From: Gottfriedia acidiceleris
GTDB lineage: Bacteria; Bacillota; Bacilli; Bacillales; Bacillaceae_G
Direction: 5' to 3'
Length of the DNA stretch: 62,480 nucleotides
NCBI RefSeq assembly: GCF_002128425.1
Contig: NZ_NESS01000018.1
Location: 1-62,480 of the forward strand
The stretch's first letter is position 1; every line of letters starts with the position of its first letter. A program made the translations under genes and the position numbers. This document shows positions 1-62,480 of the stretch, one piece after another. The notes below the pieces were generated by a model. It made no database searches. It had not been told where the DNA came from and saw only the letters and a program-made list of their open reading frames with translations.

Positions 1-260
1 TACTAAATCTCATATTTTGCTTCTTTACTTACTCATGAACACCTTATGAGTTACTAAATCCTAGGTTTTTGATTCTTTCTTTACTCATGAACACCTTATG
101 AGTTACTATATTTCATCTTCTTGCTTATTTACTTACTCATGAATACCTTGAGTTACAAAATCCAATATTTTTGCTTCTTTACACATCATAACCTGTTACA
201 AGTATGGTATTTTCATATTTTTGTGTTTTCTCCAACTCATGAACATGAGTATATTATGAT
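1..260. repeat. 52-bp tandem palindromic repeat, array A
   Basis: Units begin with ACTCATGAACACC followed by TTATGAGT. Copies start at 31, 83 and 135, with decayed copies near 183 and 235, so the period is 52 bp. Each unit holds an inverted repeat (ACTCAT / ATGAGT) and a T-rich spacer of about 30 bp. The window starts inside a spacer, so the array probably continues to the left. The same unit recurs at 19.5 kb and 62.4 kb in the same orientation. Confidence 0.9.
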
Positions 261-275
261 CTTTCAATACAAATA

Positions 276-311
276 AAAAAATTGCTTATACTCTTTTATA
301 AGCAATTTTTT
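276..311 (-). terminator. Terminator of the cstR-rhodanese operon
   Basis: A perfect stem AAAAATTGCTTATA / TATAAGCAATTTTT with a 6-nt loop lies 11 bp after the rhodanese stop codon, with a T-run on the reverse strand. Confidence 0.85.
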
Positions 312-321
312 AGCATTTTAT

Positions 322-618
322 TTATTCAATTTCTCCTGTCCAAGCAAGCATACCGCCAGTCATATTCACAACATTAAAACCATGACTTTCTAAAAATTGT
401 ACTGCTCGACTACTTCTCCCACCAGCATGACACACAACGATATATTCATTATTTTTATCTAAATCAGCCATACGAAACTCAATTAAACCAAGTGGAATAT
501 GCGTCGCTCCAGGGATCATTCCGTTCGATACTTCATCAGCCTCGCGAACATCAATAATATTAACTGTATTTCCATTCTTTAATAGCTCTTCAAGTTTTTC
601 TGCTGTAATTTCTTTCAT
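322..618 (-). CDS. Rhodanese-like sulfurtransferase, single domain
   Basis: This 98-residue protein is a complete single rhodanese domain, probably cytoplasmic because no signal or membrane segment is visible. The catalytic cysteine is C63 in the loop CHAGGRSS, preceded by the usual IIDVRE strand near residue 21. Rhodaneses move sulfane sulfur through a cysteine persulfide. The start has a good ribosome binding site (AAGGAG). It is the last gene of a three-gene operon after a CstR-like repressor and a membrane-anchored rhodanese, which suggests a role in handling persulfide or reactive sulfur. The in vivo sulfur donor and acceptor cannot be read from the sequence. Confidence 0.92.
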   Translation of the reverse strand: MKEITAEKLEELLKNGNTVNIIDVREADEVSNGMIPGATHIPLGLIEFRMADLDKNNEYIVVCHAGGRSSRAVQFLESHGFNVVNMTGGMLAWTGEIE

Positions 619-634
619 TAATTTTTCTCCTTTT

Positions 635-994
635 TTAAGACCAGGAACTCATTCCGCCTTTTACATTTGTAATATTGGTATAACCCATTTTTTTAAGAAC
701 TTTACATGCTTTTTTACTTCTCATTCCGCTTTGGCAAATAATAATTGTTTCTTGATCTTTAGATAGATTAATTACATTATGCTTTAACAAATGCAATGGT
801 ATATTTTTAAATTCTTTAATATGTTTTCCTTTATATTCTGCAGAAGTTCTAACATCAATGAATTGTTTTTCCTTATTTTTCAATTCATTTTTTAATTCAT
901 TTGTTGAAATTTGCTTAACCCCTTTAATTGGAAGAAAAGTTTGTACTAGAAAATAAGCAATTAATACGATGATTAGAATATTGAACAAATCCAT
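635..994 (-). CDS. Membrane-anchored rhodanese-like protein
   Basis: This 119-residue protein has one N-terminal membrane segment (about residues 4-21) followed by a rhodanese domain. The active cysteine is C87 in the loop CQSGMRS, and the FIDVRTSAEY strand is present near residue 45. By family knowledge it transfers sulfane sulfur, with the domain held at the membrane; the side it faces is not certain. It lies 16 bp upstream of the soluble rhodanese and downstream of the cstR-like gene, so the three are probably co-transcribed. Members with this layout are common in Bacillaceae beside CsoR/CstR-type regulators. Confidence 0.9.
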   Translation of the reverse strand: MDLFNILIIVLIAYFLVQTFLPIKGVKQISTNELKNELKNKEKQFIDVRTSAEYKGKHIKEFKNIPLHLLKHNVINLSKDQETIIICQSGMRSKKACKVLKKMGYTNITNVKGGMSSWS

Positions 995-1058
995 TTAAGT
1001 CCCACTTTCAAGTTGATGTTCAAATATATGATACCAGTGCTCGTTTCACATATGTTTT

Positions 1059-1319
1059 TTATCTACTTTTTACTAATAAGTTAACTGCTTCTTTTACAAG
1101 CTCTTCTGCACTTTCTCCATTTTCATCAGCTAGTCTTACACATTCAATTAGATTTGTACTTACGATGACTCCAATTGTACGGTCCATTGCCGCTCTAACT
1201 GCTGATAATTGAGTAATAACATCTTTACACCCTTTATCCTCATCCATCATTTTTAAAATGCCTCTAAGTTGCCCTTCAATTCTTTTTACTCTATTTTTTA
1301 TTTGATCATCATAAGTCAT
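1059..1319 (-). CDS. CstR/CsoR-family sulfur- or metal-responsive repressor
   Basis: This 86-residue all-helical protein of the DUF156 (CsoR/RcnR/FrmR) family starts with the typical QIKNRVKRIEGQLRGI helix. The two conserved cysteines fall at C31 and C60, the positions known for the persulfide sensor CstR. The Cu(I)-ligand histidine of CsoR is replaced by asparagine (N56 in NLIEC). This favours persulfide sensing over copper sensing. It is the first gene of an operon with two rhodaneses, and a palindrome lies between the -35 and -10 boxes of its own promoter, so it probably represses itself. The copper alternative cannot be fully excluded from sequence. Confidence 0.88.
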   Translation of the reverse strand: MTYDDQIKNRVKRIEGQLRGILKMMDEDKGCKDVITQLSAVRAAMDRTIGVIVSTNLIECVRLADENGESAEELVKEAVNLLVKSR

Positions 1320-1365
1320 AAAAATACTTCCTTTCTAAGTAAAATTTTTACATTAGTTAAAATGA

Positions 1366-1394
1366 ACTATATACCCAGATAGGTATGAAGTCAA
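1366..1394 (-). promoter_or_regulatory. Promoter of the cstR operon with embedded operator
   Basis: On the reverse strand, -35 TTGACT (1394-1389) and -10 TATAGT (1371-1366) are separated by 17 bp. The spacer is filled by the inverted repeat ATACCCAGATAGGTAT (1371-1386), with arms ATACC/GGTAT. Repressor binding there would block RNA polymerase. A C-tract/G-tract palindrome of this kind is typical of CsoR-family operators. Confidence 0.72.
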
Positions 1395-1490
1395 ATAAAT
1401 TGTCATCTTCCATTTTAGATTAAAAGAAAAAGTAGAGTTACTCTCTAATCTGATAAAAAAATGGCAAATTAAATTTCTTTTTAAACAGCA

Positions 1491-1524
1491 TAAAAGCCCG
1501 GTAACTAACTACACCAGGCTTTAC
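1491..1524 (-). terminator. Terminator after the 38-residue membrane protein
   Basis: The stem AAAGCC-GGT / ACC-GGCTTT has one C-A mismatch and a 10-nt loop. It lies just past the stop at 1529, with a short T-run on the reverse strand. Confidence 0.55.
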
Positions 1525-1528
1525 ATCT

Positions 1529-1645
1529 TTACATATTTATTACTAAGAATGGTATCGTGATGATCGCTACGATCATTAATAACCAATTATTCTTCTTAAT
1601 ATGAGTAATTTCTTCCTCCAATAAAAGCTCTTCACTTTTTTTCAT
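1529..1645 (-). CDS. Small membrane protein, 38 residues
   Basis: This short ORF has an acidic N-terminal part (KKSEELLLEEE) followed by one membrane helix (about residues 21-37). The start is preceded by AGTAGGAA at suitable spacing, and a hairpin terminator follows immediately, so it looks like an independent transcription unit. I do not recognise a family. Single-pass proteins of this size are common and poorly annotated in Bacillus. The main doubt is its length, although gene-like flanks on both sides argue that it is expressed. Confidence 0.5.
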   Translation of the reverse strand: MKKSEELLLEEEITHIKKNNWLLMIVAIITIPFLVINM

Positions 1646-1835
1646 TATATATTCCTACTTTCAGTTTTGATTAATTTATTCTTATATTTAAGATTTATTT
1701 CCTTAAATAAAGCTTAAAATACCTGTAAGTATTAATTTTATTACTTTTTTACTTTATATAATGAAAATGAAATTTTAATGAAAAACCTTTTTTATTGCTT
1801 CAACTATTCCTATTTAAACCATTTTACTTTTCCTT

Positions 1836-2372
1836 TTAATGTATTATTCTTACACGATCAAACGGAAAAAAAACACCTTCAACTTTACCGACTATTTCGG
1901 ACTGCTTTATATACCCTAAACCATTTCTACTATCTTTACTATTTAATCGATTATCTCCCATTACTAAATATGACCCGTTAGGTACTTTAACTTGATTAAA
2001 TTGAAGATATTCTTTATAAACATTTTTTAAATGGTCATTTAAATAGTTTTCAGATATATGTTTTCCATTAATAAATAGGAGTCCATTCGTTAAATTAACA
2101 TTGTCACTTGGCAAACCAATTATTCTTTTGACATAATACTTAGGGTCATTTTGTTTTTTTATAATGACAACATCGCCTCTATTTATTGATGAAATATGAA
2201 AAGAAGCTTTGTTTACAACCAAGTAATCATGATTATGTAGGGTGGGTTGCATCGAGGCACCTTGAACAATAAAGGGTGAAAAAATAAAAATCTTAACAAT
2301 TAATGCGATCGTAAAAGAATAGATTATTATTTTAAAAGATTGCCATGTAGAATCCTTTTTTCGTATTTTCAA
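1836..2372 (-). CDS. Type I signal peptidase (SipS/SipT-like)
   Basis: Membrane-bound signal peptidase I removes signal peptides from Sec- and Tat-exported proteins. After one membrane segment (about residues 14-33), the protein has the catalytic serine S40 in GASMQPT, the general-base lysine in YVKRIIG (K82), and the C-terminal GDNRLNSKDSR box, all in family order. A TTG start at 2372 is chosen because AAAGGGGAT lies 7-8 bases upstream, giving 178 residues. An in-frame ATG at 2414 would add 14 residues but has no good ribosome binding site. It is a single-gene unit, and the upstream gene ends in its own terminator. Bacilli usually have several sip paralogues. Confidence 0.93.
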   Translation of the reverse strand: MKIRKKDSTWQSFKIIIYSFTIALIVKIFIFSPFIVQGASMQPTLHNHDYLVVNKASFHISSINRGDVVIIKKQNDPKYYVKRIIGLPSDNVNLTNGLLFINGKHISENYLNDHLKNVYKEYLQFNQVKVPNGSYLVMGDNRLNSKDSRNGLGYIKQSEIVGKVEGVFFPFDRVRIIH

Positions 2373-2455
2373 CTTTGTATCCCCTTTAAATTTTTTGTTT
2401 CCACATTTTAACATAATTAGATTAATTGCTTGAATTTTCCTTACAACTATTTCTT

Positions 2456-2495
2456 AAAAAATAGCAAAGTTAACTTTTTCACTTTGCTATTTTTT
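2456..2495 (-). terminator. Terminator of the acyl-CoA synthetase gene
   Basis: The perfect stem ATAGCAAAGT / ACTTTGCTAT is flanked by A- and T-runs and lies 20 bp past the stop of the synthetase gene. Confidence 0.88.
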
Positions 2496-2514
2496 AATGA
2501 TTAAATCAAATCTA

Positions 2515-4158
2515 TTAAACTTGTTTTTGTGCAGTTTCTACTGCTTGCTCTCTAAGTCGGAATTTTTGTATTTTTCCCGAGGCAGTCATTGGGTACTCTT
2601 TTATAAATTCTATATAACGAGGAATTTTATGTTTTGAGATTTTTCCTTTACAGTACATGCGAATGTCTTCTGGTGTAATTTTTATACCTTCTTTAAGGAT
2701 AATCCAAGCCATCACTTCTTCCCCATACACATGATCAGGTACTCCAACAACTTGAACATCTAATACATCTGGGTGAGTATATAAAAATTCTTCAATTTCA
2801 CGAGGGTAAATATTTTCTCCACCACGGATAATCATGTCTTTTAGCCTACCTGTTACTTTACAATAGCCATTCTCATCCATGATCGCTAAATCTCCAGTAT
2901 GTAACCATCCCTCTTCGTCTATTGCAGCACGGGTAGCTTCTTCATTTTTGTAGTAGCCCTTCATTACATGATAACCTCTAGTGCAAAGTTCACCTTGTTC
3001 CCCGCGTGTTACTTCATTTGATGTACCCGGTTCTACTATTTTCACTTCAACATTTGGTAATGCTTTACCTACCGATTCGACTCGTAATTCAATTGGATCA
3101 TTCGTTCTAGTTTGTGTAATAACTGGTGAAGACTCCGTTTGTCCATATGCAATTGTTATCTCTGTAATTCCCATTTTTTCGATTACTGCCTTCATCACTT
3201 CAATTGGACAGTTTGATCCTGCCATAATTCCAGTTCGTAATGTTGATAAATCATATTTAGAAAAATCAGGTTCATTTAATTCGGCAATAAACATTGTAGG
3301 AACTCCATGTAATCCAGTACATTTTTCATCTTGTACAGTCTGAAGCACTCTTTTTGGACTAAAGTCTTGTATAGGTACCATCGTTGCTCCAACAGTGACA
3401 CAAGCCATGGTTCCTAAAACACATCCAAAGCAATGGAAAAATGGAACGGGTATGCATAGACGATCAGCCTTTGTTAATTCCATACAATTGGCAATATTAA
3501 ACCCATTATTGACGATATTTGAGTGTGTTAGCATTACGCCTTTAGGGAAACCAGTCGTTCCAGATGTATATTGCATGTTTATAACATCAAATGGACTCAT
3601 TGATGCAATTCGCTTATCCAACTCTATGTCTGATGTATGTTTTGCAATAGAAAGAAGCTCATTCCATGAAAAAGTTCCAGGATATTTTTTCTTACCAAGG
3701 ACAATTACATTACGTAAAGATGGCAGTCGACTGCTATGAAGTTCTCCAGGAACAGCATCCTTTAATTCTGGTATGATTTCATAAAGCATTTCAATATATG
3801 AAGAATCTTTATACTGATCCATTAAAATAATCGTTGTGGAATCAGATTGCTTTAACAAATATTCTAGTTCAGCTGTACGATAATTTGTGTTCACTGTAAC
3901 AAGAACTCCACCCATTTTGCCAGTTGCAAATTGAGAAGTAAGCCATTCTGGTGTATTTGAAGACCAAATTGCGATATGATCACCCTTTTGAATTCTAAGA
4001 CTCATCAAACCTTTTGCTACTTCTCTACAATGGTTTTCAAATTGTTCGTAATTCATCCTTAAACCTCTATCCGCATAGACAACAGCCTCATGAGTAGGAT
4101 GTAATTTCGCTTTTTCTTCTAATAGTTTCCCTATTGTTAAATCTAGTAAATTTGTCAT
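2515..4158 (-). CDS. AMP-forming acyl-CoA synthetase (YngI-like)
   Basis: This 547-residue ANL-superfamily ligase activates a carboxylic acid to the acyl-adenylate and then the CoA thioester. It has the P-loop YTSGTTGFPKG (about residue 195), the YGQTE A5 motif (about 338), the GWLHTGDLA motif, the hinge GRLKDMIIRGGENIYP, and the C-terminal lysine in MTASGKIQK. The whole length resembles B. subtilis YngI more than long-chain LcfA. Substrate chain length cannot be assigned from sequence. The gene stands alone between terminators, and no beta-oxidation genes are adjacent. The start has an AAGGAGG-type site. Confidence 0.92.
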   Translation of the reverse strand: MTNLLDLTIGKLLEEKAKLHPTHEAVVYADRGLRMNYEQFENHCREVAKGLMSLRIQKGDHIAIWSSNTPEWLTSQFATGKMGGVLVTVNTNYRTAELEYLLKQSDSTTIILMDQYKDSSYIEMLYEIIPELKDAVPGELHSSRLPSLRNVIVLGKKKYPGTFSWNELLSIAKHTSDIELDKRIASMSPFDVINMQYTSGTTGFPKGVMLTHSNIVNNGFNIANCMELTKADRLCIPVPFFHCFGCVLGTMACVTVGATMVPIQDFSPKRVLQTVQDEKCTGLHGVPTMFIAELNEPDFSKYDLSTLRTGIMAGSNCPIEVMKAVIEKMGITEITIAYGQTESSPVITQTRTNDPIELRVESVGKALPNVEVKIVEPGTSNEVTRGEQGELCTRGYHVMKGYYKNEEATRAAIDEEGWLHTGDLAIMDENGYCKVTGRLKDMIIRGGENIYPREIEEFLYTHPDVLDVQVVGVPDHVYGEEVMAWIILKEGIKITPEDIRMYCKGKISKHKIPRYIEFIKEYPMTASGKIQKFRLREQAVETAQKQV

Positions 4159-4373
4159 CTTTTCCTCCTTATTCGGGTTCCTTTAGAAAGGTTGCGTAAT
4201 TAAATATAAAATTGATTATAATTAAGAATATTCTATATTTTTAATCTTTTCCCTTTTAAAAAATCTGTTAATAACTGCCTCTATAATTAATCCATTTTTT
4301 GCATGGTAAAGAACTCCAATATTAAACGGAGTCCCTTCTTCATTTTTGAAAAGAAAAAAGCCCTCGATTACAT

Positions 4374-4422
4374 AAAAAAATAGAGTGCCCCTATAAGTGA
4401 TTCTTTTTGGAGACACTCTATC
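4374..4422 (-). terminator. Terminator of the UMF1-type permease gene
   Basis: The long imperfect hairpin GATAGAGTGTCTCC / GGGGCACTCTAT is followed on the reverse strand by seven T residues, starting a few bases after the permease stop. Confidence 0.8.
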
Positions 4423-4427
4423 TCTTT

Positions 4428-5702
4428 TTAATAAGTTGTAGTTTTTGATACTTCTGCGTTTTTAGATTCAGGTACACGAGTTAAAAAGAAAATTCCAATA
4501 ACAAATAGTATAATTAAACTAAAAACCCCCATATTAGAACGACCTGTAATTTGTGCTGTCAAACCGACTAATAATGGTCCCATTATCGATGCAAATTTAC
4601 CAAAAATATTATAGAATCCAAAAAACTCATTTGATTTTTCTTTAGGAACAAGTCTTGCGTAATACGAACGACTCAAAGCCTGGATTCCACCTTGAGAAGT
4701 GGCAACGAGCATGGCCAATATCCAAAAGTCTAAAGTTGAATTTAAAAAGTAAGCATATATACAAACAAACATATAAATAATAATTCCAACAAAAAGCATC
4801 ATTTTACCTGTAAACCAATCTGCAAGTTTTCCATAAATAATTGCAAATGGAGCAGCAACAACCTGTGTGACAAACAAAATAATTAGTAGATTTGTTGAAC
4901 TGATTCCAATGTCAGTTCCATAAGCAGTTGACATTGTAATGATTGTTCCAACGCCATCAATATAGAAGAAATATGCAAGTAAAAATAAAAATAAAGCACG
5001 ATATTGTCGTATATTTTTAAAGGTATTCCCTAGTCTCTTAAAACTATTTAATATAGGATTTTGTTCAGGTTCAATAAAATAATTTTGGCGAACGTTTCGT
5101 AACAAAGGAATTGCAAAAATGCCCCACCATGCTGCGGTTATGAGAAAGGCAATTTGACTTGCAAGAGTTGTTGAAATTGAAAGGATCTCCTTCTGAGCTA
5201 ATACGATAATAGCAATACTAATGATAAATGGAATAGTACTACCTATATATCCAAAACCAAAGCCTCGTGCAGATACATTATTCATTCGTTCTTGTGAAGT
5301 CACATCTACTAAAAAAGCGTCATAAAATACATTCGCACCAGCAAAACCAATAGCTGTAATCGTATAACAAATCAACAGTAAAAGCCAGTTATCATTAGGA
5401 ATAAAAGTAAGTAGTGCAGTAAAAGAAACCCCGAGAGTAAAAAAGAAAGAAAAGAACTTCTTTTTATATCCTTTGTAGTCGGCAATTGTTCCAAGTATTG
5501 GACCTAACATAGCTAATATAAATGTAGAAATTGCAATTGTATAACCTAAATAAGCAGTAGAATCGGATGCACTTATTCCAGCTTTTGATGCAGAAGCTTT
5601 ATAAAATAGTGGAAATACGGCAGTACTAATAATAATAGAATAAGCTGAATTGGCCCAATCATAGAAAATCCAACTACTTTCTTGCTTCGAATAACTCTTC
5701 AT
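4428..5702 (-). CDS. MFS transporter, UMF1 (Atg22-like) family
   Basis: This 424-residue protein has about 12 predicted membrane segments and starts with the family signature WIFYDWANSAYS. Family members resemble the vacuolar amino acid exporter Atg22, and bacterial members are presumed small-molecule permeases with unknown substrates. A central hydrophilic loop (about residues 205-235) separates two six-helix halves, as in other MFS proteins. It is monocistronic, with its own terminator, and is divergent from the flavoprotein gene at 5962. No neighbouring enzyme hints at the substrate. Confidence 0.9.
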   Translation of the reverse strand: MKSYSKQESSWIFYDWANSAYSIIISTAVFPLFYKASASKAGISASDSTAYLGYTIAISTFILAMLGPILGTIADYKGYKKKFFSFFFTLGVSFTALLTFIPNDNWLLLLICYTITAIGFAGANVFYDAFLVDVTSQERMNNVSARGFGFGYIGSTIPFIISIAIIVLAQKEILSISTTLASQIAFLITAAWWGIFAIPLLRNVRQNYFIEPEQNPILNSFKRLGNTFKNIRQYRALFLFLLAYFFYIDGVGTIITMSTAYGTDIGISSTNLLIILFVTQVVAAPFAIIYGKLADWFTGKMMLFVGIIIYMFVCIYAYFLNSTLDFWILAMLVATSQGGIQALSRSYYARLVPKEKSNEFFGFYNIFGKFASIMGPLLVGLTAQITGRSNMGVFSLIILFVIGIFFLTRVPESKNAEVSKTTTY

Positions 5703-5961
5703 GAGTTTTTCCTCCCACTGATTAATAACTGCTGGCTTATAAATTAGATACTACTAATATTTTATTTATCCTCTACAATTATCAGTCTATATTTAAAAAT
5801 TTCCTGTTTAAAGATAAGTTGTGTTCCCTTAAAATATGTAAGTCTGGACAAATGACTAAAATAAAAGCACGAAAACGTTAAAAAAGACCTAGATTCTAAT
5901 ACATTAATTCCCATTTCTATGTTATCTTAGTTATATACACAATTCTTGGAGGTAAAGAGTT

Positions 5962-7128
5962 ATGAAATCTACTTTAAACGAGACTACAAATGAGAAACTC
6001 CCATTTTCAAGGACCAATCCATTTCAAGCGAAGGTTCTCAAAAATATTAATTTAAATGGAACAGGCTCAAACAAGGAAACAAGACATATTGAGTTATCAT
6101 TACAAGGTTCAGGACTTTCTTATGTTCCAGGTGATGCACTTGGCGTAATTCCATCAAATGATCCAGAACTAGTTGCTTCTCTTATAAATGAAATGAAATG
6201 GGATGAAGAGGCTGTTGTAACTGTTGGTAAGCAAGGTGAAACACTATCTTTAAAAGAAGCGCTTACATCTTATTTTGAAATTACACTTCTATCGAAGAAG
6301 ATTTTACAACAGGCAGCTGCATTCACAGAAAACGAAGAACTGAAAAACCTTATTTTGGTTGAAAATACAAGTCAGCTTAAGGAATATTGCTATGGACGAG
6401 ATTTACTTGATCTTTTACGTGATTTTGGTCCATGGAGTGCTTCTGCTCAAGAAATCGTATCATTATTAAGAAAAATGACTCCGCGTCTATATTCTATTGC
6501 AAGCAGTATTGCTGCGAATCCAGACGAAGTTCATCTGACGATAGGTGCTGTACGCTACACTGCTCACGGACGCGAACGCAAAGGTGTTTGTTCTGTTTTA
6601 TGTTCAGAGCGTGTTAAAGAAGGAGATACTCTTCCTGTCTATGTTCAAACAAATAAACATTTCTTCTTACCAGAGTCACAAGACAAAGATATTATTATGG
6701 TTGGACCTGGAACAGGTATTGCACCTTTCCGTTCATTTATCCAAGAACGAGCAGTCAATAAAGTCAATGGCAGATCATGGCTATTTTTTGGAGACCAACA
6801 TGCAGCGTCAGATTTCCTTTATCAAAGCGAGTTAGAAAAATATCAACAAGACGGAGTATTAACAAAACTTGATACTGCATTCTCTCGTGATACAGCTCAA
6901 AAAGTTTATGTGCAGCATAAGATGCTTGAACATAGCAAAGAATTGTTTGAATGGATCGAAAAAGGTGCTTATTTCTACGTTTGTGGGGATAAGGAATATA
7001 TGGCAAAAGACGTCCACGAAGCCCTTATTACTGTTTTAGAAAAAGAAGGTACGATGGATCGCGATGCAGCTGAAGCGTATCTTAAAGATATGCAAAAACA
7101 ACATCGTTACCAACGTGATGTGTATTAA
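5962..7128 (+). CDS. CysJ-type FAD/NADPH reductase lacking the flavodoxin domain
   Basis: The 388 residues correspond to the C-terminal two thirds of the sulfite reductase flavoprotein CysJ: an FAD-binding domain with the connecting domain (about residues 15-235, FAD motif RLYSIASS near 172) and an NADPH-binding domain (GPGTGIAPFRSFIQER near 248, YVCGDKEYMAKDV near 335). It ends in the RYQRDVY tail typical of CysJ. The N-terminal FMN flavodoxin domain is absent, and no reading frame for it lies upstream. The start follows GGAGGTAAAGAGTT, so this is not a truncation artefact of the window. No cysI gene is adjacent. It could feed electrons to a separate flavodoxin or act as a diflavin-like reductase half. 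The partner is unknown. Confidence 0.88.
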   Translation: MKSTLNETTNEKLPFSRTNPFQAKVLKNINLNGTGSNKETRHIELSLQGSGLSYVPGDALGVIPSNDPELVASLINEMKWDEEAVVTVGKQGETLSLKEALTSYFEITLLSKKILQQAAAFTENEELKNLILVENTSQLKEYCYGRDLLDLLRDFGPWSASAQEIVSLLRKMTPRLYSIASSIAANPDEVHLTIGAVRYTAHGRERKGVCSVLCSERVKEGDTLPVYVQTNKHFFLPESQDKDIIMVGPGTGIAPFRSFIQERAVNKVNGRSWLFFGDQHAASDFLYQSELEKYQQDGVLTKLDTAFSRDTAQKVYVQHKMLEHSKELFEWIEKGAYFYVCGDKEYMAKDVHEALITVLEKEGTMDRDAAEAYLKDMQKQHRYQRDVY

Positions 7129-7170
7129 AATAAATAGGTTTTAAATTTACATTTATAATGTTTCAAAAAG

Positions 7171-7208
7171 TAACCCTTCGTTCCAATTGGTACGGAGGGT
7201 CTTTTTTT
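7171..7208 (+). terminator. Terminator of the CysJ-like gene
   Basis: The stem ACCCTTCG / CGGAGGGT (with a T-G mismatch or wobble) has a 12-nt loop and is followed by CTTTTTTT. Confidence 0.85.
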
Positions 7209-7441
7209 GTCTTTTAATGTAGGTTCAGTTAAATTAAAATGTGGTTTTTTTAACTGAAAAGAGGCTGTCTATTTAGGCAGCCTTTAGAGTTTATTTATGT
7301 AACTAACGCACTGAGTTTAGTTGCATTAATTTGAATAGTTTCTAATGATGGATCACTGTTCTCTATTCCATACTATAACTTGATACGTAATTTTATATAC
7401 TTATTGTTTCAATGTAAAAAGTACCCAATAGTTTTTGTTCA
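7209..7441. other. Intergenic stretch with two further hairpins
   Basis: There is no gene here. A perfect 10-bp inverted repeat TTCAGTTAAA / TTTAACTGAA (7224-7258) and a stem AGGCTG / CAGCCT (7262-7283) follow the terminator. The second could serve as a weak terminator. The remainder to the mocR stop shows nothing recognisable. Confidence 0.5.
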
Positions 7442-8779
7442 TTAAAAGTAATTGTTAGTGTCTTTTAATGAGTAAGAAATTTGCTTTATACCTTTTTCAA
7501 TGTCTATCGGCTCACAATTTGAAACATTAAGTTTTAAAATTCTTTCTTGATAAAAGTTATCTAAATAATTTTTTTTAATAGAGTCAATTAGAATATCATA
7601 TTCATCTAATTGGTTTATTAATGCATTCATATCAACTTGCTTTGGCAGGACAATATGACTATGCATTACGATATCAGACGCAAAGTCGTAATTTGTTAAA
7701 TGAGTTTCTAGTGATGTTTGTAATATTTTTGCTCGGACAAGGTATTTATCTCGAACATTTTTTTGATAATGTTCAAACATACCACTTTTTAAATATAGTT
7801 CTAAAGCAGCCTGTGAAATCATTGAACTATCTATATCAATGACGGTTTTAAATTGTTGAAACGTCTCGATTAACGAATCAGGTAAAACTGCAATACCTAT
7901 ACGTAAACCTGGGAACATAATCTTGGAAAAACTCTTTAAGTAAATAACACGTCCATATAGATCATTTGCAAAAAGTGGGTCATTTTTCTTCGTATATTCA
8001 AAGTCTACTAAATAATCATCCTCGACAATATAGACATCGTACTTATGAGCTAATTTTAAGGTTTCTAATTTTTCTTTTTTACTTAATGATGTACCTAAAG
8101 GGTTTTGAAATCTAGGCATAGTATAAAAAAATTTAATATCACCTTCGCTAAAAATTTCTTCAAGTTTTTCTAAATTGATCCCGTCTATTGTACGTTTAAT
8201 CCCAACTATAGGTAATTGATAAAGTTTAACTAAATCCATATATATATGATAGCTTGGCTGCTCGACTAAAATTTTTGACCGATTATTTAAAAAAGGCATT
8301 GTACTCAGTAAAAAAAGAGCTTGCTGAACCCCAGAAGTAATAAAAATTTGTTTTTTTTGTGCAAATACTTGATAAGATTGTAATAATTTTTCAACCTCAT
8401 TTATTAAAGAAGGTAATCCTTTTTGAGTACCATATCTAAATAAGTCAGATTGAAATGTATCAATTGCTTTATTTAAACAATGTTGAAAATCTTGGTACGG
8501 AAAAGAATGCCAATTAGGGGCTGAAGTTGCAAAATCGATTTTGTTTATTTTAGATGGTTCTTTAAATATTTTATGCTCAACAACATAATAGCCACTTTTA
8601 GGTATTGCATAAATTAGGTGCTGATTTTCCAATTTCTCAAGAGCAGCTAAAATACTACTTTTACTACAAGAAAAGAGTTCTGCTAATTTTCGAATGGACG
8701 GAATTTTTGTCCCCGCCTTTAACTGTCCACCTTGAATCTGAGTTAGTAATGTTTGATAAACGTATTCATGTTTTAGCAT
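7442..8779 (-). CDS. MocR-type regulator (GntR HTH fused to PLP aminotransferase fold)
   Basis: This 445-residue protein has a winged helix (about residues 1-68, IPSIRKLAELFSCSKSSILAALEKLE) joined to a class I aminotransferase-like domain. The PLP lysine is K286 in LKSFSKIMFPG, and the YIVEDDYLVDF strand with the PLP-binding aspartate is present. MocR proteins use the aminotransferase fold as an effector sensor. It is divergent from a nitroreductase gene, with the palindrome AACTGTATCGGTACAGTT between them. The same core lies upstream of the EamA transporter gene at 9692, so it probably controls all three genes and itself. The effector is unknown; PLP or an amino acid is plausible. Confidence 0.92.
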   Translation of the reverse strand: MLKHEYVYQTLLTQIQGGQLKAGTKIPSIRKLAELFSCSKSSILAALEKLENQHLIYAIPKSGYYVVEHKIFKEPSKINKIDFATSAPNWHSFPYQDFQHCLNKAIDTFQSDLFRYGTQKGLPSLINEVEKLLQSYQVFAQKKQIFITSGVQQALFLLSTMPFLNNRSKILVEQPSYHIYMDLVKLYQLPIVGIKRTIDGINLEKLEEIFSEGDIKFFYTMPRFQNPLGTSLSKKEKLETLKLAHKYDVYIVEDDYLVDFEYTKKNDPLFANDLYGRVIYLKSFSKIMFPGLRIGIAVLPDSLIETFQQFKTVIDIDSSMISQAALELYLKSGMFEHYQKNVRDKYLVRAKILQTSLETHLTNYDFASDIVMHSHIVLPKQVDMNALINQLDEYDILIDSIKKNYLDNFYQERILKLNVSNCEPIDIEKGIKQISYSLKDTNNYF

Positions 8780-8795
8780 TAAATACCCCCTTCTA

Positions 8796-8828
8796 ATTGT
8801 ATTCCATCAAAACTGTATCGGTACAGTT
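8796..8828. promoter_or_regulatory. Divergent mocR/nitroreductase control region with palindromic operator
   Basis: The 18-bp perfect inverted repeat AACTGTATCGGTACAGTT (8811-8828, arms of 7 bp, spacer of 4) lies between mocR and the nitroreductase gene. On the reverse strand TACAAT (8801-8796) can be the mocR -10 box, placing the palindrome at its -35. The 14-bp core recurs as its reverse complement at 9597-9610. Confidence 0.75.
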
Positions 8829-8916
8829 GTGAAATATTTAAATGTTTCAAATTTAAATGATAGATAAAATATTATTACCGGCTGGTTCAAAACTTAGGGA
8901 AACGGAGAGATGCATT

Positions 8917-9540
8917 ATGTCAGGTCAAAAAATTAATAGCACTTTAACTATAAAAGAGGCAATAGAATCACGACGTAGTATTCGTAAATTTATTCAAGAA
9001 ACAATTCAAGACGAAGAAATAAATGAAATTTTAAACCTAGTTAGATTAACACCCAGTGCATGGAATATACAACCATGGCATTTCCATATTATTAAGGATA
9101 TTCAACTAAAAGAAAAACTTCAAAAAGCAGCATATGGACAAACACAAGTAACTTCAGCCCCAGCTGTTGTGATTATTTCGGTCGATATGGTTGATTCTAT
9201 TAATCGTATTTCAGAAACAATTCATCCTGGTATTTCTGAAGATAAAAAGCAAATTGAGGTGTCCAATCTTACTTCCGTATTTGAAAAGATGAGTGAAGAA
9301 GAAAGAAAAGCATGGGGACAAACACAAGCAAATATTGCACTTGGCTTTCTTTTACTAACAATTCAAGGATTTGGTTATACTAGTGTCCCAATGTTAGGCT
9401 TTGATCAAGAGAAAGTAAGAACACTCTTAGGGCTACCTGAACATGTTACATTTACCGCTATGGTACCTTTTGGTAAACCAGACACAGATGGTTATGAACA
9501 TCATCGTTTTGAATTAGATAAAATAAGCACATTTTATTAA
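8917..9540 (+). CDS. Nitroreductase-family FMN oxidoreductase
   Basis: This 207-residue protein has the nitroreductase fold. The N-terminal SRRSIRKF motif binds FMN phosphate, TPSAWNIQPWHFHII follows, and a late QANIALGFLLLTIQGFGYTSVPM segment is present. The family reduces nitro groups, quinones or related substrates with NAD(P)H. The start at 8917 is chosen for GGAGAG seven bases upstream; an in-frame ATG at 8857 would add 20 residues without a ribosome binding site. It is divergent from mocR and ends in a terminator. The shared operator links it to the EamA transporter downstream. The substrate is unknown. Confidence 0.9.
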   Translation: MSGQKINSTLTIKEAIESRRSIRKFIQETIQDEEINEILNLVRLTPSAWNIQPWHFHIIKDIQLKEKLQKAAYGQTQVTSAPAVVIISVDMVDSINRISETIHPGISEDKKQIEVSNLTSVFEKMSEEERKAWGQTQANIALGFLLLTIQGFGYTSVPMLGFDQEKVRTLLGLPEHVTFTAMVPFGKPDTDGYEHHRFELDKISTFY

Positions 9541-9546
9541 GAAGGA

Positions 9547-9575
9547 GAGCAGGTGATTTAAAACCTGCTCTTTTT
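9547..9575 (+). terminator. Terminator of the nitroreductase gene
   Basis: The perfect stem GAGCAGGT / ACCTGCTC is followed by TTTTT. Confidence 0.9.
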
Positions 9576-9594
9576 ATGCTTAGTTTACAAACTT

Positions 9595-9612
9595 ATCTGT
9601 ACCGATACAGAT
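9595..9612 (+). promoter_or_regulatory. Second copy of the MocR-type operator, upstream of the EamA gene
   Basis: ATCTGTACCGATACAGAT is an 18-bp perfect inverted repeat. Its core CTGTACCGATACAG is the exact reverse complement of the core at 8813-8826, about 80 bp before the transporter start. Confidence 0.75.
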
Positions 9613-9691
9613 TAACATTCTTTGCCTCGATAGGATTAACTACTTTGCATAAAATTAAAGTAATAGTTCAGATTGATAGGGGGAAAAACTT

Positions 9692-10642
9692 ATGACAGAT
9701 AAAAGAAAAGCTTATTTAGCTATTACTATTTGTTCATTAATCATAGGGTTATCATTTTTATTTGTAAAACAAACATTAACAATTGCAACACCACTTGATA
9801 CCTTAGCTCATCGTTTTACAATGGCTTGGATTGTTGCCACGGTCATATTATTTTTTAAAAAAGAAAGAATCAAAATAAAGAAAAAAGATTTCGTGAAAAT
9901 TACATTACTTTCTACATTTTATCCTGTACTTTTTTTCGGGTTGCAAATATTTGGACTAATGCATACAACCTCTTCTGAAGCAGGAGTTATTCAAGCTACG
10001 GTTCCAATTTTCACTTTAATTCTTGCAAGTATACTATTAAAGGAATCCTCTACAGGCGTACAAAAAATTTCTATACTCATTTCTGTACTCGGGGTAATGT
10101 TCATTATGTACATGAATGGTGCGAAAAATATAAATCCTAGTATACTAGGTAGTATATTAATTTTACTATCAGCACTTGCAAATGCAATATATAATGTTTT
10201 AACAAAAAAAATAATTCAACAATATTCATTATTTACAATCACATATACCATTACTTTTATAGGGTTCATTGTATTTAACTCAATTGCTCTTTTTATACAT
10301 TTAAAAAATGGTACAATTCAACAATTTATACTGCCCTTTAAACAAATTGATTTTATTATGGCTATCTTATATTTAGGAATTTTTTCGTCATTAGGCTCAT
10401 CCTATCTTTCAAATTATGCTTTATCAAAGTTACCTGCTTTTCAAATTAGTATCTTTCAAAATTTATCTACACTTGTCACAATTCTATTAGGTATTAAATA
10501 TCTTAATGAATCATTTCAATATTATCATATAATTGGTAGTTTTCTTATTATCTCTGGAGTTGTTGGTGTAAATTATTTTAGAAAAAAAGAAATCAAAGAT
10601 AATCATTTTCTAGAGGAAAAGCAACACAAAACTGTGACTTAA
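9692..10642 (+). CDS. EamA/DMT-family transporter
   Basis: This 316-residue protein has about ten predicted membrane segments arranged as two EamA repeats (about residues 5-140 and 150-295). It is a drug/metabolite transporter-type permease, usually an exporter of amino acids or related metabolites. The second repeat includes the typical AFQISIFQNLSTLVTILLG stretch. The start has AGGGGGAAAAACTT before ATG. It carries the same palindromic operator as the mocR/nitroreductase promoter region, which suggests the three genes respond to one signal. The substrate is not deducible. Confidence 0.9.
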   Translation: MTDKRKAYLAITICSLIIGLSFLFVKQTLTIATPLDTLAHRFTMAWIVATVILFFKKERIKIKKKDFVKITLLSTFYPVLFFGLQIFGLMHTTSSEAGVIQATVPIFTLILASILLKESSTGVQKISILISVLGVMFIMYMNGAKNINPSILGSILILLSALANAIYNVLTKKIIQQYSLFTITYTITFIGFIVFNSIALFIHLKNGTIQQFILPFKQIDFIMAILYLGIFSSLGSSYLSNYALSKLPAFQISIFQNLSTLVTILLGIKYLNESFQYYHIIGSFLIISGVVGVNYFRKKEIKDNHFLEEKQHKTVT

Positions 10643-10689
10643 TTAGGGGTGTTTTTGTTAAGTGATAATATAATAAAAACAGAACCTAT

Positions 10690-10859
10690 TAGACTGCACC
10701 CCTTAATGTAGATGTTGAAAAACCCACAGTTGGGCAACATTGATTTTAAGGGGTTTTCTTATGGCGAAAAAAGGTCAAAAGTTTCAAACATATAATATAG
10801 AAATCAAATCTGACTTTAAAACTTTTAGCCTTAAGTTTAATACTACAAAAATTATTTAA
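10690..10859 (+). mobile_element. Remnant of an IS3-family insertion sequence (left end plus start of orfA)
   Basis: TAGACTGCACCCCTTAAT at about 10690 resembles an IS3/IS150-group terminal repeat. It is followed by a leader and then ATG at 10761 encoding MAKKGQKFQTYNIEIK, the typical beginning of an IS3 OrfA transposase. The similarity stops after about 16 codons, and a stop follows at 10857. No catalytic OrfB sequence is present, so the element is dead. Identification rests on recalled family sequence features, not on a search. Confidence 0.55.
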
Positions 10860-10986
10860 TTTCCAATCTGTACCAAACATTTCATATATGAAAGTTCAAT
10901 CAGTCTGTTGCTTTACTTCTAAAATTTCCATTTCATTCAGGTCATAAGTCGGACTTCTTTTTCCTTATCATCATCTAAAAAGATTA

Positions 10987-11148
10987 TTACTTTACTAACT
11001 TTTCTTGAATAAAGAAATAATAATCTCCATCAGGTACTGCTGGGATTAACCATCTATTTAATTCATCTCTTGGAAATTCTAAAACGCATTAATCCGGTAA
11101 CAATCATTTGCAATCTAAAGCATAGAAATATTCATTAGGCTTAAAGTG
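10987..11148 (-). pseudogene. Decayed gene fragment (possibly DUF2716-like)
   Basis: Reading leftward in one frame gives HFKPNEYFYALDCK, a stop, LLPD, a stop, then CVLEFPRDELNRWLIPAVP and DGDYYFFIQEKLVK and a final stop. The conserved-looking PDGDYYFFI and FYALD pieces indicate a former protein gene interrupted by two nonsense codons. The pieces resemble DUF2716-type proteins, but I hold that family name loosely. It lies between an IS3 remnant and an intact small gene, in a decaying patch. Confidence 0.45.
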
Positions 11149-11203
11149 TTAACTAAAGATACTGTTTAGTAATCATCGTAATGAACTTGGAATTATTTGT
11201 GCA

Positions 11204-11247
11204 ATAAAAAAAGTCATAACCATCATTTTAACTGGTGGTTATGACTT
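11204..11247 (-). terminator. Terminator of the 57-residue protein gene
   Basis: The 12-bp perfect stem AAGTCATAACCA / TGGTTATGACTT has a 13-nt loop. On the reverse strand it is followed by seven T residues, 43 bp past the stop at 11290. Confidence 0.85.
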
Positions 11248-11289
11248 AGTAAATCGATCATTCGTTTGTTTCGTTCAATAATAAATTTT

Positions 11290-11463
11290 TTAGCTTATTT
11301 TACTTTCAACTAATGCATGTTGCCAACTTGGGTAATAATGTAAAGCACTCCTCATTAAATCAGGGTAATTTTGTTTCACCTCTTTTTTACGTAGAGAATT
11401 ACCTTCGTTATGTAACTTCTGGATCTGAGTAATGACTTCCTTTGATGTAAATTTGACATCCAT
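11290..11463 (-). CDS. 57-residue protein with a single SWxxAL-type repeat domain
   Basis: The ATG at 11463 follows GGGAGG at 8 bases and the frame ends before a strong terminator, so a real gene is likely. The protein reads TSKEVITQIQKLHNEGNSL, then RKKEVKQNYPDLMRSALHY, then YPSWQHALVES. The pattern of a leading helix, LR..EVK...P.L...A...Y.SW..AL is that of a helical repeat found in tandem in several Bacillus hypothetical and endonuclease-associated proteins. Here it stands as one domain. It may bind nucleic acid, but that is inference. It sits between a pseudogene and the glutamate symporter. Confidence 0.7.
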   Translation of the reverse strand: MDVKFTSKEVITQIQKLHNEGNSLRKKEVKQNYPDLMRSALHYYPSWQHALVESKIS

Positions 11464-11695
11464 TCTTCATTCCTCCCTTTCAAAGTTATCAAGATTATTT
11501 TCCCTTTGGCTTTCGATTTTTGAAGATAAACATAGACGAAAACTCAGCACATCTATATTTCTGAAAATTCTAACATAAAAATAAGCAATTGTGAAGTAAT
11601 TTGCATCTGCTATTTTTAAATCTACCATGTTAACTGCCGGACAAACTCAACTTCACCCTGTCTTGGATTCTTACTTAAATGAAAGATGTACTAAT
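11464..11695. other. Intergenic stretch without a gene
   Basis: Both strands carry stops in all frames, and no palindrome or promoter stands out. Confidence 0.5.
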
Positions 11696-11726
11696 ATAAA
11701 AAAAGAAGAAGCGATCAGCTTCTCCT
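11696..11726 (-). terminator. Terminator of the glutamate symporter gene
   Basis: The stem AGAAGC / GCTTCT has a GATCA/TGATC loop and is followed on the reverse strand by TCTTTTTTT. Confidence 0.75.
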
Positions 11727-11753
11727 TTTTTACAATCTATCTAATTTTATTTA

Positions 11754-13010
11754 TTACATTGCAACGTTATTATCGTTTTTCACTACTTCTGGTTTAAACG
11801 CACGTTCCCATTTAGCAATTACAACTGCTGCTAAAGAGTTACCTACTACGTTTACTGCTGTTCTAGCCATATCTAGAATACGATCGATACCAGCAATAAA
11901 TGCTAAACCTTCAACTGGAATTCCTGCTGTACCTAGTGTTGCTAATAATACAACAAACGATACGCCTGGTACACCTGCGATACCTTTCGAAGTGACCATT
12001 AGTACTAACATTAATGAAATTTGATCAGTGATTGATAAATGAATGCCGTACATTTGAGCGATGAAAATTGCTGCTAATGCTTGGTATAAAGTTGATCCAT
12101 CAAGATTGAATGAGTACCCAGTCGGAATAACGAATGAAGAAATTGATTTAGGTACACCGAATTTTTCAACTTTTTCCATAATTCTTGGTAAAACTGTTTC
12201 AGAACTTGCTGTAGAGTATGCTAAGATCAGTTCATCTTTAATTAACTTAATAAACTTAAAAATATTAACTCCTACCATTTTAGCTACTAAACCTAATACT
12301 ACAACTATAAAGAATGCCATTGTTATATAAACAGTTATAACTAATTTTCCTAATGGAATTAAAGACTCTAGTCCAAATTTTGAAACTGTAACCCCGATTA
12401 ATGCAAATACACCAAATGGAGCAAATTTCATAACTTGATTTGTAATGTAGAACATCGTATCAGCTGTTCCTTGGAAGAACGCTAATACTGGCTTTCCTCT
12501 TTCACCTACCGCTGTGATACCAAGACCAAATAACACGGAGAAGAAGATAATCGCTAACATATTCCCATCAACAAAAGCTGAAAAAATATTTGGCGGTACG
12601 ATATTTACAAATGTATCTGCAAAACCGTGACTTTTTACTTCTTTAGCTGTTTCAACATAAGTATTTATATCAGTTTTGTGAAGAATACTCATATCTACAC
12701 CAGCACCTGGTTTTACGATATTCGCTACAAGTAAACCGATTAAAATTGCAACTGTTGTGATAATTTCAAAGTAAAGAATCGTTTTTCCGCCTAAACGGCC
12801 AAGTTTTTTCGTGTCACCAACACTAGCAACACCTACAATGATACTTGAAACAACGATTGGTATAACAATCATTTTAATCAGACGTAAAAAGATGTCTCCA
12901 ATTGGTTGTAAATAATCTGCAACCTTTGGATTTCCATAAAAAATTGCGCCAACAATGATCCCGATAACAAGACCAATTAATATTTGCCAAGCTAAGCCAA
13001 TTTTTTTCAT
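11754..13010 (-). CDS. Proton/sodium-glutamate symporter (GltP/GltT, DAACS family)
   Basis: This 418-residue secondary transporter imports glutamate or aspartate with H+ or Na+. It shows the family features: the YSTASSETVLPR serine-rich motif in reentrant loop 1 (near residue 270), FVIPTGYSFNLDGSTLY with the NLDG motif (near 305), and GIAGVPGVSFVVLLATL with reentrant loop 2 (near 350). The substrate-contacting arginine region RILDMARTAVNVVGNSLA follows. The start at 13010 follows AAGGGGGAC; an in-frame ATG at 13070 adds 20 residues without a ribosome binding site. It is a single-gene unit. H+ versus Na+ coupling is not clear from sequence. Confidence 0.95.
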   Translation of the reverse strand: MKKIGLAWQILIGLVIGIIVGAIFYGNPKVADYLQPIGDIFLRLIKMIVIPIVVSSIIVGVASVGDTKKLGRLGGKTILYFEIITTVAILIGLLVANIVKPGAGVDMSILHKTDINTYVETAKEVKSHGFADTFVNIVPPNIFSAFVDGNMLAIIFFSVLFGLGITAVGERGKPVLAFFQGTADTMFYITNQVMKFAPFGVFALIGVTVSKFGLESLIPLGKLVITVYITMAFFIVVVLGLVAKMVGVNIFKFIKLIKDELILAYSTASSETVLPRIMEKVEKFGVPKSISSFVIPTGYSFNLDGSTLYQALAAIFIAQMYGIHLSITDQISLMLVLMVTSKGIAGVPGVSFVVLLATLGTAGIPVEGLAFIAGIDRILDMARTAVNVVGNSLAAVVIAKWERAFKPEVVKNDNNVAM

Positions 13011-13467
13011 AATAAAAGTCCCCCTTGTAGTAGAATTTTGCCAAGTTTTATAATTTACTAAAAATAACAAAGCTATTTAAAGTTTGTTAAATGTTTTTAA
13101 GCACTACTTGGCTTATTAAGATATCGATGGAACTCTCAAAAATGACCCATCATTTACATATTTACTTTTTGATTATATTCAGAATTTACAATCAAAAAAA
13201 GTTATAAAAAACAGTATAACAGAAATCATTACGATTTCAATTTTACTTTATTTTCCAAGTATCTATTAAACTACATTATAATTCTACTAAAAAACTGAGA
13301 TTTTGACAAATTCCCCTTTCTTTTTTTTAATTGTTTTTTAATTTTCAACCAAATAATTACAGATTACTGTATATAATATGAAAAATTGTATAAACCCTTA
13401 TTTCATTAAAAACCCCTTTGTTTATAAGGAATAATAAGAAAAAAGTGAAATTTTATCAAGACTCTTG

Positions 13468-13496
13468 TTTACGAATCTGTTCGTTTTGTTTATGAT
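13468..13496 (+). promoter_or_regulatory. Possible distal promoter of zwf
   Basis: TTTACG (13468-13473) and TATGAT (13491-13496) are spaced by 17 bp. The -35 box is poor, so this is only a candidate. Confidence 0.35.
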
Positions 13497-13540
13497 ATAA
13501 GATGAATAATTTGGAAATTTAATTTATTTTTTAATAATTA

Positions 13541-13555
13541 ATGAAAATGCTTTCA
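13541..13555 (+). promoter_or_regulatory. CcpA site (cre)-like sequence upstream of zwf
   Basis: ATGAAAATGCTTTCA matches the cre consensus WTGNAANCGNWNNCA with a single mismatch (T for C) and is near-palindromic. Its centre lies about 54 bp upstream of the predicted start of transcription from the TTGAAA/TATAAT promoter. That is the spacing known for CcpA-activated promoters such as ackA, rather than for simple repression. Confidence 0.55.
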
Positions 13556-13565
13556 AAATATTTTT

Positions 13566-13595
13566 TTGAAAGTGATTTTACATATTTTGTATAAT
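13566..13595 (+). promoter_or_regulatory. Sigma-A-type promoter of zwf
   Basis: TTGAAA (13566-13571) and TATAAT (13590-13595) are spaced by 18 bp, with the zwf start 60 bp further on. The cre-like site lies just upstream of the -35 box. Confidence 0.75.
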
Positions 13596-13655
13596 CAGCC
13601 TTGATTATTACTAAAATAAGTTAGTAATTTATGTTTAAGAAGTGAGGTAAATTCA

Positions 13656-15155
13656 TTGAAAACTACAGTAAACCCAAAAGCAGTGATTGTCATTTTTGGA
13701 GCAACAGGAGACCTAGCAAAAAGAAAGCTTTTTATTTCAATATATAGATTATTTTTAAGTCAAAAAATTGATGAAGGTTTCGCGGTTGTAGGTGTAGGTA
13801 GAAGACCTTGGTCAAATGATGAGTTTCGTGAAACTGTAAAAAAATCAGTTCAATCTATTGCTTCATCTGATACTGAACTTGAAAGCTTTTTATCTCATTT
13901 TTATTACCATCAATTTGAAGTATTAGAACCGTCTTCATATTTAGAATTAGGAAATTTATTAACAAACTTGGATAACCATTATTTAATTCCTGGTAACCGT
14001 GTTTTCTTCCTAGCAATGGCACCTGAATTTTTCGGTACAATTGCTAAGCAGTTAAAACAAAATGGTTTGGCTGATACAGAAGGTTGGAGCCGAATTGTGA
14101 TCGAAAAACCATTCGGACATGATTTACCGAGTGCAATTGAATTGAATGATGAAATACGTGAAGCATTTTCAGAAAATCAAATTTACCGTATCGACCATTA
14201 TTTAGGTAAAGAAATGGTTCAAAATATTGAAGTTATTCGTTTTGCGAATGCAATGTTTGAACCTCTTTGGAATAATCGATTTATTTCAAATATCCAAATT
14301 ACTTCTAGTGAAATCCTTGGTGTTGAAGACCGTGGAAAATACTATGAGAATTCTGGAGCTCTAAAAGATATGGTTCAAAATCATTTGCTTCAAATGGCGG
14401 CACTACTTGCTATGGAGCCTCCGATTAAATTAACAACTGATGAAATTCGTAGTGAAAAAGTTAAAGTATTTAAAGCTCTTCGAAAAATTGATGAAAATGA
14501 AGTGAAAGAATACTTTGTTCGCGGTCAATATAATGCTGGTGTAATTAACGGAGAAGAAGTTCCTGCATATCGAAATGAGAACAACGTTGCACCAGAGTCT
14601 CAAACTGAAACATTTGTTGCGGGCAAACTTTATATCGATAATTTTAGATGGGCTGGTGTTCCATTCTATATTCGAACAGGGAAAAGAATGGCTACAAAAT
14701 CGACTAAGATTATTGTTCAATTCTCAGATATACCGATGAATCTTTATTACAATACAAAAGAGACAATGTCTCCAAATTTATTAATTATACATATTCAACC
14801 AGATGAAGGAATTACATTACAATTAAATGCAAAAAGATCTGGCGCTGATGAAGGATATACAAAGCCAATTCAATTAACATTTAATAATAATTGTGTTGAT
14901 TGTATAAATACCCCAGAAGCATACGAGCGATTAATTTATGATTGTATGTTAGGTGATGGAACAAACTTTACTCATTGGGATGAAGTAAAATATTCTTGGA
15001 GCTTTGTTGATGTCATTTCAAAAGCTTGGGAAAATAATCAAGCACCACTAACAACTTATGATTCTGGATCGATGGGTCCAAACGAAGCTGATACTTTATT
15101 GACAGTTGATGGTCATAAATGGTGGCCTGTTACTGATCGTTTAAATGAAAATTAA
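13656..15155 (+). CDS. zwf: Glucose-6-phosphate 1-dehydrogenase, first copy
   Basis: Catalyses glucose 6-phosphate to 6-phosphogluconolactone with reduction of NADP(+), the entry to the oxidative pentose phosphate pathway. The 499 residues include the nucleotide loop GATGDLAKRK (near residue 15), the GVGRRPW segment whose arginines fit NADP binding, the active-site motif RIDHYLGKEMVQN (near 178), and FYIRTGKRMATKST (near 335). The start is TTG with AAGTGAGG upstream. A terminator separates it from the convergent gndA, making a zwf/gndA pair. A second zwf paralogue lies at 34149-35660. Confidence 0.96.
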   Translation: MKTTVNPKAVIVIFGATGDLAKRKLFISIYRLFLSQKIDEGFAVVGVGRRPWSNDEFRETVKKSVQSIASSDTELESFLSHFYYHQFEVLEPSSYLELGNLLTNLDNHYLIPGNRVFFLAMAPEFFGTIAKQLKQNGLADTEGWSRIVIEKPFGHDLPSAIELNDEIREAFSENQIYRIDHYLGKEMVQNIEVIRFANAMFEPLWNNRFISNIQITSSEILGVEDRGKYYENSGALKDMVQNHLLQMAALLAMEPPIKLTTDEIRSEKVKVFKALRKIDENEVKEYFVRGQYNAGVINGEEVPAYRNENNVAPESQTETFVAGKLYIDNFRWAGVPFYIRTGKRMATKSTKIIVQFSDIPMNLYYNTKETMSPNLLIIHIQPDEGITLQLNAKRSGADEGYTKPIQLTFNNNCVDCINTPEAYERLIYDCMLGDGTNFTHWDEVKYSWSFVDVISKAWENNQAPLTTYDSGSMGPNEADTLLTVDGHKWWPVTDRLNEN

Positions 15156-15172
15156 GAACGATTCTTATAAAT

Positions 15173-15215
15173 AAAAAAGTTACCCCCTCCAAAATTACGA
15201 GGGGGTAACTTTTTT
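15173..15215. terminator. Bidirectional terminator between zwf and gndA
   Basis: The 10-bp perfect stem TTACCCCCTC / GAGGGGGTAA is flanked by A- and T-runs, so it can serve both convergent genes. Confidence 0.93.
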
Positions 15216-15225
15216 ATTCTTTAAT

Positions 15226-16632
15226 TTATGTCCACTGAGTATGGAACTTTCCTTCTTTATCAATTCGTTCATAAGTATGTGCACCAAAATAATCTCTTTG
15301 TGCTTGAATTAAATTAGCAGGAAGTGTTTCAGTACGATAGCTATCATAATAAGCTAATGCAGCAGAGAAACATGGAATTGGTACACCAGCTTCAATTGCT
15401 ACAACGCTAATTTTTCTTAAAGCACCTTGATAACTTTCTACGATTTCTTTGAAGTATGGATCAAGTAATAAGTTAGAAAGATTAGCATCTAGATCGTAAG
15501 CTTCTTTAATTTTTTGTAAGAAAGCGGCGCGAATAATACATCCACCTCTGAAAATCATTGCAATATCACCGTATTGTAAATCCCAGTTATACTCATCAGA
15601 TGCAGCTCTTAATTGAGCAAATCCTTGAGCATATGAACAAATTTTACTCATATAAAGGGCTTTACGTACATCTTCAATCAGTTGCTCTTTATCTCCACTG
15701 TATGTATTGGTTGACGGGCCAGATAATAATTTACTAGCTTTTACTCTTTCATCCTTCATTGCAGAAATGAAACGTGCAAATACAGACTCCGTAATAATAG
15801 AAGTAGGTACGCCTAAATCTAGTGTACTTTGACTAGTCCATTTTCCAGTACCTTTTTGCCCTGCTTTATCTAAAATTACATCTACAAGTGGTTTACCTGT
15901 TTCTTCATCTGTTTTAGTAAAGATATCAGCCGTTATTTCAATTAAATAACTATCAAGCTCACCCTTATTCCAATCACTAAATACGTGATGCAATTCATCA
16001 GCACTTAAGCCCAGTACATTTTTTAATAAAAAGTAAGCTTCTGAGATTAATTGCATATCACCATATTCAATTCCATTATGAACCATTTTTACGTAATGGC
16101 CGGCACCATCTGGTCCAATATATGTTGTACAAGGCTCATTATTTACTTTTGCAGCAATCGCTTCAAAAATCGGCTTTACTAGTTCAAATGCTTCTTTTTG
16201 TCCACCAGGCATAATTGAAGGTCCTTTTAAAGCTCCCTCTTCTCCACCTGAAACACCTGTTCCAATAAAATGAATGCCACTATCAGATAACATTTTGTTT
16301 CGTCTTTGAGTGTCTTTATAGTATGTATTTCCACCATCAATTAAAATATCACCTTTATCAAGATGAGGTAATAACATTTCAATTGTTGAATCAGTTGGTG
16401 CACCTGCTTTTACCATTATCAATATTTTTCTAGGTGTTTCAAGAGAATTTACGAATTCTTCAATTGAAAATGTTCCAACTACATTTTTACCTTCTGCTTC
16501 TTTTAAAAATTCTTCTGTTTTTTCAACTGATCGGTTATATACAGAAATTGAAAAACCTCTACTTTCAATATTTAAAGCCAGGTTTTTTCCCATTACTGCC
16601 AAACCAATTACGCCTATTTGTTGTTTAGCCAA
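15226..16632 (-). CDS. gndA: 6-phosphogluconate dehydrogenase, NADP+-type, decarboxylating
   Basis: Oxidises 6-phosphogluconate to ribulose 5-phosphate and CO2. This is the long 468-residue form with the C-terminal helical domain. It has the Rossmann loop [12 protein letters not shown] (residues 10-21) and VYNRSVEK after the second strand, whose N33-R34-S35 fits binding of the NADP 2'-phosphate. The active-site segments [12 protein letters not shown] and [16 protein letters not shown] and the C-terminal tail [13 protein letters not shown] are present. It is convergent with zwf. A paralogue of the short NAD type is at 31168-32061. A cre-like site lies just before the start. Confidence 0.96.
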
Positions 16633-16658
16633 TTCAATTAGTCCTTTCTAATTAAAAT

Positions 16659-16674
16659 TTGCAAGGGTTTTCAA
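16659..16674 (-). promoter_or_regulatory. cre-like site upstream of gndA
   Basis: On the reverse strand TTGAAAACCCTTGCA fits the cre consensus with one mismatch (C for G). It lies 26 bp before the gndA start, downstream of a possible TACAAT -10 box, a repression-type position. Evidence is weak. Confidence 0.3.
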
Positions 16675-16881
16675 ATTAAAAATTGTAAAATATTTACTAT
16701 CTTTAATATAACCTCCGATTAGTTTCGCTATCCTGTTAATATACTAAATGCGACTAACCGAGCAAAATCCTTGCATACCATAAACTTAAGGTCAATAATG
16801 ATATTAACATAACAAGCGCGATGAATAAATGTAAACATGATCTGTTCATTAAAATTTTATAATTTGAAAAGAAGTGACAAT

Positions 16882-17991
16882 ATGGTAATTAATTACAAAA
16901 ATAATAAATGGAATCAACTTTTATTTACTTTCATTATTGCAATGATTGGTGGATTTTTATTTCAATTGATTAAACTACCAATACCTTGGCTACTTGGTCC
17001 AATGTTTTTCGTACTTATATTTTCTAAAATTAAAGGGATAAAATTGTATTGGCCAAGTAAAATTCGAGATACTGCAATGATTATTGTCGGCTACACAATT
17101 GGGTTATCTTTTACAGCTTCAACATTTATTCAAATTGGAAATCAAATAACATCTATGGTTTTGATGACCTTTTTATTAATTCTTTTTACTATCATAATAT
17201 CAATTGTTATTTCTAAACTATTCAAGATTCATTATCCGACTGTATTACTTGGTAGTATTCCAGGTGGATTAAGCCAAATGATCACTCTTGCAGAAGAAAT
17301 AGATGATGTTGATTTTACGATAGTGACTTTTTTACAAATCTCCAGGCTAATGATGATTATTTTTATGGTGCCATTATTAATTTTTAGCCTTATTTTTAAC
17401 GTACATAAACATACGATTTCAGAAGCAATTCAACATTCATCTCCAAGCTGGCATGGTTTGTTTCCTAATATATTTATTTTTGCGATTGCTTGTACTCTAC
17501 TTGGGATAGCAGGGAAGAAAATAAATTTTCCAACTGCATTACTATTGGGGCCAATGATCGCCACAATCATTCTTAATCTATCTGGACTACACGGACCAGC
17601 ATTACCAACTATTATTTTAAATTGTTCCCAATTAATGATGGGAAGCTATATTGGCTTATTATTGAAACCAGAAAACTTAAAAAACAAATTAAAAATTATC
17701 TTAGTCTCAATCTTTAGTGGTGTAATTTTATTAACTTTTTCATTCTTATCAAGTATTTTCTTAACACATATTCATTCCATCGATAATATAACCGCATTGC
17801 TAAGTCTCGCACCTGGTGGAATGGATCAAATGGCACTTATTGCAAAAGAAGTAAACGCAGATATCTCTATTATTATGTGCTACCAACTATTTAGAACACT
17901 TTTTATCTTTATCGTAGTACCCTATCTATTAAGATATATTTTTAGAGCAGGGATAAAGGATCGTAAAATAAAACGATTAAGAAATGGATAA
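16882..17991 (+). CDS. AbrB-type membrane protein (AmoA/AbrB duplication family)
   Basis: This 369-residue membrane protein has about ten helices in two similar halves, each with the repeated motif P(I/T)(P)WLLGPM / PTALLLGPMIAT, and two GG-containing stretches (SIPGGLSQM and LAPGGMDQM). This is the PF05145 family named after E. coli AbrB. It is often annotated as a regulator or ammonia monooxygenase, but its topology is that of a permease of unknown substrate. The start at 16882 is chosen for AAGAAGTGA upstream; ATG at 16837 adds 15 residues. The gene is followed by a terminator and stands alone. Confidence 0.88.
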   Translation: MVINYKNNKWNQLLFTFIIAMIGGFLFQLIKLPIPWLLGPMFFVLIFSKIKGIKLYWPSKIRDTAMIIVGYTIGLSFTASTFIQIGNQITSMVLMTFLLILFTIIISIVISKLFKIHYPTVLLGSIPGGLSQMITLAEEIDDVDFTIVTFLQISRLMMIIFMVPLLIFSLIFNVHKHTISEAIQHSSPSWHGLFPNIFIFAIACTLLGIAGKKINFPTALLLGPMIATIILNLSGLHGPALPTIILNCSQLMMGSYIGLLLKPENLKNKLKIILVSIFSGVILLTFSFLSSIFLTHIHSIDNITALLSLAPGGMDQMALIAKEVNADISIIMCYQLFRTLFIFIVVPYLLRYIFRAGIKDRKIKRLRNG

Positions 17992-17997
17992 AGAATA

Positions 17998-18033
17998 TAA
18001 AAAAGCAAGGAAAGTAAATTTCCTTGCTTTTTC
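17998..18033. terminator. Bidirectional terminator between the AbrB-type gene and the SDR gene
   Basis: The stem AAAAAGCAAGGAAA / TTTCCTTGCTTTTT has a short loop and can serve both convergent genes. Confidence 0.9.
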
Positions 18034-18779
18034 TATTCCTCGTAGATCATCTTCCTTGTCATACCTCCATCAACTATCATATTTTGACCGTTTATGAAAC
18101 TATTATCTGGATCAGCTAAATAAATACAAGCTTTAGCTATATCTTCAGGTTTACCTACTCGATTTGACCAATGTTGAAGATGATCAGTTTCTTTTAATTC
18201 TTCATTTTGATTAACCTGAATCCATCCAGGACTAATGCAGTTTACTGTTATACCATTTGACTGAAGCGATGCTGCTAATGAATGAGTAATTGAGATAATC
18301 CCACCTTTTGATGCTGCATAAGCTTCTGAATTTGGCTCCGACATAATCGCTCTTGTTGATGCCATATTGATTATTCTTCCACCATTATTCATGACTTTAG
18401 CAGCTTCTCTAGATGAAATAAATACACTTCGCAAATTTGTATTGATCACTTGATCCCATTCGTCTGTTGATAAACTTAAAAATGGCTTAAAAACGGAAAT
18501 TCCTGCATTATTAATTAAAATATCAAGTTTACCAACCTTGTCGATTACCGAGTGAATAAGATTGACGATGTCTTCCTCTTTACTAACATCGGTCCGATAA
18601 AATATTGCTTTTCCACCATTTTCCTCAATTTTTTGTACAACTTTATTCCCTCTTTGTTCATTTACATCAGCTATACAAACAATTGCTCCTAATTTTCCAA
18701 ATGCAATTGCAATCCCCTCGCCAATTCCATTCGCACCTCCAGTAATAATAATTGACTTTCCTTTAAACTTTGCTTCCAT
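18033..18779 (-). CDS. Short-chain dehydrogenase/reductase (SDR) family oxidoreductase
   Basis: This classical SDR of 248 residues has the cofactor motif TGGANGIGEG (near residue 12), the NNAG motif (INNAGIS near 84), the catalytic triad region with S in INMASTRAI and YAASKGG (Y-x3-K), and the NCISPGWI stretch. It acts in the cytoplasm on an unknown alcohol or ketone with NAD(P)H. The start at 18779 is used because GAGGTATAAAAAT precedes that ATG; an ATG 15 bases upstream is also in frame. It lies 110 bp downstream of a marR-like gene on the same strand and could be co-transcribed. Confidence 0.9.
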   Translation of the reverse strand: MEAKFKGKSIIITGGANGIGEGIAIAFGKLGAIVCIADVNEQRGNKVVQKIEENGGKAIFYRTDVSKEEDIVNLIHSVIDKVGKLDILINNAGISVFKPFLSLSTDEWDQVINTNLRSVFISSREAAKVMNNGGRIINMASTRAIMSEPNSEAYAASKGGIISITHSLAASLQSNGITVNCISPGWIQVNQNEELKETDHLQHWSNRVGKPEDIAKACIYLADPDNSFINGQNMIVDGGMTRKMIYEE

Positions 18780-18888
18780 ATTTTTATACCTCATTTAACA
18801 ATTAGTCTATTATTATTATTTCCAGCCTTAACAAATAAAGCCGTCAACCGACAGCTTTTATATTCTATTTAGTTCGAAATAAATTATC

Positions 18889-19269
18889 TCAACATTGAGG
18901 TTGATTTTTGCTTAATCCAATCTTTTTTAATAAATAGACCAACATATCTTTTTCAGCTGAATTTAGTTCAGAAAATAAAGAATGAATCATTTCACTATGT
19001 TCTGGAAAGATGCAACTTATTACTCTTCTCCCCTCTTCAGTCAACGCCGCATAAATAACTCGTCGATCTTTTGGACAATGAATGCGTTTAATATATTGCC
19101 TTGCCTCTAATTTATCTAATACATAAGTCATATTTCCGCTTGAGATTAAAATCCTTTTTCCAATTTGTTGAATTGGCTGATCTCCTTTATGATAAAGCAA
19201 TTCTAAAACAGCAAATTCAGTTAAATTCAAACCGATACATTTAATATTATTAATCGAAGCATCAGTCAA
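18889..19269 (-). CDS. MarR-family regulator, start uncertain
   Basis: From the TTG at 19269 it has 126 residues containing the MarR winged helix: LNLTEFAVLELLYHKGDQPIQQIGK, then SSGNMTYVLDKLEARQYIKRI, then PKDRRVIYAALTEEGRRV. MarR proteins usually carry an extra N-terminal dimerisation helix. The frame stays open upstream and encodes NEISTNSLQLYSEICKANRI, which fits that helix. The only ribosome binding site (AAAGGAG, 19355-19349) points to a non-standard ATA codon at 19338 as start, and no ATG/GTG/TTG is in frame there. The gene may therefore use a rare start or carry a damaged start codon. It is adjacent to the SDR gene, its likely target. Confidence 0.8.
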   Translation of the reverse strand: MTDASINNIKCIGLNLTEFAVLELLYHKGDQPIQQIGKRILISSGNMTYVLDKLEARQYIKRIHCPKDRRVIYAALTEEGRRVISCIFPEHSEMIHSLFSELNSAEKDMLVYLLKKIGLSKNQPQC

Positions 19270-19531
19270 AATTCGATTTGCTTTACAAATTTCAGAATAT
19301 AATTGGAGCGAATTAGTTGAAATTTCATTATAATTTATCTTATTTCAACTCCTTTCAACTATCTTGAATTAAAGATAATTTTAAAGTATTTCTTATAAGT
19401 AGTCAATGTCCTATTATGTTTTCATTCATTTAATGATGACTATAACTTTTACTAGTTTACATAATAATATTATTTGATACTATTCTACAACGTAATAACT
19501 CATTAACAGGTGCTAAAGTTAACATTTTTAG

Positions 19532-19866
19532 ATCATGAGCTCTTCATGAGTATGTTATTTTCACGTTTTTACCTGTTTTACTTACTCATAAACCTCTTAT
19601 GAGTAACTATATTTCACTTTTTTCCTTTTTTACTACTCATGAACCTCTTATGAGTAACTACATTTCACTTTTTTGCTTTTTTACTTACTCATGAACCCCT
19701 TATGAGTAACTATATTTCACTTTTTTCCTTTTTTACTTACTCATGAACCCCTTATGAGTAACTACATTTCACTTTTATGCTTTTTTACTTACTCATGAAC
19801 CCCTTATGAGTAACTATATTTCACTTTTATGCTTTTTTACTTACTCATGAACCTCTTATGAGTAGT
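19532..19866. repeat. 52-bp tandem palindromic repeat, array B (seven units)
   Basis: Units start at 19532 (decayed), 19584, 19635, 19687, 19739, 19791 and 19843: five steps of 52 bp and one of 51. Each has TACTCATGA, a 5-nt C-rich loop, then TTATGAGTA, which can form a 9-bp stem with one G-T pair. The 29-bp spacer is nearly identical between units (ACTAYATTTCACTTTT then T-rich). It lies between the divergent marR and GNAT-nitrilase genes. Confidence 0.93.
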
Positions 19867-20096
19867 CTAGTCGTTAAATTTTCTATTAAATGAATATATT
19901 TCTCTGCAAAAAGCTCTTGCGTTTTCATTATCTGAACCAGAATCAATTGTAAATGGAAATATTAATCCTTTTACTCGTATTTATTCCATATTGAAAAGGT
20001 AAATTATGGGTATCCTAACTGTGAGAATCGAAAATCCATAGACCATCTAATATGGATTCTTCGTAGGTGAAACATTTATATTTAGGACGTGAGATT

Positions 20097-21644
20097 ATGT
20101 CAGAGACAGATATGTCAAAATACGAGAAGAAAATTGAAGTTCGAAATATACGTATGGAAGATATTGATGAGATTATGAGGTTATCAAGCCGTTGTTTTCC
20201 TGGTATGGAAGGATGGAAACGCGAACAATTAGAAAGTCATATTCGAATTTTTCCTGAAGGTCAGTTTTGTGTAGAGTATGAAGATAAAATTATTGGTTCA
20301 TGTTCAAGTTTAATGGTTGATTTTGATGAGTATGATGATCAGCACACTTGGAATGTCATAACAGATAATGGTTATATTACAAATCATGATCCTAATGGGT
20401 TTAATTTATATGGAATTGAAGTTATGGTTGATCCAGAATACCGTCGGATGAAAATTGGCCATCGTCTTTACGAAGCTCGAAAGGAACTGGCTCGACAATT
20501 AAATCTTCAAAGTATTATCATTGGTGGCCGAATCCCAAATTATCATAAACATAGAGATGAAATGTCACCACGTGAATATGTTGCAGCCGTAGAAAAACAC
20601 AGTATTTATGACCCAGTTTTATCTTTCCAATTAATGGAAGGTTTTACAATTAAACGGATTAATACACGTTACCTTCCGGATGATAAAGCGTCAGATTCCT
20701 TTGCCACTTTGATGGAATGGAGTAATATTGACTATCTTCCAAAATCTAAACGCGTTTATCGAGCATCATTCCCAGTTAGAATATGTGCAATACAATACAT
20801 GATGAAAAAGATCGATTCATTCTCTGATTTCACGAAGCAAATCGAGTATTATGTAGACGTCGCCGCTGATTTCGGTTCAGATTTTGCTGTTTTCCCAGAG
20901 TTGTTTACAACACAATTGATGTCTTTTCTAGAAGAAAAACGCCCCGATCAGGCTGTTCGTAGGCTTGCGACTTACACTGAGCAATACATCGAACTTTTTA
21001 CAGAACTTGCTGTACGTTACAATGTCAATATTATCGGGGGATCTCATTTTGTTGAGGAAGAAGGTAATATCTACAATGTTGCTTATTTATTTAGACGAGA
21101 TGGTACGATTGAAAAGCAATTAAAAATTCACGCAACTCCTAATGAGCGAAAATGGTGGGGAATTTCAGAGGGTAACGAGATTCATGTGTTTGACACAGAT
21201 TGCGGAAAAATCGCTATTCAAATATGCTACGATATCGAGTTTCCGGAACTTGCTCGTATTGCAGTTGATCAAGGAGCAAATATTATTTTCGTTCCATTTT
21301 GTACTGATGATCGCCAAGGCTATCTCCGTGTTCGTTATTGCGCTCAAGCAAGAGCAATCGAGAACCAAGTATATACTTGTATCGCAGGTACCGTTGGGAA
21401 CTTAACACATGTAGAGAATATGGACATTCAATATGCACAATCTGGTATTTTCTCCCCTTCCGATTTTGGGTTTGCAAGAGATGGTATTGTTGGTGAATGT
21501 GATGCAAATGTTGATACTGTCGTAGTCGGTGATGTTGATCTTGAAAAATTAAGACGTTCAAGAAATACGGGATCAGTCCGTCAATTACGCGATCGACGAC
21601 GCGATTTGTATCGAATTGAATTTAAGAATTTAAAGTTAGAATAA
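20097..21644 (+). CDS. GNAT acetyltransferase fused to a nitrilase-type amidohydrolase
   Basis: This 515-residue two-domain protein starts with a GNAT domain (about residues 10-195; acetyl-CoA-binding region VDPEYRRMKIGHRLYEARK), followed by a carbon-nitrogen hydrolase domain (about 220-515). The hydrolase has the catalytic Glu in FAVFPELF, Lys in QLKIHATPNE and Cys in IQICYDIEFPE. The fusion suggests sequential amide hydrolysis and acetylation of an amine or amino acid derivative, but no substrate is known to me. Start at 20097 follows GGACGTGAG; an in-frame GTG at 20067 is less likely. It is monocistronic, and repeat array B precedes it. Confidence 0.92.
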   Translation: MSETDMSKYEKKIEVRNIRMEDIDEIMRLSSRCFPGMEGWKREQLESHIRIFPEGQFCVEYEDKIIGSCSSLMVDFDEYDDQHTWNVITDNGYITNHDPNGFNLYGIEVMVDPEYRRMKIGHRLYEARKELARQLNLQSIIIGGRIPNYHKHRDEMSPREYVAAVEKHSIYDPVLSFQLMEGFTIKRINTRYLPDDKASDSFATLMEWSNIDYLPKSKRVYRASFPVRICAIQYMMKKIDSFSDFTKQIEYYVDVAADFGSDFAVFPELFTTQLMSFLEEKRPDQAVRRLATYTEQYIELFTELAVRYNVNIIGGSHFVEEEGNIYNVAYLFRRDGTIEKQLKIHATPNERKWWGISEGNEIHVFDTDCGKIAIQICYDIEFPELARIAVDQGANIIFVPFCTDDRQGYLRVRYCAQARAIENQVYTCIAGTVGNLTHVENMDIQYAQSGIFSPSDFGFARDGIVGECDANVDTVVVGDVDLEKLRRSRNTGSVRQLRDRRRDLYRIEFKNLKLE

Positions 21645-21666
21645 AGAACTTGCTTGATAAGTAAAC

Positions 21667-21707
21667 AAAAAAAAGCTCAGTCTAAAATAATAGGCTGAGC
21701 TTTTTTT
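21667..21707. terminator. Bidirectional terminator after the GNAT-nitrilase gene
   Basis: The stem AAAAAAAGCTCAG / CTGAGCTTTTTTT has a 14-nt loop and lies between convergent genes. Confidence 0.92.
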
Positions 21708-21729
21708 ATTTAGAACAAATACTGCTAAA

Positions 21730-22041
21730 TCAATTTATATGCGAAATAAATAGGCTTGCAATTGTAAATATAGAAGAAACATAAAATGAAAATGGCACCT
21801 TAAAAACTTCTGTTTCATGATCAATTCTTGCTGTGATCCCTGTTTTTGCTTGTACAGTTGATTTATCTAATCTTCCAATTAAGCCATCTCCACTTGTATT
21901 AAAAAAAGCGATTATAGCTGTAATGAACAATGAACTAACAAAAAGCCAATCGATCCAAGTGGAACCCATTGTATGAGAAAATCCAAAAGGTGTCAGAATC
22001 AAGATTACGAGTGTAATAATTCCTGAAAGTAAATTTTTCAC
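21730..22041 (-). CDS. Small integral membrane protein, unknown function
   Basis: This 103-residue protein has three predicted membrane segments: residues 5-22, an internal one near 30-47, and a C-terminal one near 80-100. The polar loop between the last two contains FNTSGDGLIGRLDKSTVQ. The GTG at 22041 is chosen as start because AAGGGAGG lies 5-6 bases upstream; an ATG at 22077 would add a charged 12-residue extension. I do not recognise the family with confidence. It is monocistronic, shares a terminator region with the gene to its left, and nothing in its neighbourhood suggests a role. Confidence 0.75.
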   Translation of the reverse strand: MKNLLSGIITLVILILTPFGFSHTMGSTWIDWLFVSSLFITAIIAFFNTSGDGLIGRLDKSTVQAKTGITARIDHETEVFKVPFSFYVSSIFTIASLFISHIN

Positions 22042-22396
22042 TTTTTCCTCCCTTGTCTTCCTGTTTTTAATGCTCATCTTTTACTATATTTTATTTAACA
22101 GATTTATTCGTATATAGCATAAATCTGCATATTGTACCTTAACTACTACCGCTTTTAAATTTTGACATATTTAGACACCGTTATAAACCTCTACTATTCT
22201 GGAAAAATATTAATCTGAGTAATTTTTACTAAAAATTGATTTAAACTACAAATTTGTGTACGATAAAGTTTTTTTGTGATATGTTTACTTTATAATTTGA
22301 TTATTCAGAAATAATTATGAATTAAAATAATATGTCGAATTATTTTATATTCATCACGTTTCTAATGAAATTTTTTTGATATGAGGAGTGAATGTT
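22042..22396. other. Divergent intergenic region
   Basis: There is no gene. A TATAAT box at 22291-22296 may belong to the rightward nitroreductase promoter, but its -35 region is poor. The stretch is otherwise plain A+T-rich sequence. Confidence 0.4.
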
Positions 22397-23176
22397 TTGG
22401 AATTTAATGATGTTTTACATGGGCACAGATCAATACGAGAATATGAGGACAAGGAAGTTAGCCAAGAGGTTTTAGATCAAATTTTAGATGCGGGTATTCG
22501 TGCTTCATCAAGTGGCAATATGCAATCTTATTCGATTATCGTCACAAAAGACAAAGAAATTAGAAGGAAATTATATAGTGCACATATGGAGCAATCAATG
22601 GTTGTTGATGCACCAATCCTTTTAACTTTTTGTGTAGATTTTAATCGAATGAGAAAATGGCTTACGCAAAATGATGCGCCTGTACATTTTGATAATTTCA
22701 TGAGCTTTATGATCGGTGCAATTGATGCTACTTTAGCATCTCAAAACTGTGCTTTAGCTGCAGAGAATGCTGGACTAGGTATTTGTTATATGGGCTCTAC
22801 TCTTGCAAATTGTGATCAAATTGGAGAAATCCTTAATTTACCACCAAATGTCGTACCAATTGTAGGTTATTCATTAGGCTATCCTAAAGAAAACCCAGCT
22901 TTACGTGACCGACTTCCAAGGCATGGTCTAGTACATTATGAACAATATAAAGATTATACGGATGAAGATATTCTTGAAATTTATAAAGAAAGAGATGAAA
23001 AAGGTTGGCAACGTTACATGGATGTTCCAAAGCTTAAAGAAATGACAGAAAGACTAGGATTAAAGAATTTAGCTCAAATTTATACAATCGCTAAGTATAC
23101 ACAAGAATCTCATCATGAATATTCCCAAACAGTTCTAGAATATCTAAAGAAACAGAATTTTATGAATAACAAATAA
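22397..23176 (+). CDS. Nitroreductase-family oxidoreductase (NfrA/NfsA-like)
   Basis: This 259-residue FMN enzyme of the larger NfsA/NfrA group starts with HGHRSIREYEDKEV, binding flavin phosphate through HRS. It continues with ASSSGNMQSYSIIVTKD and the ENAGLGICYMGSTLAN segment. Relatives reduce nitro compounds, quinones or flavins with NAD(P)H. It is unrelated in length and detail to the 207-residue nitroreductase at 8917. The TTG at 22397 is chosen because GAGGAG sits exactly 8 bases upstream. It is a single gene followed by a terminator, with no visible regulator nearby. Confidence 0.9.
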   Translation: MEFNDVLHGHRSIREYEDKEVSQEVLDQILDAGIRASSSGNMQSYSIIVTKDKEIRRKLYSAHMEQSMVVDAPILLTFCVDFNRMRKWLTQNDAPVHFDNFMSFMIGAIDATLASQNCALAAENAGLGICYMGSTLANCDQIGEILNLPPNVVPIVGYSLGYPKENPALRDRLPRHGLVHYEQYKDYTDEDILEIYKERDEKGWQRYMDVPKLKEMTERLGLKNLAQIYTIAKYTQESHHEYSQTVLEYLKKQNFMNNK

Positions 23177-23183
23177 TCATAAC

Positions 23184-23222
23184 AAAAAAGTCGTACTCCA
23201 TTTCAAGGGAATCGACTTTTTT
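23184..23222 (+). terminator. Terminator of the NfrA-like gene
   Basis: The stem AAAAAAGTCG / CGACTTTTTT has an 18-nt loop containing a smaller stem. Confidence 0.85.
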
Positions 23223-23293
23223 CTTTACTCTATTAAAATGGAATGTTTAATACTTCCTATCACTTTACTAAAATTTAAATAGCAATAGTAAAA

Positions 23294-23857
23294 TTAAGTT
23301 ATTAAGTTATCCATTATAGGTTGTAACCTTTTAAATTTTTTATTGTAAGATTGTCTTTCTAACAATTCTCCTACTAATTTTATAGCATCCTCTTTTCGAT
23401 TTGCTCTTACGTAGCATTCTATAATTACTTTATATTGTTCATCATATGGTATTTTCTTTTGTTTAACTAGCTCAAAAGCTCGTTCGAAGCTGATCGAAGC
23501 ATTTTTATAATCTTTGAAATAATAATATGTTCCACCATTACCAACATGTAATTCTGCCCTTTGTAAATCATTTAGTGATGGCAATTTCATACCTTCTTCT
23601 CTTATTTGAAGAGCTTTTTCATATTCTTTTCTTCTATCACAATTAAAAGCTTCATTATAGAAATGCTCAAACTTAGTAAAACTTTTACTAGACTTTCTTG
23701 TTTTTAGTAAAAGAAATATAATAAATAAATCGATCAATATTGAAATGGTATCATAAAGTAGATTTTGTGATTTATGCTCTCCCCAAACCCTATATACAAA
23801 AAGAGTGAGATCCCAAGTAAGCTTAAAATACAAAATATATAGAAGATATTTTCTCAA
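23294..23857 (-). CDS. Membrane protein with TPR-like repeats
   Basis: This 187-residue protein has an N-terminal hydrophobic hairpin (about residues 3-20 and 38-52) followed by a helical TPR-like region. FEHFYNEAFNCDRRKEYEKALQIREEGMK, HVGNGGTYYYFKDYKNASISFERAFELVK and ECYVRANRKEDAIKLVGELL look like helix pairs of about 34 residues. TPRs bind other proteins; the membrane hairpin suggests display on the inner face. The TTG start has only a modest GGGAT site upstream. The gene is alone and the function is unknown. Confidence 0.75.
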   Translation of the reverse strand: MRKYLLYILYFKLTWDLTLFVYRVWGEHKSQNLLYDTISILIDLFIIFLLLKTRKSSKSFTKFEHFYNEAFNCDRRKEYEKALQIREEGMKLPSLNDLQRAELHVGNGGTYYYFKDYKNASISFERAFELVKQKKIPYDEQYKVIIECYVRANRKEDAIKLVGELLERQSYNKKFKRLQPIMDNLIT

Positions 23858-24022
23858 ACAGATCCCAACTTTCTATGATTATATCTATTTATTATAACAA
23901 TCTAGCATTCAAACGGGTTATTTTTTACAAAAATTGGTATAAATTATCTTTCTTCAACTTAAATGCCAAATTGTACTTTAAGATTAATAGTTTCATTATA
24001 TATAAATTTCAATTAAATCTTT

Positions 24023-24685
24023 TCATTTATTAAGGTATACATATAAACTGATATCTTCTTGCTTTATTTTATATTGTTTAAATTCTGTGTCATTTAAAAA
24101 CATCTCAAAATTTTCCTTCGTATATGCACCTTTTTTCAAGAAAGTTTTAAATGCAAATTTTACAAAATACTTATCAAAGCCTTTCATTCCTGTTCTTTTT
24201 ATTTCACTTTCAATGTCTTTTGAAGTCGCATTATAATTCATATCGATTATAAGAGACGTACCACCTGGCTTTAATACTCTGTACATTTCTTTAAGTGCTT
24301 TTACTGGATCTTTAAAGTTCTTAAATGCTGCACTGCAAACAATAAAATCAAATGTGTTATCATCACAAGGTAGATTTGAGGCATTGCCTTCTTTAAAATC
24401 AACTAAAACATTTGCTTCCATTGCATTATTTTTTTCGATGTTAACAAAATCCGAACTTAACTCTACTCCTGTAACATCAAAACCCATTTTTGCTAGCTCA
24501 ATAGACAAATATCCTGGTCCAGGGGCTACTTCTAAAATCCTTGCTCCATCTTCAACTAAAGATTTAATTTCGTAAGCATATTCTTGCATTTGTGTCATTC
24601 GACTTTTTCGTGAATTTTTGTCATACCATTTTGCTGTTAGTCCGTAAATACCAACATCTTTTTTCTCACGCATATTTTTCATCAT
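24023..24685 (-). CDS. SAM-dependent methyltransferase, class I
   Basis: This 220-residue class I methyltransferase has motif I ILEVAPGPGYLSIELAKMG (about residues 51-69), an acidic residue after the next strand (VTGVELSSDF), motif II FDFIVCSAAFKNF, and post-motif ALKEMYRVLKPGGTSLIID. The substrate is unknown. The start at 24685 follows AGGGTGG; an in-frame ATG at 24721 has none. It is divergent from a TetR-type repressor, with three TetR-like operators in between, so its expression is probably controlled by that repressor. It might methylate a toxic compound that is the repressor's ligand, but this is inference. Confidence 0.9.
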   Translation of the reverse strand: MMKNMREKKDVGIYGLTAKWYDKNSRKSRMTQMQEYAYEIKSLVEDGARILEVAPGPGYLSIELAKMGFDVTGVELSSDFVNIEKNNAMEANVLVDFKEGNASNLPCDDNTFDFIVCSAAFKNFKDPVKALKEMYRVLKPGGTSLIIDMNYNATSKDIESEIKRTGMKGFDKYFVKFAFKTFLKKGAYTKENFEMFLNDTEFKQYKIKQEDISLYVYLNK

Positions 24686-24820
24686 ATTATCCACCCTATC
24701 TCTTTTTAATTTATCAATCATTGTTCAAAACATTTTTTATTTAATTTGATTTATCTAGAAGATAATTTGATTGAGCTTTAAAGTAGTTTGTATTTCTAGT
24801 ACAATAAGGTAACAAAAACG

Positions 24821-24873
24821 TCTAACAACATTAGTTATCTAACACCGTTAGATTAACATCTAACACTGTTAGA
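24821..24873. promoter_or_regulatory. Three palindromic operators between methyltransferase and tetR-like genes
   Basis: TCTAACACCGTTAGA (24838-24852) and TCTAACACTGTTAGA (24859-24873) are 15-bp inverted repeats with 6-bp arms. A decayed copy TCTAACAACATTAGT lies at 24821-24835. They are stacked in the divergent promoter region and fit a TetR-type homodimer. Confidence 0.78.
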
Positions 24874-24908
24874 GTCAATGGTAATTAATAAATTTTTGGA
24901 GAGATTTT

Positions 24909-25490
24909 ATGGCTATAACGAAAGAAGCAATAGTAAAAGCATCCCTCGATATTTTAAATCGTGACGGAATAAGTAATTTATCGATGCGCACATTGGCAAA
25001 GGAGCTTGAGATCAAAGCCGCATCCTTATATTGGCATATTAAAGATAAGCAGGCTTTGTATGATCTAATTGCTGAGCACCTAAATAACGAAATTGTCTTA
25101 CCTGAAGAAATGGATGATGCAAAGGAAGCTTTAACAGCCCTTGCATTTGAAGTACGAAGAGTTTTATTAAAGACAAGAGATGCAGTAGAGGTTTTTGCAC
25201 AGTCAATGCCAACTACACCGAGTAGATTAAAAGCAGTCAAATTCACTTTAGAAAATTTGACTAAATACGGTGTATCTGATAAAAACTGTCTAGTTGCTGG
25301 TAACCTTTTTAACAATTATGTCTTATCATTTGTAGCAGATGAACATCGTGCTAAACAGTTCACATACACTCCGGAAGAAGTAACTGCATTTACATCTTTT
25401 TTAGGTGAACAGTACCATTATAGTTTTGATTTTGAAGAACAATTTCTTTATGGATTAAGAGTATTATTTGCCGGATTACTTACTGAGTAA
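24909..25490 (+). CDS. TetR-family repressor (TetR class with TetR_C domain)
   Basis: This 193-residue repressor has an N-terminal helix-turn-helix (SNLSMRTLAKELEIKAASLYWHIKDKQALYDLIAEHL, about residues 23-59) of the true TetR subtype, shown by the ASLYWHIKDKQAL recognition helix. An all-helical ligand domain follows. The start has GGAGAGATTTT upstream. It is divergent from a methyltransferase gene with three operators between them, indicating autoregulation and joint control. No efflux pump gene is adjacent, so the classical tetracycline role is not supported. Confidence 0.92.
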   Translation: MAITKEAIVKASLDILNRDGISNLSMRTLAKELEIKAASLYWHIKDKQALYDLIAEHLNNEIVLPEEMDDAKEALTALAFEVRRVLLKTRDAVEVFAQSMPTTPSRLKAVKFTLENLTKYGVSDKNCLVAGNLFNNYVLSFVADEHRAKQFTYTPEEVTAFTSFLGEQYHYSFDFEEQFLYGLRVLFAGLLTE

Positions 25491-25496
25491 ATTAAG

Positions 25497-25528
25497 AAAG
25501 TCACATCGTCTTTTCGATGTGACTTTTT
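25497..25528 (+). terminator. Terminator of the tetR-like gene
   Basis: The 12-bp perfect stem AAAGTCACATCG (25497-25508) pairs with CGATGTGACTTT (25515-25526) across a TCTTTT loop and is followed by T residues. Confidence 0.92.
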
Positions 25529-25740
25529 GAATACAACATTATTAAAAATGAATTATTCATCTTTTTATTTATAACAGGATTCCCATCCTTATCTAATAAT
25601 GGGGTGATTCCTCCAGCTAGCCATCCCAACTAAATAAATATTGTACTCGGAGTTTCTTTATCTTCGAATATTTTTACTCCCGACAATTTACCTTCTTTAT
25701 AAACTACATTAAATCTATTTTCTGAATCTTTACTAAACAA
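25501..25740 (-). pseudogene. DUF6440-like gene broken by one in-frame stop
   Basis: A TTG start at 25740 follows AAGGAGG at ideal spacing. It reads FSKDSENRFNVVYKEGKLSG, then VKIFEDKETPSTIFI, a TAG at 25632-25630, then LGWLAGGITPLLDKDGNPVI. The GWLAGGITPLLDKDGNPV segment and overall pattern fit DUF6440. One nonsense codon (TAG, one change from CAG) splits an otherwise clean frame. The ribosome binding site directly follows the stop of the 99-residue gene upstream, so the two were one operon. Confidence 0.65.
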
Positions 25741-25752
25741 ATGTATTCCTCC

Positions 25753-26052
25753 TTAATCAAACCGTACTGTATCAAAACCATCCAATATATCCTCTAATTC
25801 AGTTAAAAAGTTTATTTGCACTGGTCCAGGAATTTGCTCCATCCATTTTTTAATTTCGGGCAACTCTTCAGCATCTTCTATATTTGTTGGTTTTGGATCA
25901 AGTCTTTCCCACCATTTCTTCAATTCATCAATAAACTCATAGAAATAGCGTTCAAATCTTTCTGCCCATTCTGCTCCTTCATCATCAGTCGTTTTTTGCA
26001 TCATGCTCCATGCTTCCATTGCTGTTTCAAAGTATTCATCTATTTTTTTCAT
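25753..26052 (-). CDS. Acidic hypothetical protein, 99 residues
   Basis: This protein is rich in acidic and aromatic residues (EAWSMMQKTTDDEGAEWAERF, FIDELKKWWERLDPKP) and is predicted to be mainly helical, without membrane segments. The ATG at 26052 is chosen since GAAAGGAAAATAAC precedes it; an upstream in-frame ATG at 26109 would add 19 residues without a site. Twelve bases after it begins the DUF6440-like pseudogene, whose ribosome binding site overlaps the stop region, suggesting former translational coupling. I do not recognise the family, and no function can be given. Confidence 0.7.
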   Translation of the reverse strand: MKKIDEYFETAMEAWSMMQKTTDDEGAEWAERFERYFYEFIDELKKWWERLDPKPTNIEDAEELPEIKKWMEQIPGPVQINFLTELEDILDGFDTVRFD

Positions 26053-26142
26053 GTTATTTTCCTTTCTTGATACAAGTATTACTATTTCTATTATATTAAA
26101 CTTTTTCAATCTTTAACTGTATTTGGAAATTATAACCGCTAT

Positions 26143-26310
26143 TTAAAATCTTGGTCGATCATTATTATGTGTCTGTCTAGTAATTTCTTCATGCAATTTT
26201 TGACTTTCTGTTTTATCTGGTGCTTTTGTTCCGAATTTTTTTTGCATAAAGTAACCAAATGCGATGGCGACAAAAAAAAATCCCCAAAATATATAGCCAA
26301 ATAGTGTCAA
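26143..26310 (-). CDS. Small membrane protein, 55 residues
   Basis: This protein has one strongly hydrophobic N-terminal helix (TLFGYIFWGFFFVAIAFGYFM, residues 2-22), then a basic and polar tail (KKFGTKAPDKTESQKLHEEIT). A TTG start at 26310 is chosen for AGGAGG seven bases upstream; an ATG at 26343 would place the ribosome binding site inside the gene. It is in the same orientation as its neighbours on both sides but 70-100 bp apart from each. Function is unknown. Confidence 0.7.
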   Translation of the reverse strand: MTLFGYIFWGFFFVAIAFGYFMQKKFGTKAPDKTESQKLHEEITRQTHNNDRPRF

Positions 26311-26412
26311 ATCAATGCCTCCTATGATCAATTGTATAGGCAAAATAAAAATCGACGAGATGTCGATCCTGTTGTTTTAAAATTCATTTAAGAAACTGCT
26401 ATTTTGACTATT

Positions 26413-26739
26413 TTACAACCATTGAAATAATTCACTTATTCCAGGAATTAAAATCATAATAATTGAACAAGAAATTAATAGTTTTGTGACTACTTTAGTT
26501 AATTTCTGCCCTCCTTTTCCATTGTACCATCCACTGAATTGAAATTTATTTCGATAAAGGACAAATATTAAAACAAGTATACCAATCGAACTCCACCATC
26601 CAGTGTAAGTAAGATTCACACCCATTTCTTTATATGCTTCTGATACAACTGTTGAAAATAAAGCACCAAGTAACCCGAAAATCAATATTATTCTAATCAC
26701 TTCTAATATTAATCCAAGTGAAACGGATAATGCCTTCAT
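26413..26739 (-). CDS. Hypothetical membrane protein, 108 residues
   Basis: Three membrane segments are predicted (about residues 8-30, 47-61 and 84-103). A conserved-looking loop GWYNGKGGQKLTK with basic charge lies before the third. The ATG follows AGGAGGCATTAA, a strong ribosome binding site. I cannot assign a family. It is upstream of the 55-residue membrane protein on the same strand and divergent from pssA, with about 190 bp between. Confidence 0.72.
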   Translation of the reverse strand: MKALSVSLGLILEVIRIILIFGLLGALFSTVVSEAYKEMGVNLTYTGWWSSIGILVLIFVLYRNKFQFSGWYNGKGGQKLTKVVTKLLISCSIIMILIPGISELFQWL

Positions 26740-26930
26740 TTAATGCCTCCTATAGTCTTTTAATCTTTTTTAATTTGTTCATTTGTAAATTATTATTCGA
26801 TATGTGGTAATTTTCCCCTTTTTTTATTTTAATAACCTAATAAAAATAATTACTATGAACGATTTTTGAATAAAGTATAAATAGTTAGAAAATACTATTG
26901 AAAGGTTTTTACTGTTTTAGGGGGGATACT

Positions 26931-27422
26931 TTGTTTAGCCAGGTCGTAAAATCTATACCCAATTTACTTACAATCGGAAATTTATTATGCGGAGTTCTCT
27001 CGATTACGTTAAATATGAGTGGTTTAATCATTATATCCTCAATTTTTATTTTCATCGCTGCTATTTTTGATCTTCTTGACGGAAGAGTCGCAAGAAAACT
27101 AAAAGTGAATAGTGAATTTGGGGTAGAACTAGATTCTTTAGCCGATATTGTCAGTTTCGGAGTTGCCCCTGCGCTGTTATTTCATTCCATTTCAGCACCA
27201 TCAATTCTAACTTCACTTGCATTTATCCTTTTTCCTACAATGGGGGCATTAAGATTAGCAAAATTTAGTGCTAACCCAACAATAGGCTATTTTAAAGGAT
27301 TGCCTATCCCAGCTGCTGGATTACCTTTAGCTGGTATGGGAATGTTTTTATATAGTAATGCATGGATTACTTTAATTCTCGCTTTCTTAATGGTTAGTCC
27401 GATCAGGTTTAAAAAACTTTAA
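26931..27422 (+). CDS. pssA: CDP-diacylglycerol-serine O-phosphatidyltransferase
   Basis: Forms phosphatidylserine from CDP-diacylglycerol and serine at the membrane, the step before phosphatidylethanolamine. The 163-residue protein has the CDP-alcohol phosphotransferase motif DGRVARKLKVNSEFGVELDSLAD, matching D-G-x2-A-R-x8-G-x3-D-x3-D, and about six hydrophobic segments. A TTG start at 26931 is favoured by AGGGGGG five bases upstream; an upstream GTG/ATG extension to 26898 lacks a site. In B. subtilis pssA lies beside psd, but no decarboxylase gene is adjacent here. Confidence 0.93.
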   Translation: MFSQVVKSIPNLLTIGNLLCGVLSITLNMSGLIIISSIFIFIAAIFDLLDGRVARKLKVNSEFGVELDSLADIVSFGVAPALLFHSISAPSILTSLAFILFPTMGALRLAKFSANPTIGYFKGLPIPAAGLPLAGMGMFLYSNAWITLILAFLMVSPIRFKKL

Positions 27423-27425
27423 TAT

Positions 27426-27470
27426 AAAATGCTATTACCTTCTGAAGAGGAAATAGCATTTTTATTTTTT
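27426..27470 (+). terminator. Terminator of pssA
   Basis: The stem AAATGCTATT / AATAGCATTT has a 15-nt loop and is followed by a T-rich run. Confidence 0.88.
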
Positions 27471-27495
27471 ATTGAAATATTTTTGTCCCATGAAA

Positions 27496-27849
27496 TTACT
27501 TATTACTAAATGAAATGATAGCATTTTTTAAAGTGTAGAGTTTTGCAGTGAAAATATAAAGCTCATTATAATTATTTTCCACGTATTCATCGATAATGCT
27601 TATTCCTTTTATAAAATTATCAATCAATAAATATGTATATTTTCCATCCCAGGCAAACCGATTAATTCTTATCAGTTCATCTGCTAATACTTGAAACCTA
27701 AATTCTTCAATTAATAGTTTTATTTGATATATTTTATCTTTATTATTAGTAGATGTGTATTTACTATTTTCATAACTATTATGTACTAATTTGACAAAAT
27801 CGTTTATATCTTCAGCCAACATATTCGCTTTTTGCATCTCAAATTTCAT
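27496..27849 (-). CDS. Hypothetical protein, 117 residues
   Basis: This is a predicted soluble, helical protein without membrane segments or a recognised motif (KFEMQKANMLAEDINDFVKLVH at the start). The start at 27849 is chosen because GGGGATGGAGAA precedes the ATG; an in-frame ATG at 27885 adds 12 residues. It stands alone, convergent with pssA. The function is unknown, and base composition matches its neighbours. Confidence 0.7.
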   Translation of the reverse strand: MKFEMQKANMLAEDINDFVKLVHNSYENSKYTSTNNKDKIYQIKLLIEEFRFQVLADELIRINRFAWDGKYTYLLIDNFIKGISIIDEYVENNYNELYIFTAKLYTLKNAIISFSNK

Positions 27850-28048
27850 TTCTCCATCCCCTATAGTGTTAAAAATATACATCACTAAAGTGTATGTTTT
27901 TATTTTAAATCATATCACAAACAATCCAATTAATCCCGTATCCTCACAGGTATCGATTTATGCTTTGCAATTATTTAATAAAAAATACTAATTCTTACAC
28001 TAATATATAAGAGTCACTATTGTGAATCTATACTATTCAAGGCGTTTT

Positions 28049-28579
28049 TTAGAACTGTTCTCCTCGATACACAGTAGCTGTTGGATCCGCAGCATACGGT
28101 CCATAGTTTCGTAGAGCTGATCGATCCAGTACTCGTTTCCCGTCGTTCGTAATCGCGATTGCGCCAATTTCGGGGACATTGCAACCAAACGCTCGGACAC
28201 GATAGATTTCGTGTTGTATTTCTTGTATGATTCGTTTCCCGTACTGTCGTTTGTTCTGATGTTGTTGGTTCACAACCATCGTGGCCAAATAAATATACAC
28301 TTGTTTTCCTTTTTTATATGGCAAGATGTGATGACACAATTCCGTTTCATCAAGTTCACCTGCGAAGTAACTTTCAAAACTTGTCTGATCCAACCCGAAC
28401 AACGCAATGAACCCTTGAATCCCTACTTCATTTTCCAGCAGCCGATAGATCTCATTGTTTCTCCCCCAAGCTGTTTTCACAAATTCCAGAGACACTTGCC
28501 ACTTGGGTGGATATACGCTAGCATCAAGCTCCAGTAGCGCATCAAAGTCTTCTTCCGTAGCGAATCGAATGTTTTCCAT
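28049..28579 (-). CDS. GNAT-fold N-acetyltransferase, possibly acquired
   Basis: This protein of about 176 residues has a GNAT pattern: an N-terminal IRFATEEDFDALLELDASVYP, a mid strand YIYLATMVVNQQHQNKRQYGKRIIQEIQHE containing the acetyl-CoA-binding segment, and a C-terminal region with RSALRNYGPYA. The substrate is unknown. The DNA is clearly richer in G+C than the surroundings (about 50% in 28081-28140 by my count, against roughly a third in typical neighbouring sequence), which suggests recent transfer. The start at 28579 has AAAGGA nine bases upstream; ATG at 28603 is an alternative. It is flanked by long A+T-rich intergenic DNA. Confidence 0.78.
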   Translation of the reverse strand: MENIRFATEEDFDALLELDASVYPPKWQVSLEFVKTAWGRNNEIYRLLENEVGIQGFIALFGLDQTSFESYFAGELDETELCHHILPYKKGKQVYIYLATMVVNQQHQNKRQYGKRIIQEIQHEIYRVRAFGCNVPEIGAIAITNDGKRVLDRSALRNYGPYAADPTATVYRGEQF

Positions 28580-28603
28580 ACTCTTCATTCCTTTTTCTTT
28601 CAA

Positions 28604-28854
28604 TATGGTGTAAACAATATATCTTTAAATAATTTATTGTTTTATGAGATTATACTAGCGAATCATTTTGCAAATATGCAAATTTTTTCCTGTATAATCA
28701 CAGTTTATCTTCCGTCGACAATTAATACTATCAACGTCATCTTATTTATTATTTCATCTGTTCTTAATTATTTATTCATTACGTAAAATCATGGGTAATA
28801 GATAATATTATTTTATTAATTTAAAATGATCGATTGTTACAAAGTTAGAAATCA
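28604..28854. other. A+T-rich intergenic stretch
   Basis: No ORF, palindrome or clear promoter stands out beyond the presumed promoter of the GNAT gene. Confidence 0.4.
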
Positions 28855-28895
28855 CAAAAAAAGAGATGCCAATTCATCAGAATCACATCTCAAAA
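28855..28895 (-). terminator. Terminator of the pentose phosphate operon
   Basis: The stem GAGATG / CATCTC is followed on the reverse strand by TTTTTTT, 40 bp past the stop of the HesB-like gene. Confidence 0.75.
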
Positions 28896-28936
28896 ATATT
28901 TGTTATTTAATTACTCTCAGAACATAAGGATTTGTA

Positions 28937-29257
28937 TTAATCCTCTTTAATATAAGTTAATCCGATTCGATTATTAAAAATTTGATTACGATTTTTGAAA
29001 ATAAATGAACCATCAGCATAATCAATTACTAGTTGGTCTTCGTAAACATCTTCAAAATTTTTATTTACCATAAATTCAAACTGGTCTCCAATAATCATTT
29101 TTTCATTTGGACCGCATTCTCTTTTATTTATAACTTTTATCTCATAAATGTTATTAACTACATCACAACTTCCACGGTCAAATTCTAATTGAAGTATTTT
29201 ATTTTTATCGACTGCGCCAAGTACTTCTTTGGCTGCATCAGTTATTTTAAAATCCAT
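28937..29257 (-). CDS. HesB/YqkB-like iron-sulfur biosynthesis-fold protein
   Basis: This 106-residue protein has the predicted beta-rich fold of the HesB/IscA superfamily, starting KITDAAKEVLGAVDKN. It is close in layout to the YqkB/YneR-type proteins of Bacillus. The three-cysteine metal site of true IscA proteins is incomplete: only two cysteines (in DRGSCDV and KRECGP) are visible. Cluster binding is therefore doubtful. It begins 21 bp after the lactonase stop and is probably the last gene of the pentose phosphate operon. The family call is from pattern memory. Confidence 0.72.
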   Translation of the reverse strand: MDFKITDAAKEVLGAVDKNKILQLEFDRGSCDVVNNIYEIKVINKRECGPNEKMIIGDQFEFMVNKNFEDVYEDQLVIDYADGSFIFKNRNQIFNNRIGLTYIKED

Positions 29258-29278
29258 ATTAAAGTCTCCTAATTTATA

Positions 29279-30337
29279 TTAAACGTTTAAAAACTTCACA
29301 CATACTGCTTCAGGTACTTGAACGTCTGATTGAATGACTGTTAATTTTCCATTCGTTTTATTTCTTGTATATAAAACTAGATTGCCTGACATTTCATTTG
29401 AACCAACTAAATAGTTTTCAGATGGATCTAAAACGAAATCTCTTGGCCAATTACCTTCACTTGAAGTGATTTCAACTAATTCAAGCTTACCAGTATCTTG
29501 ATTTACACAGAAGACTGCGATGCTGTTATGACCACGATTTCCTGCATACACGAATTGACCATCTTTTGAAATATGGATGGCGCTTCCTTGGTTGTTTTCA
29601 GTAAAATCGCTAGGAATTGTAGAAATATATTGTAGATCTGTAAAGCTTCCATCTTCATTTAATTGTAGAGTAATAACTTCTGAACTAAGTTCAGTCATAA
29701 TATAGGCAAACTTTCCATTCGGGTGGAATGTGATATGACGTGGACCACTTCCAGGTTTAACAGTTAGACTGCTTACTTCAATTAAAGAATTGTTTTCGAT
29801 TTTATATGTAATTAATTTATCGATTCCTAAATCTACTGCAACTACATATTTTTCATTTAGCGTATAACCAGAAAAATGGGCATGAGATTTTTCTTGGCGC
29901 TCCTTATTAGGACCTGTTCCCTCGTGTTGCATAATCGATTTTGCCTCACTCGCATAACCATTATCTTGATTAATTTTATATAATTCAATTGTACCTTTAT
30001 GATAATTTGCTGTAACAATATTTTGCTTACTTGAGTCAACACTAATATGACAAGGTGAAGCGCCTTCATTTAGCTGTTCATTTAATTTTTTAAGCTCCCC
30101 ACTGTTTTCATCAATTGAATAAACAGTAATTCCACCTAAGTTTCCTTTTTTTGCAACAGCATATAAATTTTTATTGTCTTCACTAATTGTTAAATAAGTT
30201 GGATTACCTAGTTCAGCAACTGCTTTAACGTCGGTAATTCTTTCTTTTTCTGTATCAAGCGTAAATTGATAAATCCCTTTACTTTCACTTTTTGTATATG
30301 TACCTACATAACCAACAAATTTCTGATTCGAATTCAT
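29279..30337 (-). CDS. pgl: 6-phosphogluconolactonase, YkgB-type beta propeller
   Basis: Hydrolyses 6-phosphogluconolactone to 6-phosphogluconate, the second step of the oxidative pentose phosphate pathway. The 352-residue protein shows repeated propeller blades of about 50 residues. Markers are GYVGTYTKSESKGIYQF at the start, SPCHISVD, KSHAHFSGYTL, GSGPRHITFHPNGKFAYIMTELSS and EGNWPRDFVLDPSENYLV. This is the lactonase family of YkgB, unrelated to the NagB-like DevB type. Its position inside an operon with zwf, gnd, tkt and tal supports the role strongly. The start has a GGAGG-type site. Confidence 0.94.
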   Translation of the reverse strand: MNSNQKFVGYVGTYTKSESKGIYQFTLDTEKERITDVKAVAELGNPTYLTISEDNKNLYAVAKKGNLGGITVYSIDENSGELKKLNEQLNEGASPCHISVDSSKQNIVTANYHKGTIELYKINQDNGYASEAKSIMQHEGTGPNKERQEKSHAHFSGYTLNEKYVVAVDLGIDKLITYKIENNSLIEVSSLTVKPGSGPRHITFHPNGKFAYIMTELSSEVITLQLNEDGSFTDLQYISTIPSDFTENNQGSAIHISKDGQFVYAGNRGHNSIAVFCVNQDTGKLELVEITSSEGNWPRDFVLDPSENYLVGSNEMSGNLVLYTRNKTNGKLTVIQSDVQVPEAVCVKFLNV

Positions 30338-30372
30338 TACTACTTCCTCCTCTATTCCTTGTTTTTATGTAA

Positions 30373-30422
30373 ATACCCCCATTTCATAGCTGCAAAACAG
30401 TTTGTATGAAGATGGGGGTTTT
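30373..30422 (-). terminator. Hairpin between transaldolase and lactonase genes
   Basis: The stem ACCCCCAT-TCATA / TATGA-GATGGGGGT encloses a 15-nt loop. On the reverse strand the T-run after it is weak, so it may only attenuate the operon or stabilise mRNA. Confidence 0.6.
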
Positions 30423-30452
30423 ATACTTATTAGATTTAAAGTTTCTTACAAA

Positions 30453-31118
30453 TTATAATGTTGTTTTTGCCCAGTCAGCTGCAAATTTTTCAATACCTTG
30501 ATCTGTTAATGGGTGTTTAGATAATTGTTCAATAACACTGTAAGGAATTGTTGCGATATGAGCTCCAGCTAATGCTACGCGAGTAACATGGTCTGGGTGA
30601 CGAACTGACGCTGCAATAATTTGAGCATCCAAATTATGAACTCGGAATAATTCAGCAATTTTAGCAACTAATAATACGCCATCTTCAGAAATATCGTCTA
30701 AACGACCTAAGAATGGAGATACATATGTAGCACCTGCTCTAGCTGCTAATAATGCTTGGTTAACTGTAAAGATTAATGTTACGTTTGTTTTAACACCTTT
30801 TTTCGTTAAGTAGCGGCATGCTTCTAAACCAGCAAGTGTCATTGGTAATTTAATTGTAATATTTTTATCTCCACCGTTTATTTTAATAAGCTCGTCAGCT
30901 TCAGCAATCATTTCTTCAGCAGAAACAGCGTTTGGCGTAACTTCAGCAGAAACTGATTCTACTTCAGGAACTAATTTTAAAATTTCTTCGATACGATCTT
31001 CGAATTTTACTCCTTCTTTTGCTACTAAAGAAGGGTTTGTAGTTACACCTGATAATACGCCCATTTTGTAAGCTTTTTGAATGTCTTCTACATTAGCTGT
31101 GTCAATAAAAAATTTCAT
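30453..31118 (-). CDS. tal: Transaldolase, small TalC/MipB type
   Basis: Transfers a dihydroxyacetone unit between sugar phosphates in the non-oxidative pentose phosphate branch. This is the short, 221-residue type related to fructose-6-phosphate aldolase. It starts [20 protein letters not shown] and continues [13 protein letters not shown]. The Schiff-base lysine lies in [11 protein letters not shown] (about residue 89). [16 protein letters not shown] and [12 protein letters not shown] are typical. It lies 49 bp downstream of the 6PGDH gene. The FSA alternative is possible, but the operon context favours transaldolase. Confidence 0.95.
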
Positions 31119-31167
31119 TTTTAAATTCCTCCAATTTTTTCGGGATATTTCCTATTTTATACTTTAT

Positions 31168-32061
31168 TTATTTCTTTTCAACTGCATGTCCACCAAATTC
31201 GTTACGAAGAGCCGCAACAACTTTACCATTGAACGTATCGTTATCTAATGAACGGTAACGCATTAATAATGACATTGCAATAACTGGTGTAGCAGCTTGA
31301 AGGTCTAGAGCTGTTTCAATTGTCCATTTTCCTTCACCAGATGAATGCATTACGCCTCTAATTTCATCAAGCTTAGCATCTTTTGAGAATGCATTTTCAG
31401 TTAGTTCCATTAACCAAGAACGAATGACAGAACCATTATTCCATACTTTCGCAACTTTTTCATAATCATAATCAAAGTCACTTTTTTCTAGTACTTCAAA
31501 TCCTTCACCAATTGCAGCCATCATACCATATTCGATACCATTATGAACCATTTTTAGGAAATGTCCACTACCAATTTTACCAGCGTATAGGAAACCATTT
31601 TCTACTGAAGTATCTTTAAATATTGGTTCTACGATTTCCCAAGCTTCTTGGTCACCACCAACCATATAACAAGCACCATTACGTGCACCTTCCATACCGC
31701 CAGATGTACCAGCATCCATAAATCGGATACCATGTTCTTTTAATTCTTCATAGCGTCTAATAGACTCTTTATAGTGTGAGTTACCTGCTTCAATGATAAT
31801 ATCGCCTTCTGATAAGAATGGTTTAACATCATTAATAACAGAATCTACAACTCCATGTGGTACCATAATCCATAAAACTCTTGGAGTATCAAGATTTTTA
31901 ACTAATTCTTCTAAGCTTGTAGTACCGATTGCACCAAAGCCTTTCATTTCTTCTACTGCAGTTGTATTTAAGTCAAATGCTACTACTTCATGATTATGAT
32001 CCATTAAATTTTGACCTAAATTTAGACCCATTTTCCCTAATCCAATTAAACCAACTTTCAT
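31168..32061 (-). CDS. 6-phosphogluconate dehydrogenase, short YqeC type, probably NAD+-dependent
   Basis: Oxidatively decarboxylates 6-phosphogluconate. The 297 residues lack the long C-terminal domain of GndA. It has the Rossmann loop GLIGLGKMGLNLGQNL, and the second strand ends in the acidic residue D30 (VVAFDLNT), where the NADP-type GndA of this genome has N-R-S. An acidic residue here is the usual mark of NAD+. Active-site pieces DAGTSGGMEGA and [18 protein letters not shown] are present. It is the third gene of the pentose phosphate operon, so this operon would yield NADH at the second oxidation. The gntZ/gndA naming varies in the literature. Confidence 0.93.
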   Translation of the reverse strand: MKVGLIGLGKMGLNLGQNLMDHNHEVVAFDLNTTAVEEMKGFGAIGTTSLEELVKNLDTPRVLWIMVPHGVVDSVINDVKPFLSEGDIIIEAGNSHYKESIRRYEELKEHGIRFMDAGTSGGMEGARNGACYMVGGDQEAWEIVEPIFKDTSVENGFLYAGKIGSGHFLKMVHNGIEYGMMAAIGEGFEVLEKSDFDYDYEKVAKVWNNGSVIRSWLMELTENAFSKDAKLDEIRGVMHSSGEGKWTIETALDLQAATPVIAMSLLMRYRSLDNDTFNGKVVAALRNEFGGHAVEKK

Positions 32062-32153
32062 TATGTTATCCTCCCTTAATATCTTCAGTAATATTAATGT
32101 TTTTCTCTAAGTAAAAATTTTTATGTTAAAAAAATATATAAAATATTATTTGA

Positions 32154-34145
32154 TCAAGAATTTAATAAAGATTTACTTACGTTTACTACGTTTTCAGTAC
32201 TGAAACCAAATAATTCCATTACTTCGTTACCTGTTCCAGATGCTCCAAAAGTCTCAATTGAGATTTTTTTGCCTTTGAAACCAACGAAACGTTCCCATCC
32301 AAGTGAAATCCCCATTTCAATTGAAACACGGTTTAATATGTGTGATGGTAAAACTGACTCTTTATATTCATCTGATTGCTTATCGAATAATTCCCAACTT
32401 GGTAATGCTACTACTCGAACTGATAAGTTTTCTTTTTCTAACTCATTTTTACTGTTCACTGCAAGTGCAACTTCTGAACCAGTAGCGATTAAGATTAAGT
32501 CTGGTTGATCGTTCGTTTCTGTTAAAACATATCCACCTTTTGAAAGGTTATCTAATCTAGCAGCTGTTTTTTCAAATACTGGTAAATTTTGACGACTTAA
32601 TACTAAAGCGATTGGTCCATTTGTATTTTGTAGAGCATATGCCCAAGCATTAGCTGTTTCATTTGCATCTGATGGACGAATAACTGTTAAACCAGGAATT
32701 GCACGTAAAGCAGCTAAATGTTCAACTGGTTCATGTGTAGGACCGTCTTCACCAACTGCAATTGAGTCATGTGTGAATACATAAGTTACTGGTAATTTTT
32801 GTAATGCTGCTAATCGAATTGAAGGACGTAAGTAATCATTAAATACGAAGAATGTACTTACAAAAGGCTTAACTCCACCATGTAATGCCATACCATTTGC
32901 AGCAGCACCCATAGCATGTTCACGTACGCCAAAATAAATATTGCGTCCAGCAAATGACTCAACCGCAAATTTACTTTCATCTTTAATATCTGTCATTGTT
33001 GAATGAGATAAATCTGCGCTTCCACCGAAAATTTCAGGAACTGTTTTAATGTAGTGATTAATTGCCTCTCCACTTGCAACACGTGTAGAAATTGTTTTAT
33101 TCTCGTCAAAAGTTAATAAATCTTCTGTTTCGATTAAAACTTCACCTTTCATTGCTTTTTCTAGCTGAATTGCTAATTCTGGGTAAGCTTCACGGTATGC
33201 ATTAAATAATTGATTCCACTCAGCTTCTTTTTCACTACCTTTTTCTTGGATCTCTTTAAAATGTGATTTAACTTCTTCTGGCACAAAGAAATCTTCTTCG
33301 TAGTTCCAAGCATATGCTTTTTTCGTTTCTTTTGCTTCTTCAAGACCTAACGGATTACCATGGGCTTTATTTGTACCAGCCACTTTTGGACTTCCATATC
33401 CAATAATTGTTCTAACTTCAATAATTGTCGGTTGGTCTGTATTTTGTTTAGCTAATTCGATTGCTTTAGAAATTTCTACATGATCATTTCCATCTTCTAC
33501 TCTTAAATATTGCCAGTTAAATGATTCAGCTCTCTTTTTCATATCTTCAGAATAAGAAAGATTTAATGTTCCATCTAATGAAATATCGTTTGAATCATAT
33601 AATACAACTAACTTTCCAAGTTTCATATGGCCAGCAAGTGACATCGCTTCGTATGCAACACCTTCCATTAAATCACCATCACCAACTAATGCATAAGTGA
33701 AATGATCAATAATAGAAAGGTCTTCTTTGTTAAACTTACCCCCTAAATGTGCTTCAGCCATTGCCATACCAACAGCAGTAGCAATACCTTGTCCTAATGG
33801 ACCAGTCGTAGCTTCAACACCATCAGTGTGACCAAATTCAGGATGTCCAGGTGTTTTACTATTTAGTTTACGGAAATCTTTAAGGTCTTCGATTGAAACA
33901 TCGTAGCCTGCAAGGTGTAGTAAGCTATATAACATACTTGAACCATGACCAGCTGATAAAACAAAACGGTCACGGTCAAACCATTTTGAACTTTTTGGAT
34001 TATGTTTTAAATGCTCTGCCCATAATGCATATGCCATTGGCGCTGCACCCATTGGTAAACCTGGATGACCAGAATTAGCCTGGTTAATTGCATCAATTGA
34101 AAGTGTACGGATCGTATTAATTGATAATGTAGAAATCGAACTCAT
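32154..34145 (-). CDS. tkt: Transketolase
   Basis: Thiamine-diphosphate enzyme moving two-carbon units between sugar phosphates. The full 663-residue protein is present. It has the N-terminal [17 protein letters not shown] (near residue 27), the ThDP/Mg motif [13 protein letters not shown], the substrate histidine regions [15 protein letters not shown] and [28 protein letters not shown], and the glutamate in [14 protein letters not shown]. It starts only 3 bp after the zwf2 stop, so the two are translationally close. Most Bacillus genomes keep tkt apart from zwf; here it is inside a pathway operon. Confidence 0.97.
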
Positions 34146-34148
34146 AAT

Positions 34149-35660
34149 TTAAATACTCCTTTTTAGATCTGTTTTGTTGTTTTCTTTTTCGTGTACAAAA
34201 TCTGTATCTAACCACCATTTGAAACCATCTGCTGCTAATAATTTTTCCGCAGCTTCTGGACCAAATGAACCGGATTTATAAGTATGAAGTGGTACTAAAT
34301 TTTCTTCAAATGCTTCTAAAATTGGTTGAACCCATTGCCATGACAATTCTACTTCATTCCAATGAGCAAAAAATTTCGAATCGCCTCGTAACGCATCGTA
34401 AACTAATAACTCATACGCTTCTGGACGATCTTCTTTATTTGCAAAATACTCAGCTTGTACAGGTTCTATATTGCCTTCTACGTTTTTGCTATTTAAATAG
34501 AAAGAAACTCTTTCATTTGGATTAATTTCAATAACCAATAAATTTGGTCCATTATCTGCTCTGTTCTTTTTAGAAAGGTTTTGAATCGGGCTTTTGAATT
34601 CAAAAACGATTCGTGTAGATTTTTCTTTCATTCTTTTACCTGTACGGATATAGAATGGGATTCCCTTCCAAAAATCGTTTTCAATCAATACTCTAGCTGC
34701 TACATACGTATCATTTTGAGATGAAAACTCAATACCTGGTTCTTGTCTGTATGCAACTACTTTCTTACCATTTTGTTCACCAGAACCATATTGACCTCTA
34801 ACTACATGAGAAACTACTTCTTCTTTTGATAGTGGTCGAAGGGATTCAAGAACTTTTTTCTTCTCAGCTCTAACATCACTAGCAGAATTTTGGCTAGTTA
34901 AATGCATAGCAGACATCATTAACATTTGTAACATATGATTTTGGAACATATCCCTGATTGCTCCAGATTTGTCATAATAACCCGCTCGTTCTTCAACTCC
35001 GACTGTTTCACTTGCCGTAATTTGAACATTTGCAATATATTGATTGTTCCATAATGCTTGTAAAACTGGATTAGCAAACTCTAAAGCTTCTAAATTTTGA
35101 ACCATTGGTTTGCCTAAGTAATGATCTATTCGGTAGATCTCATCTTCTTTAAAAGACTTACTTAATTTTTCATTTAAATCTCTAGCAGTTTTTAAGTCAC
35201 GTCCAAAAGGTTTTTCAATGATTAGACGCTTCCAACCTTTTGTAGTACCTAGTCCACTTTCCTTAATATTTGAAGCAATAACTTCAAAAAATTCTGGTGC
35301 TACCGATAAATAAAATAATCTGTTTTCTAGGATTTGTAATTCCTGTTCTCTTTCTTTGACTAAATCTAATAAATCAACGAATCCTTCTTTATTCGTAATA
35401 TCTAGCTGTTGATAACGAATTGAATCTAGAAATTCTTGGACCATTTTTTGATCATCTAAAGAACGTCTTGAAAAAGTAATTAGTGATTGCATTACTTGAT
35501 TCTGAAATTCGTCATTTGAAAAATCTTTTCTTCCAATTCCAATGATTGAAAAAGACTCCGGCATTTTTTGGTCAATATATAAATTATATAATGCAGGAAA
35601 AATTTTTCTTTTTGCTAAATCGCCTGTGGCTCCGAACAATACAAATGACATAGAATCCAT
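34149..35660 (-). CDS. zwf: Glucose-6-phosphate 1-dehydrogenase, second copy
   Basis: This 503-residue paralogue of the zwf at 13656 is clearly diverged in sequence. It has GATGDLAKRK (near residue 10), GIGRKDF in place of GVGRRPW, the active-site motif RIDHYLGKPMVQN and FYIRTGKRMKEKST. The changed residues after the second strand (R-K-D) could alter NADP/NAD preference, but this cannot be decided by eye. It is the first gene of the zwf-tkt-6PGDH-tal-pgl operon, and AAGGAGGTT precedes the ATG. It makes 6-phosphogluconolactone for the lactonase in the same operon. Confidence 0.96.
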   Translation of the reverse strand: MDSMSFVLFGATGDLAKRKIFPALYNLYIDQKMPESFSIIGIGRKDFSNDEFQNQVMQSLITFSRRSLDDQKMVQEFLDSIRYQQLDITNKEGFVDLLDLVKEREQELQILENRLFYLSVAPEFFEVIASNIKESGLGTTKGWKRLIIEKPFGRDLKTARDLNEKLSKSFKEDEIYRIDHYLGKPMVQNLEALEFANPVLQALWNNQYIANVQITASETVGVEERAGYYDKSGAIRDMFQNHMLQMLMMSAMHLTSQNSASDVRAEKKKVLESLRPLSKEEVVSHVVRGQYGSGEQNGKKVVAYRQEPGIEFSSQNDTYVAARVLIENDFWKGIPFYIRTGKRMKEKSTRIVFEFKSPIQNLSKKNRADNGPNLLVIEINPNERVSFYLNSKNVEGNIEPVQAEYFANKEDRPEAYELLVYDALRGDSKFFAHWNEVELSWQWVQPILEAFEENLVPLHTYKSGSFGPEAAEKLLAADGFKWWLDTDFVHEKENNKTDLKRSI

Positions 35661-35880
35661 TAACTAAACCTCCTTTTAGTCGAACTTAAAATAACTAATA
35701 ATAAAAAATATATTTTCAAACGATCTTTAATTTTTATTTAGAGCTAATGTTAGTTCAAATAATTCATTCCAATTATTCATTTGGAAAATATTTTTTACCC
35801 AAACCTATATTACATGAAAATATTTTTTATTTCCATTAAAATGCTTTTGTTTCTATTTATTGGTTTTTTTAATTTCATTT
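35661..35880 (-). other. Upstream region of the pentose phosphate operon
   Basis: This is A+T-rich leader DNA. On the reverse strand TGGAAA and TAATAT with 17-bp spacing near 35845-35815 are a weak promoter candidate. No convincing cre site was found. Confidence 0.35.
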
Positions 35881-36005
35881 AAAGAAAACTCTTCGATTGG
35901 CGAGACTATAGCGCGAAGACAGAGGAGTAGTTGCACTTATACATAATTCCTAAAATTGGCAACAACGTCGAGTTTTCTTCTCCGCTGCCAATTTATACTT
36001 TCTTT
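35881..36005. other. 125-bp nested inverted-repeat element, unidentified
   Basis: The outer arms AAAGAAA (35881-35887) and TTTCTTT (35999-36005) enclose further complementary pairs: AGAAAACTC (35883-35891) with GAGTTTTCT (35970-35978), ATTGGC (35896-35901) with GCCAAT (35987-35992), TCTTCG with CGAAGA, and GTTGC with GCAAC. The segment is richer in G+C than its flanks and encodes no protein. It could be a structured RNA or a MITE-like repeat. It matches no riboswitch consensus I can recall. Confidence 0.55.
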
Positions 36006-36252
36006 AATGTGAAAAAAATTATTGAATGACAATTAAAATAGGCATTGATTTATAAACAAATAATTTGAACTTGTGTTTCTTTAACTTTTGAAAAAAAAAA
36101 ATTAAGACTTATTAGAGTTTGTTGGCATTATAATATTTCTCAAAAATAATAACATTAAATATCCTTCATAAATCATCGAAAAATTTAACATCAATAACTC
36201 TTGCTAAATATACGTTATCAATATTGACTATCTTATATTTCAACAATCAAAA

Positions 36253-36292
36253 AACCTTAATTAACTTTTACGTTAATTAAGGCATTAAAAAA
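36253..36292 (-). terminator. Terminator of the DUF445 gene
   Basis: The 11-bp perfect stem CCTTAATTAAC / GTTAATTAAGG has a 6-nt loop. A- and T-runs on both sides allow bidirectional use. Confidence 0.88.
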
Positions 36293-36308
36293 AACAGTTA
36301 TTTGAATA

Positions 36309-37499
36309 TTATGTAAAAATCATTCTTAGCGAAGTTAATACTAAACCAATAATAAATCCACAAACAGCTCCATTTACACGAATCCAAGTAATATCATTAC
36401 CAATTTTATTTTCTAATAAATCGGTTATTTCTTCTGTAGATAATTTTTCAATATTGTGTCTTACTAAGTCACTAATTTTATGATGGTATTTTTCAACTGT
36501 GCTGGTTAGTAGTTTCTTAAAACTTAGTTCTACAGTATCAATCCAATTAGAATTTTTAATGAAACTGATTATTTTTTGTATAGTATCTAAAATAAACTCT
36601 TCATCGTTAATTTTATTTCTAAATATTTTAATTGCTTGATCTACAATATATTCATAGCCTTTATTTTTCCATTCATCTAATTGGCGAATAATATTTTCAT
36701 TCGATTTATTTTTTTCAGCTTCCATTCTAATAAAGGATAAAATGAAATTTCTTCGATCACTATTAGGGTGCTTTAATTCAGATAGTAAATCAATTAATCC
36801 GCTATGTATAAATTCGGTTATTTTCTCTTCTCCAATCATCGGTAGAAAAGCTTTAATCATAAAAAACTTTCTTTCGATAAATTGAATAACTTCTTTGCCG
36901 ATTAATTCCTTAATATGTGGTAAGCTTACTGTTTCTTCAATTTTATTAATTAAAAATTCATACGTCTTTGCATCCCATTCTTTTTCAATAACAGTATCGA
37001 CAGCTTTACTTATTAATTTCTGAGATGATATGGACTCAATTGTCGGTTTAAAAGTATTTAATAGATAGTTTTCGATTGTATCATCCTGAATAGATGCACC
37101 AAACTGCTTGATTGATTGAACCAATTTATTTCTTGATTCATCATTTTCTAGCATCTTTTCAAATGCATTAATACCTTGATTAATCCATTCCCGTTCTTCT
37201 ATTTTTTCAATTAAACTTTCCTTACTTAGCCATTGATTATTAAGTGTATTTAAAATCCCCTCAGTAATCTTCTTTCTATTTTTAGGCAATAAAGCTGTAT
37301 GTGGGATAGGTATACCAAGAGGATGACGAAACATTGCAGTTACAGCAAACCAATCTGCAAGACCTCCAACTAAAGCTGCCTCAAATCCACCAGAAAGAAT
37401 TTGAGATAATTTAGATTGGAACGGCATTGTTGCAGCGAAACCACAAGTAGCCACAAATAGTGAAATATTGGCTAGCCGTTTTGAATTTTTTTCTTTCAT
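36309..37499 (-). CDS. DUF445 family membrane protein
   Basis: This 396-residue protein has a hydrophobic N-terminus with the family hallmark GGFEAALVGGLADWFAVTAMFRHPLGIPIPHTALLP (about residues 37-70), a long helical middle, and a C-terminal membrane segment (GAVCGFIIGLVLTSLRM). The DUF445 family is widespread in bacteria, membrane-associated and of unknown function; B. subtilis YheB is a distant relative. The ATG start has TAGGAGG upstream. It is a single-gene unit with its own terminator. Confidence 0.88.
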   Translation of the reverse strand: MKEKNSKRLANISLFVATCGFAATMPFQSKLSQILSGGFEAALVGGLADWFAVTAMFRHPLGIPIPHTALLPKNRKKITEGILNTLNNQWLSKESLIEKIEEREWINQGINAFEKMLENDESRNKLVQSIKQFGASIQDDTIENYLLNTFKPTIESISSQKLISKAVDTVIEKEWDAKTYEFLINKIEETVSLPHIKELIGKEVIQFIERKFFMIKAFLPMIGEEKITEFIHSGLIDLLSELKHPNSDRRNFILSFIRMEAEKNKSNENIIRQLDEWKNKGYEYIVDQAIKIFRNKINDEEFILDTIQKIISFIKNSNWIDTVELSFKKLLTSTVEKYHHKISDLVRHNIEKLSTEEITDLLENKIGNDITWIRVNGAVCGFIIGLVLTSLRMIFT

Positions 37500-37645
37500 T
37501 AACTAAAAGCCTCCTAAATCTATTTGAAAATAGTATATCATTCCTTTAATCTATTTTCTAAAATCAAATTTAATAAAATTTATTTTTTATTAGTATAGGG
37601 CGTTAGCGATTTACAACATATTAGTAATATTATTTTACCTTTAAT

Positions 37646-37677
37646 AAAAAGAAAGAGACTGTTTTTCACAGCCTCAA
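37646..37677 (-). terminator. Terminator of the GNAT gene at 37737
   Basis: The stem GAG-CTGT / ACAG-CTC is followed on the reverse strand by TTTCTTTTT. Confidence 0.65.
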
Positions 37678-37736
37678 TGTATAAAGTGTACAACTGCTAA
37701 TTAATTTTAGAAGTTACGATCATCTCACTGTTTTAC

Positions 37737-38162
37737 TTAAAAATTCAATTGAAAATGATGACACGTAATATTTAAACTATTTTTAAGATAAAACCTATGA
37801 GCATCATATCGTTGCACCCCAGAATCTAAGTGGAATTGCTCACAATTATTTTGTTTTGCTTCTTCGATTAACCAGTTCCATAAAAGTTGTGCATAACCCT
37901 TTTTACGGTGATTTTCACTCGTGATTAAATCGTCAACATAAAAATATTTTCCCCATGCTAATGATTCCGTCATACGATAGCCAGCAACCGCTGTTACTTC
38001 ATCATTTTCGATCACGCCTACAAGGTGATAATTATTTGTGTTGATTAGTCTGTTAATCGTGTCAACAAATTCATCTTCTCTTAGGTGCGGACGTAGTTGG
38101 CTTACTGTTTGAAACGTTTTCAAAATATCTGAATTACTTCTCATTATTTTTACTTCTGCCAT
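37737..38162 (-). CDS. GNAT-family N-acetyltransferase
   Basis: This 141-residue GNAT protein has the central strand GKYFYVDDLITSENHRKKGYAQLLWNWLIEEAKQNN, including the acetyl-CoA-binding R/Q-x-x-G-x-A segment (RKKGYA, about residue 87). A FHLDSGVQRYDAHRFYLK C-terminal half follows, with the usual YDAHRFY helix start. The target amine is unknown. The gene stands alone, and its ATG follows GGAGAGATAAAAG. It is typical of the many single-domain acetyltransferases of Bacillus genomes. Confidence 0.88.
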   Translation of the reverse strand: MAEVKIMRSNSDILKTFQTVSQLRPHLREDEFVDTINRLINTNNYHLVGVIENDEVTAVAGYRMTESLAWGKYFYVDDLITSENHRKKGYAQLLWNWLIEEAKQNNCEQFHLDSGVQRYDAHRFYLKNSLNITCHHFQLNF

Positions 38163-38268
38163 CTTTTATCTCTCCATTCACAAAAAACGTTCTATTATAA
38201 AAATACCAAATTTTGTGTAATTTTGTATCGTTTTTTATGAATTGATATTTTTAAATAAATTTTTAGTT

Positions 38269-39087
38269 TTACGGTTCAAAACCTTTTTGACTAATAAAAA
38301 GTTGGTCCTCTGAATAATATTTTTTAAACCGTCGATATACTAATTGATAAGCTTCTGGACTATACCATTCTTCTAAATTGAGCTCAAAATATATTTTTTC
38401 AATACCAAGACGACCTGTTCGCTTCCCTCCACTTCCGTCACCCATGAAAAAATCATCGATACAAATCCTTTGAACAATTTCCGATAACTTTTTTGGGAAA
38501 TCCTCGCTACTTGGCAGAATAGGAGCAATTGTAGCCTGAGTTGGAATTCCGGCTTTTACAAGTTCTTCTAACGTTTTAAGTCGAGCATTAATAGACGGTG
38601 CATATGGTGAGAAAGACTTTCGTATTTCATCTAAATCCGTTTCAACTGTCATACTTACACGTACTTTCTCTTTAAATAGCTTTAAAAGATCAATATCTCT
38701 TTTAACAAGCGGACTCCGAGTTTGAACGAATAAAAAATCAGGTAGATTTTGAAGCATGACTTCTAATAAACTTCTAGTCAATCTTTCTTTAAATTCAATC
38801 GGTTGATATGGATCTGTGTTAGATGACATAAAAATGGTCACCCTATCTTTTCTTTTAGCCTTTTTCAATTCTTTCTCTAGTATAATATGTGCACTCTGTT
38901 TAATATCAACCCAATTACCCCATTCTTTTTTCCGAAAAAGTGAAACTGGCATTTGCCTTACATAGCAATATGAACAAGCAAATGAGCAACCAGTATAAGG
39001 ATTTAAAGAGTGAGTATAACCTGAGAGAAAACCTGTACCTTTATTTAGAATGGTTTTTGGATTTTTATAAAATATTTCACTTTTCAT
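38269..39087 (-). CDS. Radical SAM protein, Rv2578c/SplB-like family
   Basis: This 272-residue protein has the [4Fe-4S]-binding motif CSFACSYC (C-x3-C-x2-C, about residues 34-41) inside SLNPYTGCSFACSYCYVR. Further family markers are FMSSNTDPYQPIEF, LLVQTRSPLVKRDIDLL-type and VSMTVETDLDEIRKSFSP. Family members resemble spore photoproduct lyase, and their reaction is mostly unknown. It lies 27 bp downstream of the methylated-DNA repair gene on the same strand, which suggests a DNA-repair-linked pair, though this is inference. The start has GGAGGTGTTTGG. Confidence 0.88.
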   Translation of the reverse strand: MKSEIFYKNPKTILNKGTGFLSGYTHSLNPYTGCSFACSYCYVRQMPVSLFRKKEWGNWVDIKQSAHIILEKELKKAKRKDRVTIFMSSNTDPYQPIEFKERLTRSLLEVMLQNLPDFLFVQTRSPLVKRDIDLLKLFKEKVRVSMTVETDLDEIRKSFSPYAPSINARLKTLEELVKAGIPTQATIAPILPSSEDFPKKLSEIVQRICIDDFFMGDGSGGKRTGRLGIEKIYFELNLEEWYSPEAYQLVYRRFKKYYSEDQLFISQKGFEP

Positions 39088-39114
39088 CCAAACACCTCCT
39101 AATTAATTACACAT

Positions 39115-39627
39115 TTAGTTAATAGTTTCAATTTTCAAAAGGCTTTTCTTCATATCTAAACCACCACGATAGCCAGTTAATGATCCATCTTTACCAATTA
39201 CTCGATGACAAGGAATAATAATTAATAATGGATTTGCACCAATTGCTCTACCGACTGCTCGAACAGATTTTGGCTTATTTAGATAACTGGCTATGTCAGA
39301 ATATGTTTTAGTTTCTCCATAATTGATCAAGCATAGCGCATTCCAAACTGAATTTTGAAATGCTGTACCACGAAAATCAAGTCTGCTTTTAAAATTAGTT
39401 CTTTCGCCCTCTAAAAATTCAACAATCTCTGTCTTATAAGCTTCTAATATTGCGTCATCTTCTTCCATTTCAGAAGTAGGAAAGTATTTTTCCTTAAATA
39501 AAAGTAATTCTTGAATAGTTCCATTTTGTGAACCTACGAAACATAGCCCTTTTTTTGCTGCAGCAATATGAATCTTCCAGTCTTTATGTTCAATTAAAGT
39601 CCAAACTAATTTTTCATTTGAATGCAA
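39115..39627 (-). CDS. Methylated-DNA-protein cysteine methyltransferase (Ogt/AdaB type)
   Basis: Repairs O6-methylguanine by transferring the methyl group to its own cysteine. The 170-residue protein has the active-site motif IIPCHRVIG with C140, the helix-turn-helix region TYSDIASYLNKPKSVRAVGRAIGANPL, and the GYRGGLDMKKSLL tail. It is upstream of and close to a radical SAM gene in the same orientation. Both could belong to one repair unit. An ogt or adaB name is possible, but I cannot choose between them from sequence alone. Confidence 0.94.
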   Translation of the reverse strand: MHSNEKLVWTLIEHKDWKIHIAAAKKGLCFVGSQNGTIQELLLFKEKYFPTSEMEEDDAILEAYKTEIVEFLEGERTNFKSRLDFRGTAFQNSVWNALCLINYGETKTYSDIASYLNKPKSVRAVGRAIGANPLLIIIPCHRVIGKDGSLTGYRGGLDMKKSLLKIETIN

Positions 39628-39852
39628 TTTAAATCACCCTTTGCTACTAATTTTTCAAGTTCTTATTTAAAACCTATTATAGACTTAATTAAGAATAATG
39701 GACTGTTATTAGAATGAAAGAGCAAGATTTTGAAATTTTTTTTCAAAGAGTTCTCTTCTGAACCCAAATAAAATCTGAAAATGGCAATTAAAATTAGAGA
39801 ATACTAAGTTAGTTAGCAAATGTAATTAATTTCCAAAGTATACAAAATGAAA

Positions 39853-40425
39853 TTATTTCTGCTTCTCAATTATATCCATTACTAATTTTTCAGCTGCATT
39901 TTTATATAAATTACTCATATTAACGAAAGAAGTAATTAAAAGCAATTGCTCAATATATTCTTTACTTTCATCATCGATCTGTTCAACTTCATTGTTTACA
40001 TTTTCACTAGTTTGTTGAAGTTCAATTTTAAATTTTTCGAAGTTTAAGTCATTTAAATGTAAAAAACTTGAATAAATATCATCAATATTTATTTCATTTT
40101 TTTCAAGGATTCTTTGATTTAACCCACTTAAAGATTCTTTTATATCATTAATCGAAAGTGCACCTTTCAAATGATAAATTAAACTGATTAAAATAATATG
40201 ATTCTTCGTGTATTTCTTATTTTTTATTGGAAATAGCAATTTAGCTTTTGCGTAATTATTAATCATTGTTTTTGTCATTACTTTTTCATTAGAATTCGGT
40301 TTTGCAAATTTATTATCAAATAGTTGGATAACTTGGTCCATGTATAAATCAAGATTAGGTATATCATCTAATACTATTTTTTTATCTGAATCTATTTGTT
40401 CAATTATCTCATTAATCTTTTTCAT
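39853..40425 (-). CDS. DUF1836 family protein
   Basis: This 190-residue protein has a MerR-like N-terminal half: MTKTMINNYAKAKLLFPIKNKKYTKNHIILISLIYHLKGALSINDIKE, which is the DUF1836 signature. The C-terminal part is helical and acidic. The domain resembles a helix-turn-helix, so DNA binding is possible but unproven. The gene is divergent from the hemolysin III gene at 40567 and shares the intergenic region, which holds an inverted repeat. It could be the regulator of that gene. Confidence 0.82.
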   Translation of the reverse strand: MKKINEIIEQIDSDKKIVLDDIPNLDLYMDQVIQLFDNKFAKPNSNEKVMTKTMINNYAKAKLLFPIKNKKYTKNHIILISLIYHLKGALSINDIKESLSGLNQRILEKNEINIDDIYSSFLHLNDLNFEKFKIELQQTSENVNNEVEQIDDESKEYIEQLLLITSFVNMSNLYKNAAEKLVMDIIEKQK

Positions 40426-40490
40426 TATTCGTCCTCTTTTTATATAATTTACGGGTTAATCTTATCATAAAAAAATCGTTCTTTAAACAC

Positions 40491-40544
40491 TTGACTATAT
40501 AATATCGTTGATGATAACTTTATATGTAGTTATCAAAACTACAT
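40491..40544 (+). promoter_or_regulatory. Promoter and inverted repeat upstream of the hemolysin III gene
   Basis: TTGACT (40491-40496) and GATAAC (40513-40518) are spaced by 16 bp. Just downstream is the inverted repeat ATGTAGTT (40524-40531) / AACTACAT (40537-40544) with a 5-bp spacer, in a position typical of repressor sites. Confidence 0.6.
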
Positions 40545-40566
40545 AACATAGTTGGAGGAGATATTC

Positions 40567-41214
40567 ATGGGGAACTTTATGCGTGAGCCTATTAATTCCA
40601 TGACACATTTAGTTGGAGCGGTATTATCACTATTTGGGTTAATAGCGATGGTTTTTAAATCTACTTTTTCTGGTGGAAGTGTTTTGCAAACATCTGCGGT
40701 TATTGCATTCGGTATAAGTATGATTCTTCTTTATTCAGCTTCAACTACATATCATATGGCAAAAGCCAGCGATAAACTAATCGCTTTTTTAAGACGGATG
40801 GATCATTCAATGATATTTGTCTTAATTGCCGGTACATATACTCCTTTTTGTATCATTAGTCTAAAAGGTACATTAGGATGGATTATTTTTTCCATTGTTT
40901 CTTTCATTGCATTTTGTGGTGTTTTGTTCAAATTGATTTGGTTTAGTTGTCCAAGATGGTTATCAACGTCCCTTTATATAGCTTTAGGATGGGTCATTAT
41001 ACTCGCTTCGGCACCTTTATCTGATGCGATCAGTATGAAAGGAATGTTCGCACTGATTTTAGGTGGAATATTCTATACAGTTGGTGGCGTTATTTATGCC
41101 GTAAAACCTAAATTCTTATCTTTTAAAAATTGGGGTTTCCATGAAATTTTCCACATTTTTATTATGCTTGGAACACTTTGTCACTTCTTCTGTGTTTATT
41201 ACTTTGTAATCTAA
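40567..41214 (+). CDS. Hemolysin III family (YqfA/PAQR-type) membrane protein
   Basis: This 215-residue protein has seven predicted membrane helices and starts with the family signature EPINSMTHLVGAVLS. It carries the conserved SASTTYHMA, RRMDHSMIFVLIAGTYTPFC and FHEIFHIFIMLGTLCHFFC stretches. These hold the histidines and Asp/Ser of the putative Zn site found in PAQR relatives. Members are pore-forming or hydrolase-like proteins with debated function. The ATG at 40567 follows GGAGGAGATATTC; the in-frame TTG at 40552 lies within that ribosome binding site. A terminator follows. Confidence 0.93.
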   Translation: MGNFMREPINSMTHLVGAVLSLFGLIAMVFKSTFSGGSVLQTSAVIAFGISMILLYSASTTYHMAKASDKLIAFLRRMDHSMIFVLIAGTYTPFCIISLKGTLGWIIFSIVSFIAFCGVLFKLIWFSCPRWLSTSLYIALGWVIILASAPLSDAISMKGMFALILGGIFYTVGGVIYAVKPKFLSFKNWGFHEIFHIFIMLGTLCHFFCVYYFVI

Positions 41215-41219
41215 ATAAA

Positions 41220-41271
41220 CAAAAAACCATCCACTTCAACATTCAAATTGAACACAATGGATGGTTTTTTA
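41220..41271. terminator. Bidirectional terminator between the hemolysin III gene and the gerA operon
   Basis: The perfect stem AAAAAACCATCCA / TGGATGGTTTTTT has a 24-nt loop. Confidence 0.93.
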
Positions 41272-42399
41272 TTATTTTAAGATACCTGAACCGACAATTT
41301 TCACTTCAACTTTAGGATTAATTTTAATTTTAGCATAGTCTTTGTTCCAATCCAGTTTTTTCCACACGTCCGGATGGAATGACATTAATTGTCTTCCAAT
41401 TCCTAAAGCATCACAATTTGATTCTTGAACAGTCTTTATGACCTTTTCGGCTTTTTTTGTTAATTGCTTTGATAGTGATTTGTTTAACTTTTCAATTTCA
41501 ATTTTTGAATCTAATTCGTCATGTGCGTACTCAAGCACATCAACTTCTAGTTTTAAATTTAAATTTACTGTTATTTTATTTTCTTTTGACACTTCGATTT
41601 TCATTTTTGGATCGTTTTTTCTCACTTCAATCGATATATATCTTTCCCTAATGTCTTTTTCTTTCGGACTAACTTCGACATTAAATCTCGCGAACTTATC
41701 CATTTGATTTTTAAATAAAAGTAACATAGTAGGTTCATCATCTAAAAGATTATACCCTGTATATTTATGATTGTTAAATAAAGCTAAACCAGATATATCG
41801 ATCAATTTTTCATCAACTTTTTCAATTAGTGGCAAAACAATATCTTCACCTGGGTCGAACATAATTGTACAGATTGTTTGAACATTTTCAATCGGAACGA
41901 TTGTATGGTTTTCTGCGGTAGTAATTAAATCCAAAATTTCTTCACTTACAAGAGTTTCCTCTACTGTGTTTAGTTTTAAAATTTCTTCTGCTCGGCCCTT
42001 AGCTAAAATAACTTTAGCCCCTAATGAACTTCTTGGATCTCTATATAAGATATCGAATATAGGATAAATATCCTGTTTAGCCAACTCATTTCCAAGTAAT
42101 AAAACCCTTGTTTTATTCGTAGCAAAATCACCTGATACTTTTCGAGTAACTTTTAACCGTGCATCACCAGAGGTTTTTCCTGTAGCGTTAATAAAAACAT
42201 TTGTTGATTTAACCTGTGAGGGATCACTCCCTCCTTGGCTAGTTGATTTAATGACTGCAGTTATTAGCATATTATTATCCTCTGTTAAATCATATCCTGC
42301 ACTATAGACTAGCCTAGACTCCTTAAGTAGTCTTTGGTCCCAGCAACTTGTTAAGGGTAAGAAACATATTAACGAAATAAGAACTATTTTATACTTCAT
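41272..42399 (-). CDS. Spore germination lipoprotein, GerAC type
   Basis: Third subunit of a GerA-type germinant receptor in the spore inner membrane. The 375-residue protein has an N-terminal signal ending in a lipobox (CFLPLTSCWDQRLL, lipidated cysteine near 20), then the Ger(x)C domains with KSTSQGGSDPSQVKS and RVLLLGNELAKQDIYPIFDILYRDPRSSLGAKVILAKG. The ATG at 42399 overlaps the gerAB stop (42389) by 11 bases, showing translational coupling. Upstream ATG at 42441 would lie inside gerAB. Germinant specificity cannot be inferred. Confidence 0.93.
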   Translation of the reverse strand: MKYKIVLISLICFLPLTSCWDQRLLKESRLVYSAGYDLTEDNNMLITAVIKSTSQGGSDPSQVKSTNVFINATGKTSGDARLKVTRKVSGDFATNKTRVLLLGNELAKQDIYPIFDILYRDPRSSLGAKVILAKGRAEEILKLNTVEETLVSEEILDLITTAENHTIVPIENVQTICTIMFDPGEDIVLPLIEKVDEKLIDISGLALFNNHKYTGYNLLDDEPTMLLLFKNQMDKFARFNVEVSPKEKDIRERYISIEVRKNDPKMKIEVSKENKITVNLNLKLEVDVLEYAHDELDSKIEIEKLNKSLSKQLTKKAEKVIKTVQESNCDALGIGRQLMSFHPDVWKKLDWNKDYAKIKINPKVEVKIVGSGILK

Positions 42400-43495
42400 A
42401 TGATTTACCAAGTTCTTTCTTTTTTCTAATAAACGAAACAATTAATAAAATTAAGGGAATAAGAAAGATAAATAAATAAGTAGTAAAAGAAAGAAATGTC
42501 CCAAATTTCTCTATAAATTCTTCATTTTTTGGTATAAAAAAGCAGATTATCGCTAATGCAAGTCCTGTAAACATGGTTGTTTTACTATGGTTTTTAAATT
42601 TTAAAAGTTTACTAATTCCAAAACTAGTTAAATATAAATAAGTCACAAATGAAGTCAAAATTGGTACAACCCATATGGAAAGAAAAACAAGATCTAACCT
42701 TTCAATTACTTCGTATGATAATGATTTTAATAAATATAAAATTGGCTCGGGAACAATTGCAATTTCAGCTTTACTAAAACTCATATAACTTGTAATTAAA
42801 AAAAATGTATATAAAAGGCTTACAAAACTAATGGAAATCGTTCCAGCTTTCAAAATTTTGTTAGGGCTTCCTTTTATATACGGAAATAATACTAATATGA
42901 ATTCAAATCCCATCATAGAGATTAGCGCATCGTGAGCTCCAAAAAGGATATTTTTAACACCCGCTTGTCCTACTGGAAATAAATAACGATAATTTACATT
43001 ATTGTAAGAACAAAATTCAAAGAAAATTAAAAATAAAATTAAAACACAAACGAAAGTAAAAAAACGTGCGATTACTTTCATATTTTCTTTTGCTAAATAA
43101 ACTCCTGTACCAACTATAAATAAGATTAATACAAAATGAGGAGTAAATGTAAGAATCCATTTTTTAAGTACTGAAATGGTGATTATTACGATATAAATCG
43201 CAACAATAAAGAAAAATAAGATATAAAGATACGAAATGACAATCCCAATATATTTCCCAACTATTTTCGTTGAATATTCATAAATCGTATCTTTCGGAAA
43301 TCTCGTACCAAGCATCCACATGATTAGTAGTAGTAAAAAGACCCCAATACCAGCAACTAATGTTGAAATCCAACCATCGTGTTCTGCATGTTTATGGACT
43401 ACATATGGCAGTGAAAGTAATCCTACTCCAATTTGAGCTTGAATGATGACGAATGTAAATTGTGTTATTGAAAGCATCTTTTCATTTTTCATCAT
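42389..43495 (-). CDS. Spore germination permease, GerAB type
   Basis: This 368-residue transporter-like subunit belongs to the amino acid/polyamine/organocation superfamily, with ten predicted helices. It starts KMLSITQFTFVIIQAQIGVGLLSLPYVVHKHAEHDGWIST, the typical GerAB beginning. It is thought to bind the germinant. The ATG at 43495 follows GAGGATGGGAAA and overlaps the gerAA stop by 14 bases. An ATG at 43549 would overlap gerAA by far more and lacks a site. It sits between gerAA and gerAC in the usual A-B-C order. Confidence 0.94.
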   Translation of the reverse strand: MMKNEKMLSITQFTFVIIQAQIGVGLLSLPYVVHKHAEHDGWISTLVAGIGVFLLLLIMWMLGTRFPKDTIYEYSTKIVGKYIGIVISYLYILFFFIVAIYIVIITISVLKKWILTFTPHFVLILFIVGTGVYLAKENMKVIARFFTFVCVLILFLIFFEFCSYNNVNYRYLFPVGQAGVKNILFGAHDALISMMGFEFILVLFPYIKGSPNKILKAGTISISFVSLLYTFFLITSYMSFSKAEIAIVPEPILYLLKSLSYEVIERLDLVFLSIWVVPILTSFVTYLYLTSFGISKLLKFKNHSKTTMFTGLALAIICFFIPKNEEFIEKFGTFLSFTTYLFIFLIPLILLIVSFIRKKKELGKSYEV

Positions 43496-45053
43496 TTTCC
43501 CATCCTCTAGAATTATTTTCTCGTTTGAATTTCTTTGGCAAAGGTGCAAATGGTCGTTTTTTCATTTTCCATTGTTGAACGCGAACAACGGTATCTTTTA
43601 AATCGGATTTTCTAAATGGAGCAAATGGCGCGAAATATGGTGACCCGAACGATTCAAGTTTACATAGATGGATGAGGATAATACTAAGTCCAAAAACAAT
43701 TCCTATTAATCCTATTAATGACGCTGCAAACATTAGCGGAAATCCAAGTAAGCGGACAGAGGTTCCGATTTCATTATCTGGTACAACAAATGATGCAATT
43801 GCAGTAAGTGAAATGACAACTATCATCGTATTTGAAACTAAATTTGCCTGTACGACTGCAGTTCCAATTACTAAACCACCTACAACACCTAATGTTTGTG
43901 CAATTGGATTAGGTAGTCTTATAGCAGATTCTCTTAGTAATTCTAATGTTATTTGCATACCTAGTGCTTCAATTAATGGTGGATAGGGTACGTTTTCTAG
44001 TGAACTTTTTACATTAAACACTAGATCAATCGGAATAATTTCGAAGTGAAAAGAAACTAACGCGATATATAATGCCGGTAATGATATAGAAATTAAAAAA
44101 CTAACCAATCTTAAAATACGTGCAAATGATGCGACCATCCATCGGCTATTATAGTCATCAGGTGATTGATAAAATGTAAAAAAAGTACTAGGTAAAACAA
44201 GTGCTGAAGGGCTGCCATCCGTAAGAATTGCAACTTTCCCTTCCATTAAATTGCCCGCTATTCGGTCAGATCTCTCTGTTGTTAATACTTGTGGAAATGG
44301 TGAATATGGGTCATCTTCTATAAATTCCTCAAGATTACCTGGTGAATGTACATAATCAACATTTATATATGAAAGTCTTCTATGGACTTCCTTTACTAAC
44401 TCTTCATTTGCAATCGTATCAATATATAAGACTGCTAATCGTGTGTCAGATTCTACTCCTATTGATAAAGTTTTAACAACTAGATTAGGATTACTAATTC
44501 TTCGTCTTATTTGATTAATATTTGTCAATATACATTCTACTAATCCATCGTGAGAGCCCCTGATTGTTTGTTCACTACTAGGCTCTTGAATTGATCTATT
44601 TTGAAAAGAAGTCGTTTCTAAAATAAATACACTTTTTTCATCTTCGGTGAAAATGAGCGTGTTGCCTTTTACGATACTTAGAATACATTCATCAAATGAA
44701 TTCGAACTTTTTACATCATTAATTGATACTGTATTTGGAATCGTATCCTTTGGATTATTAATAATTTGTTGAATGATTTGGACTTCAAGAGCTTCTCTAC
44801 CTATAATTGTACTAATATAGACAACTATAATCTTTTTATTTTGGAACATTAAATGCCTAATCGTTAAATCACTCGAATTTAATAATGATTTCTTTACGTA
44901 CTCTATATTTATATCCAAATCGCCACTAATTTCAATTTTTGAATTTCGATTACTTTCGTTATATTTATTTGAACGCATTATGCATTTCACCCAATTTCCA
45001 AACTCATACAATAAATTAGACTTATTTTGTGTTAAATTAGGGTTCTTATTCAT
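43482..45053 (-). CDS. Spore germination protein, GerAA type
   Basis: Large subunit of the germinant receptor. The 523-residue protein has a hydrophilic N-terminal half (about residues 1-300) with SIGVESDTRLAVLYIDTIANEELVKEVHRRL and EGKVAILTDGSPSALVLPSTFFTFYQSPDDY, then four to five membrane segments (SFLISISLPALYIALVSFH and following) and a cytoplasmic basic tail. All are diagnostic. The start is uncertain: ATG at 45053 has a weak GGAA site, while an internal ATG at 44978 has GGGTGA. Spore receptor operons are usually controlled by sigma-G, but I cannot confirm such a promoter here. Confidence 0.93.
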   Translation of the reverse strand: MNKNPNLTQNKSNLLYEFGNWVKCIMRSNKYNESNRNSKIEISGDLDINIEYVKKSLLNSSDLTIRHLMFQNKKIIVVYISTIIGREALEVQIIQQIINNPKDTIPNTVSINDVKSSNSFDECILSIVKGNTLIFTEDEKSVFILETTSFQNRSIQEPSSEQTIRGSHDGLVECILTNINQIRRRISNPNLVVKTLSIGVESDTRLAVLYIDTIANEELVKEVHRRLSYINVDYVHSPGNLEEFIEDDPYSPFPQVLTTERSDRIAGNLMEGKVAILTDGSPSALVLPSTFFTFYQSPDDYNSRWMVASFARILRLVSFLISISLPALYIALVSFHFEIIPIDLVFNVKSSLENVPYPPLIEALGMQITLELLRESAIRLPNPIAQTLGVVGGLVIGTAVVQANLVSNTMIVVISLTAIASFVVPDNEIGTSVRLLGFPLMFAASLIGLIGIVFGLSIILIHLCKLESFGSPYFAPFAPFRKSDLKDTVVRVQQWKMKKRPFAPLPKKFKRENNSRGWENDEK

Positions 45054-45093
45054 TTAGAAATTCCAGTATTTGTAAAACCAGTAATGATTGAAT

Positions 45094-45144
45094 AAAAAAG
45101 GCGACCCTATAAGTCAAAGTATTGACTTTAAGGTCGCCTTTTTA
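45094..45144 (-). terminator. Terminator of the fru operon
   Basis: The stem AAAAAAGGCGACC / GGTCGCCTTTTT contains an inner AGTCA / TGACT stem. It lies between the gerAA start and the fruA stop. Confidence 0.92.
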
Positions 45145-45154
45145 TTGGACTTAA

Positions 45155-47005
45155 TTATTCATTCACTCTTTTTTTCCAAATCCCAAGCATGATCGCTGTA
45201 ATGATTGATCCAATTAATATTGCTAGTAAATACAACAACGGTTTATTTACTAACGGAATAACAAATGCTCCACCATGTGGTGCAGGTAGTGTAATACCAA
45301 ATGCCATTGTAAGTCCACCTGCTACCGAAGAACCTACAACAGAACTTATAATTACTCTTACTGGGTCTGCAGCAGCAAATGGTATCGCTCCTTCAGTTAT
45401 AAAAGAAATCCCCATAACATAGTTTGTAATACCTGATTTACGTTCCATTTCAGTAAACTTCGATTTGAAAAGTGTCGTAGCTAAAGCAATACCTAATGGA
45501 GGTACCATTCCACCTGCCATAACAGCAGCATGTGGTGCAAAATTATTTGCTGCAATTGCCGCTATACCAAATGTGAATGCAGCTTTATTTATAGGTCCAC
45601 CCATATCTACTGCCATCATTCCACCAAGAATTAAACCTAACAATACAGCGTTTCCACCATTTAAACTACTTAACCAATGAGTTAAAGCTGAGTTTAAATA
45701 AGTTACAGGAGGATTTACGACTAACTCCATTAAAATACCAGTAATTAACAACCCAAATACTGGATATAATAGAACCGGTTTAATACCTTCTAATGATTTA
45801 GGTAACTTAGAAAATACTTTCTTTAATCCTAGTACAACATAACCAGCAAGGAAACCTGCAATTAAACCACCTAAGAATCCCGCCCCAGCGCTTGAAGCTA
45901 AAAATCCACCAACTACACCGGGTACAAATCCAGGTCGATCTGCAATCGAACTTGCAATAAAACCAGCTAATATAGGAACTAAATAACTAAAAGCACCAGT
46001 TCCTCCAATTTTCATTAGTAATTCAGCCACTGGACCTTTTGTATGAATTCCTCCAAAAGCAAATGCTAACGCTATCAGAATTCCTCCACCAACTACAAAA
46101 GGTAACATATTACTTACACCATTCATTAAGTGCTTATAAATACCAGAACCTTGATTAGTTGAAGAACTACCTCCACCATTTTTATTAGCAGAAAAAATTG
46201 GTGCATCTTGTTTAACAGCTCTTTCAAGTAATTCCTTTGACTTACGAATTCCATCTGCTACTGGTACTTGGATGACATGTTTTCCATCAAAGCGATTTAC
46301 TTCTACTTGTTTATCCGCTGCTACGATAATAGCTGATGCTCTACTAATCTCGTCTTTTGTTAATTCATTTTTGATCCCTGTTGATCCATTTGTTTCAACT
46401 TTTAAATCGATATTTAACTCTTTTGCTTTTGCCTTTAAAGCATCAGCCGCCATATAAGTATGAGCAATACCTGTTGGACATGCAGTTACTGCAAGGACTA
46501 ATGGGCGTGAAGAATCTTCAATAATAGTTTCTTCATTTTCAGCATTTAACGATTTTTCTTTTTGATCGATTAATTGAATAATCTCACTTGCATCATTTGC
46601 ACTTAATAATGAGCCACGAAATTCTTCATCCATTAATAATGAAGATAATCTAGATAATGTTTCTAAATGCGCATTATTAGCTCCTTCACTAGCTGCAATC
46701 ATAAAAAATAAATGAGCCGGCTGACCATCAAGTGATTCATAGTCAATTCCATCTTTTGATCGACCAAATGCAATTGCAGGAGTCTTAACCGCTGCAGTCT
46801 TAGCATGTGGAATCGCAATTCCTTCTCCAATTCCTGTTGTACTTTGACCTTCACGTGTTAAAATCGCTTCTTTAAACTGTTGTTTATCATTTAATTTCCC
46901 TGCATGATCTAAAACCTGTATTAATTCATCAATTACTGACATTTTTGATGATGAATTCAAATCAATGAGAACTGTATCTATTTTTAATAATTCCGTTATT
47001 CTCAT
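45155..47005 (-). CDS. fruA: PTS fructose transporter subunit IIABC
   Basis: Imports and phosphorylates fructose to fructose 1-phosphate. The 616 residues hold, in order, an EIIA domain (about 1-150; active histidine H67 in GIAIPHAK), an EIIB domain (about 165-265; cysteine C176 in AVTACPTGIAHTYM), and a membrane EIIC domain (about 285-616). It starts 12 bp after fruK in the fruR-fruK-fruA operon. A serine- and glycine-rich linker near residue 280 joins B and C. Confidence 0.96.
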   Translation of the reverse strand: MRITELLKIDTVLIDLNSSSKMSVIDELIQVLDHAGKLNDKQQFKEAILTREGQSTTGIGEGIAIPHAKTAAVKTPAIAFGRSKDGIDYESLDGQPAHLFFMIAASEGANNAHLETLSRLSSLLMDEEFRGSLLSANDASEIIQLIDQKEKSLNAENEETIIEDSSRPLVLAVTACPTGIAHTYMAADALKAKAKELNIDLKVETNGSTGIKNELTKDEISRASAIIVAADKQVEVNRFDGKHVIQVPVADGIRKSKELLERAVKQDAPIFSANKNGGGSSSTNQGSGIYKHLMNGVSNMLPFVVGGGILIALAFAFGGIHTKGPVAELLMKIGGTGAFSYLVPILAGFIASSIADRPGFVPGVVGGFLASSAGAGFLGGLIAGFLAGYVVLGLKKVFSKLPKSLEGIKPVLLYPVFGLLITGILMELVVNPPVTYLNSALTHWLSSLNGGNAVLLGLILGGMMAVDMGGPINKAAFTFGIAAIAANNFAPHAAVMAGGMVPPLGIALATTLFKSKFTEMERKSGITNYVMGISFITEGAIPFAAADPVRVIISSVVGSSVAGGLTMAFGITLPAPHGGAFVIPLVNKPLLYLLAILIGSIITAIMLGIWKKRVNE

Positions 47006-47017
47006 AAATTGCCCCCC

Positions 47018-47929
47018 CTATACTTTTTCAATCTTTACTTGATTAAGTAATTCTTCAATTTTCTCTCTTTTTGTTAAATCCTCTGAAAAAGCAGTAGCAC
47101 TACCCGATGCTACCCCTACTTTAAACGCAGTTTCAATACTATTTGTTTTTACATAAGTACCAACAAAACCAGCTACAAGTGAATCACCTGCACCGACTGA
47201 ATTGATGACTACTCCTTTTGGAACATTTGAAACATAAACGGAAGACTCGGTAATAAGAACCGCTCCATCACCTGCAAACGATATCCCTACATTTTGAGCA
47301 CCCATTTCAACTAACTTTTTACCGTATGGGATTGCTTGCTCAATTGAGGTAATTTTGACATCAAATAATTCGCCTAATTCATGATGATTTGGCTTGATAA
47401 AAAATGGTCGATGTTTAACTACATCTAAAAGTACTTTTCCACTTGCATCTACAATGATATGAATCCCATTTTCTTTTCCCCATAATGTCAATTGTTCATA
47501 TAAATCAGGTGGTAATGTGTTAGGAATATTACCAGCTAATACTACATAATCACCTTTTTTAATTTGTTTTAGCTTATAAAAAAATTGATCTAGTTTTTCC
47601 TCGGAAATTGCAGGCCCTGGTCCGTTGATTTCAGTTTCTAATTGAGATTTTAATTTTATGTTGATTCTAGAATCGCCTTCCACTTGAACAAAGTCAGTAG
47701 TAACTTTTTCATTTCCCAACACATTTTTAATAAAATCTCCAGTAAACCCTCCGACGAAACCAAGTGCTATGCTTTCGACATCTAATCTTTTCAAAACTCT
47801 AGAAACGTTAATTCCTTTACCACCAGGAAATTTATTTTCCCTTTTCATTCGATTAATTTTTCCTAATTGAATCTCGTCTACCTCAACGATGTAATCAATT
47901 GAAGGATTAAGTGTTACTGTATAAATCAT
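47018..47929 (-). CDS. fruK: 1-phosphofructokinase
   Basis: Phosphorylates fructose 1-phosphate to fructose 1,6-bisphosphate. The 303-residue PfkB-family kinase has the N-terminal TLNPSIDYIVEVDEIQLGKINR, the substrate-binding FPGGKGINVSRVLKRL, and the C-terminal SVGAGDSLVAGFVG motif with the catalytic aspartate. Its start overlaps the fruR stop by 4 bases (ATGA type), indicating coupling, and fruA follows at 12 bp. Confidence 0.96.
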   Translation of the reverse strand: MIYTVTLNPSIDYIVEVDEIQLGKINRMKRENKFPGGKGINVSRVLKRLDVESIALGFVGGFTGDFIKNVLGNEKVTTDFVQVEGDSRINIKLKSQLETEINGPGPAISEEKLDQFFYKLKQIKKGDYVVLAGNIPNTLPPDLYEQLTLWGKENGIHIIVDASGKVLLDVVKHRPFFIKPNHHELGELFDVKITSIEQAIPYGKKLVEMGAQNVGISFAGDGAVLITESSVYVSNVPKGVVINSVGAGDSLVAGFVGTYVKTNSIETAFKVGVASGSATAFSEDLTKREKIEELLNQVKIEKV

Positions 47930-48681
47930 GATTTCACTACCTTTATCAAAGATGTTTTTTCCTCTAATTGTTTGGCTAGTACATCATCTATTTCGTCCGT
48001 TATAATAATCGCATCTTCAATTTCACCAATTTTTGCAAAACTTGTTTCACCAAATTTACTATAATCAGCTATTATAAAAACTTTCTCTGAAATAGAGATT
48101 GCTGTTTTCTTTACAAATGCCTCTTCAGGATCTGGCGTTGTAAAGCCAAACTCGAGATGGATTCCGTTCGCTCCAATAAAACATTTATCAAACCGATAAT
48201 TCTTTAGACTTTCAGAAGCCATACTTCCTATCAATGCTTTTGTATGCCCTTTCATTTTTCCTCCTATCAGATAGGCGGACACTTCATTCTCAAAAAGAGC
48301 TTCGACATGCATTAATCCATTCGTAACGACTGTTACATCTAAACCCTTTAATAGCGGAATCATTTCGAATGTAGTACTACCAGCATCTAAATATATACAA
48401 TCGCCTTCATTAATTTGAGTTACTGCAAGCCCAGCGATTAATTTTTTACTTTGAACGTTTTTGGATGTTTTTTCAGTCATACTTAATTCTGTGGCTTTGC
48501 TATTGATTGAAGCTGCTCCACCATGAACTCTTTTTAAGAGATTAAGAGACTCAAGCTCAACTAAATCACGACGAATGGTCGACTCAGAAGTATTTGTAGC
48601 TTCTACAATATCCCTTAATTTCACAATACCCATTCTTTTTATCATATCTATAATGAATTGTTGTCTTTCCGGAGTTAACAT
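47926..48681 (-). CDS. fruR: DeoR-family regulator of the fructose operon
   Basis: This 251-residue protein has an N-terminal DeoR helix-turn-helix (RQQFIIDMIKRMGIVKLRDIVEATNTSESTIRRDLVELESL, about residues 5-45) and a sugar-phosphate-sensing domain with YLDAGSTTFEM and the final ADYSKFGETSFA stretch. The expected ligand is fructose 1-phosphate. The ATG at 48681 follows AAAGGATGA; the upstream ATG at 48738 lies inside the promoter region. It is the first gene of fruRKA, and three 20-bp-spaced direct repeats lie upstream of its promoter. Confidence 0.93.
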   Translation of the reverse strand: MLTPERQQFIIDMIKRMGIVKLRDIVEATNTSESTIRRDLVELESLNLLKRVHGGAASINSKATELSMTEKTSKNVQSKKLIAGLAVTQINEGDCIYLDAGSTTFEMIPLLKGLDVTVVTNGLMHVEALFENEVSAYLIGGKMKGHTKALIGSMASESLKNYRFDKCFIGANGIHLEFGFTTPDPEEAFVKKTAISISEKVFIIADYSKFGETSFAKIGEIEDAIIITDEIDDVLAKQLEEKTSLIKVVKS

Positions 48682-48705
48682 AGAATTCATCCTTTCATAA
48701 AACCA

Positions 48706-48816
48706 AGTATAAGTCACAAAAAATAAAAAATCAATCATTTCCTTCCAAAAACATTCATTAACATTCTTAAACGTTCAAAATCAATCAAACACGCTCAAAT
48801 TTGTAAAAATTTACAA
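48706..48816 (-). promoter_or_regulatory. fruRKA promoter with FruR-type direct repeats
   Basis: On the reverse strand -35 TTGATT (48734-48729) and -10 TATACT (48711-48706) have a 17-bp spacer. Upstream, TGAGCGTGTTTGA, TGAACGTTTAAGA and TGAATGTTTTTGG begin at 48797, 48777 and 48757, exactly 20 bp apart. A palindrome TTGTAAAAATTTACAA occupies 48801-48816. Confidence 0.72.
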
Positions 48817-48990
48817 GCTACATTAAACTTAAATTAGTATTTTTATTTGTTTTTTATATTATTTCTTATGATTACTCATATTATTTATCAATTTAAGTTG
48901 TACTCAATTTTTAGATTCATAGAGTCTAGTATAAGTTTTAGTTTCTTTAAAGGTTTAATCAATTAATAAAATAGAAATGGGGAATATCTT

Positions 48991-49482
48991 TTGAACGAGA
49001 ATATCCAAATCCGTGAAGAACTTATGGAAGTTATTGATCATTTAACAGATGAACAGTTAAATAAGAAAGTAAGTAATGAAAAATGGTCCATTATGCAAGT
49101 TCTTGAACATTTATACTTAATGGAATCTAAATTAGTAAAACTGATGACACGTACATTTAATGAAGCACCTAGTGAATTAATACCAGATAAACCAATTCAT
49201 CTAGCAACTGATCGGACTCAAAAAGTAACCTCTCCACCTCATTTTGAACCAACTGATCAATTCATTACGAAAATTGAAATGACGGAGAAATTGAACCAAT
49301 CTAGAAAGTCACTACTTAATTTTGTTGAACTAACTAAAGATCATAAATTGGATGATAAAGGCATGCCACATCCGATTTTTGGAAAAATCAATTTAAAACA
49401 ATGGATTCCTTTTATTGGCGTTCATGAAAAACGTCATATTGAACAAATTAGAGAATTAAAAAACGAATTATTAATTAAATAA
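48991..49482 (+). CDS. DinB-like domain protein
   Basis: This 163-residue four-helix-bundle protein of the DinB/DUF664 superfamily is thought to be metal-dependent and in some cases involves bacillithiol. Metal-ligand histidines are visible in QVLEHLYLMES (about residue 39) and VHEKRHIEQIREL (about 145-150). The start is TTG with GGGGAATATCTT upstream. It is monocistronic, divergent from fruR and followed by a terminator. The substrate is unknown. Many Bacillus genomes carry dozens of such genes. Confidence 0.87.
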   Translation: MNENIQIREELMEVIDHLTDEQLNKKVSNEKWSIMQVLEHLYLMESKLVKLMTRTFNEAPSELIPDKPIHLATDRTQKVTSPPHFEPTDQFITKIEMTEKLNQSRKSLLNFVELTKDHKLDDKGMPHPIFGKINLKQWIPFIGVHEKRHIEQIRELKNELLIK

Positions 49483-49581
49483 ACACATTATCTTGGAAGT
49501 TGATTACACCAAATTTTAAAATATTTTTCATCTGATTTCCTTTTATTATTTATGGTTTACTACAAAACCTCTTAGCAATAT

Positions 49582-49614
49582 AAAAAAGAGCTTACAACTC
49601 GTAAGCTCTTTTTT
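49582..49614. terminator. Bidirectional terminator
   Basis: The stem AAAAAAGAGCTTAC / GTAAGCTCTTTTTT has a 5-nt loop and lies between the convergent dinB-like and DUF4931 genes. Confidence 0.93.
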
Positions 49615-50404
49615 ATATTGAAGAAATTGCCTCTAATTCTTTTTGATAAAGACTTAGAATTTGATCTTTATGCACTTCTAACTGATTAGACACTTGAGAA
49701 ATTGAATAGCCAATAAATAATGGAGATACAACAAATCTCGGAATAATTTTACAAATAATTTTACGCTTCCATTTATAAAAGAATAAATTATAGCTTTTAA
49801 GTCCTTTATAAAAATGGTTAAGTAAATAATGTGTAACCGTTTGTAAATATACAGCCATTTGTGGAATATATTTTTGATCATCAATTAGAATATTGAATTC
49901 TCTAAATCCCATAATTGGGTGAGTAGATATATTTAATTCATATCCATTATCCGATGAAATGGTAATACCCTCGAAATACACATCCGTTACCTTTTTGTTG
50001 TAATCAATTTTTTTTAATCCAACAATTTGCATATGTGGATGACTTAGTGTTCCTCCAGATAATGGGCCATGGTTTTTATATAAAATAACCGATTTGAATT
50101 CTCCTGTTGATTCCATTTCATCCCATTTATCAATTGCAAAGGTTAATAATTCTGTCAAATGTGTTAAAGTATAGTTCGATGGATCGCCTTCACAATTATC
50201 GCTTTCAATAATAACAGTTTGAAAAGTATCTTCCAATGTTGGAAATTTATTCTTTAAATAAATGATCGAGCCAGATGTATCGATAATATCAGTTAAGTTT
50301 TCTCGATCACAGAATGGGCATTTAACTTCTTTATTTTTAATACTATCTGGTTTTTTTACGCCAATATCCATTTTAAATTGTAAAACCTCATTTTGAATCT
50401 CCAT
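49613..50404 (-). CDS. DUF4931 protein, GalT/HIT-superfamily fold
   Basis: This 263-residue protein is related to galactose-1-phosphate uridylyltransferases. It has a CPFCDREN zinc-type motif (about residues 29-36), the nucleotidyl-binding KNKFPTLEDTFQTVIIES region, and the catalytic HIT-like LSHPHMQIVGL (H-x-H-x-Q, about 122). It may transfer a nucleotide or hydrolyse one, but the reaction is not established. The ATG start has AAAGGGGAAACC upstream. It is alone, with a 400-bp gene-free stretch beyond its start. Confidence 0.85.
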   Translation of the reverse strand: MEIQNEVLQFKMDIGVKKPDSIKNKEVKCPFCDRENLTDIIDTSGSIIYLKNKFPTLEDTFQTVIIESDNCEGDPSNYTLTHLTELLTFAIDKWDEMESTGEFKSVILYKNHGPLSGGTLSHPHMQIVGLKKIDYNKKVTDVYFEGITISSDNGYELNISTHPIMGFREFNILIDDQKYIPQMAVYLQTVTHYLLNHFYKGLKSYNLFFYKWKRKIICKIIPRFVVSPLFIGYSISQVSNQLEVHKDQILSLYQKELEAISSI

Positions 50405-50751
50405 TATGGTTTCCCCTTTGAATAAATTGAAAAAAATTATTTATTTTAAGTTCTCCTCTTTGAAAATAAACTAATTGTTAAAATATTTTTTTGGAATTGA
50501 AGCAAAAACACTATAAAAAATTCACTTCAGCAATATGTAATTTCTATTATTTAAATAATAATAAACAAAAAGGTTGATTATCAATTAAAACGCTCATAAT
50601 TATCAATTCATTTTTTAGATTTAACAATTTTCACCCAAAAATTCCTTAAGTTTGTTGCTATCTTATAAAACATTTCAAATTTAATAAGATCAAATTAATT
50701 TTAGTGTTTTAAAATAGTATCATTTTTAACTAATTTTCAAATACTAACTAC
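50405..50751. other. A+T-rich intergenic stretch
   Basis: Divergent region between the DUF4931 and YpzG-like genes. No ORF with a ribosome binding site is visible; it presumably carries both promoters. Confidence 0.4.
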
Positions 50752-50769
50752 GATATTCAATTGAATATC
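50752..50769. promoter_or_regulatory. 18-bp perfect palindrome upstream of the YpzG-like gene
   Basis: GATATTCAATTGAATATC is perfectly self-complementary and lies 36 bp before the start codon. TTCAATTGAA also occurs near 59930, and a shifted copy lies near 60950. Confidence 0.5.
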
Positions 50770-50805
50770 AAAGAAATCCTAAATTATCTTAGAGGTGAAT
50801 CAAAT

Positions 50806-50958
50806 ATGACATTAAAAAATCATTTAGATCCTCATTCTCAAAAGTTTTACCACAATTGGACTAGACCTAAACATGCTAAATCACAAGTCAATGGACATAC
50901 TATGGAGTCTCAAAACACGATCATTTTAAAAAGCAATGCTAAGGCACATAGATGGTAA
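50806..50958 (+). CDS. YpzG-like small protein, 50 residues
   Basis: The sequence TLKNHLDPHSQKFYHNWTRP then KHAKSQVNGHTMESQNTIIL and KSNAKAHRW fits the YpzG family of small Bacillus proteins, thought to be made in sporulating cells. The start at 50806 is chosen for AGAGGTGAATCAAAT upstream; an in-frame ATG at 50761 lies within a palindrome and lacks a site. A terminator follows at 20 bp. The function is unknown; the basic, Asn/Gln-rich composition is typical of small spore proteins. Confidence 0.82.
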   Translation: MTLKNHLDPHSQKFYHNWTRPKHAKSQVNGHTMESQNTIILKSNAKAHRW

Positions 50959-50978
50959 AAAAGGATAATTAAGGAGCA

Positions 50979-51008
50979 GGAAGACATTTTGATGTCTTCC
51001 TTTCTTTT
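50979..51008 (+). terminator. Terminator of the YpzG-like gene
   Basis: The stem GGAAGACA / TGTCTTCC has a 6-nt loop and is followed by TTTCTTTT. Confidence 0.9.
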
Positions 51009-51014
51009 AACATA

Positions 51015-51054
51015 AATAAAACTAGCTATGACAATTGCCACAGCTAGTAAAAAA
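51015..51054 (-). terminator. Terminator of the DUF4023 gene
   Basis: The stem ACTAGCT / AGCTAGT has a 14-nt loop. It lies directly after the stop at 51059 and is followed by TTTTATTT on the reverse strand. Confidence 0.75.
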
Positions 51055-51058
51055 ATAA

Positions 51059-51190
51059 TTATTTATTTGTTCCATGTTGTTTAGTAGGTAATTTTTCGTT
51101 AGGTGTTCCATTACCTTGGTGTTCTTTATTTTTTTGGTCTTTTCTTTGTTTTTCATGTATTTTTTCGACAAATTCATGTGTATCTTCCAT
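51059..51190 (-). CDS. DUF4023 small protein, 43 residues
   Basis: The product begins MEDTHEFVEKIHEKQRKDQK and ends GNGTPNEKLPTKQHGTNK, which fits DUF4023, a family of very small proteins in Bacillaceae. The ATG follows AAGGAGGATTAAAAAA and the gene has its own terminator. It is highly charged and without membrane segments; the conserved part is the N-terminal acidic helix and the GNG.PN.KLP box. The function is unknown. Confidence 0.82.
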   Translation of the reverse strand: MEDTHEFVEKIHEKQRKDQKNKEHQGNGTPNEKLPTKQHGTNK

Positions 51191-51274
51191 TTTTTTAATC
51201 CTCCTTAGTAAAGAATCTAAATGTTACTTTAACCAATCAGGTAGGAAAAAATTCATATTAGTGTGAGATCGAAG

Positions 51275-51595
51275 TTACATAAGAATTTTTATGAAAAATA
51301 GAACTGACTTTACAATCAACATTGATTGAGCAATTCCAAATAAGAAACCTGTTATGAAACGTAAAAAATTATTACTTTCTCTCCATTTCCATTTTTGTGT
51401 ATACCCATCAATTAATAACGGAGTCATTAAAATTGGGATGTACCACCAAAATATGAATGATGAGATCATAAATAAAAATGGGAGAAACAAATAACCTATT
51501 AAAATTGCAGTACATCTTGCACAAAGTGGAAAAGTATAAGAGCCTATATGAAATGACCTATCTTGTTTTCGATGGCATGGAATCCAATTTAAAAT
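51275..51595 (-). CDS. DUF2085 membrane protein with a probable ATT start
   Basis: The family core IPCHRKQDRSFHIGSYTFPLCARCTAILIGY is present, with its CHR and C-x2-C motifs, followed by three hydrophobic segments. No ATG, GTG or TTG lies at the expected start in frame. The stop of the upstream Cys-rich gene is at 51612, followed by AAGGGGGGG and, six bases later, ATT at 51595-51593. That gives a 106-residue protein of normal family length. A start further upstream would overlap the other gene heavily and lacks a ribosome binding site. A non-canonical ATT start is therefore likely, similar to infC. Confidence 0.75.
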   Translation of the reverse strand: MLNWIPCHRKQDRSFHIGSYTFPLCARCTAILIGYLFLPFLFMISSFIFWWYIPILMTPLLIDGYTQKWKWRESNNFLRFITGFLFGIAQSMLIVKSVLFFIKILM

Positions 51596-51611
51596 AAAAT
51601 GCCCCCCCTTA

Positions 51612-51917
51612 TTAGCTTGGACAATCTGGACTACAGTCACAATCAGGAGTACAATCCGGTGTGCAATCAGGAGTGTGATGATGACAATCAGGGAGGTCAC
51701 AATCTGGTATAAAGCCAAAATCACCGCAATCACACCAATCGATTCCCCTACTTTTCTTTCTTCTCCGCTCATAGTAAATAACCATAACAATTCCAAAAAC
51801 GATACTTGCTGTAATCATTAACAGTCCTTTTACTAAAAAACCTTTTACTATTAAAACGATACCTAAAATAAGAAGTATAAAAAAACCACTGATTAAGAAA
51901 AAGACCAACTTTACCAC
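51612..51917 (-). CDS. Membrane protein with a Cys-rich PDC-repeat tail
   Basis: This 101-residue protein has two hydrophobic segments (residues 4-22 and 27-46), a basic stretch YYERRRKKSRG, then a tail of about 40 residues. The tail holds nine cysteines in the repeat pattern PDC (PDCDLPDCHHH, then TPDCTPDCTPDCDCSPDC) plus three adjacent histidines. The Cys/His density suggests metal binding at the cytoplasmic or outer face. The GTG start (51917) has only a modest site; TTG six bases downstream is an alternative. It is coupled to the DUF2085 gene, whose ribosome binding site overlaps its stop. Confidence 0.75.
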   Translation of the reverse strand: MVKLVFFLISGFFILLILGIVLIVKGFLVKGLLMITASIVFGIVMVIYYERRRKKSRGIDWCDCGDFGFIPDCDLPDCHHHTPDCTPDCTPDCDCSPDCPS

Positions 51918-51936
51918 TCTTTCTTAAAAATAATGA

Positions 51937-51962
51937 AAAGACTAACCTGATGTTAGTCTTGT
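51937..51962 (-). terminator. Terminator of the membrane protein gene at 51997
   Basis: The stem AAGACTAAC / GTTAGTCTT is followed by T residues on the reverse strand. Confidence 0.8.
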
Positions 51963-51996
51963 GTTAGTCATAAACATGAAAACTTAATTAAATCAT

Positions 51997-52293
51997 TTAT
52001 TTTGAACGTTGAGTCGCTGCACCAATTAAAATAAAAATGGCTGATAGAATATGCATGATCATACCTAATATAGGAATCCATGCAAGACAAGATGTTATAA
52101 TACCAAAAATATTCCCATTAGCAGAGACACCAGCTTTTTTCGCTAACACTAGTGTAATAATATGGAGAATTAAAGCTATAAACAATGGCGTATAACCAAA
52201 ACCAATTACGATCGAACCACCAAGAACGGGTATACCGAGTAATGCTTCAAATCCACCTGAAATCCATTTCATATTTTTAACGTTAGATCTCAT
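51997..52293 (-). CDS. Hypothetical membrane protein, 98 residues
   Basis: Three predicted membrane segments (about residues 18-32, 35-51 and 63-91) and a Gly/Ile-rich composition (GGFEALLGIPVLGGSIVIGFGY). The ATG follows AAAAGGAGATTTT. No family is recognised with confidence; similar short proteins occur widely in Bacillus. It is the gene before the Cys-rich membrane protein on the same strand, but a terminator separates them, so they are probably not co-transcribed. Confidence 0.75.
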   Translation of the reverse strand: MRSNVKNMKWISGGFEALLGIPVLGGSIVIGFGYTPLFIALILHIITLVLAKKAGVSANGNIFGIITSCLAWIPILGMIMHILSAIFILIGAATQRSK

Positions 52294-52446
52294 AAAATCT
52301 CCTTTTCAACATAAAAATGTTAATTTTTTCTAATAATATTATTGTATTCTATAAATTCATATACGGATAGTTTTTATTATAAATTCCATTTAAATTCAGT
52401 CTAAAGAATGAGAATTTCCGACTTTGTAAAATTTAAAAATTAAAAA

Positions 52447-52472
52447 ATAAGAGACAAAAACTGTCTCTTACT
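52447..52472 (-). terminator. Terminator of spo0M
   Basis: The stem AAGAGACA / TGTCTCTT has a 5-nt loop and a T-run on the reverse strand. Confidence 0.88.
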
Positions 52473-52478
52473 TTTTAA

Positions 52479-53234
52479 TTAGTTATATTGCTGTAAAAAT
52501 GCCCTAACCGATTTTGCGATTGAATGCGCATCTTTAAGTTGCTCATTTTTAAAGCTAAGTGATGTTTTCTTTTCATCTAACCCTAATGACTCTTGTAATA
52601 AACCTGTTAAACCACGATGTGAACCAGCTTTATCTACCGCTACCATCATAAACAGACCATCTTTATTCGGTTCAATCATACATTCAATTTCATCAAATCG
52701 CCATTCTCTCTTAGAGCTTGGTACAAACTCCCACTCTTGGTAGAATCGACCATTTTGAGCCTCTACCTCAACCTGGCGTAAACGGAAGCCAAGAATTGTA
52801 AATGCTTCTACAAAGTTTGCTAATTCTTCATGCGCATGAACCTTTAAGAAATCAGTATCTATCGGATCTATACTTAAATCTATATCTAAATCAGTCTCAA
52901 TCCAAACTTGACCATGTCTTATCGTAATCGGAGTGTAAAATGGTAATTGGAACGAAAAAGGGATTACTTTTTGTTCATTCGCTTCAATTTTCATTTTACC
53001 GGATAAACGCTCTTCATGTAATTGGATTTTAACGTTGACCTCATCGTCTCCACTTTTCTTTTTAGCATAAGACTTTAATTTAAGCCCAATATGATTAATT
53101 TCTTGTGCAACTGAACCACCCTTAATTTCAACTACACCTTCAACATTTTTTCCTGGATATAAATCTCTTGTATGAATAATTGTATTTACAGTAGCAGCTC
53201 CAATTCCTAGTCTAGCTAGTACCTTTTTAAACAT
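52479..53234 (-). CDS. spo0M: Sporulation-control protein Spo0M
   Basis: Arrestin-like protein known to affect Spo0A-dependent sporulation onset. The 251 residues start MFKKVLARLGIGAATVNTIIHTRDLYPGKNVEGVVEIKGG, the diagnostic N-terminus, followed by two beta-sandwich halves and IPFSFQLPFYTPIT. The C-terminal LDEKKTSLSFKN region is also conserved. Its start has GGAGGGGATC upstream. The gene stands alone with a terminator, as in other Bacillus. Confidence 0.94.
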   Translation of the reverse strand: MFKKVLARLGIGAATVNTIIHTRDLYPGKNVEGVVEIKGGSVAQEINHIGLKLKSYAKKKSGDDEVNVKIQLHEERLSGKMKIEANEQKVIPFSFQLPFYTPITIRHGQVWIETDLDIDLSIDPIDTDFLKVHAHEELANFVEAFTILGFRLRQVEVEAQNGRFYQEWEFVPSSKREWRFDEIECMIEPNKDGLFMMVAVDKAGSHRGLTGLLQESLGLDEKKTSLSFKNEQLKDAHSIAKSVRAFLQQYN

Positions 53235-53436
53235 CAGATCCCCTCCAAAAAAATTACTATATTTCCATTATATAGTAGAATACCAATCTTGAATAATCCT
53301 AATTTCGTATTTATTCCCTTCTATTACATTATGAATATAAGAAATAATTATGTAACTAATCAAAGTAGAATTATTAGACAAGTTATTAATAGGATAAGCA
53401 TATTTTAAAATATGAAATTAATTTTGGAGGTGTCTT

Positions 53437-53877
53437 ATGCACTTTATTTTTATTAAGAAAAAATGGTTATTATTTTCCTTTCTCCTTGTAGTAATCGGAT
53501 TAAGTGGTTGGTATTACTTAGCACCAAAATCAGTTCAAACTGCAGTAGAGCAGCAGCATGTAAAAACAATAGACATCGATATGATCACAGCTGAATTCAG
53601 TACAAAGCTAGATGATGGAACGGAAATTGAAGCTTATAGATGGGATCCAGGTATGATTGTTATTGAAAAAAATCAAAAAGTAAATTTAAAAATTCATGGA
53701 ATAAATGGAAAAGAACATAGTTTTCATATCGAAGGAACGAATATCACTGGTGTAGTGACTAAAGGTAAAACGACTGAAGTACCTTTATTCTTCAAAAAAG
53801 AAGGTACATACCGATTAATTTGTGATACACATTCTCATGACGGAGTACCTATGATTGGTTATATTGTTGTAGATTAA
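53437..53877 (+). CDS. Membrane-anchored cupredoxin-like protein
   Basis: This 146-residue protein has an N-terminal membrane anchor (residues 10-29) and an extracellular cupredoxin fold. The type 1 copper ligands fit H94 or H97 in KEHSFHIEG and C129, H132/H134 and M139 in ICDTHSHDGVPMIG. It could carry electrons or bind copper at the outer membrane face. It lies in a group with a YtkA-like lipoprotein and a Gly/Met-rich membrane protein, which suggests a copper-related role for the group. The start has TTGGAGGTGTCTT. Confidence 0.88.
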   Translation: MHFIFIKKKWLLFSFLLVVIGLSGWYYLAPKSVQTAVEQQHVKTIDIDMITAEFSTKLDDGTEIEAYRWDPGMIVIEKNQKVNLKIHGINGKEHSFHIEGTNITGVVTKGKTTEVPLFFKKEGTYRLICDTHSHDGVPMIGYIVVD

Positions 53878-53943
53878 TTTTTTAGTAAAAGAAGCAGGTA
53901 AACATAACGATCCTAAATGGACAACCAAATATTTATATTTCAT

Positions 53944-53993
53944 GAAAAAAGATAGTAAATATAGTCTAGTTTACTAAATTTACTATCTTTTTT
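53944..53993. terminator. Bidirectional terminator
   Basis: The stem AAAAAAGATAGTAAAT / ATTTACTATCTTTTTT lies between the convergent cupredoxin and YtkA-like genes. Confidence 0.93.
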
Positions 53994-54004
53994 ATGATTC
54001 ATCT

Positions 54005-54385
54005 TTATCTTATTGAGACTTTACGCTCGTTTTTACCCTTTTTTAACGTAATTTGCTTACTCCAAGTCCCTTCCATTGGCAGTTCTAAGCTCACTTCATA
54101 TATACCTTTATTTATTTTCTTCATACTCGCTTCAACATGATGATTCATACTTTTCATTTCCATTTTAAAATTAACCGAATCCACATCGACTTCTTTTCCA
54201 TCTGAATTTACTAAATTTACTTGATATACATGTGTATGATTATTATTTGTTATACTTTTTTCGTTAATTGATAATTGAATATGATCTAAAAAAGGGCTCG
54301 ATTTAATTTCAGCCTTTTTCCCACAACCAGAACAAACTAGTAAAATACAGAACACGGTCATGAATATGTAATGTAATTTCTTCAT
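54005..54385 (-). CDS. YtkA-like lipoprotein
   Basis: This 126-residue protein has a signal ending in the lipobox CSGC (VFCILLVCSGCGKK, lipidated cysteine near residue 21). A small beta-sandwich follows with NHTHVYQVNLVNSDGKEVDVDSVNFKMEMKSMNHH and the C-terminal YEVSLELPMEGTWSKQITL of the YtkA/FixH-like domain. Histidines and methionines in the middle (MEMKSMNHHVEASM) fit metal binding. The start at 54385 follows AAAGGAGTGATGTTA; an upstream ATG at 54526 would extend over non-coding-looking sequence. It is convergent with the cupredoxin gene. Confidence 0.87.
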   Translation of the reverse strand: MKKLHYIFMTVFCILLVCSGCGKKAEIKSSPFLDHIQLSINEKSITNNNHTHVYQVNLVNSDGKEVDVDSVNFKMEMKSMNHHVEASMKKINKGIYEVSLELPMEGTWSKQITLKKGKNERKVSIR

Positions 54386-54588
54386 TAACATCACTCCTTT
54401 TTCAGTTAAAATCCTTACCCTTACGTTACTTAAAAAGGATAATTTAAATTTGTGATAAAAAAGTGAAATCATAAATAAAAATAAATTTATTCTTATCTCA
54501 TTCATACATTTGAGCTTTTTCAACATATAATTGAACGTTAGTTATAACTCAACATCAAAGGATCCAACATAGGAAGGAGTTTAACTTA

Positions 54589-55053
54589 ATGTTATTAGAA
54601 TGGGCTAGCATTGTATTAACAGTTCTACTTTCATCATATGTCATCATAATTGCAAATAGAAAAAAAGAAAAACTTTCTTGTACAGTCGGAAAAATGATCA
54701 GCATGACGAATTCAATGATGACAAGTGTCACCGTGGGTACAATCTTTGGTATTTTTTTTCGGAATACAGATTTAACGATACCTACAATTATCTCAATATC
54801 TGCCGGCATATTAATAGGATACTTAACTGGAAAACCTTTATCATTGATGGCTTTATTAGAAGGTATTACTGCGGGAATTATGGGTGGGATGATGGGAGCA
54901 ATGCTCGGCATTATGCTCCAGGAAACTTATTTAAACATATTAATCTATTTTATAGACGTTGTTTTTGTATTTGTTACAATCCTATTAATTAAAGTGATTG
55001 ATCAAGAAGTGAACAAATTCAATAAAAATGAAAAATCTTTTCAATCAATTTGA
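54589..55053 (+). CDS. Gly/Met-rich membrane protein, unknown function
   Basis: This 154-residue protein has four to five membrane segments and two unusual motifs: MISMTNSMMTSVTVGTIFG and a glycine zipper GITAGIMGGMMGAMLGIML. The methionine-rich helices resemble copper-exposed membrane proteins, but that link is inference. The ATG follows GGAAGGAGTTTAACTTA. It is divergent from the YtkA-like gene, and the two share a short promoter region. No family assignment is possible by eye. Confidence 0.75.
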   Translation: MLLEWASIVLTVLLSSYVIIIANRKKEKLSCTVGKMISMTNSMMTSVTVGTIFGIFFRNTDLTIPTIISISAGILIGYLTGKPLSLMALLEGITAGIMGGMMGAMLGIMLQETYLNILIYFIDVVFVFVTILLIKVIDQEVNKFNKNEKSFQSI

Positions 55054-55064
55054 TCATTTAAATA

Positions 55065-55095
55065 GCCTACCTATTTTTAAATTAGGTAGGCCAAA
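55065..55095. terminator. Terminator after the Gly/Met-rich gene
   Basis: The 9-bp perfect stem GCCTACCTA / TAGGTAGGC has a 9-nt loop. Confidence 0.85.
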
Positions 55096-55112
55096 TTCTT
55101 TTGTTAAATGAG

Positions 55113-55733
55113 TTATAGATGCTCTAAATGATTTGTATCACAAAGCACTTCAAACTCTATATTTTTATTTTCAAAATGAATGATTGTTAAACTTGTTCCG
55201 TGGACATAAGGTAGATCCCATAATTTTTCAATTGGCGATTGTTTTAAATGAGCTACAATTGTTGCCAAAACAACTGCATGTGTAACAATTAATATATTTC
55301 CTTCTTCATTTGAATTTAAAATGTTATCAATTACATTGCCTACTCTTTCTCTTAAGTCGAGTAAACTCTCACCTTTATGTGGACTATGGTCGTATAAATG
55401 TGGTGTTTTCCAAAGTGATTCGAATTCATTTTCAAAGCACTCATTTATTTCTTTTTTCGTTTTTCCTTCCCAAACACCAAAGCTAATTTCTTTTAAATCA
55501 TCTTCTTCAATCATTGGAATAGAGGGATTGTTCTTTAAAATAGTTGATGTTGTTACTGCACGTTTACTCGAACTAGTATATATTTTACTAAAACTCACTT
55601 TTGCTAATTTTGCACTTAATAATTTAGCATCACTGATCCCACTAGCAGAAAGCTCTGAATCTTTTGAGCCTTGTAATCGATTTTCGATATTCCACACCGT
55701 TTCACCGTGTCTTGTTAAATAAATTGTTAACAA
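55113..55733 (-). CDS. Histidine phosphatase family protein
   Basis: This 206-residue protein has the phosphoglycerate-mutase-like fold. The catalytic LTRHGETVWN (H9) is followed by RLQGSKDSELSASG, the acid residue region VWEGKTKKE, and the second histidine in LIVTHAVVLATIV. It removes phosphate from an unidentified metabolite. The start is TTG, with GGAGGACTAAAG upstream. It follows the 50-residue membrane protein by 24 bp on the same strand. Confidence 0.9.
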   Translation of the reverse strand: MLTIYLTRHGETVWNIENRLQGSKDSELSASGISDAKLLSAKLAKVSFSKIYTSSSKRAVTTSTILKNNPSIPMIEEDDLKEISFGVWEGKTKKEINECFENEFESLWKTPHLYDHSPHKGESLLDLRERVGNVIDNILNSNEEGNILIVTHAVVLATIVAHLKQSPIEKLWDLPYVHGTSLTIIHFENKNIEFEVLCDTNHLEHL

Positions 55734-55757
55734 CTTTAGTCCTCCAGCTTTAGTAAA

Positions 55758-55910
55758 TTATTCATTAACTTGTTTTTCTTCTCTTCGCTCATATAATATA
55801 CCTGCGATTAAGGCAAGTAAAACATTTGATATTAATAAAGGGCTAAATCCAGAACCACAAACTAATGATAAAAATAACGTAATAATAACGAAAAGGATAG
55901 GCAAATTCAT
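55758..55910 (-). CDS. Small membrane protein, 50 residues
   Basis: It has two hydrophobic segments (MNLPILFVIITLFLSLVCGS, then LLISNVLLALIAGILY) and a charged tail YERREEKQVNE. The ATG follows AAGGAGAATATAAA, a strong ribosome binding site. It is just upstream of the histidine phosphatase gene on the same strand, so they may form an operon. I do not recognise a family. Confidence 0.68.
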   Translation of the reverse strand: MNLPILFVIITLFLSLVCGSGFSPLLISNVLLALIAGILYERREEKQVNE

Positions 55911-56002
55911 TTTATATTCTCCTTAAAAATAAAAGTTAACAAATTTTAAATACAAATAATATTAAAAATATTTTACCATGAATTAACAGTTCTCTAACAA
56001 TA

Positions 56003-56030
56003 CAAAAAAAACGATTCAGTTGAATCGCTT
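56003..56030 (-). terminator. Terminator of the NIPSNAP-Nudix gene
   Basis: The stem CGATTCA / TGAATCG is followed on the reverse strand by eight T residues. Confidence 0.82.
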
Positions 56031-56061
56031 TGGAATTAGGATAAGAATCCTTGTTTGATTA

Positions 56062-56862
56062 TTAAATTTCCTTTTTTACTTCAAATCGATTAATCAATTC
56101 GTATGGTCTAACGTTAAAACTTTCATATGGAATATAATTGGCATTCAATGTATCTAATATTCTACTTCTCAAGTGTGGTCTCGTTACGATTTTTTCAAGC
56201 TTTATTTTTGATAATTTAGTAAAAATAACTTCTGTCGTTTCCCCTTTTTCGATTCTTAATTCACCTGATTCATAGTTCCCTCTAAAAACTACACAGATGA
56301 TATTATTTTTTATATTTTGATAAATACCCGTTACACCAAAAAGTTTAACACGAACACCGGTCTCCTCGTATATCTCCCTATGAATTGCTTGTTCTAATGT
56401 TTCACCTTCTTCTACTTGACCCCCAGGCATTTCCATTGTATCTGATCGATTCTCGTTTCTAACTAATAAGACTTCTCCTTCTTTATTTGTAATAAACCCA
56501 CTAACTGAAACAATATGTTTAGGAGCTTCATATGTTCCAATTGGAGATGTTGAATTAAGAAATTCTTGACGACTTTCTAGAAATAATTCTCCTATACCAG
56601 CCCTGATTTCTTTGGCTTTTTGGTGTAGCTCTGATGCTCTTATTTTATTTTCAATTTCCTCATATTGTTCAAGGCTATCATATTGCCAAATCGCTTCAAT
56701 ATTATCTTTTGATTCGTTTACCCACCTGCCAATTAATTTAGCACCATGCTTAATTTGGTTTGGATATAGGTAATGATGAAAAAAATGATTGAATTGCTCT
56801 AATTTATTTGGATTTATTTTATATGATTTCTTCCTATAGAACATTTTTAATTTCAGCTCCAT
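56062..56862 (-). CDS. NIPSNAP-like domain fused to a Nudix hydrolase
   Basis: This 266-residue protein has an N-terminal NIPSNAP/dimeric alpha-beta barrel (about residues 7-95; FYRKKSYKINPNKLEQFNHFF, GRWVNESKDNIEAIWQYDSL) and a C-terminal Nudix domain (about 115-245). The Nudix box reads GQVEEGETLEQAIHREIYEETGV and matches G-x5-E-x7-R-E-U-x-E-E-x-G-U fully. Nudix enzymes hydrolyse nucleoside diphosphate-linked compounds. The NIPSNAP part may sense or channel a ligand. The ATG at 56862 lies 8 bp after the hydrolase stop, making a two-gene operon. Confidence 0.88.
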   Translation of the reverse strand: MELKLKMFYRKKSYKINPNKLEQFNHFFHHYLYPNQIKHGAKLIGRWVNESKDNIEAIWQYDSLEQYEEIENKIRASELHQKAKEIRAGIGELFLESRQEFLNSTSPIGTYEAPKHIVSVSGFITNKEGEVLLVRNENRSDTMEMPGGQVEEGETLEQAIHREIYEETGVRVKLFGVTGIYQNIKNNIICVVFRGNYESGELRIEKGETTEVIFTKLSKIKLEKIVTRPHLRSRILDTLNANYIPYESFNVRPYELINRFEVKKEI

Positions 56863-56870
56863 TAAATCAA

Positions 56871-57722
56871 TTAAACAAGCGTTTTTTGGGTAAATTGTTT
56901 TACTTCCTTAAAAAACAGTTCCTTCTCCTCTAAAAATGGATAATGATTACTTTCATTTAAAATGACTAATTTCGAATTTACAATTCCCTCAGCGATTTCT
57001 TCTGAATATTCAACTGGGCATTGTACATCATGTATTCCACATATAATTAAAGTCGGACAGCTTATTAACGCTAACTTTTTTGTTACATCGTAGATTTGAT
57101 ACTCTCTATTAAAATAATTTAGTCGGATTGCAGACATTTTTTTAGAGATTGGTAAATTAAAATACTCATCGTATCGTTCAGGTTTATGTAAAGATAACTT
57201 TGTCCGCTCAATTAAAAGAGCCTCTCTTTCTTCATTAGACAATGCAGTACCTTTTAGTTTTTCAATTAATTCTTGCATTTTATTAAATTGCGGATGAGTT
57301 CTGTTATAAATACAGTTTTTTGTAAATGTTGAATAGTCTCTCGCTGCAGCTCCAACAATAATATTATGATTTAATGAGTTTGAAAAATAGATTCCATAAA
57401 TAATTCCGAGCATTCCACCAGTTGAATGTCCAGCAAAATTCCAGGTTGGATAACCTAACGATTTCCTAATTTCTTCTAAATCAAAAATTGTTTCTAACAT
57501 ACTTAATTCATAAGGGAAATGTGCTTTTTCAGAATTACCTGTTTCTCTTAAATTTATTAAAAATACTTTAAATAATTTAGTAAATGAATTTGCAAAATAA
57601 TCTCCTGTATCATTAAACTCAGAGTAATTATGTGTGACACATAAAGGTTCTCCTTCACCTTTACAAAATACTTCAAATGTACCTCTATCCGTATTAATTA
57701 GTCGTCGTTCCCATTTCTCCAT
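56871..57722 (-). CDS. Alpha/beta hydrolase
   Basis: This 283-residue protein has the nucleophile elbow GHSTGG (FAGHSTGGMLGIIYG, about residue 97), the acid in ICGIHDVQCPVEYSEE, and the histidine in NESNHYPFLEEKE, which complete the catalytic triad. It lies 8 bp upstream of the NIPSNAP-Nudix gene. The start at 57722 is favoured by AGTAGGGG about 10 bases upstream; the ATG at 57749 is an alternative. The substrate is unknown. Confidence 0.88.
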   Translation of the reverse strand: MEKWERRLINTDRGTFEVFCKGEGEPLCVTHNYSEFNDTGDYFANSFTKLFKVFLINLRETGNSEKAHFPYELSMLETIFDLEEIRKSLGYPTWNFAGHSTGGMLGIIYGIYFSNSLNHNIIVGAAARDYSTFTKNCIYNRTHPQFNKMQELIEKLKGTALSNEEREALLIERTKLSLHKPERYDEYFNLPISKKMSAIRLNYFNREYQIYDVTKKLALISCPTLIICGIHDVQCPVEYSEEIAEGIVNSKLVILNESNHYPFLEEKELFFKEVKQFTQKTLV

Positions 57723-57840
57723 AGCGTAAAAACCCCTACTTTTTGACATACCCTACTATTTCTTGAAAATAGGTACTAATTCCTATCACTTAAAAAAATG
57801 TTCACATATTATTCATAAATTAATCATTATTAAAATTTAG

Positions 57841-58305
57841 TTAACTATGAACAATGTAATTCCAAACTTCTTCTTCTCCAAAATAGGTACCGGTCGGATT
57901 AAATCCGGTTTGCTTATATAAATTCATAGCTAATTTATTATCTTTATGAACTGTTAATCGAATTTCAATGCATTGTGAAAATTTATTCACAATCCATTTT
58001 ATCATTTCAGCAAATGCTAATTTTCCAAAACCATTACCTTGAAACTGTTTATCAATTAAAAATCCATTTATCCAGTAACTATTTGTTGTATGTTCCTCAA
58101 AAGCATGCATAATAAATCCGACCATTTTCTGATCATCATAAATTGCAAATGGGATATATTCCACATTTTCTCCATCTGGTTTTATATATACTTTTGCTAT
58201 TGATACTGCAACAGAAGGAACAAAACTTAATTGTTCCTTATTTACTTCAAGTTTAATTGCTTCTTCCCAATTTTCCCTCGTTACGATTTTCAAAAGAATA
58301 GTCAT
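57841..58305 (-). CDS. GNAT-family acetyltransferase, BltD/PaiA-like
   Basis: This 154-residue protein has NWEEAIKLEVNKEQLSFVPSVAVSIAKVYI, WINGFLIDKQFQGNGFGKLAFAEMIKWI with the acetyl-CoA-binding QGNGFGK, and NKLAMNLYKQTGFNPTG. The pattern resembles spermidine/spermine acetyltransferases such as BltD, so a polyamine target is possible but unproven. The start at 58305 follows GGAGGCTATCG; the upstream ATG at 58335 has no site. The gene stands alone. Confidence 0.88.
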   Translation of the reverse strand: MTILLKIVTRENWEEAIKLEVNKEQLSFVPSVAVSIAKVYIKPDGENVEYIPFAIYDDQKMVGFIMHAFEEHTTNSYWINGFLIDKQFQGNGFGKLAFAEMIKWIVNKFSQCIEIRLTVHKDNKLAMNLYKQTGFNPTGTYFGEEEVWNYIVHS

Positions 58306-58513
58306 CGATAGCCTCCATTTAAACTTAAAATTCAAATCTTCTATATCATAACATTTTCATTACTAAATTCAGAGATTTCAGATATTACGGTAATTGAAAT
58401 TTTTAAGCAAAAGCGTATATTTTTTAGTCTTTAGGTAATAACAACCTTGAAAAGCAATTTCTAAATAAATTTTATTTAGCTAGTACATTTATATAATATG
58501 AAAGGAAAATATT

Positions 58514-59341
58514 ATGAAAAAAAGTGTTTTTATTCTCTCTATCGTATTTGCATTTGCCATTGGTTCCTTGGCTGGCATTCGTTTCAGTAAAGCTGATTTT
58601 GCAAGAAGCACACAAGAACATAATGTTATGTCTACTAATTGGTTTCAATCCTCTGCTGAAAACAAGGCTTTGCAAATTCAAATTTATAATCAAGCAAAAG
58701 AAGAGCTTGCTGAAACAATGGTTAAAAAGAAAGCAAGCGATAAATTAAATAATAAAGCCAAACCAGCCGCAGTTGTTTTAGACATTGATGAAACAATCCT
58801 TGATAATTCCCCTGATACAGCATGGTCAATTAAAAATAATTCTTCATACCCACAAGGCTGGGATGAATGGATCCATATGGCAAAAGCTGATTTAATACCT
58901 GGTGCAAAAGATTTCTTACTCGCAGCGAAAAAAATGAATGTTGATGTTTTTTACCTTACAAATCGTCCTGAAAAAACACGTAATGACACAATTAAAAATT
59001 TGAATTTACATGGTTTACCGAATGTAGACTCTAAACATTTATTTTTTAAAACGGACAATGCTCAAAAAGGACCGAGACAAAAAGAAATTGCGAAAACTCA
59101 TGATATTGTTATGTTAATCGGGGATAATTCAAACGATTTATCAGATATTTTTTATAAAGCGGATTTAAAAACTCGAAAAGATAATGTCGATAAAATTGCA
59201 AAGGACTTAGGTGTAAAATATATACAACTTCCAAATCCAATGTATGGTGATTGGGAAGATGCGATTTATCATTACAAAATGTCAAAAACTGATGATGAAA
59301 AAGCAGTCGATCGATATAAGGCTTTACAACCAATGAAATAA
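58514..59341 (+). CDS. Secreted acid phosphatase, class C (e(P4)-like, HAD superfamily)
   Basis: This 275-residue phosphohydrolase has an N-terminal signal or anchor segment (residues 4-24) and HAD motifs: AAVVLDIDETILDNS (the DxD nucleophile, about residue 93), FYLTNRPEKTRN (motif II) and MLIGDNSNDLSDIF (motif III-like acidic pair). It probably releases phosphate from extracellular nucleotides or phosphomonoesters. The signal lacks a clear lipobox cysteine (GSLAGIRF), so secretion or anchoring through the signal helix fits better than lipoprotein status. The start has GAAAGGAAAAT. A terminator follows. Confidence 0.9.
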   Translation: MKKSVFILSIVFAFAIGSLAGIRFSKADFARSTQEHNVMSTNWFQSSAENKALQIQIYNQAKEELAETMVKKKASDKLNNKAKPAAVVLDIDETILDNSPDTAWSIKNNSSYPQGWDEWIHMAKADLIPGAKDFLLAAKKMNVDVFYLTNRPEKTRNDTIKNLNLHGLPNVDSKHLFFKTDNAQKGPRQKEIAKTHDIVMLIGDNSNDLSDIFYKADLKTRKDNVDKIAKDLGVKYIQLPNPMYGDWEDAIYHYKMSKTDDEKAVDRYKALQPMK

Positions 59342-59347
59342 ATAGCT

Positions 59348-59388
59348 TAAGGTTAGATGAGTTATTTTAACTTATTTAACCTTTTTTA
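59348..59388 (+). terminator. Terminator of the acid phosphatase gene
   Basis: The stem AAGGTTA / TAACCTT has an internal loop and is followed by T residues. Confidence 0.75.
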
Positions 59389-59420
59389 ATTAGCATGTTT
59401 AATTGCAAAAAAAAGACCAT

Positions 59421-59879
59421 CTAATTAGACAGCTTTTTATTGTTTCCAAGTAACTTTTTCTTAAATACTTTTTGAGATTTAATGTTTTCGAAGCCAATTT
59501 TTTTATAGAAATTAAGTGTCTCAAATCTAATTTCATTGGCCCGTACTCTAATTTCTTTGAACCCCGATAATTTTGACCATTCTTCGCATTTTTCTACTAG
59601 AATCTTACCAATCTTTAGCCCCCTAAAATTACTGTCAACAATCAAACCACCAATCTCTATATAGGGTGGAGATTCAATCAAATATCGTCCGTGTGCATGA
59701 ATCCATCCAATAAGTTTATCTTTAAATTCTGCAACAACTACAACAGTGTCTTTCTGAACTAATATTTTATTTAATCTTTCAATGACTTGATTTTCTTCTA
59801 CATTGTAACCCAATTGACCTGATAATCTTGCAATTTCTGAACTATCTTTTGTTGATGCTATTCTATATATTATCTCCAT
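59421..59879 (-). CDS. GNAT-family N-acetyltransferase
   Basis: This 152-residue protein has the GNAT pattern: EIIYRIASTKDSSEIARLSGQLGYN, YIEIGGLIVDSNFRGLKIGKILVEKCEEWSKLSG with the acetyl-CoA-binding RGLKIGK, and RFETLNFYKKIGFENIKSQKVFKK at the C-terminus. The target is unknown. The ATG at 59879 follows GAGGTGTAGT; an ATG at 59891 would overlap that site. It stands alone. TTCAATTGAA-type palindromic sequence lies about 50 bp upstream. Confidence 0.88.
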   Translation of the reverse strand: MEIIYRIASTKDSSEIARLSGQLGYNVEENQVIERLNKILVQKDTVVVVAEFKDKLIGWIHAHGRYLIESPPYIEIGGLIVDSNFRGLKIGKILVEKCEEWSKLSGFKEIRVRANEIRFETLNFYKKIGFENIKSQKVFKKKLLGNNKKLSN

Positions 59880-59952
59880 ACTACACCTCACACTTATGTA
59901 CTAGATCTTTTACTAATCGATATACTAAAACAATTCAATTGAATATTCAGTA

Positions 59953-59982
59953 AAAAAACTTAAGGTCTGCATTAAGTTTTTT
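59953..59982. terminator. Isolated hairpin between the GNAT gene and the peptidase E remnant
   Basis: The stem AAAAAACTTAA / TTAAGTTTTTT has an 8-nt loop and is terminator-like in both directions. No gene ends directly beside it. Confidence 0.6.
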
Positions 59983-60117
59983 AAGATTACTTTTATAGTA
60001 ATTTAATAGTTCAACATTTCTTTATAAATTACAACCAACTGTGACTTTCTATAATTTCCCGGACTAAAATAGCTTTATACCAGTGAAAAATATTGTAAAT
60101 TTTTAATAAAATGAAAG

Positions 60118-60147
60118 TAGGGAAACCTTTTTACAGGCTTCCCCCTT
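60118..60147 (-). terminator. Terminator of the peptidase E-like pseudogene
   Basis: The stem GGGAA-CCT / AGG-TTCCC is followed on the reverse strand by TACTTTCATTTT, 45 bp after the stop. Confidence 0.6.
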
Positions 60148-60192
60148 ATCAAACCGTACATTCCCTATTAAGGCGTTCGGCTTATAGAATGA

Positions 60193-60861
60193 TCAAGGTG
60201 TAAACAGTTTCCAGTGCCCTTCCGATATAACTTCTACCGCTCCTTCAACTACTTTAATTGCGGTTTGATCGTCAATCGCATACGCTGGTCCCTGCATCTC
60301 GGCTGCCCATTTCTCTGCGGCAGCCATCGTATTTCCCGGTAACATCTCGTGATCCAGGTGCGGAAAGATTGAAAAATCAACCAGTTTCAGTGTTTCATCA
60401 CCACCGTCTGGTGGAGTCCAGCCAACGAAGTATTCCCCTATGTTAGGTGCCATCACCATGCTCCCAGCACTCATTCCCACATAGACTGAGTTCAATGACG
60501 GTATAAGGTCTGCCAGCCCGGATTGACGCATCCAGTGGCACAGGTAAAGGGCGTCGCCGCCTTACACCAGCAGTACATCTGTCTCCTGAACCAGTGGTAT
60601 CCAGCGGTTTTCGTCGATGCTTGGCAGCGCTGTGAGCTCCAACACACCGACTGACTTCCAACCGAGGCCGACCATGGAATTCTCTTCTTTCCCACTAATG
60701 AACTGCCAGGCTTTGACGCCAGGGCCAACCCAAGGGTGTCCATACATCGCAGTAGGGATGCACAGGGCATTGGAGTCAGCAATTGGCTTGCCCAGCATGT
60801 CAACTAGCGCGTCGTGTATGCTTTTGTTATTGATACCTCCAGATGTAAGCAGAAATTTCAT
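60193..60861 (-). pseudogene. Peptidase E-like (family S51) gene split by one nonsense codon, foreign
   Basis: One reading frame runs 60861 to 60193, broken only by TAA at 60564-60562. The N-terminal part (MKFLLTSGGINNKSIHDALVD) and the C-terminal part share the same frame and join as a normal S51 protein of about 222 residues, with VYVGMSAGSMVMAP holding the catalytic Ser and FSIFPHLDHEMLPG further on. The DNA is far richer in G+C (about 58% at 60721-60780) than its surroundings, so it was probably acquired recently and then inactivated. A sequencing error or readthrough is the alternative. Confidence 0.8.
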
Positions 60862-61561
60862 AGCTTCACTCCTTCTCCTTGTTTAGTACTGTCATATTTG
60901 TTCATACTTCTATGATATCAACCCTAGCTTTTGAATGACTAGAACACTTCAATTGAATCATTTTTATCCGATGTTCAGCTTATTTGTCTATTCGATTACC
61001 TGGTGAAGTTTAGTCTGTTTTATACTTTACAATTCTACAAAACTTATATAAACCCTTGCAACTATACTGCTAATTAGTTGAATAAGAAAATCAACAATCT
61101 ACTTTACAGAGCCAATAATGAATAGTAATGACAGACCAATTAATTTTATTTTTTTCATTTTCATACTCCATTAGATCAGTATAATTGAATACTATTTTTA
61201 TATTTTCAACAAATAAAAATCGACAAAACTCCTTAAATACCAGAAATAAAATAATCTAAAAATAATATTCAAAAATTTCTAAAATATCGGACTAATATGC
61301 TTTTATTTAGCAGGAAAATGAGAACACAATGAGGAATTTATTCTAAAAACAATTTTTTTGTCTTTTGGTTACGCCTTGATTCGACAATTTATTTTTTCAG
61401 TCTTTTCTTTTACTACAAAAATGACGATTGTTTTTATTTACGTATTTAAAGGCCGTTTTTGAGTTTTCAATTACTTACATCCTGAAAATTCGTTCAAGGC
61501 AATGATCACACCAATTGTTTCCCAGGATTTGTATTAAAGAATAAACAAGGAGATGTGACAA
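60862..61561. other. 700-bp A+T-rich intergenic stretch
   Basis: There is no full-length gene. It includes a possible 19-residue ORF (61099-61158) and the presumed promoter of the prolyl hydroxylase gene. No repeats or strong hairpins were seen. Confidence 0.45.
61099..61158 (-). CDS. Possible 19-residue hydrophobic peptide
   Basis: ATG at 61158 with GGAGT upstream encodes MKKIKLIGLSLLFIIGSVK and a stop. It looks like an isolated signal peptide or membrane peptide, or the remnant of a truncated secreted protein. Length alone makes it doubtful. Confidence 0.22.
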   Translation of the reverse strand: MKKIKLIGLSLLFIIGSVK

Positions 61562-62209
61562 ATGTTAAAAGTAGGCAATTTAAAGGAAATTGAACAAACC
61601 ATTTTTAATCATACAGGTCCGATCATCCAAACAATAGATCGCGATATTGAGATTCTTACTCGCCAAGAGGAACCATTAGTAGTCTTACTTGATAATGTTT
61701 TAAGTGATGAGGAATGTGATGAGCTAATCAAACATGCGAAATTACGTATGAAACGGTCAAAAATCGGGTTATCTCATGAGGAAAATGAGATGCGTACAAG
61801 TAGCGGTATGTTTTTTGAGGAAAGCGAAACGGAACTTATCAAACGCATTGAAAAACGAATCGAAACGATTATGAATATACCAATCGAACATGCAGAACCT
61901 TTACAAGTCCTTCATTACGAACCAGGGCAACAGTATAAACCGCATTTTGATTACTTTTCCAATCATCGGACAAATAATAATAGGATCAGTACTCTCATTC
62001 TCTATTTAAATGATGTGGTAGAAGGCGGCGAAACGATTTTCCCTTCACTTAATTATTCTGTTGCTGCAAATAAAGGCATGGGTTTATATTTTGAATATTT
62101 TTATCAGGACGAAGCAATCAATGAACTAACTATTCATGCAGGTAGCCCTGTTATTAGTGGAGAAAAATGGGTTGCGACTCAGTGGATGAGACGTCAACGT
62201 ATTCGCTAG
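61562..62209 (+). CDS. Prolyl 4-hydroxylase-like 2-oxoglutarate/Fe(II) oxygenase
   Basis: This 215-residue protein resembles B. anthracis P4H. The iron ligands are H128 and D130 in YKPHFDYF and H192 in LTIHAGSP; K202 in GEKWVATQWMR binds 2-oxoglutarate. The N-terminal half (EPLVVLLDNVLSDEECDELIKHAKLRMKRSKI) is also typical. It hydroxylates proline in peptides, with collagen-like spore surface proteins as plausible targets, but that is inference. The ATG follows AAGGAGATGTGACAA. Repeat array C begins about 145 bp downstream. Confidence 0.93.
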   Translation: MLKVGNLKEIEQTIFNHTGPIIQTIDRDIEILTRQEEPLVVLLDNVLSDEECDELIKHAKLRMKRSKIGLSHEENEMRTSSGMFFEESETELIKRIEKRIETIMNIPIEHAEPLQVLHYEPGQQYKPHFDYFSNHRTNNNRISTLILYLNDVVEGGETIFPSLNYSVAANKGMGLYFEYFYQDEAINELTIHAGSPVISGEKWVATQWMRRQRIR

Positions 62210-62354
62210 TTGTAACGAAATAGATAGATTGTTTAAAAATATTTTGCAAACTTAGGGCCTGATATTTCAGATAATTCTAATAATATTTAAGTCCGATTAT
62301 AGGATAGTTGTTTTATTTTCTTGCATTTTCCTTATATACATCTTCTTCCTTTTT

Positions 62355-62480
62355 TAGTAACTCATAAACACCTTATGAGTTACTATATCTCACATTTTTC
62401 CATTTTTATTTACTCATGAACACCTTATGAGTTACTATATCTCATATTTTTCCGGTTTTACTTACTCATGAACACCCTAT
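62355..62480. repeat. 52-bp tandem palindromic repeat, array C (cut by the window end)
   Basis: Units begin at 62360, 62412 and 62464, each exactly 52 bp apart, with ACTCATRAACACC then TTATGAGT and spacers close to array A. The third copy is cut by the window edge, so the array continues to the right. Orientation matches arrays A and B. Confidence 0.9.

Follow-up and report, generated by a model that had tools for sequence, protein, structure and literature searches.

A dispersed family of palindromic repeat arrays with an unusually strict 52-bp step in Gottfriedia and other Bacillales

The intergenic DNA of Gottfriedia acidiceleris carries a real family of tandem palindromic repeats, one that is of a known general kind, is undescribed as far as we searched, and keeps an unusually strict step of 52 bp. 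The sequence varies but the step holds, a pattern suggesting that the spacing is read by something in the cell. Our preferred explanation, to which we give a probability of roughly 0.38, is that the arrays are helically phased scaffolds that act as DNA and are read at a five-turn step.

The window analyzed here, 62,480 nucleotides long, is an entire contig (C10) of a 4.77-Mb genome assembled in 45 contigs, and it holds three arrays (Table 1). An earlier note, made from the letters alone, had placed three arrays with a 52-bp period, 51 once, at these positions, and sequence inspection and TRF agree with it. TRF gives a period of 52 in all three arrays, and successive cores of array 2 are 51, 52, 52, 52 and 52 bp apart, the sole 51-bp step running from 19585 to 19636. 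Decayed copies at array edges, also claimed in that note, are present in arrays 1 and 2 and as relics in relatives. Two of its statements hold in part: the arrays share one orientation inside the window while the whole genome holds both, and spacers are alike inside one array while differing between loci and between genera. Arrays 1 and 3 lie at the two ends of the contig, so their lengths are assembly limits. Array 1 is truncated by the contig start and by synteny continues in contig C2; the C2 end and the window start border a single array in two related stretches (L006 and L076). Contigs C2, C4, C10, C16 and C45 each have an end within or next to an array of this kind, and the arrays probably break the assembly of this genome. 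The MarR gene as reader of array 2 was considered and set aside: arrays 1 and 3 have other neighbors.

Table 1. Repeat arrays of the window and the features next to them.
Feature	Position	Strand	Remarks
Array 1	1..260	+	Cores at 32, 84 and 136; decayed copies up to 260
Array 2	19532..19866	+	Cores at 19585, 19636, 19688, 19740, 19792 and 19844; decayed unit 19532-19555
Array 3	62355..62480	+	Cores at 62361, 62413 and 62465; third core truncated by contig end
Perfect 15-bp inverted repeat, terminator-like	276..311	-	6 nt between arms; between the rhodanese gene (322-618) and array 1
Rhodanese-domain gene	322..618	-	3' end towards array 1; neighbor only
MarR-family regulator gene	18889..19269	-	5' end faces array 2, divergent from it; neighbor only
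GNAT acetyltransferase + carbon-nitrogen hydrolase gene	20067..21644	+	5' end faces array 2; neighbor only
2OG-Fe(II) oxygenase-like gene	61562..62209	+	3' end towards array 3; neighbor only

The repeat unit reads CTCATGAACNNNTTATGAG on one strand, usually with longer arms, for example TTACTCAT...ATGAGTAA. It is an imperfect palindrome whose half-sites we take as CTCATGAA and CTCATAA because its inner G-T pair is nearly constant. The arms covary across species (ACTCAT/ATGAGT, CCTCAT/ATGAGG, GTCCTCAT/ATGAGGAC, GTTCTCAT/ATGAGAAC and GAACTCAT/ATGAGTTC), and the outer arms are variable inside one genome too. We measured this covariation against 500 shuffles in 80 distinct units, one per array, a set that includes orthologous arrays and whose rows are therefore partly non-independent. 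Paired cells made up 84.8% (shuffles 78.8, sd 0.7), cells changed on both sides numbered 69 (shuffles 32.5, sd 4.1), and the covariation score was 0.170 (shuffles 0.081, sd 0.009); no shuffle reached any of these values. Further pair types numbered 23 against 18.9 in shuffles, reached by 4 of 500, and pairs with a double change numbered 7 against 5.6, which 43 of 500 shuffles reached and which is not significant in these 80 units. Slid controls were only 34–50% paired. The strongest double changes fall in the pair adjoining the core (A-T 39, C-G 24) and two pairs further out (T-A 62, G-C 14); the pair formed by columns 4 and 30 is unpaired in 49 of the 80 units. Template switching in palindromes can give covariation without function. 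Two subfamilies (L112 and L114 against L111, L119 and L125) have similar leading-strand arms and an inverted hairpin loop.

Copies of the unit are numerous in the genome and in several relatives, as a genome-wide search of the kind proposed in the earlier note made clear. At up to three mismatches the whole genome holds 119 matches to the motif ACTCATGAACMCCTTATGAG, 58 of them forward and 61 reverse, a count in which a near-palindrome may match both strands and places may figure twice; a reversed-motif control has none in the same genome. Requiring of an array two or more cores with two strong ones among them, and excluding weaker ones such as L107, we found at least 24 arrays in this genome among the matches listed, from the window and stretches round 100 of the 119 places. 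Their flanks align at ~80–97% to Gottfriedia luciferensis, G. acidiceleris and several 'Bacillus sp.' genomes; AFS055030 was grouped with the Gottfriedia-like genomes by unit similarity only. Among the genus genomes, pattern counts are 81–110 in six, 31 in one, 5–15 in three and 0–1 in three (G007, G009 and G011), so the arrays have no essential role. Within the order, one or more matches at 51–53 bp are present in 99 of 397 genomes. Outside the genus, 23 genomes in 13 families have at least three with both strands summed, as counted from the table and not by inspecting each, so that palindromes may count twice; at least three control matches occurred in 2 genomes of the same scan. A phylum-wide draw matched in 7 of 248 other genomes, none resembling the 52-bp family: the four matches of G400 resemble a shorter repeat, and the others have one or two.

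The step is nearly invariant even when no spacing is asked for. We scanned with the 19-nt core alone, obtaining at least 105 stretches, of which 17 (outside Bacillales or doubtful) were left out and to which those of the G. acidiceleris genome were added. Among the matches listed, which make up 99 arrays in 15 genomes (8 Gottfriedia-like and 7 others), the spacing is exactly 52 bp in 466 of 527 cases and within 51–53 in 499. Where arrays have at least four units, the modal step is 52 in 68 of 69 among the matches listed, and 103 in the remaining one. The rule extends beyond the genus: in the 18 listed arrays from Robertmurraya, Neobacillus, B. marasmi and Bacillus sp. FJAT-29790, 128 of 146 spacings are exactly 52, and by eye their spacers are unlike those of Gottfriedia except in T-richness. 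Core identity between genera is partly by construction, as loci were picked by exact core match; arms and spacers were free. Two of these stretches, L043 (Robertmurraya siralis) and L051 (Neobacillus mesonae), by eye alternate two spacers in a higher-order unit of ~104 bp.

Spacers also change length far less often than their sequence divergence predicts. They diverge from the array consensus at 0.091 per site, and 324 spacings show 27 length changes, for an indel/substitution ratio of 0.028, while flanking intergenic DNA compared between species diverges at 0.098–0.108 per site with a ratio of 0.094–0.104 (31 locus pairs, three gap scorings). Relative to substitutions, spacer indels are thus 3.4–3.7 times rarer than in flanking intergenic DNA (expected 92–102, observed 27; Poisson p 1.3e-15 or lower), in a comparison that sets within-array against between-species differences and uses locus pairs that share loci and are not all independent. 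The other genera give a ratio of 0.029 (expected 48–53, observed 15; p 2.1e-8 or lower). Step length is thus under constraint, whether through selection or through how units are made.

Fifty-two base pairs equal five turns of B-DNA, and the earlier note had proposed that the period serves helical phasing, an idea that is plausible and so far weakly tested. Among the matches listed, odd spacings fall at 41–43 bp five times and at 44–47 bp never. Against flanking indel sizes this gives Fisher p values of 0.019, 0.008 and 0.001 under three gap scorings, in a post hoc test that rests on five events and in which the counts 5 and 4 were entered by hand. Together with an array in G102 that carries CTCATGA at a 41-bp step, these unusual step lengths are a hint of helical phasing. 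Pairs of CTCATGA at 54–84 and 20–50 bp, sought in 150 genomes of the order, were mostly single matches. The repeated series in these control ranges, among the matches listed, were coding-like ones with steps of 36, 39 and 42, the 41-bp array of G102, and offsets within known units of the G. acidiceleris genome and G015; G041, with 16 and 18 matches, lies outside that list. CTCATGA tandem repeats at 36, 39 or 42 bp occur in G037, G061, G073, G108, G123 and G136, and such repeats probably encode His/Glu-rich proteins.

How might such arrays work as a scaffold? Imperfect palindromes set every five turns would all face one side of the helix, where a putative dimeric or multimeric DNA-binding protein, or a reader of extruded cruciforms, could assemble cooperatively along the array, much as at a chromosome-structuring site. 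Lying mostly behind gene ends and off promoters, arrays may change copy number by slippage or unequal recombination, and homogenization would let the unit sequence drift fast while the palindrome and the step are kept. We favor this reading because of the fixed step, the spacer-indel depletion, the covariation, the lack of a G-T excess and the helical-phase hint. Our search for a binding protein or a co-occurring gene found none, which counts against it, and it is weakened by the three genus members with 0–1 matches and by a core conservation that is partly built in.

The main rival, a reading we regard as a serious if tentative possibility, is a selfish or neutral satellite-like repeat that is seeded rarely, grows by slippage, keeps its palindrome by template switching and answers no need of the cell. 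The history of individual loci bears on it. By masked flanks the 81 Gottfriedia-like arrays among the matches listed fall into 44 independent loci, of which 19 are common to at least two genomes; the earlier note had made conservation in relatives a touchstone, and the same loci are indeed occupied. The random positions, random spacing and lack of conservation that it had named as counting against its proposal were looked for and not obtained. We traced three sites (A, B and C) through all 13 genus genomes and found arrays in 6 at site A, 4 at site B and 3 at site C, with single motifs persisting in some others; G015 at site B and G012 at site C end at contig ends, where absence cannot be judged. 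At site A, genomes without an array show, by eye, decayed relics (G014), other sequence (G005, G015, G016 and G011), a short gap (G009) or no array (G007). Arrays thus vary in length, decay or vanish between relatives. By eye, their units diverge far more between species than the ~94%-identical flanks and yet are alike within a species: the array units undergo concerted evolution. Four array-free orthologues of site A (L257, L262, L263 and L264) carry a GC-richer repeat-like sequence behind the same gene, GAGGCTCAG ... ACGGAAAGC in three and a related stretch in the fourth, which is probably a dispersed repeat. The patchy counts within the genus, the decayed or absent arrays at all three sites in many species, the different repeat that takes site A in some array-free species and the harmless location of the arrays away from gene starts all speak for the selfish reading. 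It leaves unexplained the retention of 52 bp across genera with differing spacers and the 3- to 4-fold shortage of spacer indels.

An unlikely alternative is that the arrays are transcribed as tandem-hairpin RNA, serving as a sponge, a 3'-UTR stabilizer or a processed small RNA. Folding of array 2 greatly exceeds that of shuffled sequence whichever strand is taken (z -10.9 and -7.9), most arrays lie behind genes, and RNA-seq reads cover three STAR-like elements in one S. aureus strain, according to the part of PMC5294841 available to us. The units are non-coding and intergenic, as first described, and the mapping against gene ends that the earlier note called for puts them mostly behind 3' ends: by our own gene caller and among the matches listed, a gene 3' end faces 21 of the 24 arrays in this genome, and 12 of 13 arrays between co-directional genes lie closer to the 3' end. 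They keep clear of gene starts, with the exception of array 2, which sits between two 5' ends. A terminator-like hairpin, however, separates the gene end from the array at 17 of 24 examined sides; the rule was lenient and had no background control, and the gap is long in two of the 17 cases (779 and 1596 nt). The site-A array starts directly after such a hairpin belonging to the upstream gene. Moreover, the five outer pairs of 619 units hold 92 G-T and 151 A-C pairs (column make-up predicts 117 and 224), and since G-T is not above A-C, nothing favors an RNA of this strand. Promoter-like sequences near array 2 show no excess (6 found, 6.8 expected), and Rfam has no match over the arrays, either in the window (E up to 1) or at 12 loci (gathering). 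On balance the evidence leans slightly towards action as DNA rather than RNA. Two stretches outside arrays match the Staphylococcus sRNA S414 (RF02895) just above the gathering score, at L112 3523-3691 and L074 6429-6604.

Less probable again is a directional leading-strand signal tied to the replication fork or to chromosome segregation. GC skew is an established leading-strand mark in Firmicutes; we called the leading strand from it, and gene direction mostly agrees. Judged by the side bearing ATGAG[TG]AAGTA, a polarity defined after seeing the sequences, the arms tend to keep one orientation relative to replication, agreeing with the leading strand in 21 of 23 informative arrays of this genome and in 48 of the 54 from relatives; counted by independent loci, the agreement is 35 of 41 informative ones with 3 ambiguous (p 4.9e-6), all among the matches listed. 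In contrast, loop polarity has no significant bias relative to replication (17 to 27 loci, p 0.17), and strand composition could shape the arms. Spacer purine polarity agrees with the leading strand in 17 of 24 arrays here (p 0.06), and the figures for relatives and for other genera are 47 of 57 and 16 of 18, again among the matches listed; these mixed results kept purine content from use as the main polarity. Twelve arrays can discriminate between replication and transcription, their nearest 3'-facing gene lying on the lagging strand; purine polarity there sides with replication in 7 and with the gene in 5, so the two could not be told apart.

Mobilization of a REP-like element by a RAYT (Y1) transposase is very improbable. 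The repeat is indeed a short, dispersed, extragenic palindrome in high copy. The transposase does not track it: Y1_Tnp (PF01797) has no match in the array-rich genomes G008 and G013, one match with an internal stop in the genome of the window, and five matches in G007, which has one pattern match. Units also run head to tail at one fixed step. The RAYT family is thereby largely refuted as the mobilizer, and another recombinase is possible. The earlier suggestion of a mobile small repeat is weakened by these results and by the lack of any motif match in plasmids, phages and viral contigs at the sensitivities used. A CRISPR array or remnant, suggested by palindromic repeats at regular spacing, can be dismissed, as the earlier note had judged, by spacers that are repeated rather than unique and by Cas1 (PF01867) in 0 of 13 genus genomes; the control matched in 9 of 14.

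The arrays belong to a general kind of repeat already known from other bacteria. The bcr1 element of the Bacillus cereus group is also a dispersed Bacillus repeat, and is a longer single element. BIMEs alternate in orientation. Dispersed extragenic palindromes in clusters are likewise found in REP/BIME elements with RAYT, in what we saw of PMC2817692 and PMC8266576; the arrays here differ in running head to tail at 52 bp and in lacking a Y1 transposase that tracks them. The closest known kind are the STAR elements of Staphylococcus aureus. In the accessible part of PMC3532100, these are intergenic direct repeats with recurring locus-specific spacers at dozens of loci per genome, with copy-number change within a locus, patchiness among species and no assigned function. 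Intergenic direct repeats, recurring spacers and variable copy number are all found here. The STAR motif, T(G/A/T)TGTTG(G/T)GGCCC(C/A), is 14 bp long in the same source and is absent here, TNTGTTGNGGCCC occurring in 0 of 320 loci among the matches listed. STAR motifs are reported 40–44 bp apart at gapR (54–58 bp with the 14-bp motif) and as repeats of about 50 nucleotides elsewhere (PMC3532100, in the part seen). The arrays here have 33 bp between 19-nt cores at a step of 52, a figure whose comparison with the published STAR ones depends on the motif boundary. STAR loci are also described in that part of PMC3532100 as differing between species, whereas nearly half of the loci here are shared. 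Such arrays would fall into the class of 'false CRISPR' tandem repeats in what we saw of PMC5294841, resembling CRISPR in their regular palindromic repeats and differing in their non-unique spacers and in the absence of Cas1 from the genus genomes. The parts of two repeat surveys available to us (PMC2267715 and PMC6344855) hold no match to the 52-bp unit. In the literature searched, which subscription journals mostly lie outside, we found no description of a 52-bp repeat, and the letters CTCATGAACCC appear, among the matches listed, in four papers unrelated by title. The view that no described family matches stands within this literature and Rfam.

Might the step be more general than the family? 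We think it doubtful, yet worth stating, that Bacillales carry undescribed phase-locked palindromic arrays of unrelated units, whose 52–53-bp step would equal five helical turns, which would be aligned with the replication strand and served by a putative conserved reader, and which would be a satellite-DNA counterpart with a structural job. This idea is raised because of units in three stretches, a small sample. L157 has, besides the core motif, 6.4 copies of an unrelated 52-bp unit, TTCGGACA...TGTCCGAA. The other two come from a survey for periods of 40–70 bp in 79 contig-start stretches (1.41 Mb, 56 genomes), picked regardless of repeats. L184 has a 52-bp array with a perfect stem, whose unit shares TCAT..AACCC..ATGA with the main family and is thus perhaps related to it. 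L192 has two 53-bp arrays with non-significant stems; one of the two falls inside a 181-aa open frame and counts as coding by the open-frame test. Further arrays in the survey were non-coding at 63 and 65 bp and coding-like at 54, 54 and 42. Of 172 arrays, 29 are non-coding and without the motif and give a Rayleigh R of ~0.67 for helical multiples, in a post hoc test where 13 of the 29 have a period of 20–21; a general helical rule for non-coding Bacillales tandem repeats is an idea only. Non-coding tandem arrays of 20–21 or 40–42 bp, some with GCGATT, occur in L232, L203, L219, L131, L079 and L051. Periods of 20–21, 31, 40–42, 52–53 and 61–63 bp lie near multiples of the helical turn.

A fast-changing sequence with a kept step length speaks for some physical ruler inside the cell. 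Arrays of this kind end contigs in this assembly and can be mistaken for CRISPR. Array-rich, array-poor and array-free species coexist in one genus, which makes the question directly testable. If no protein reads the arrays, the shortage of spacer indels calls for a mutational explanation; if one does, they would represent a new chromosome-organizing or insulating system in a large bacterial group.
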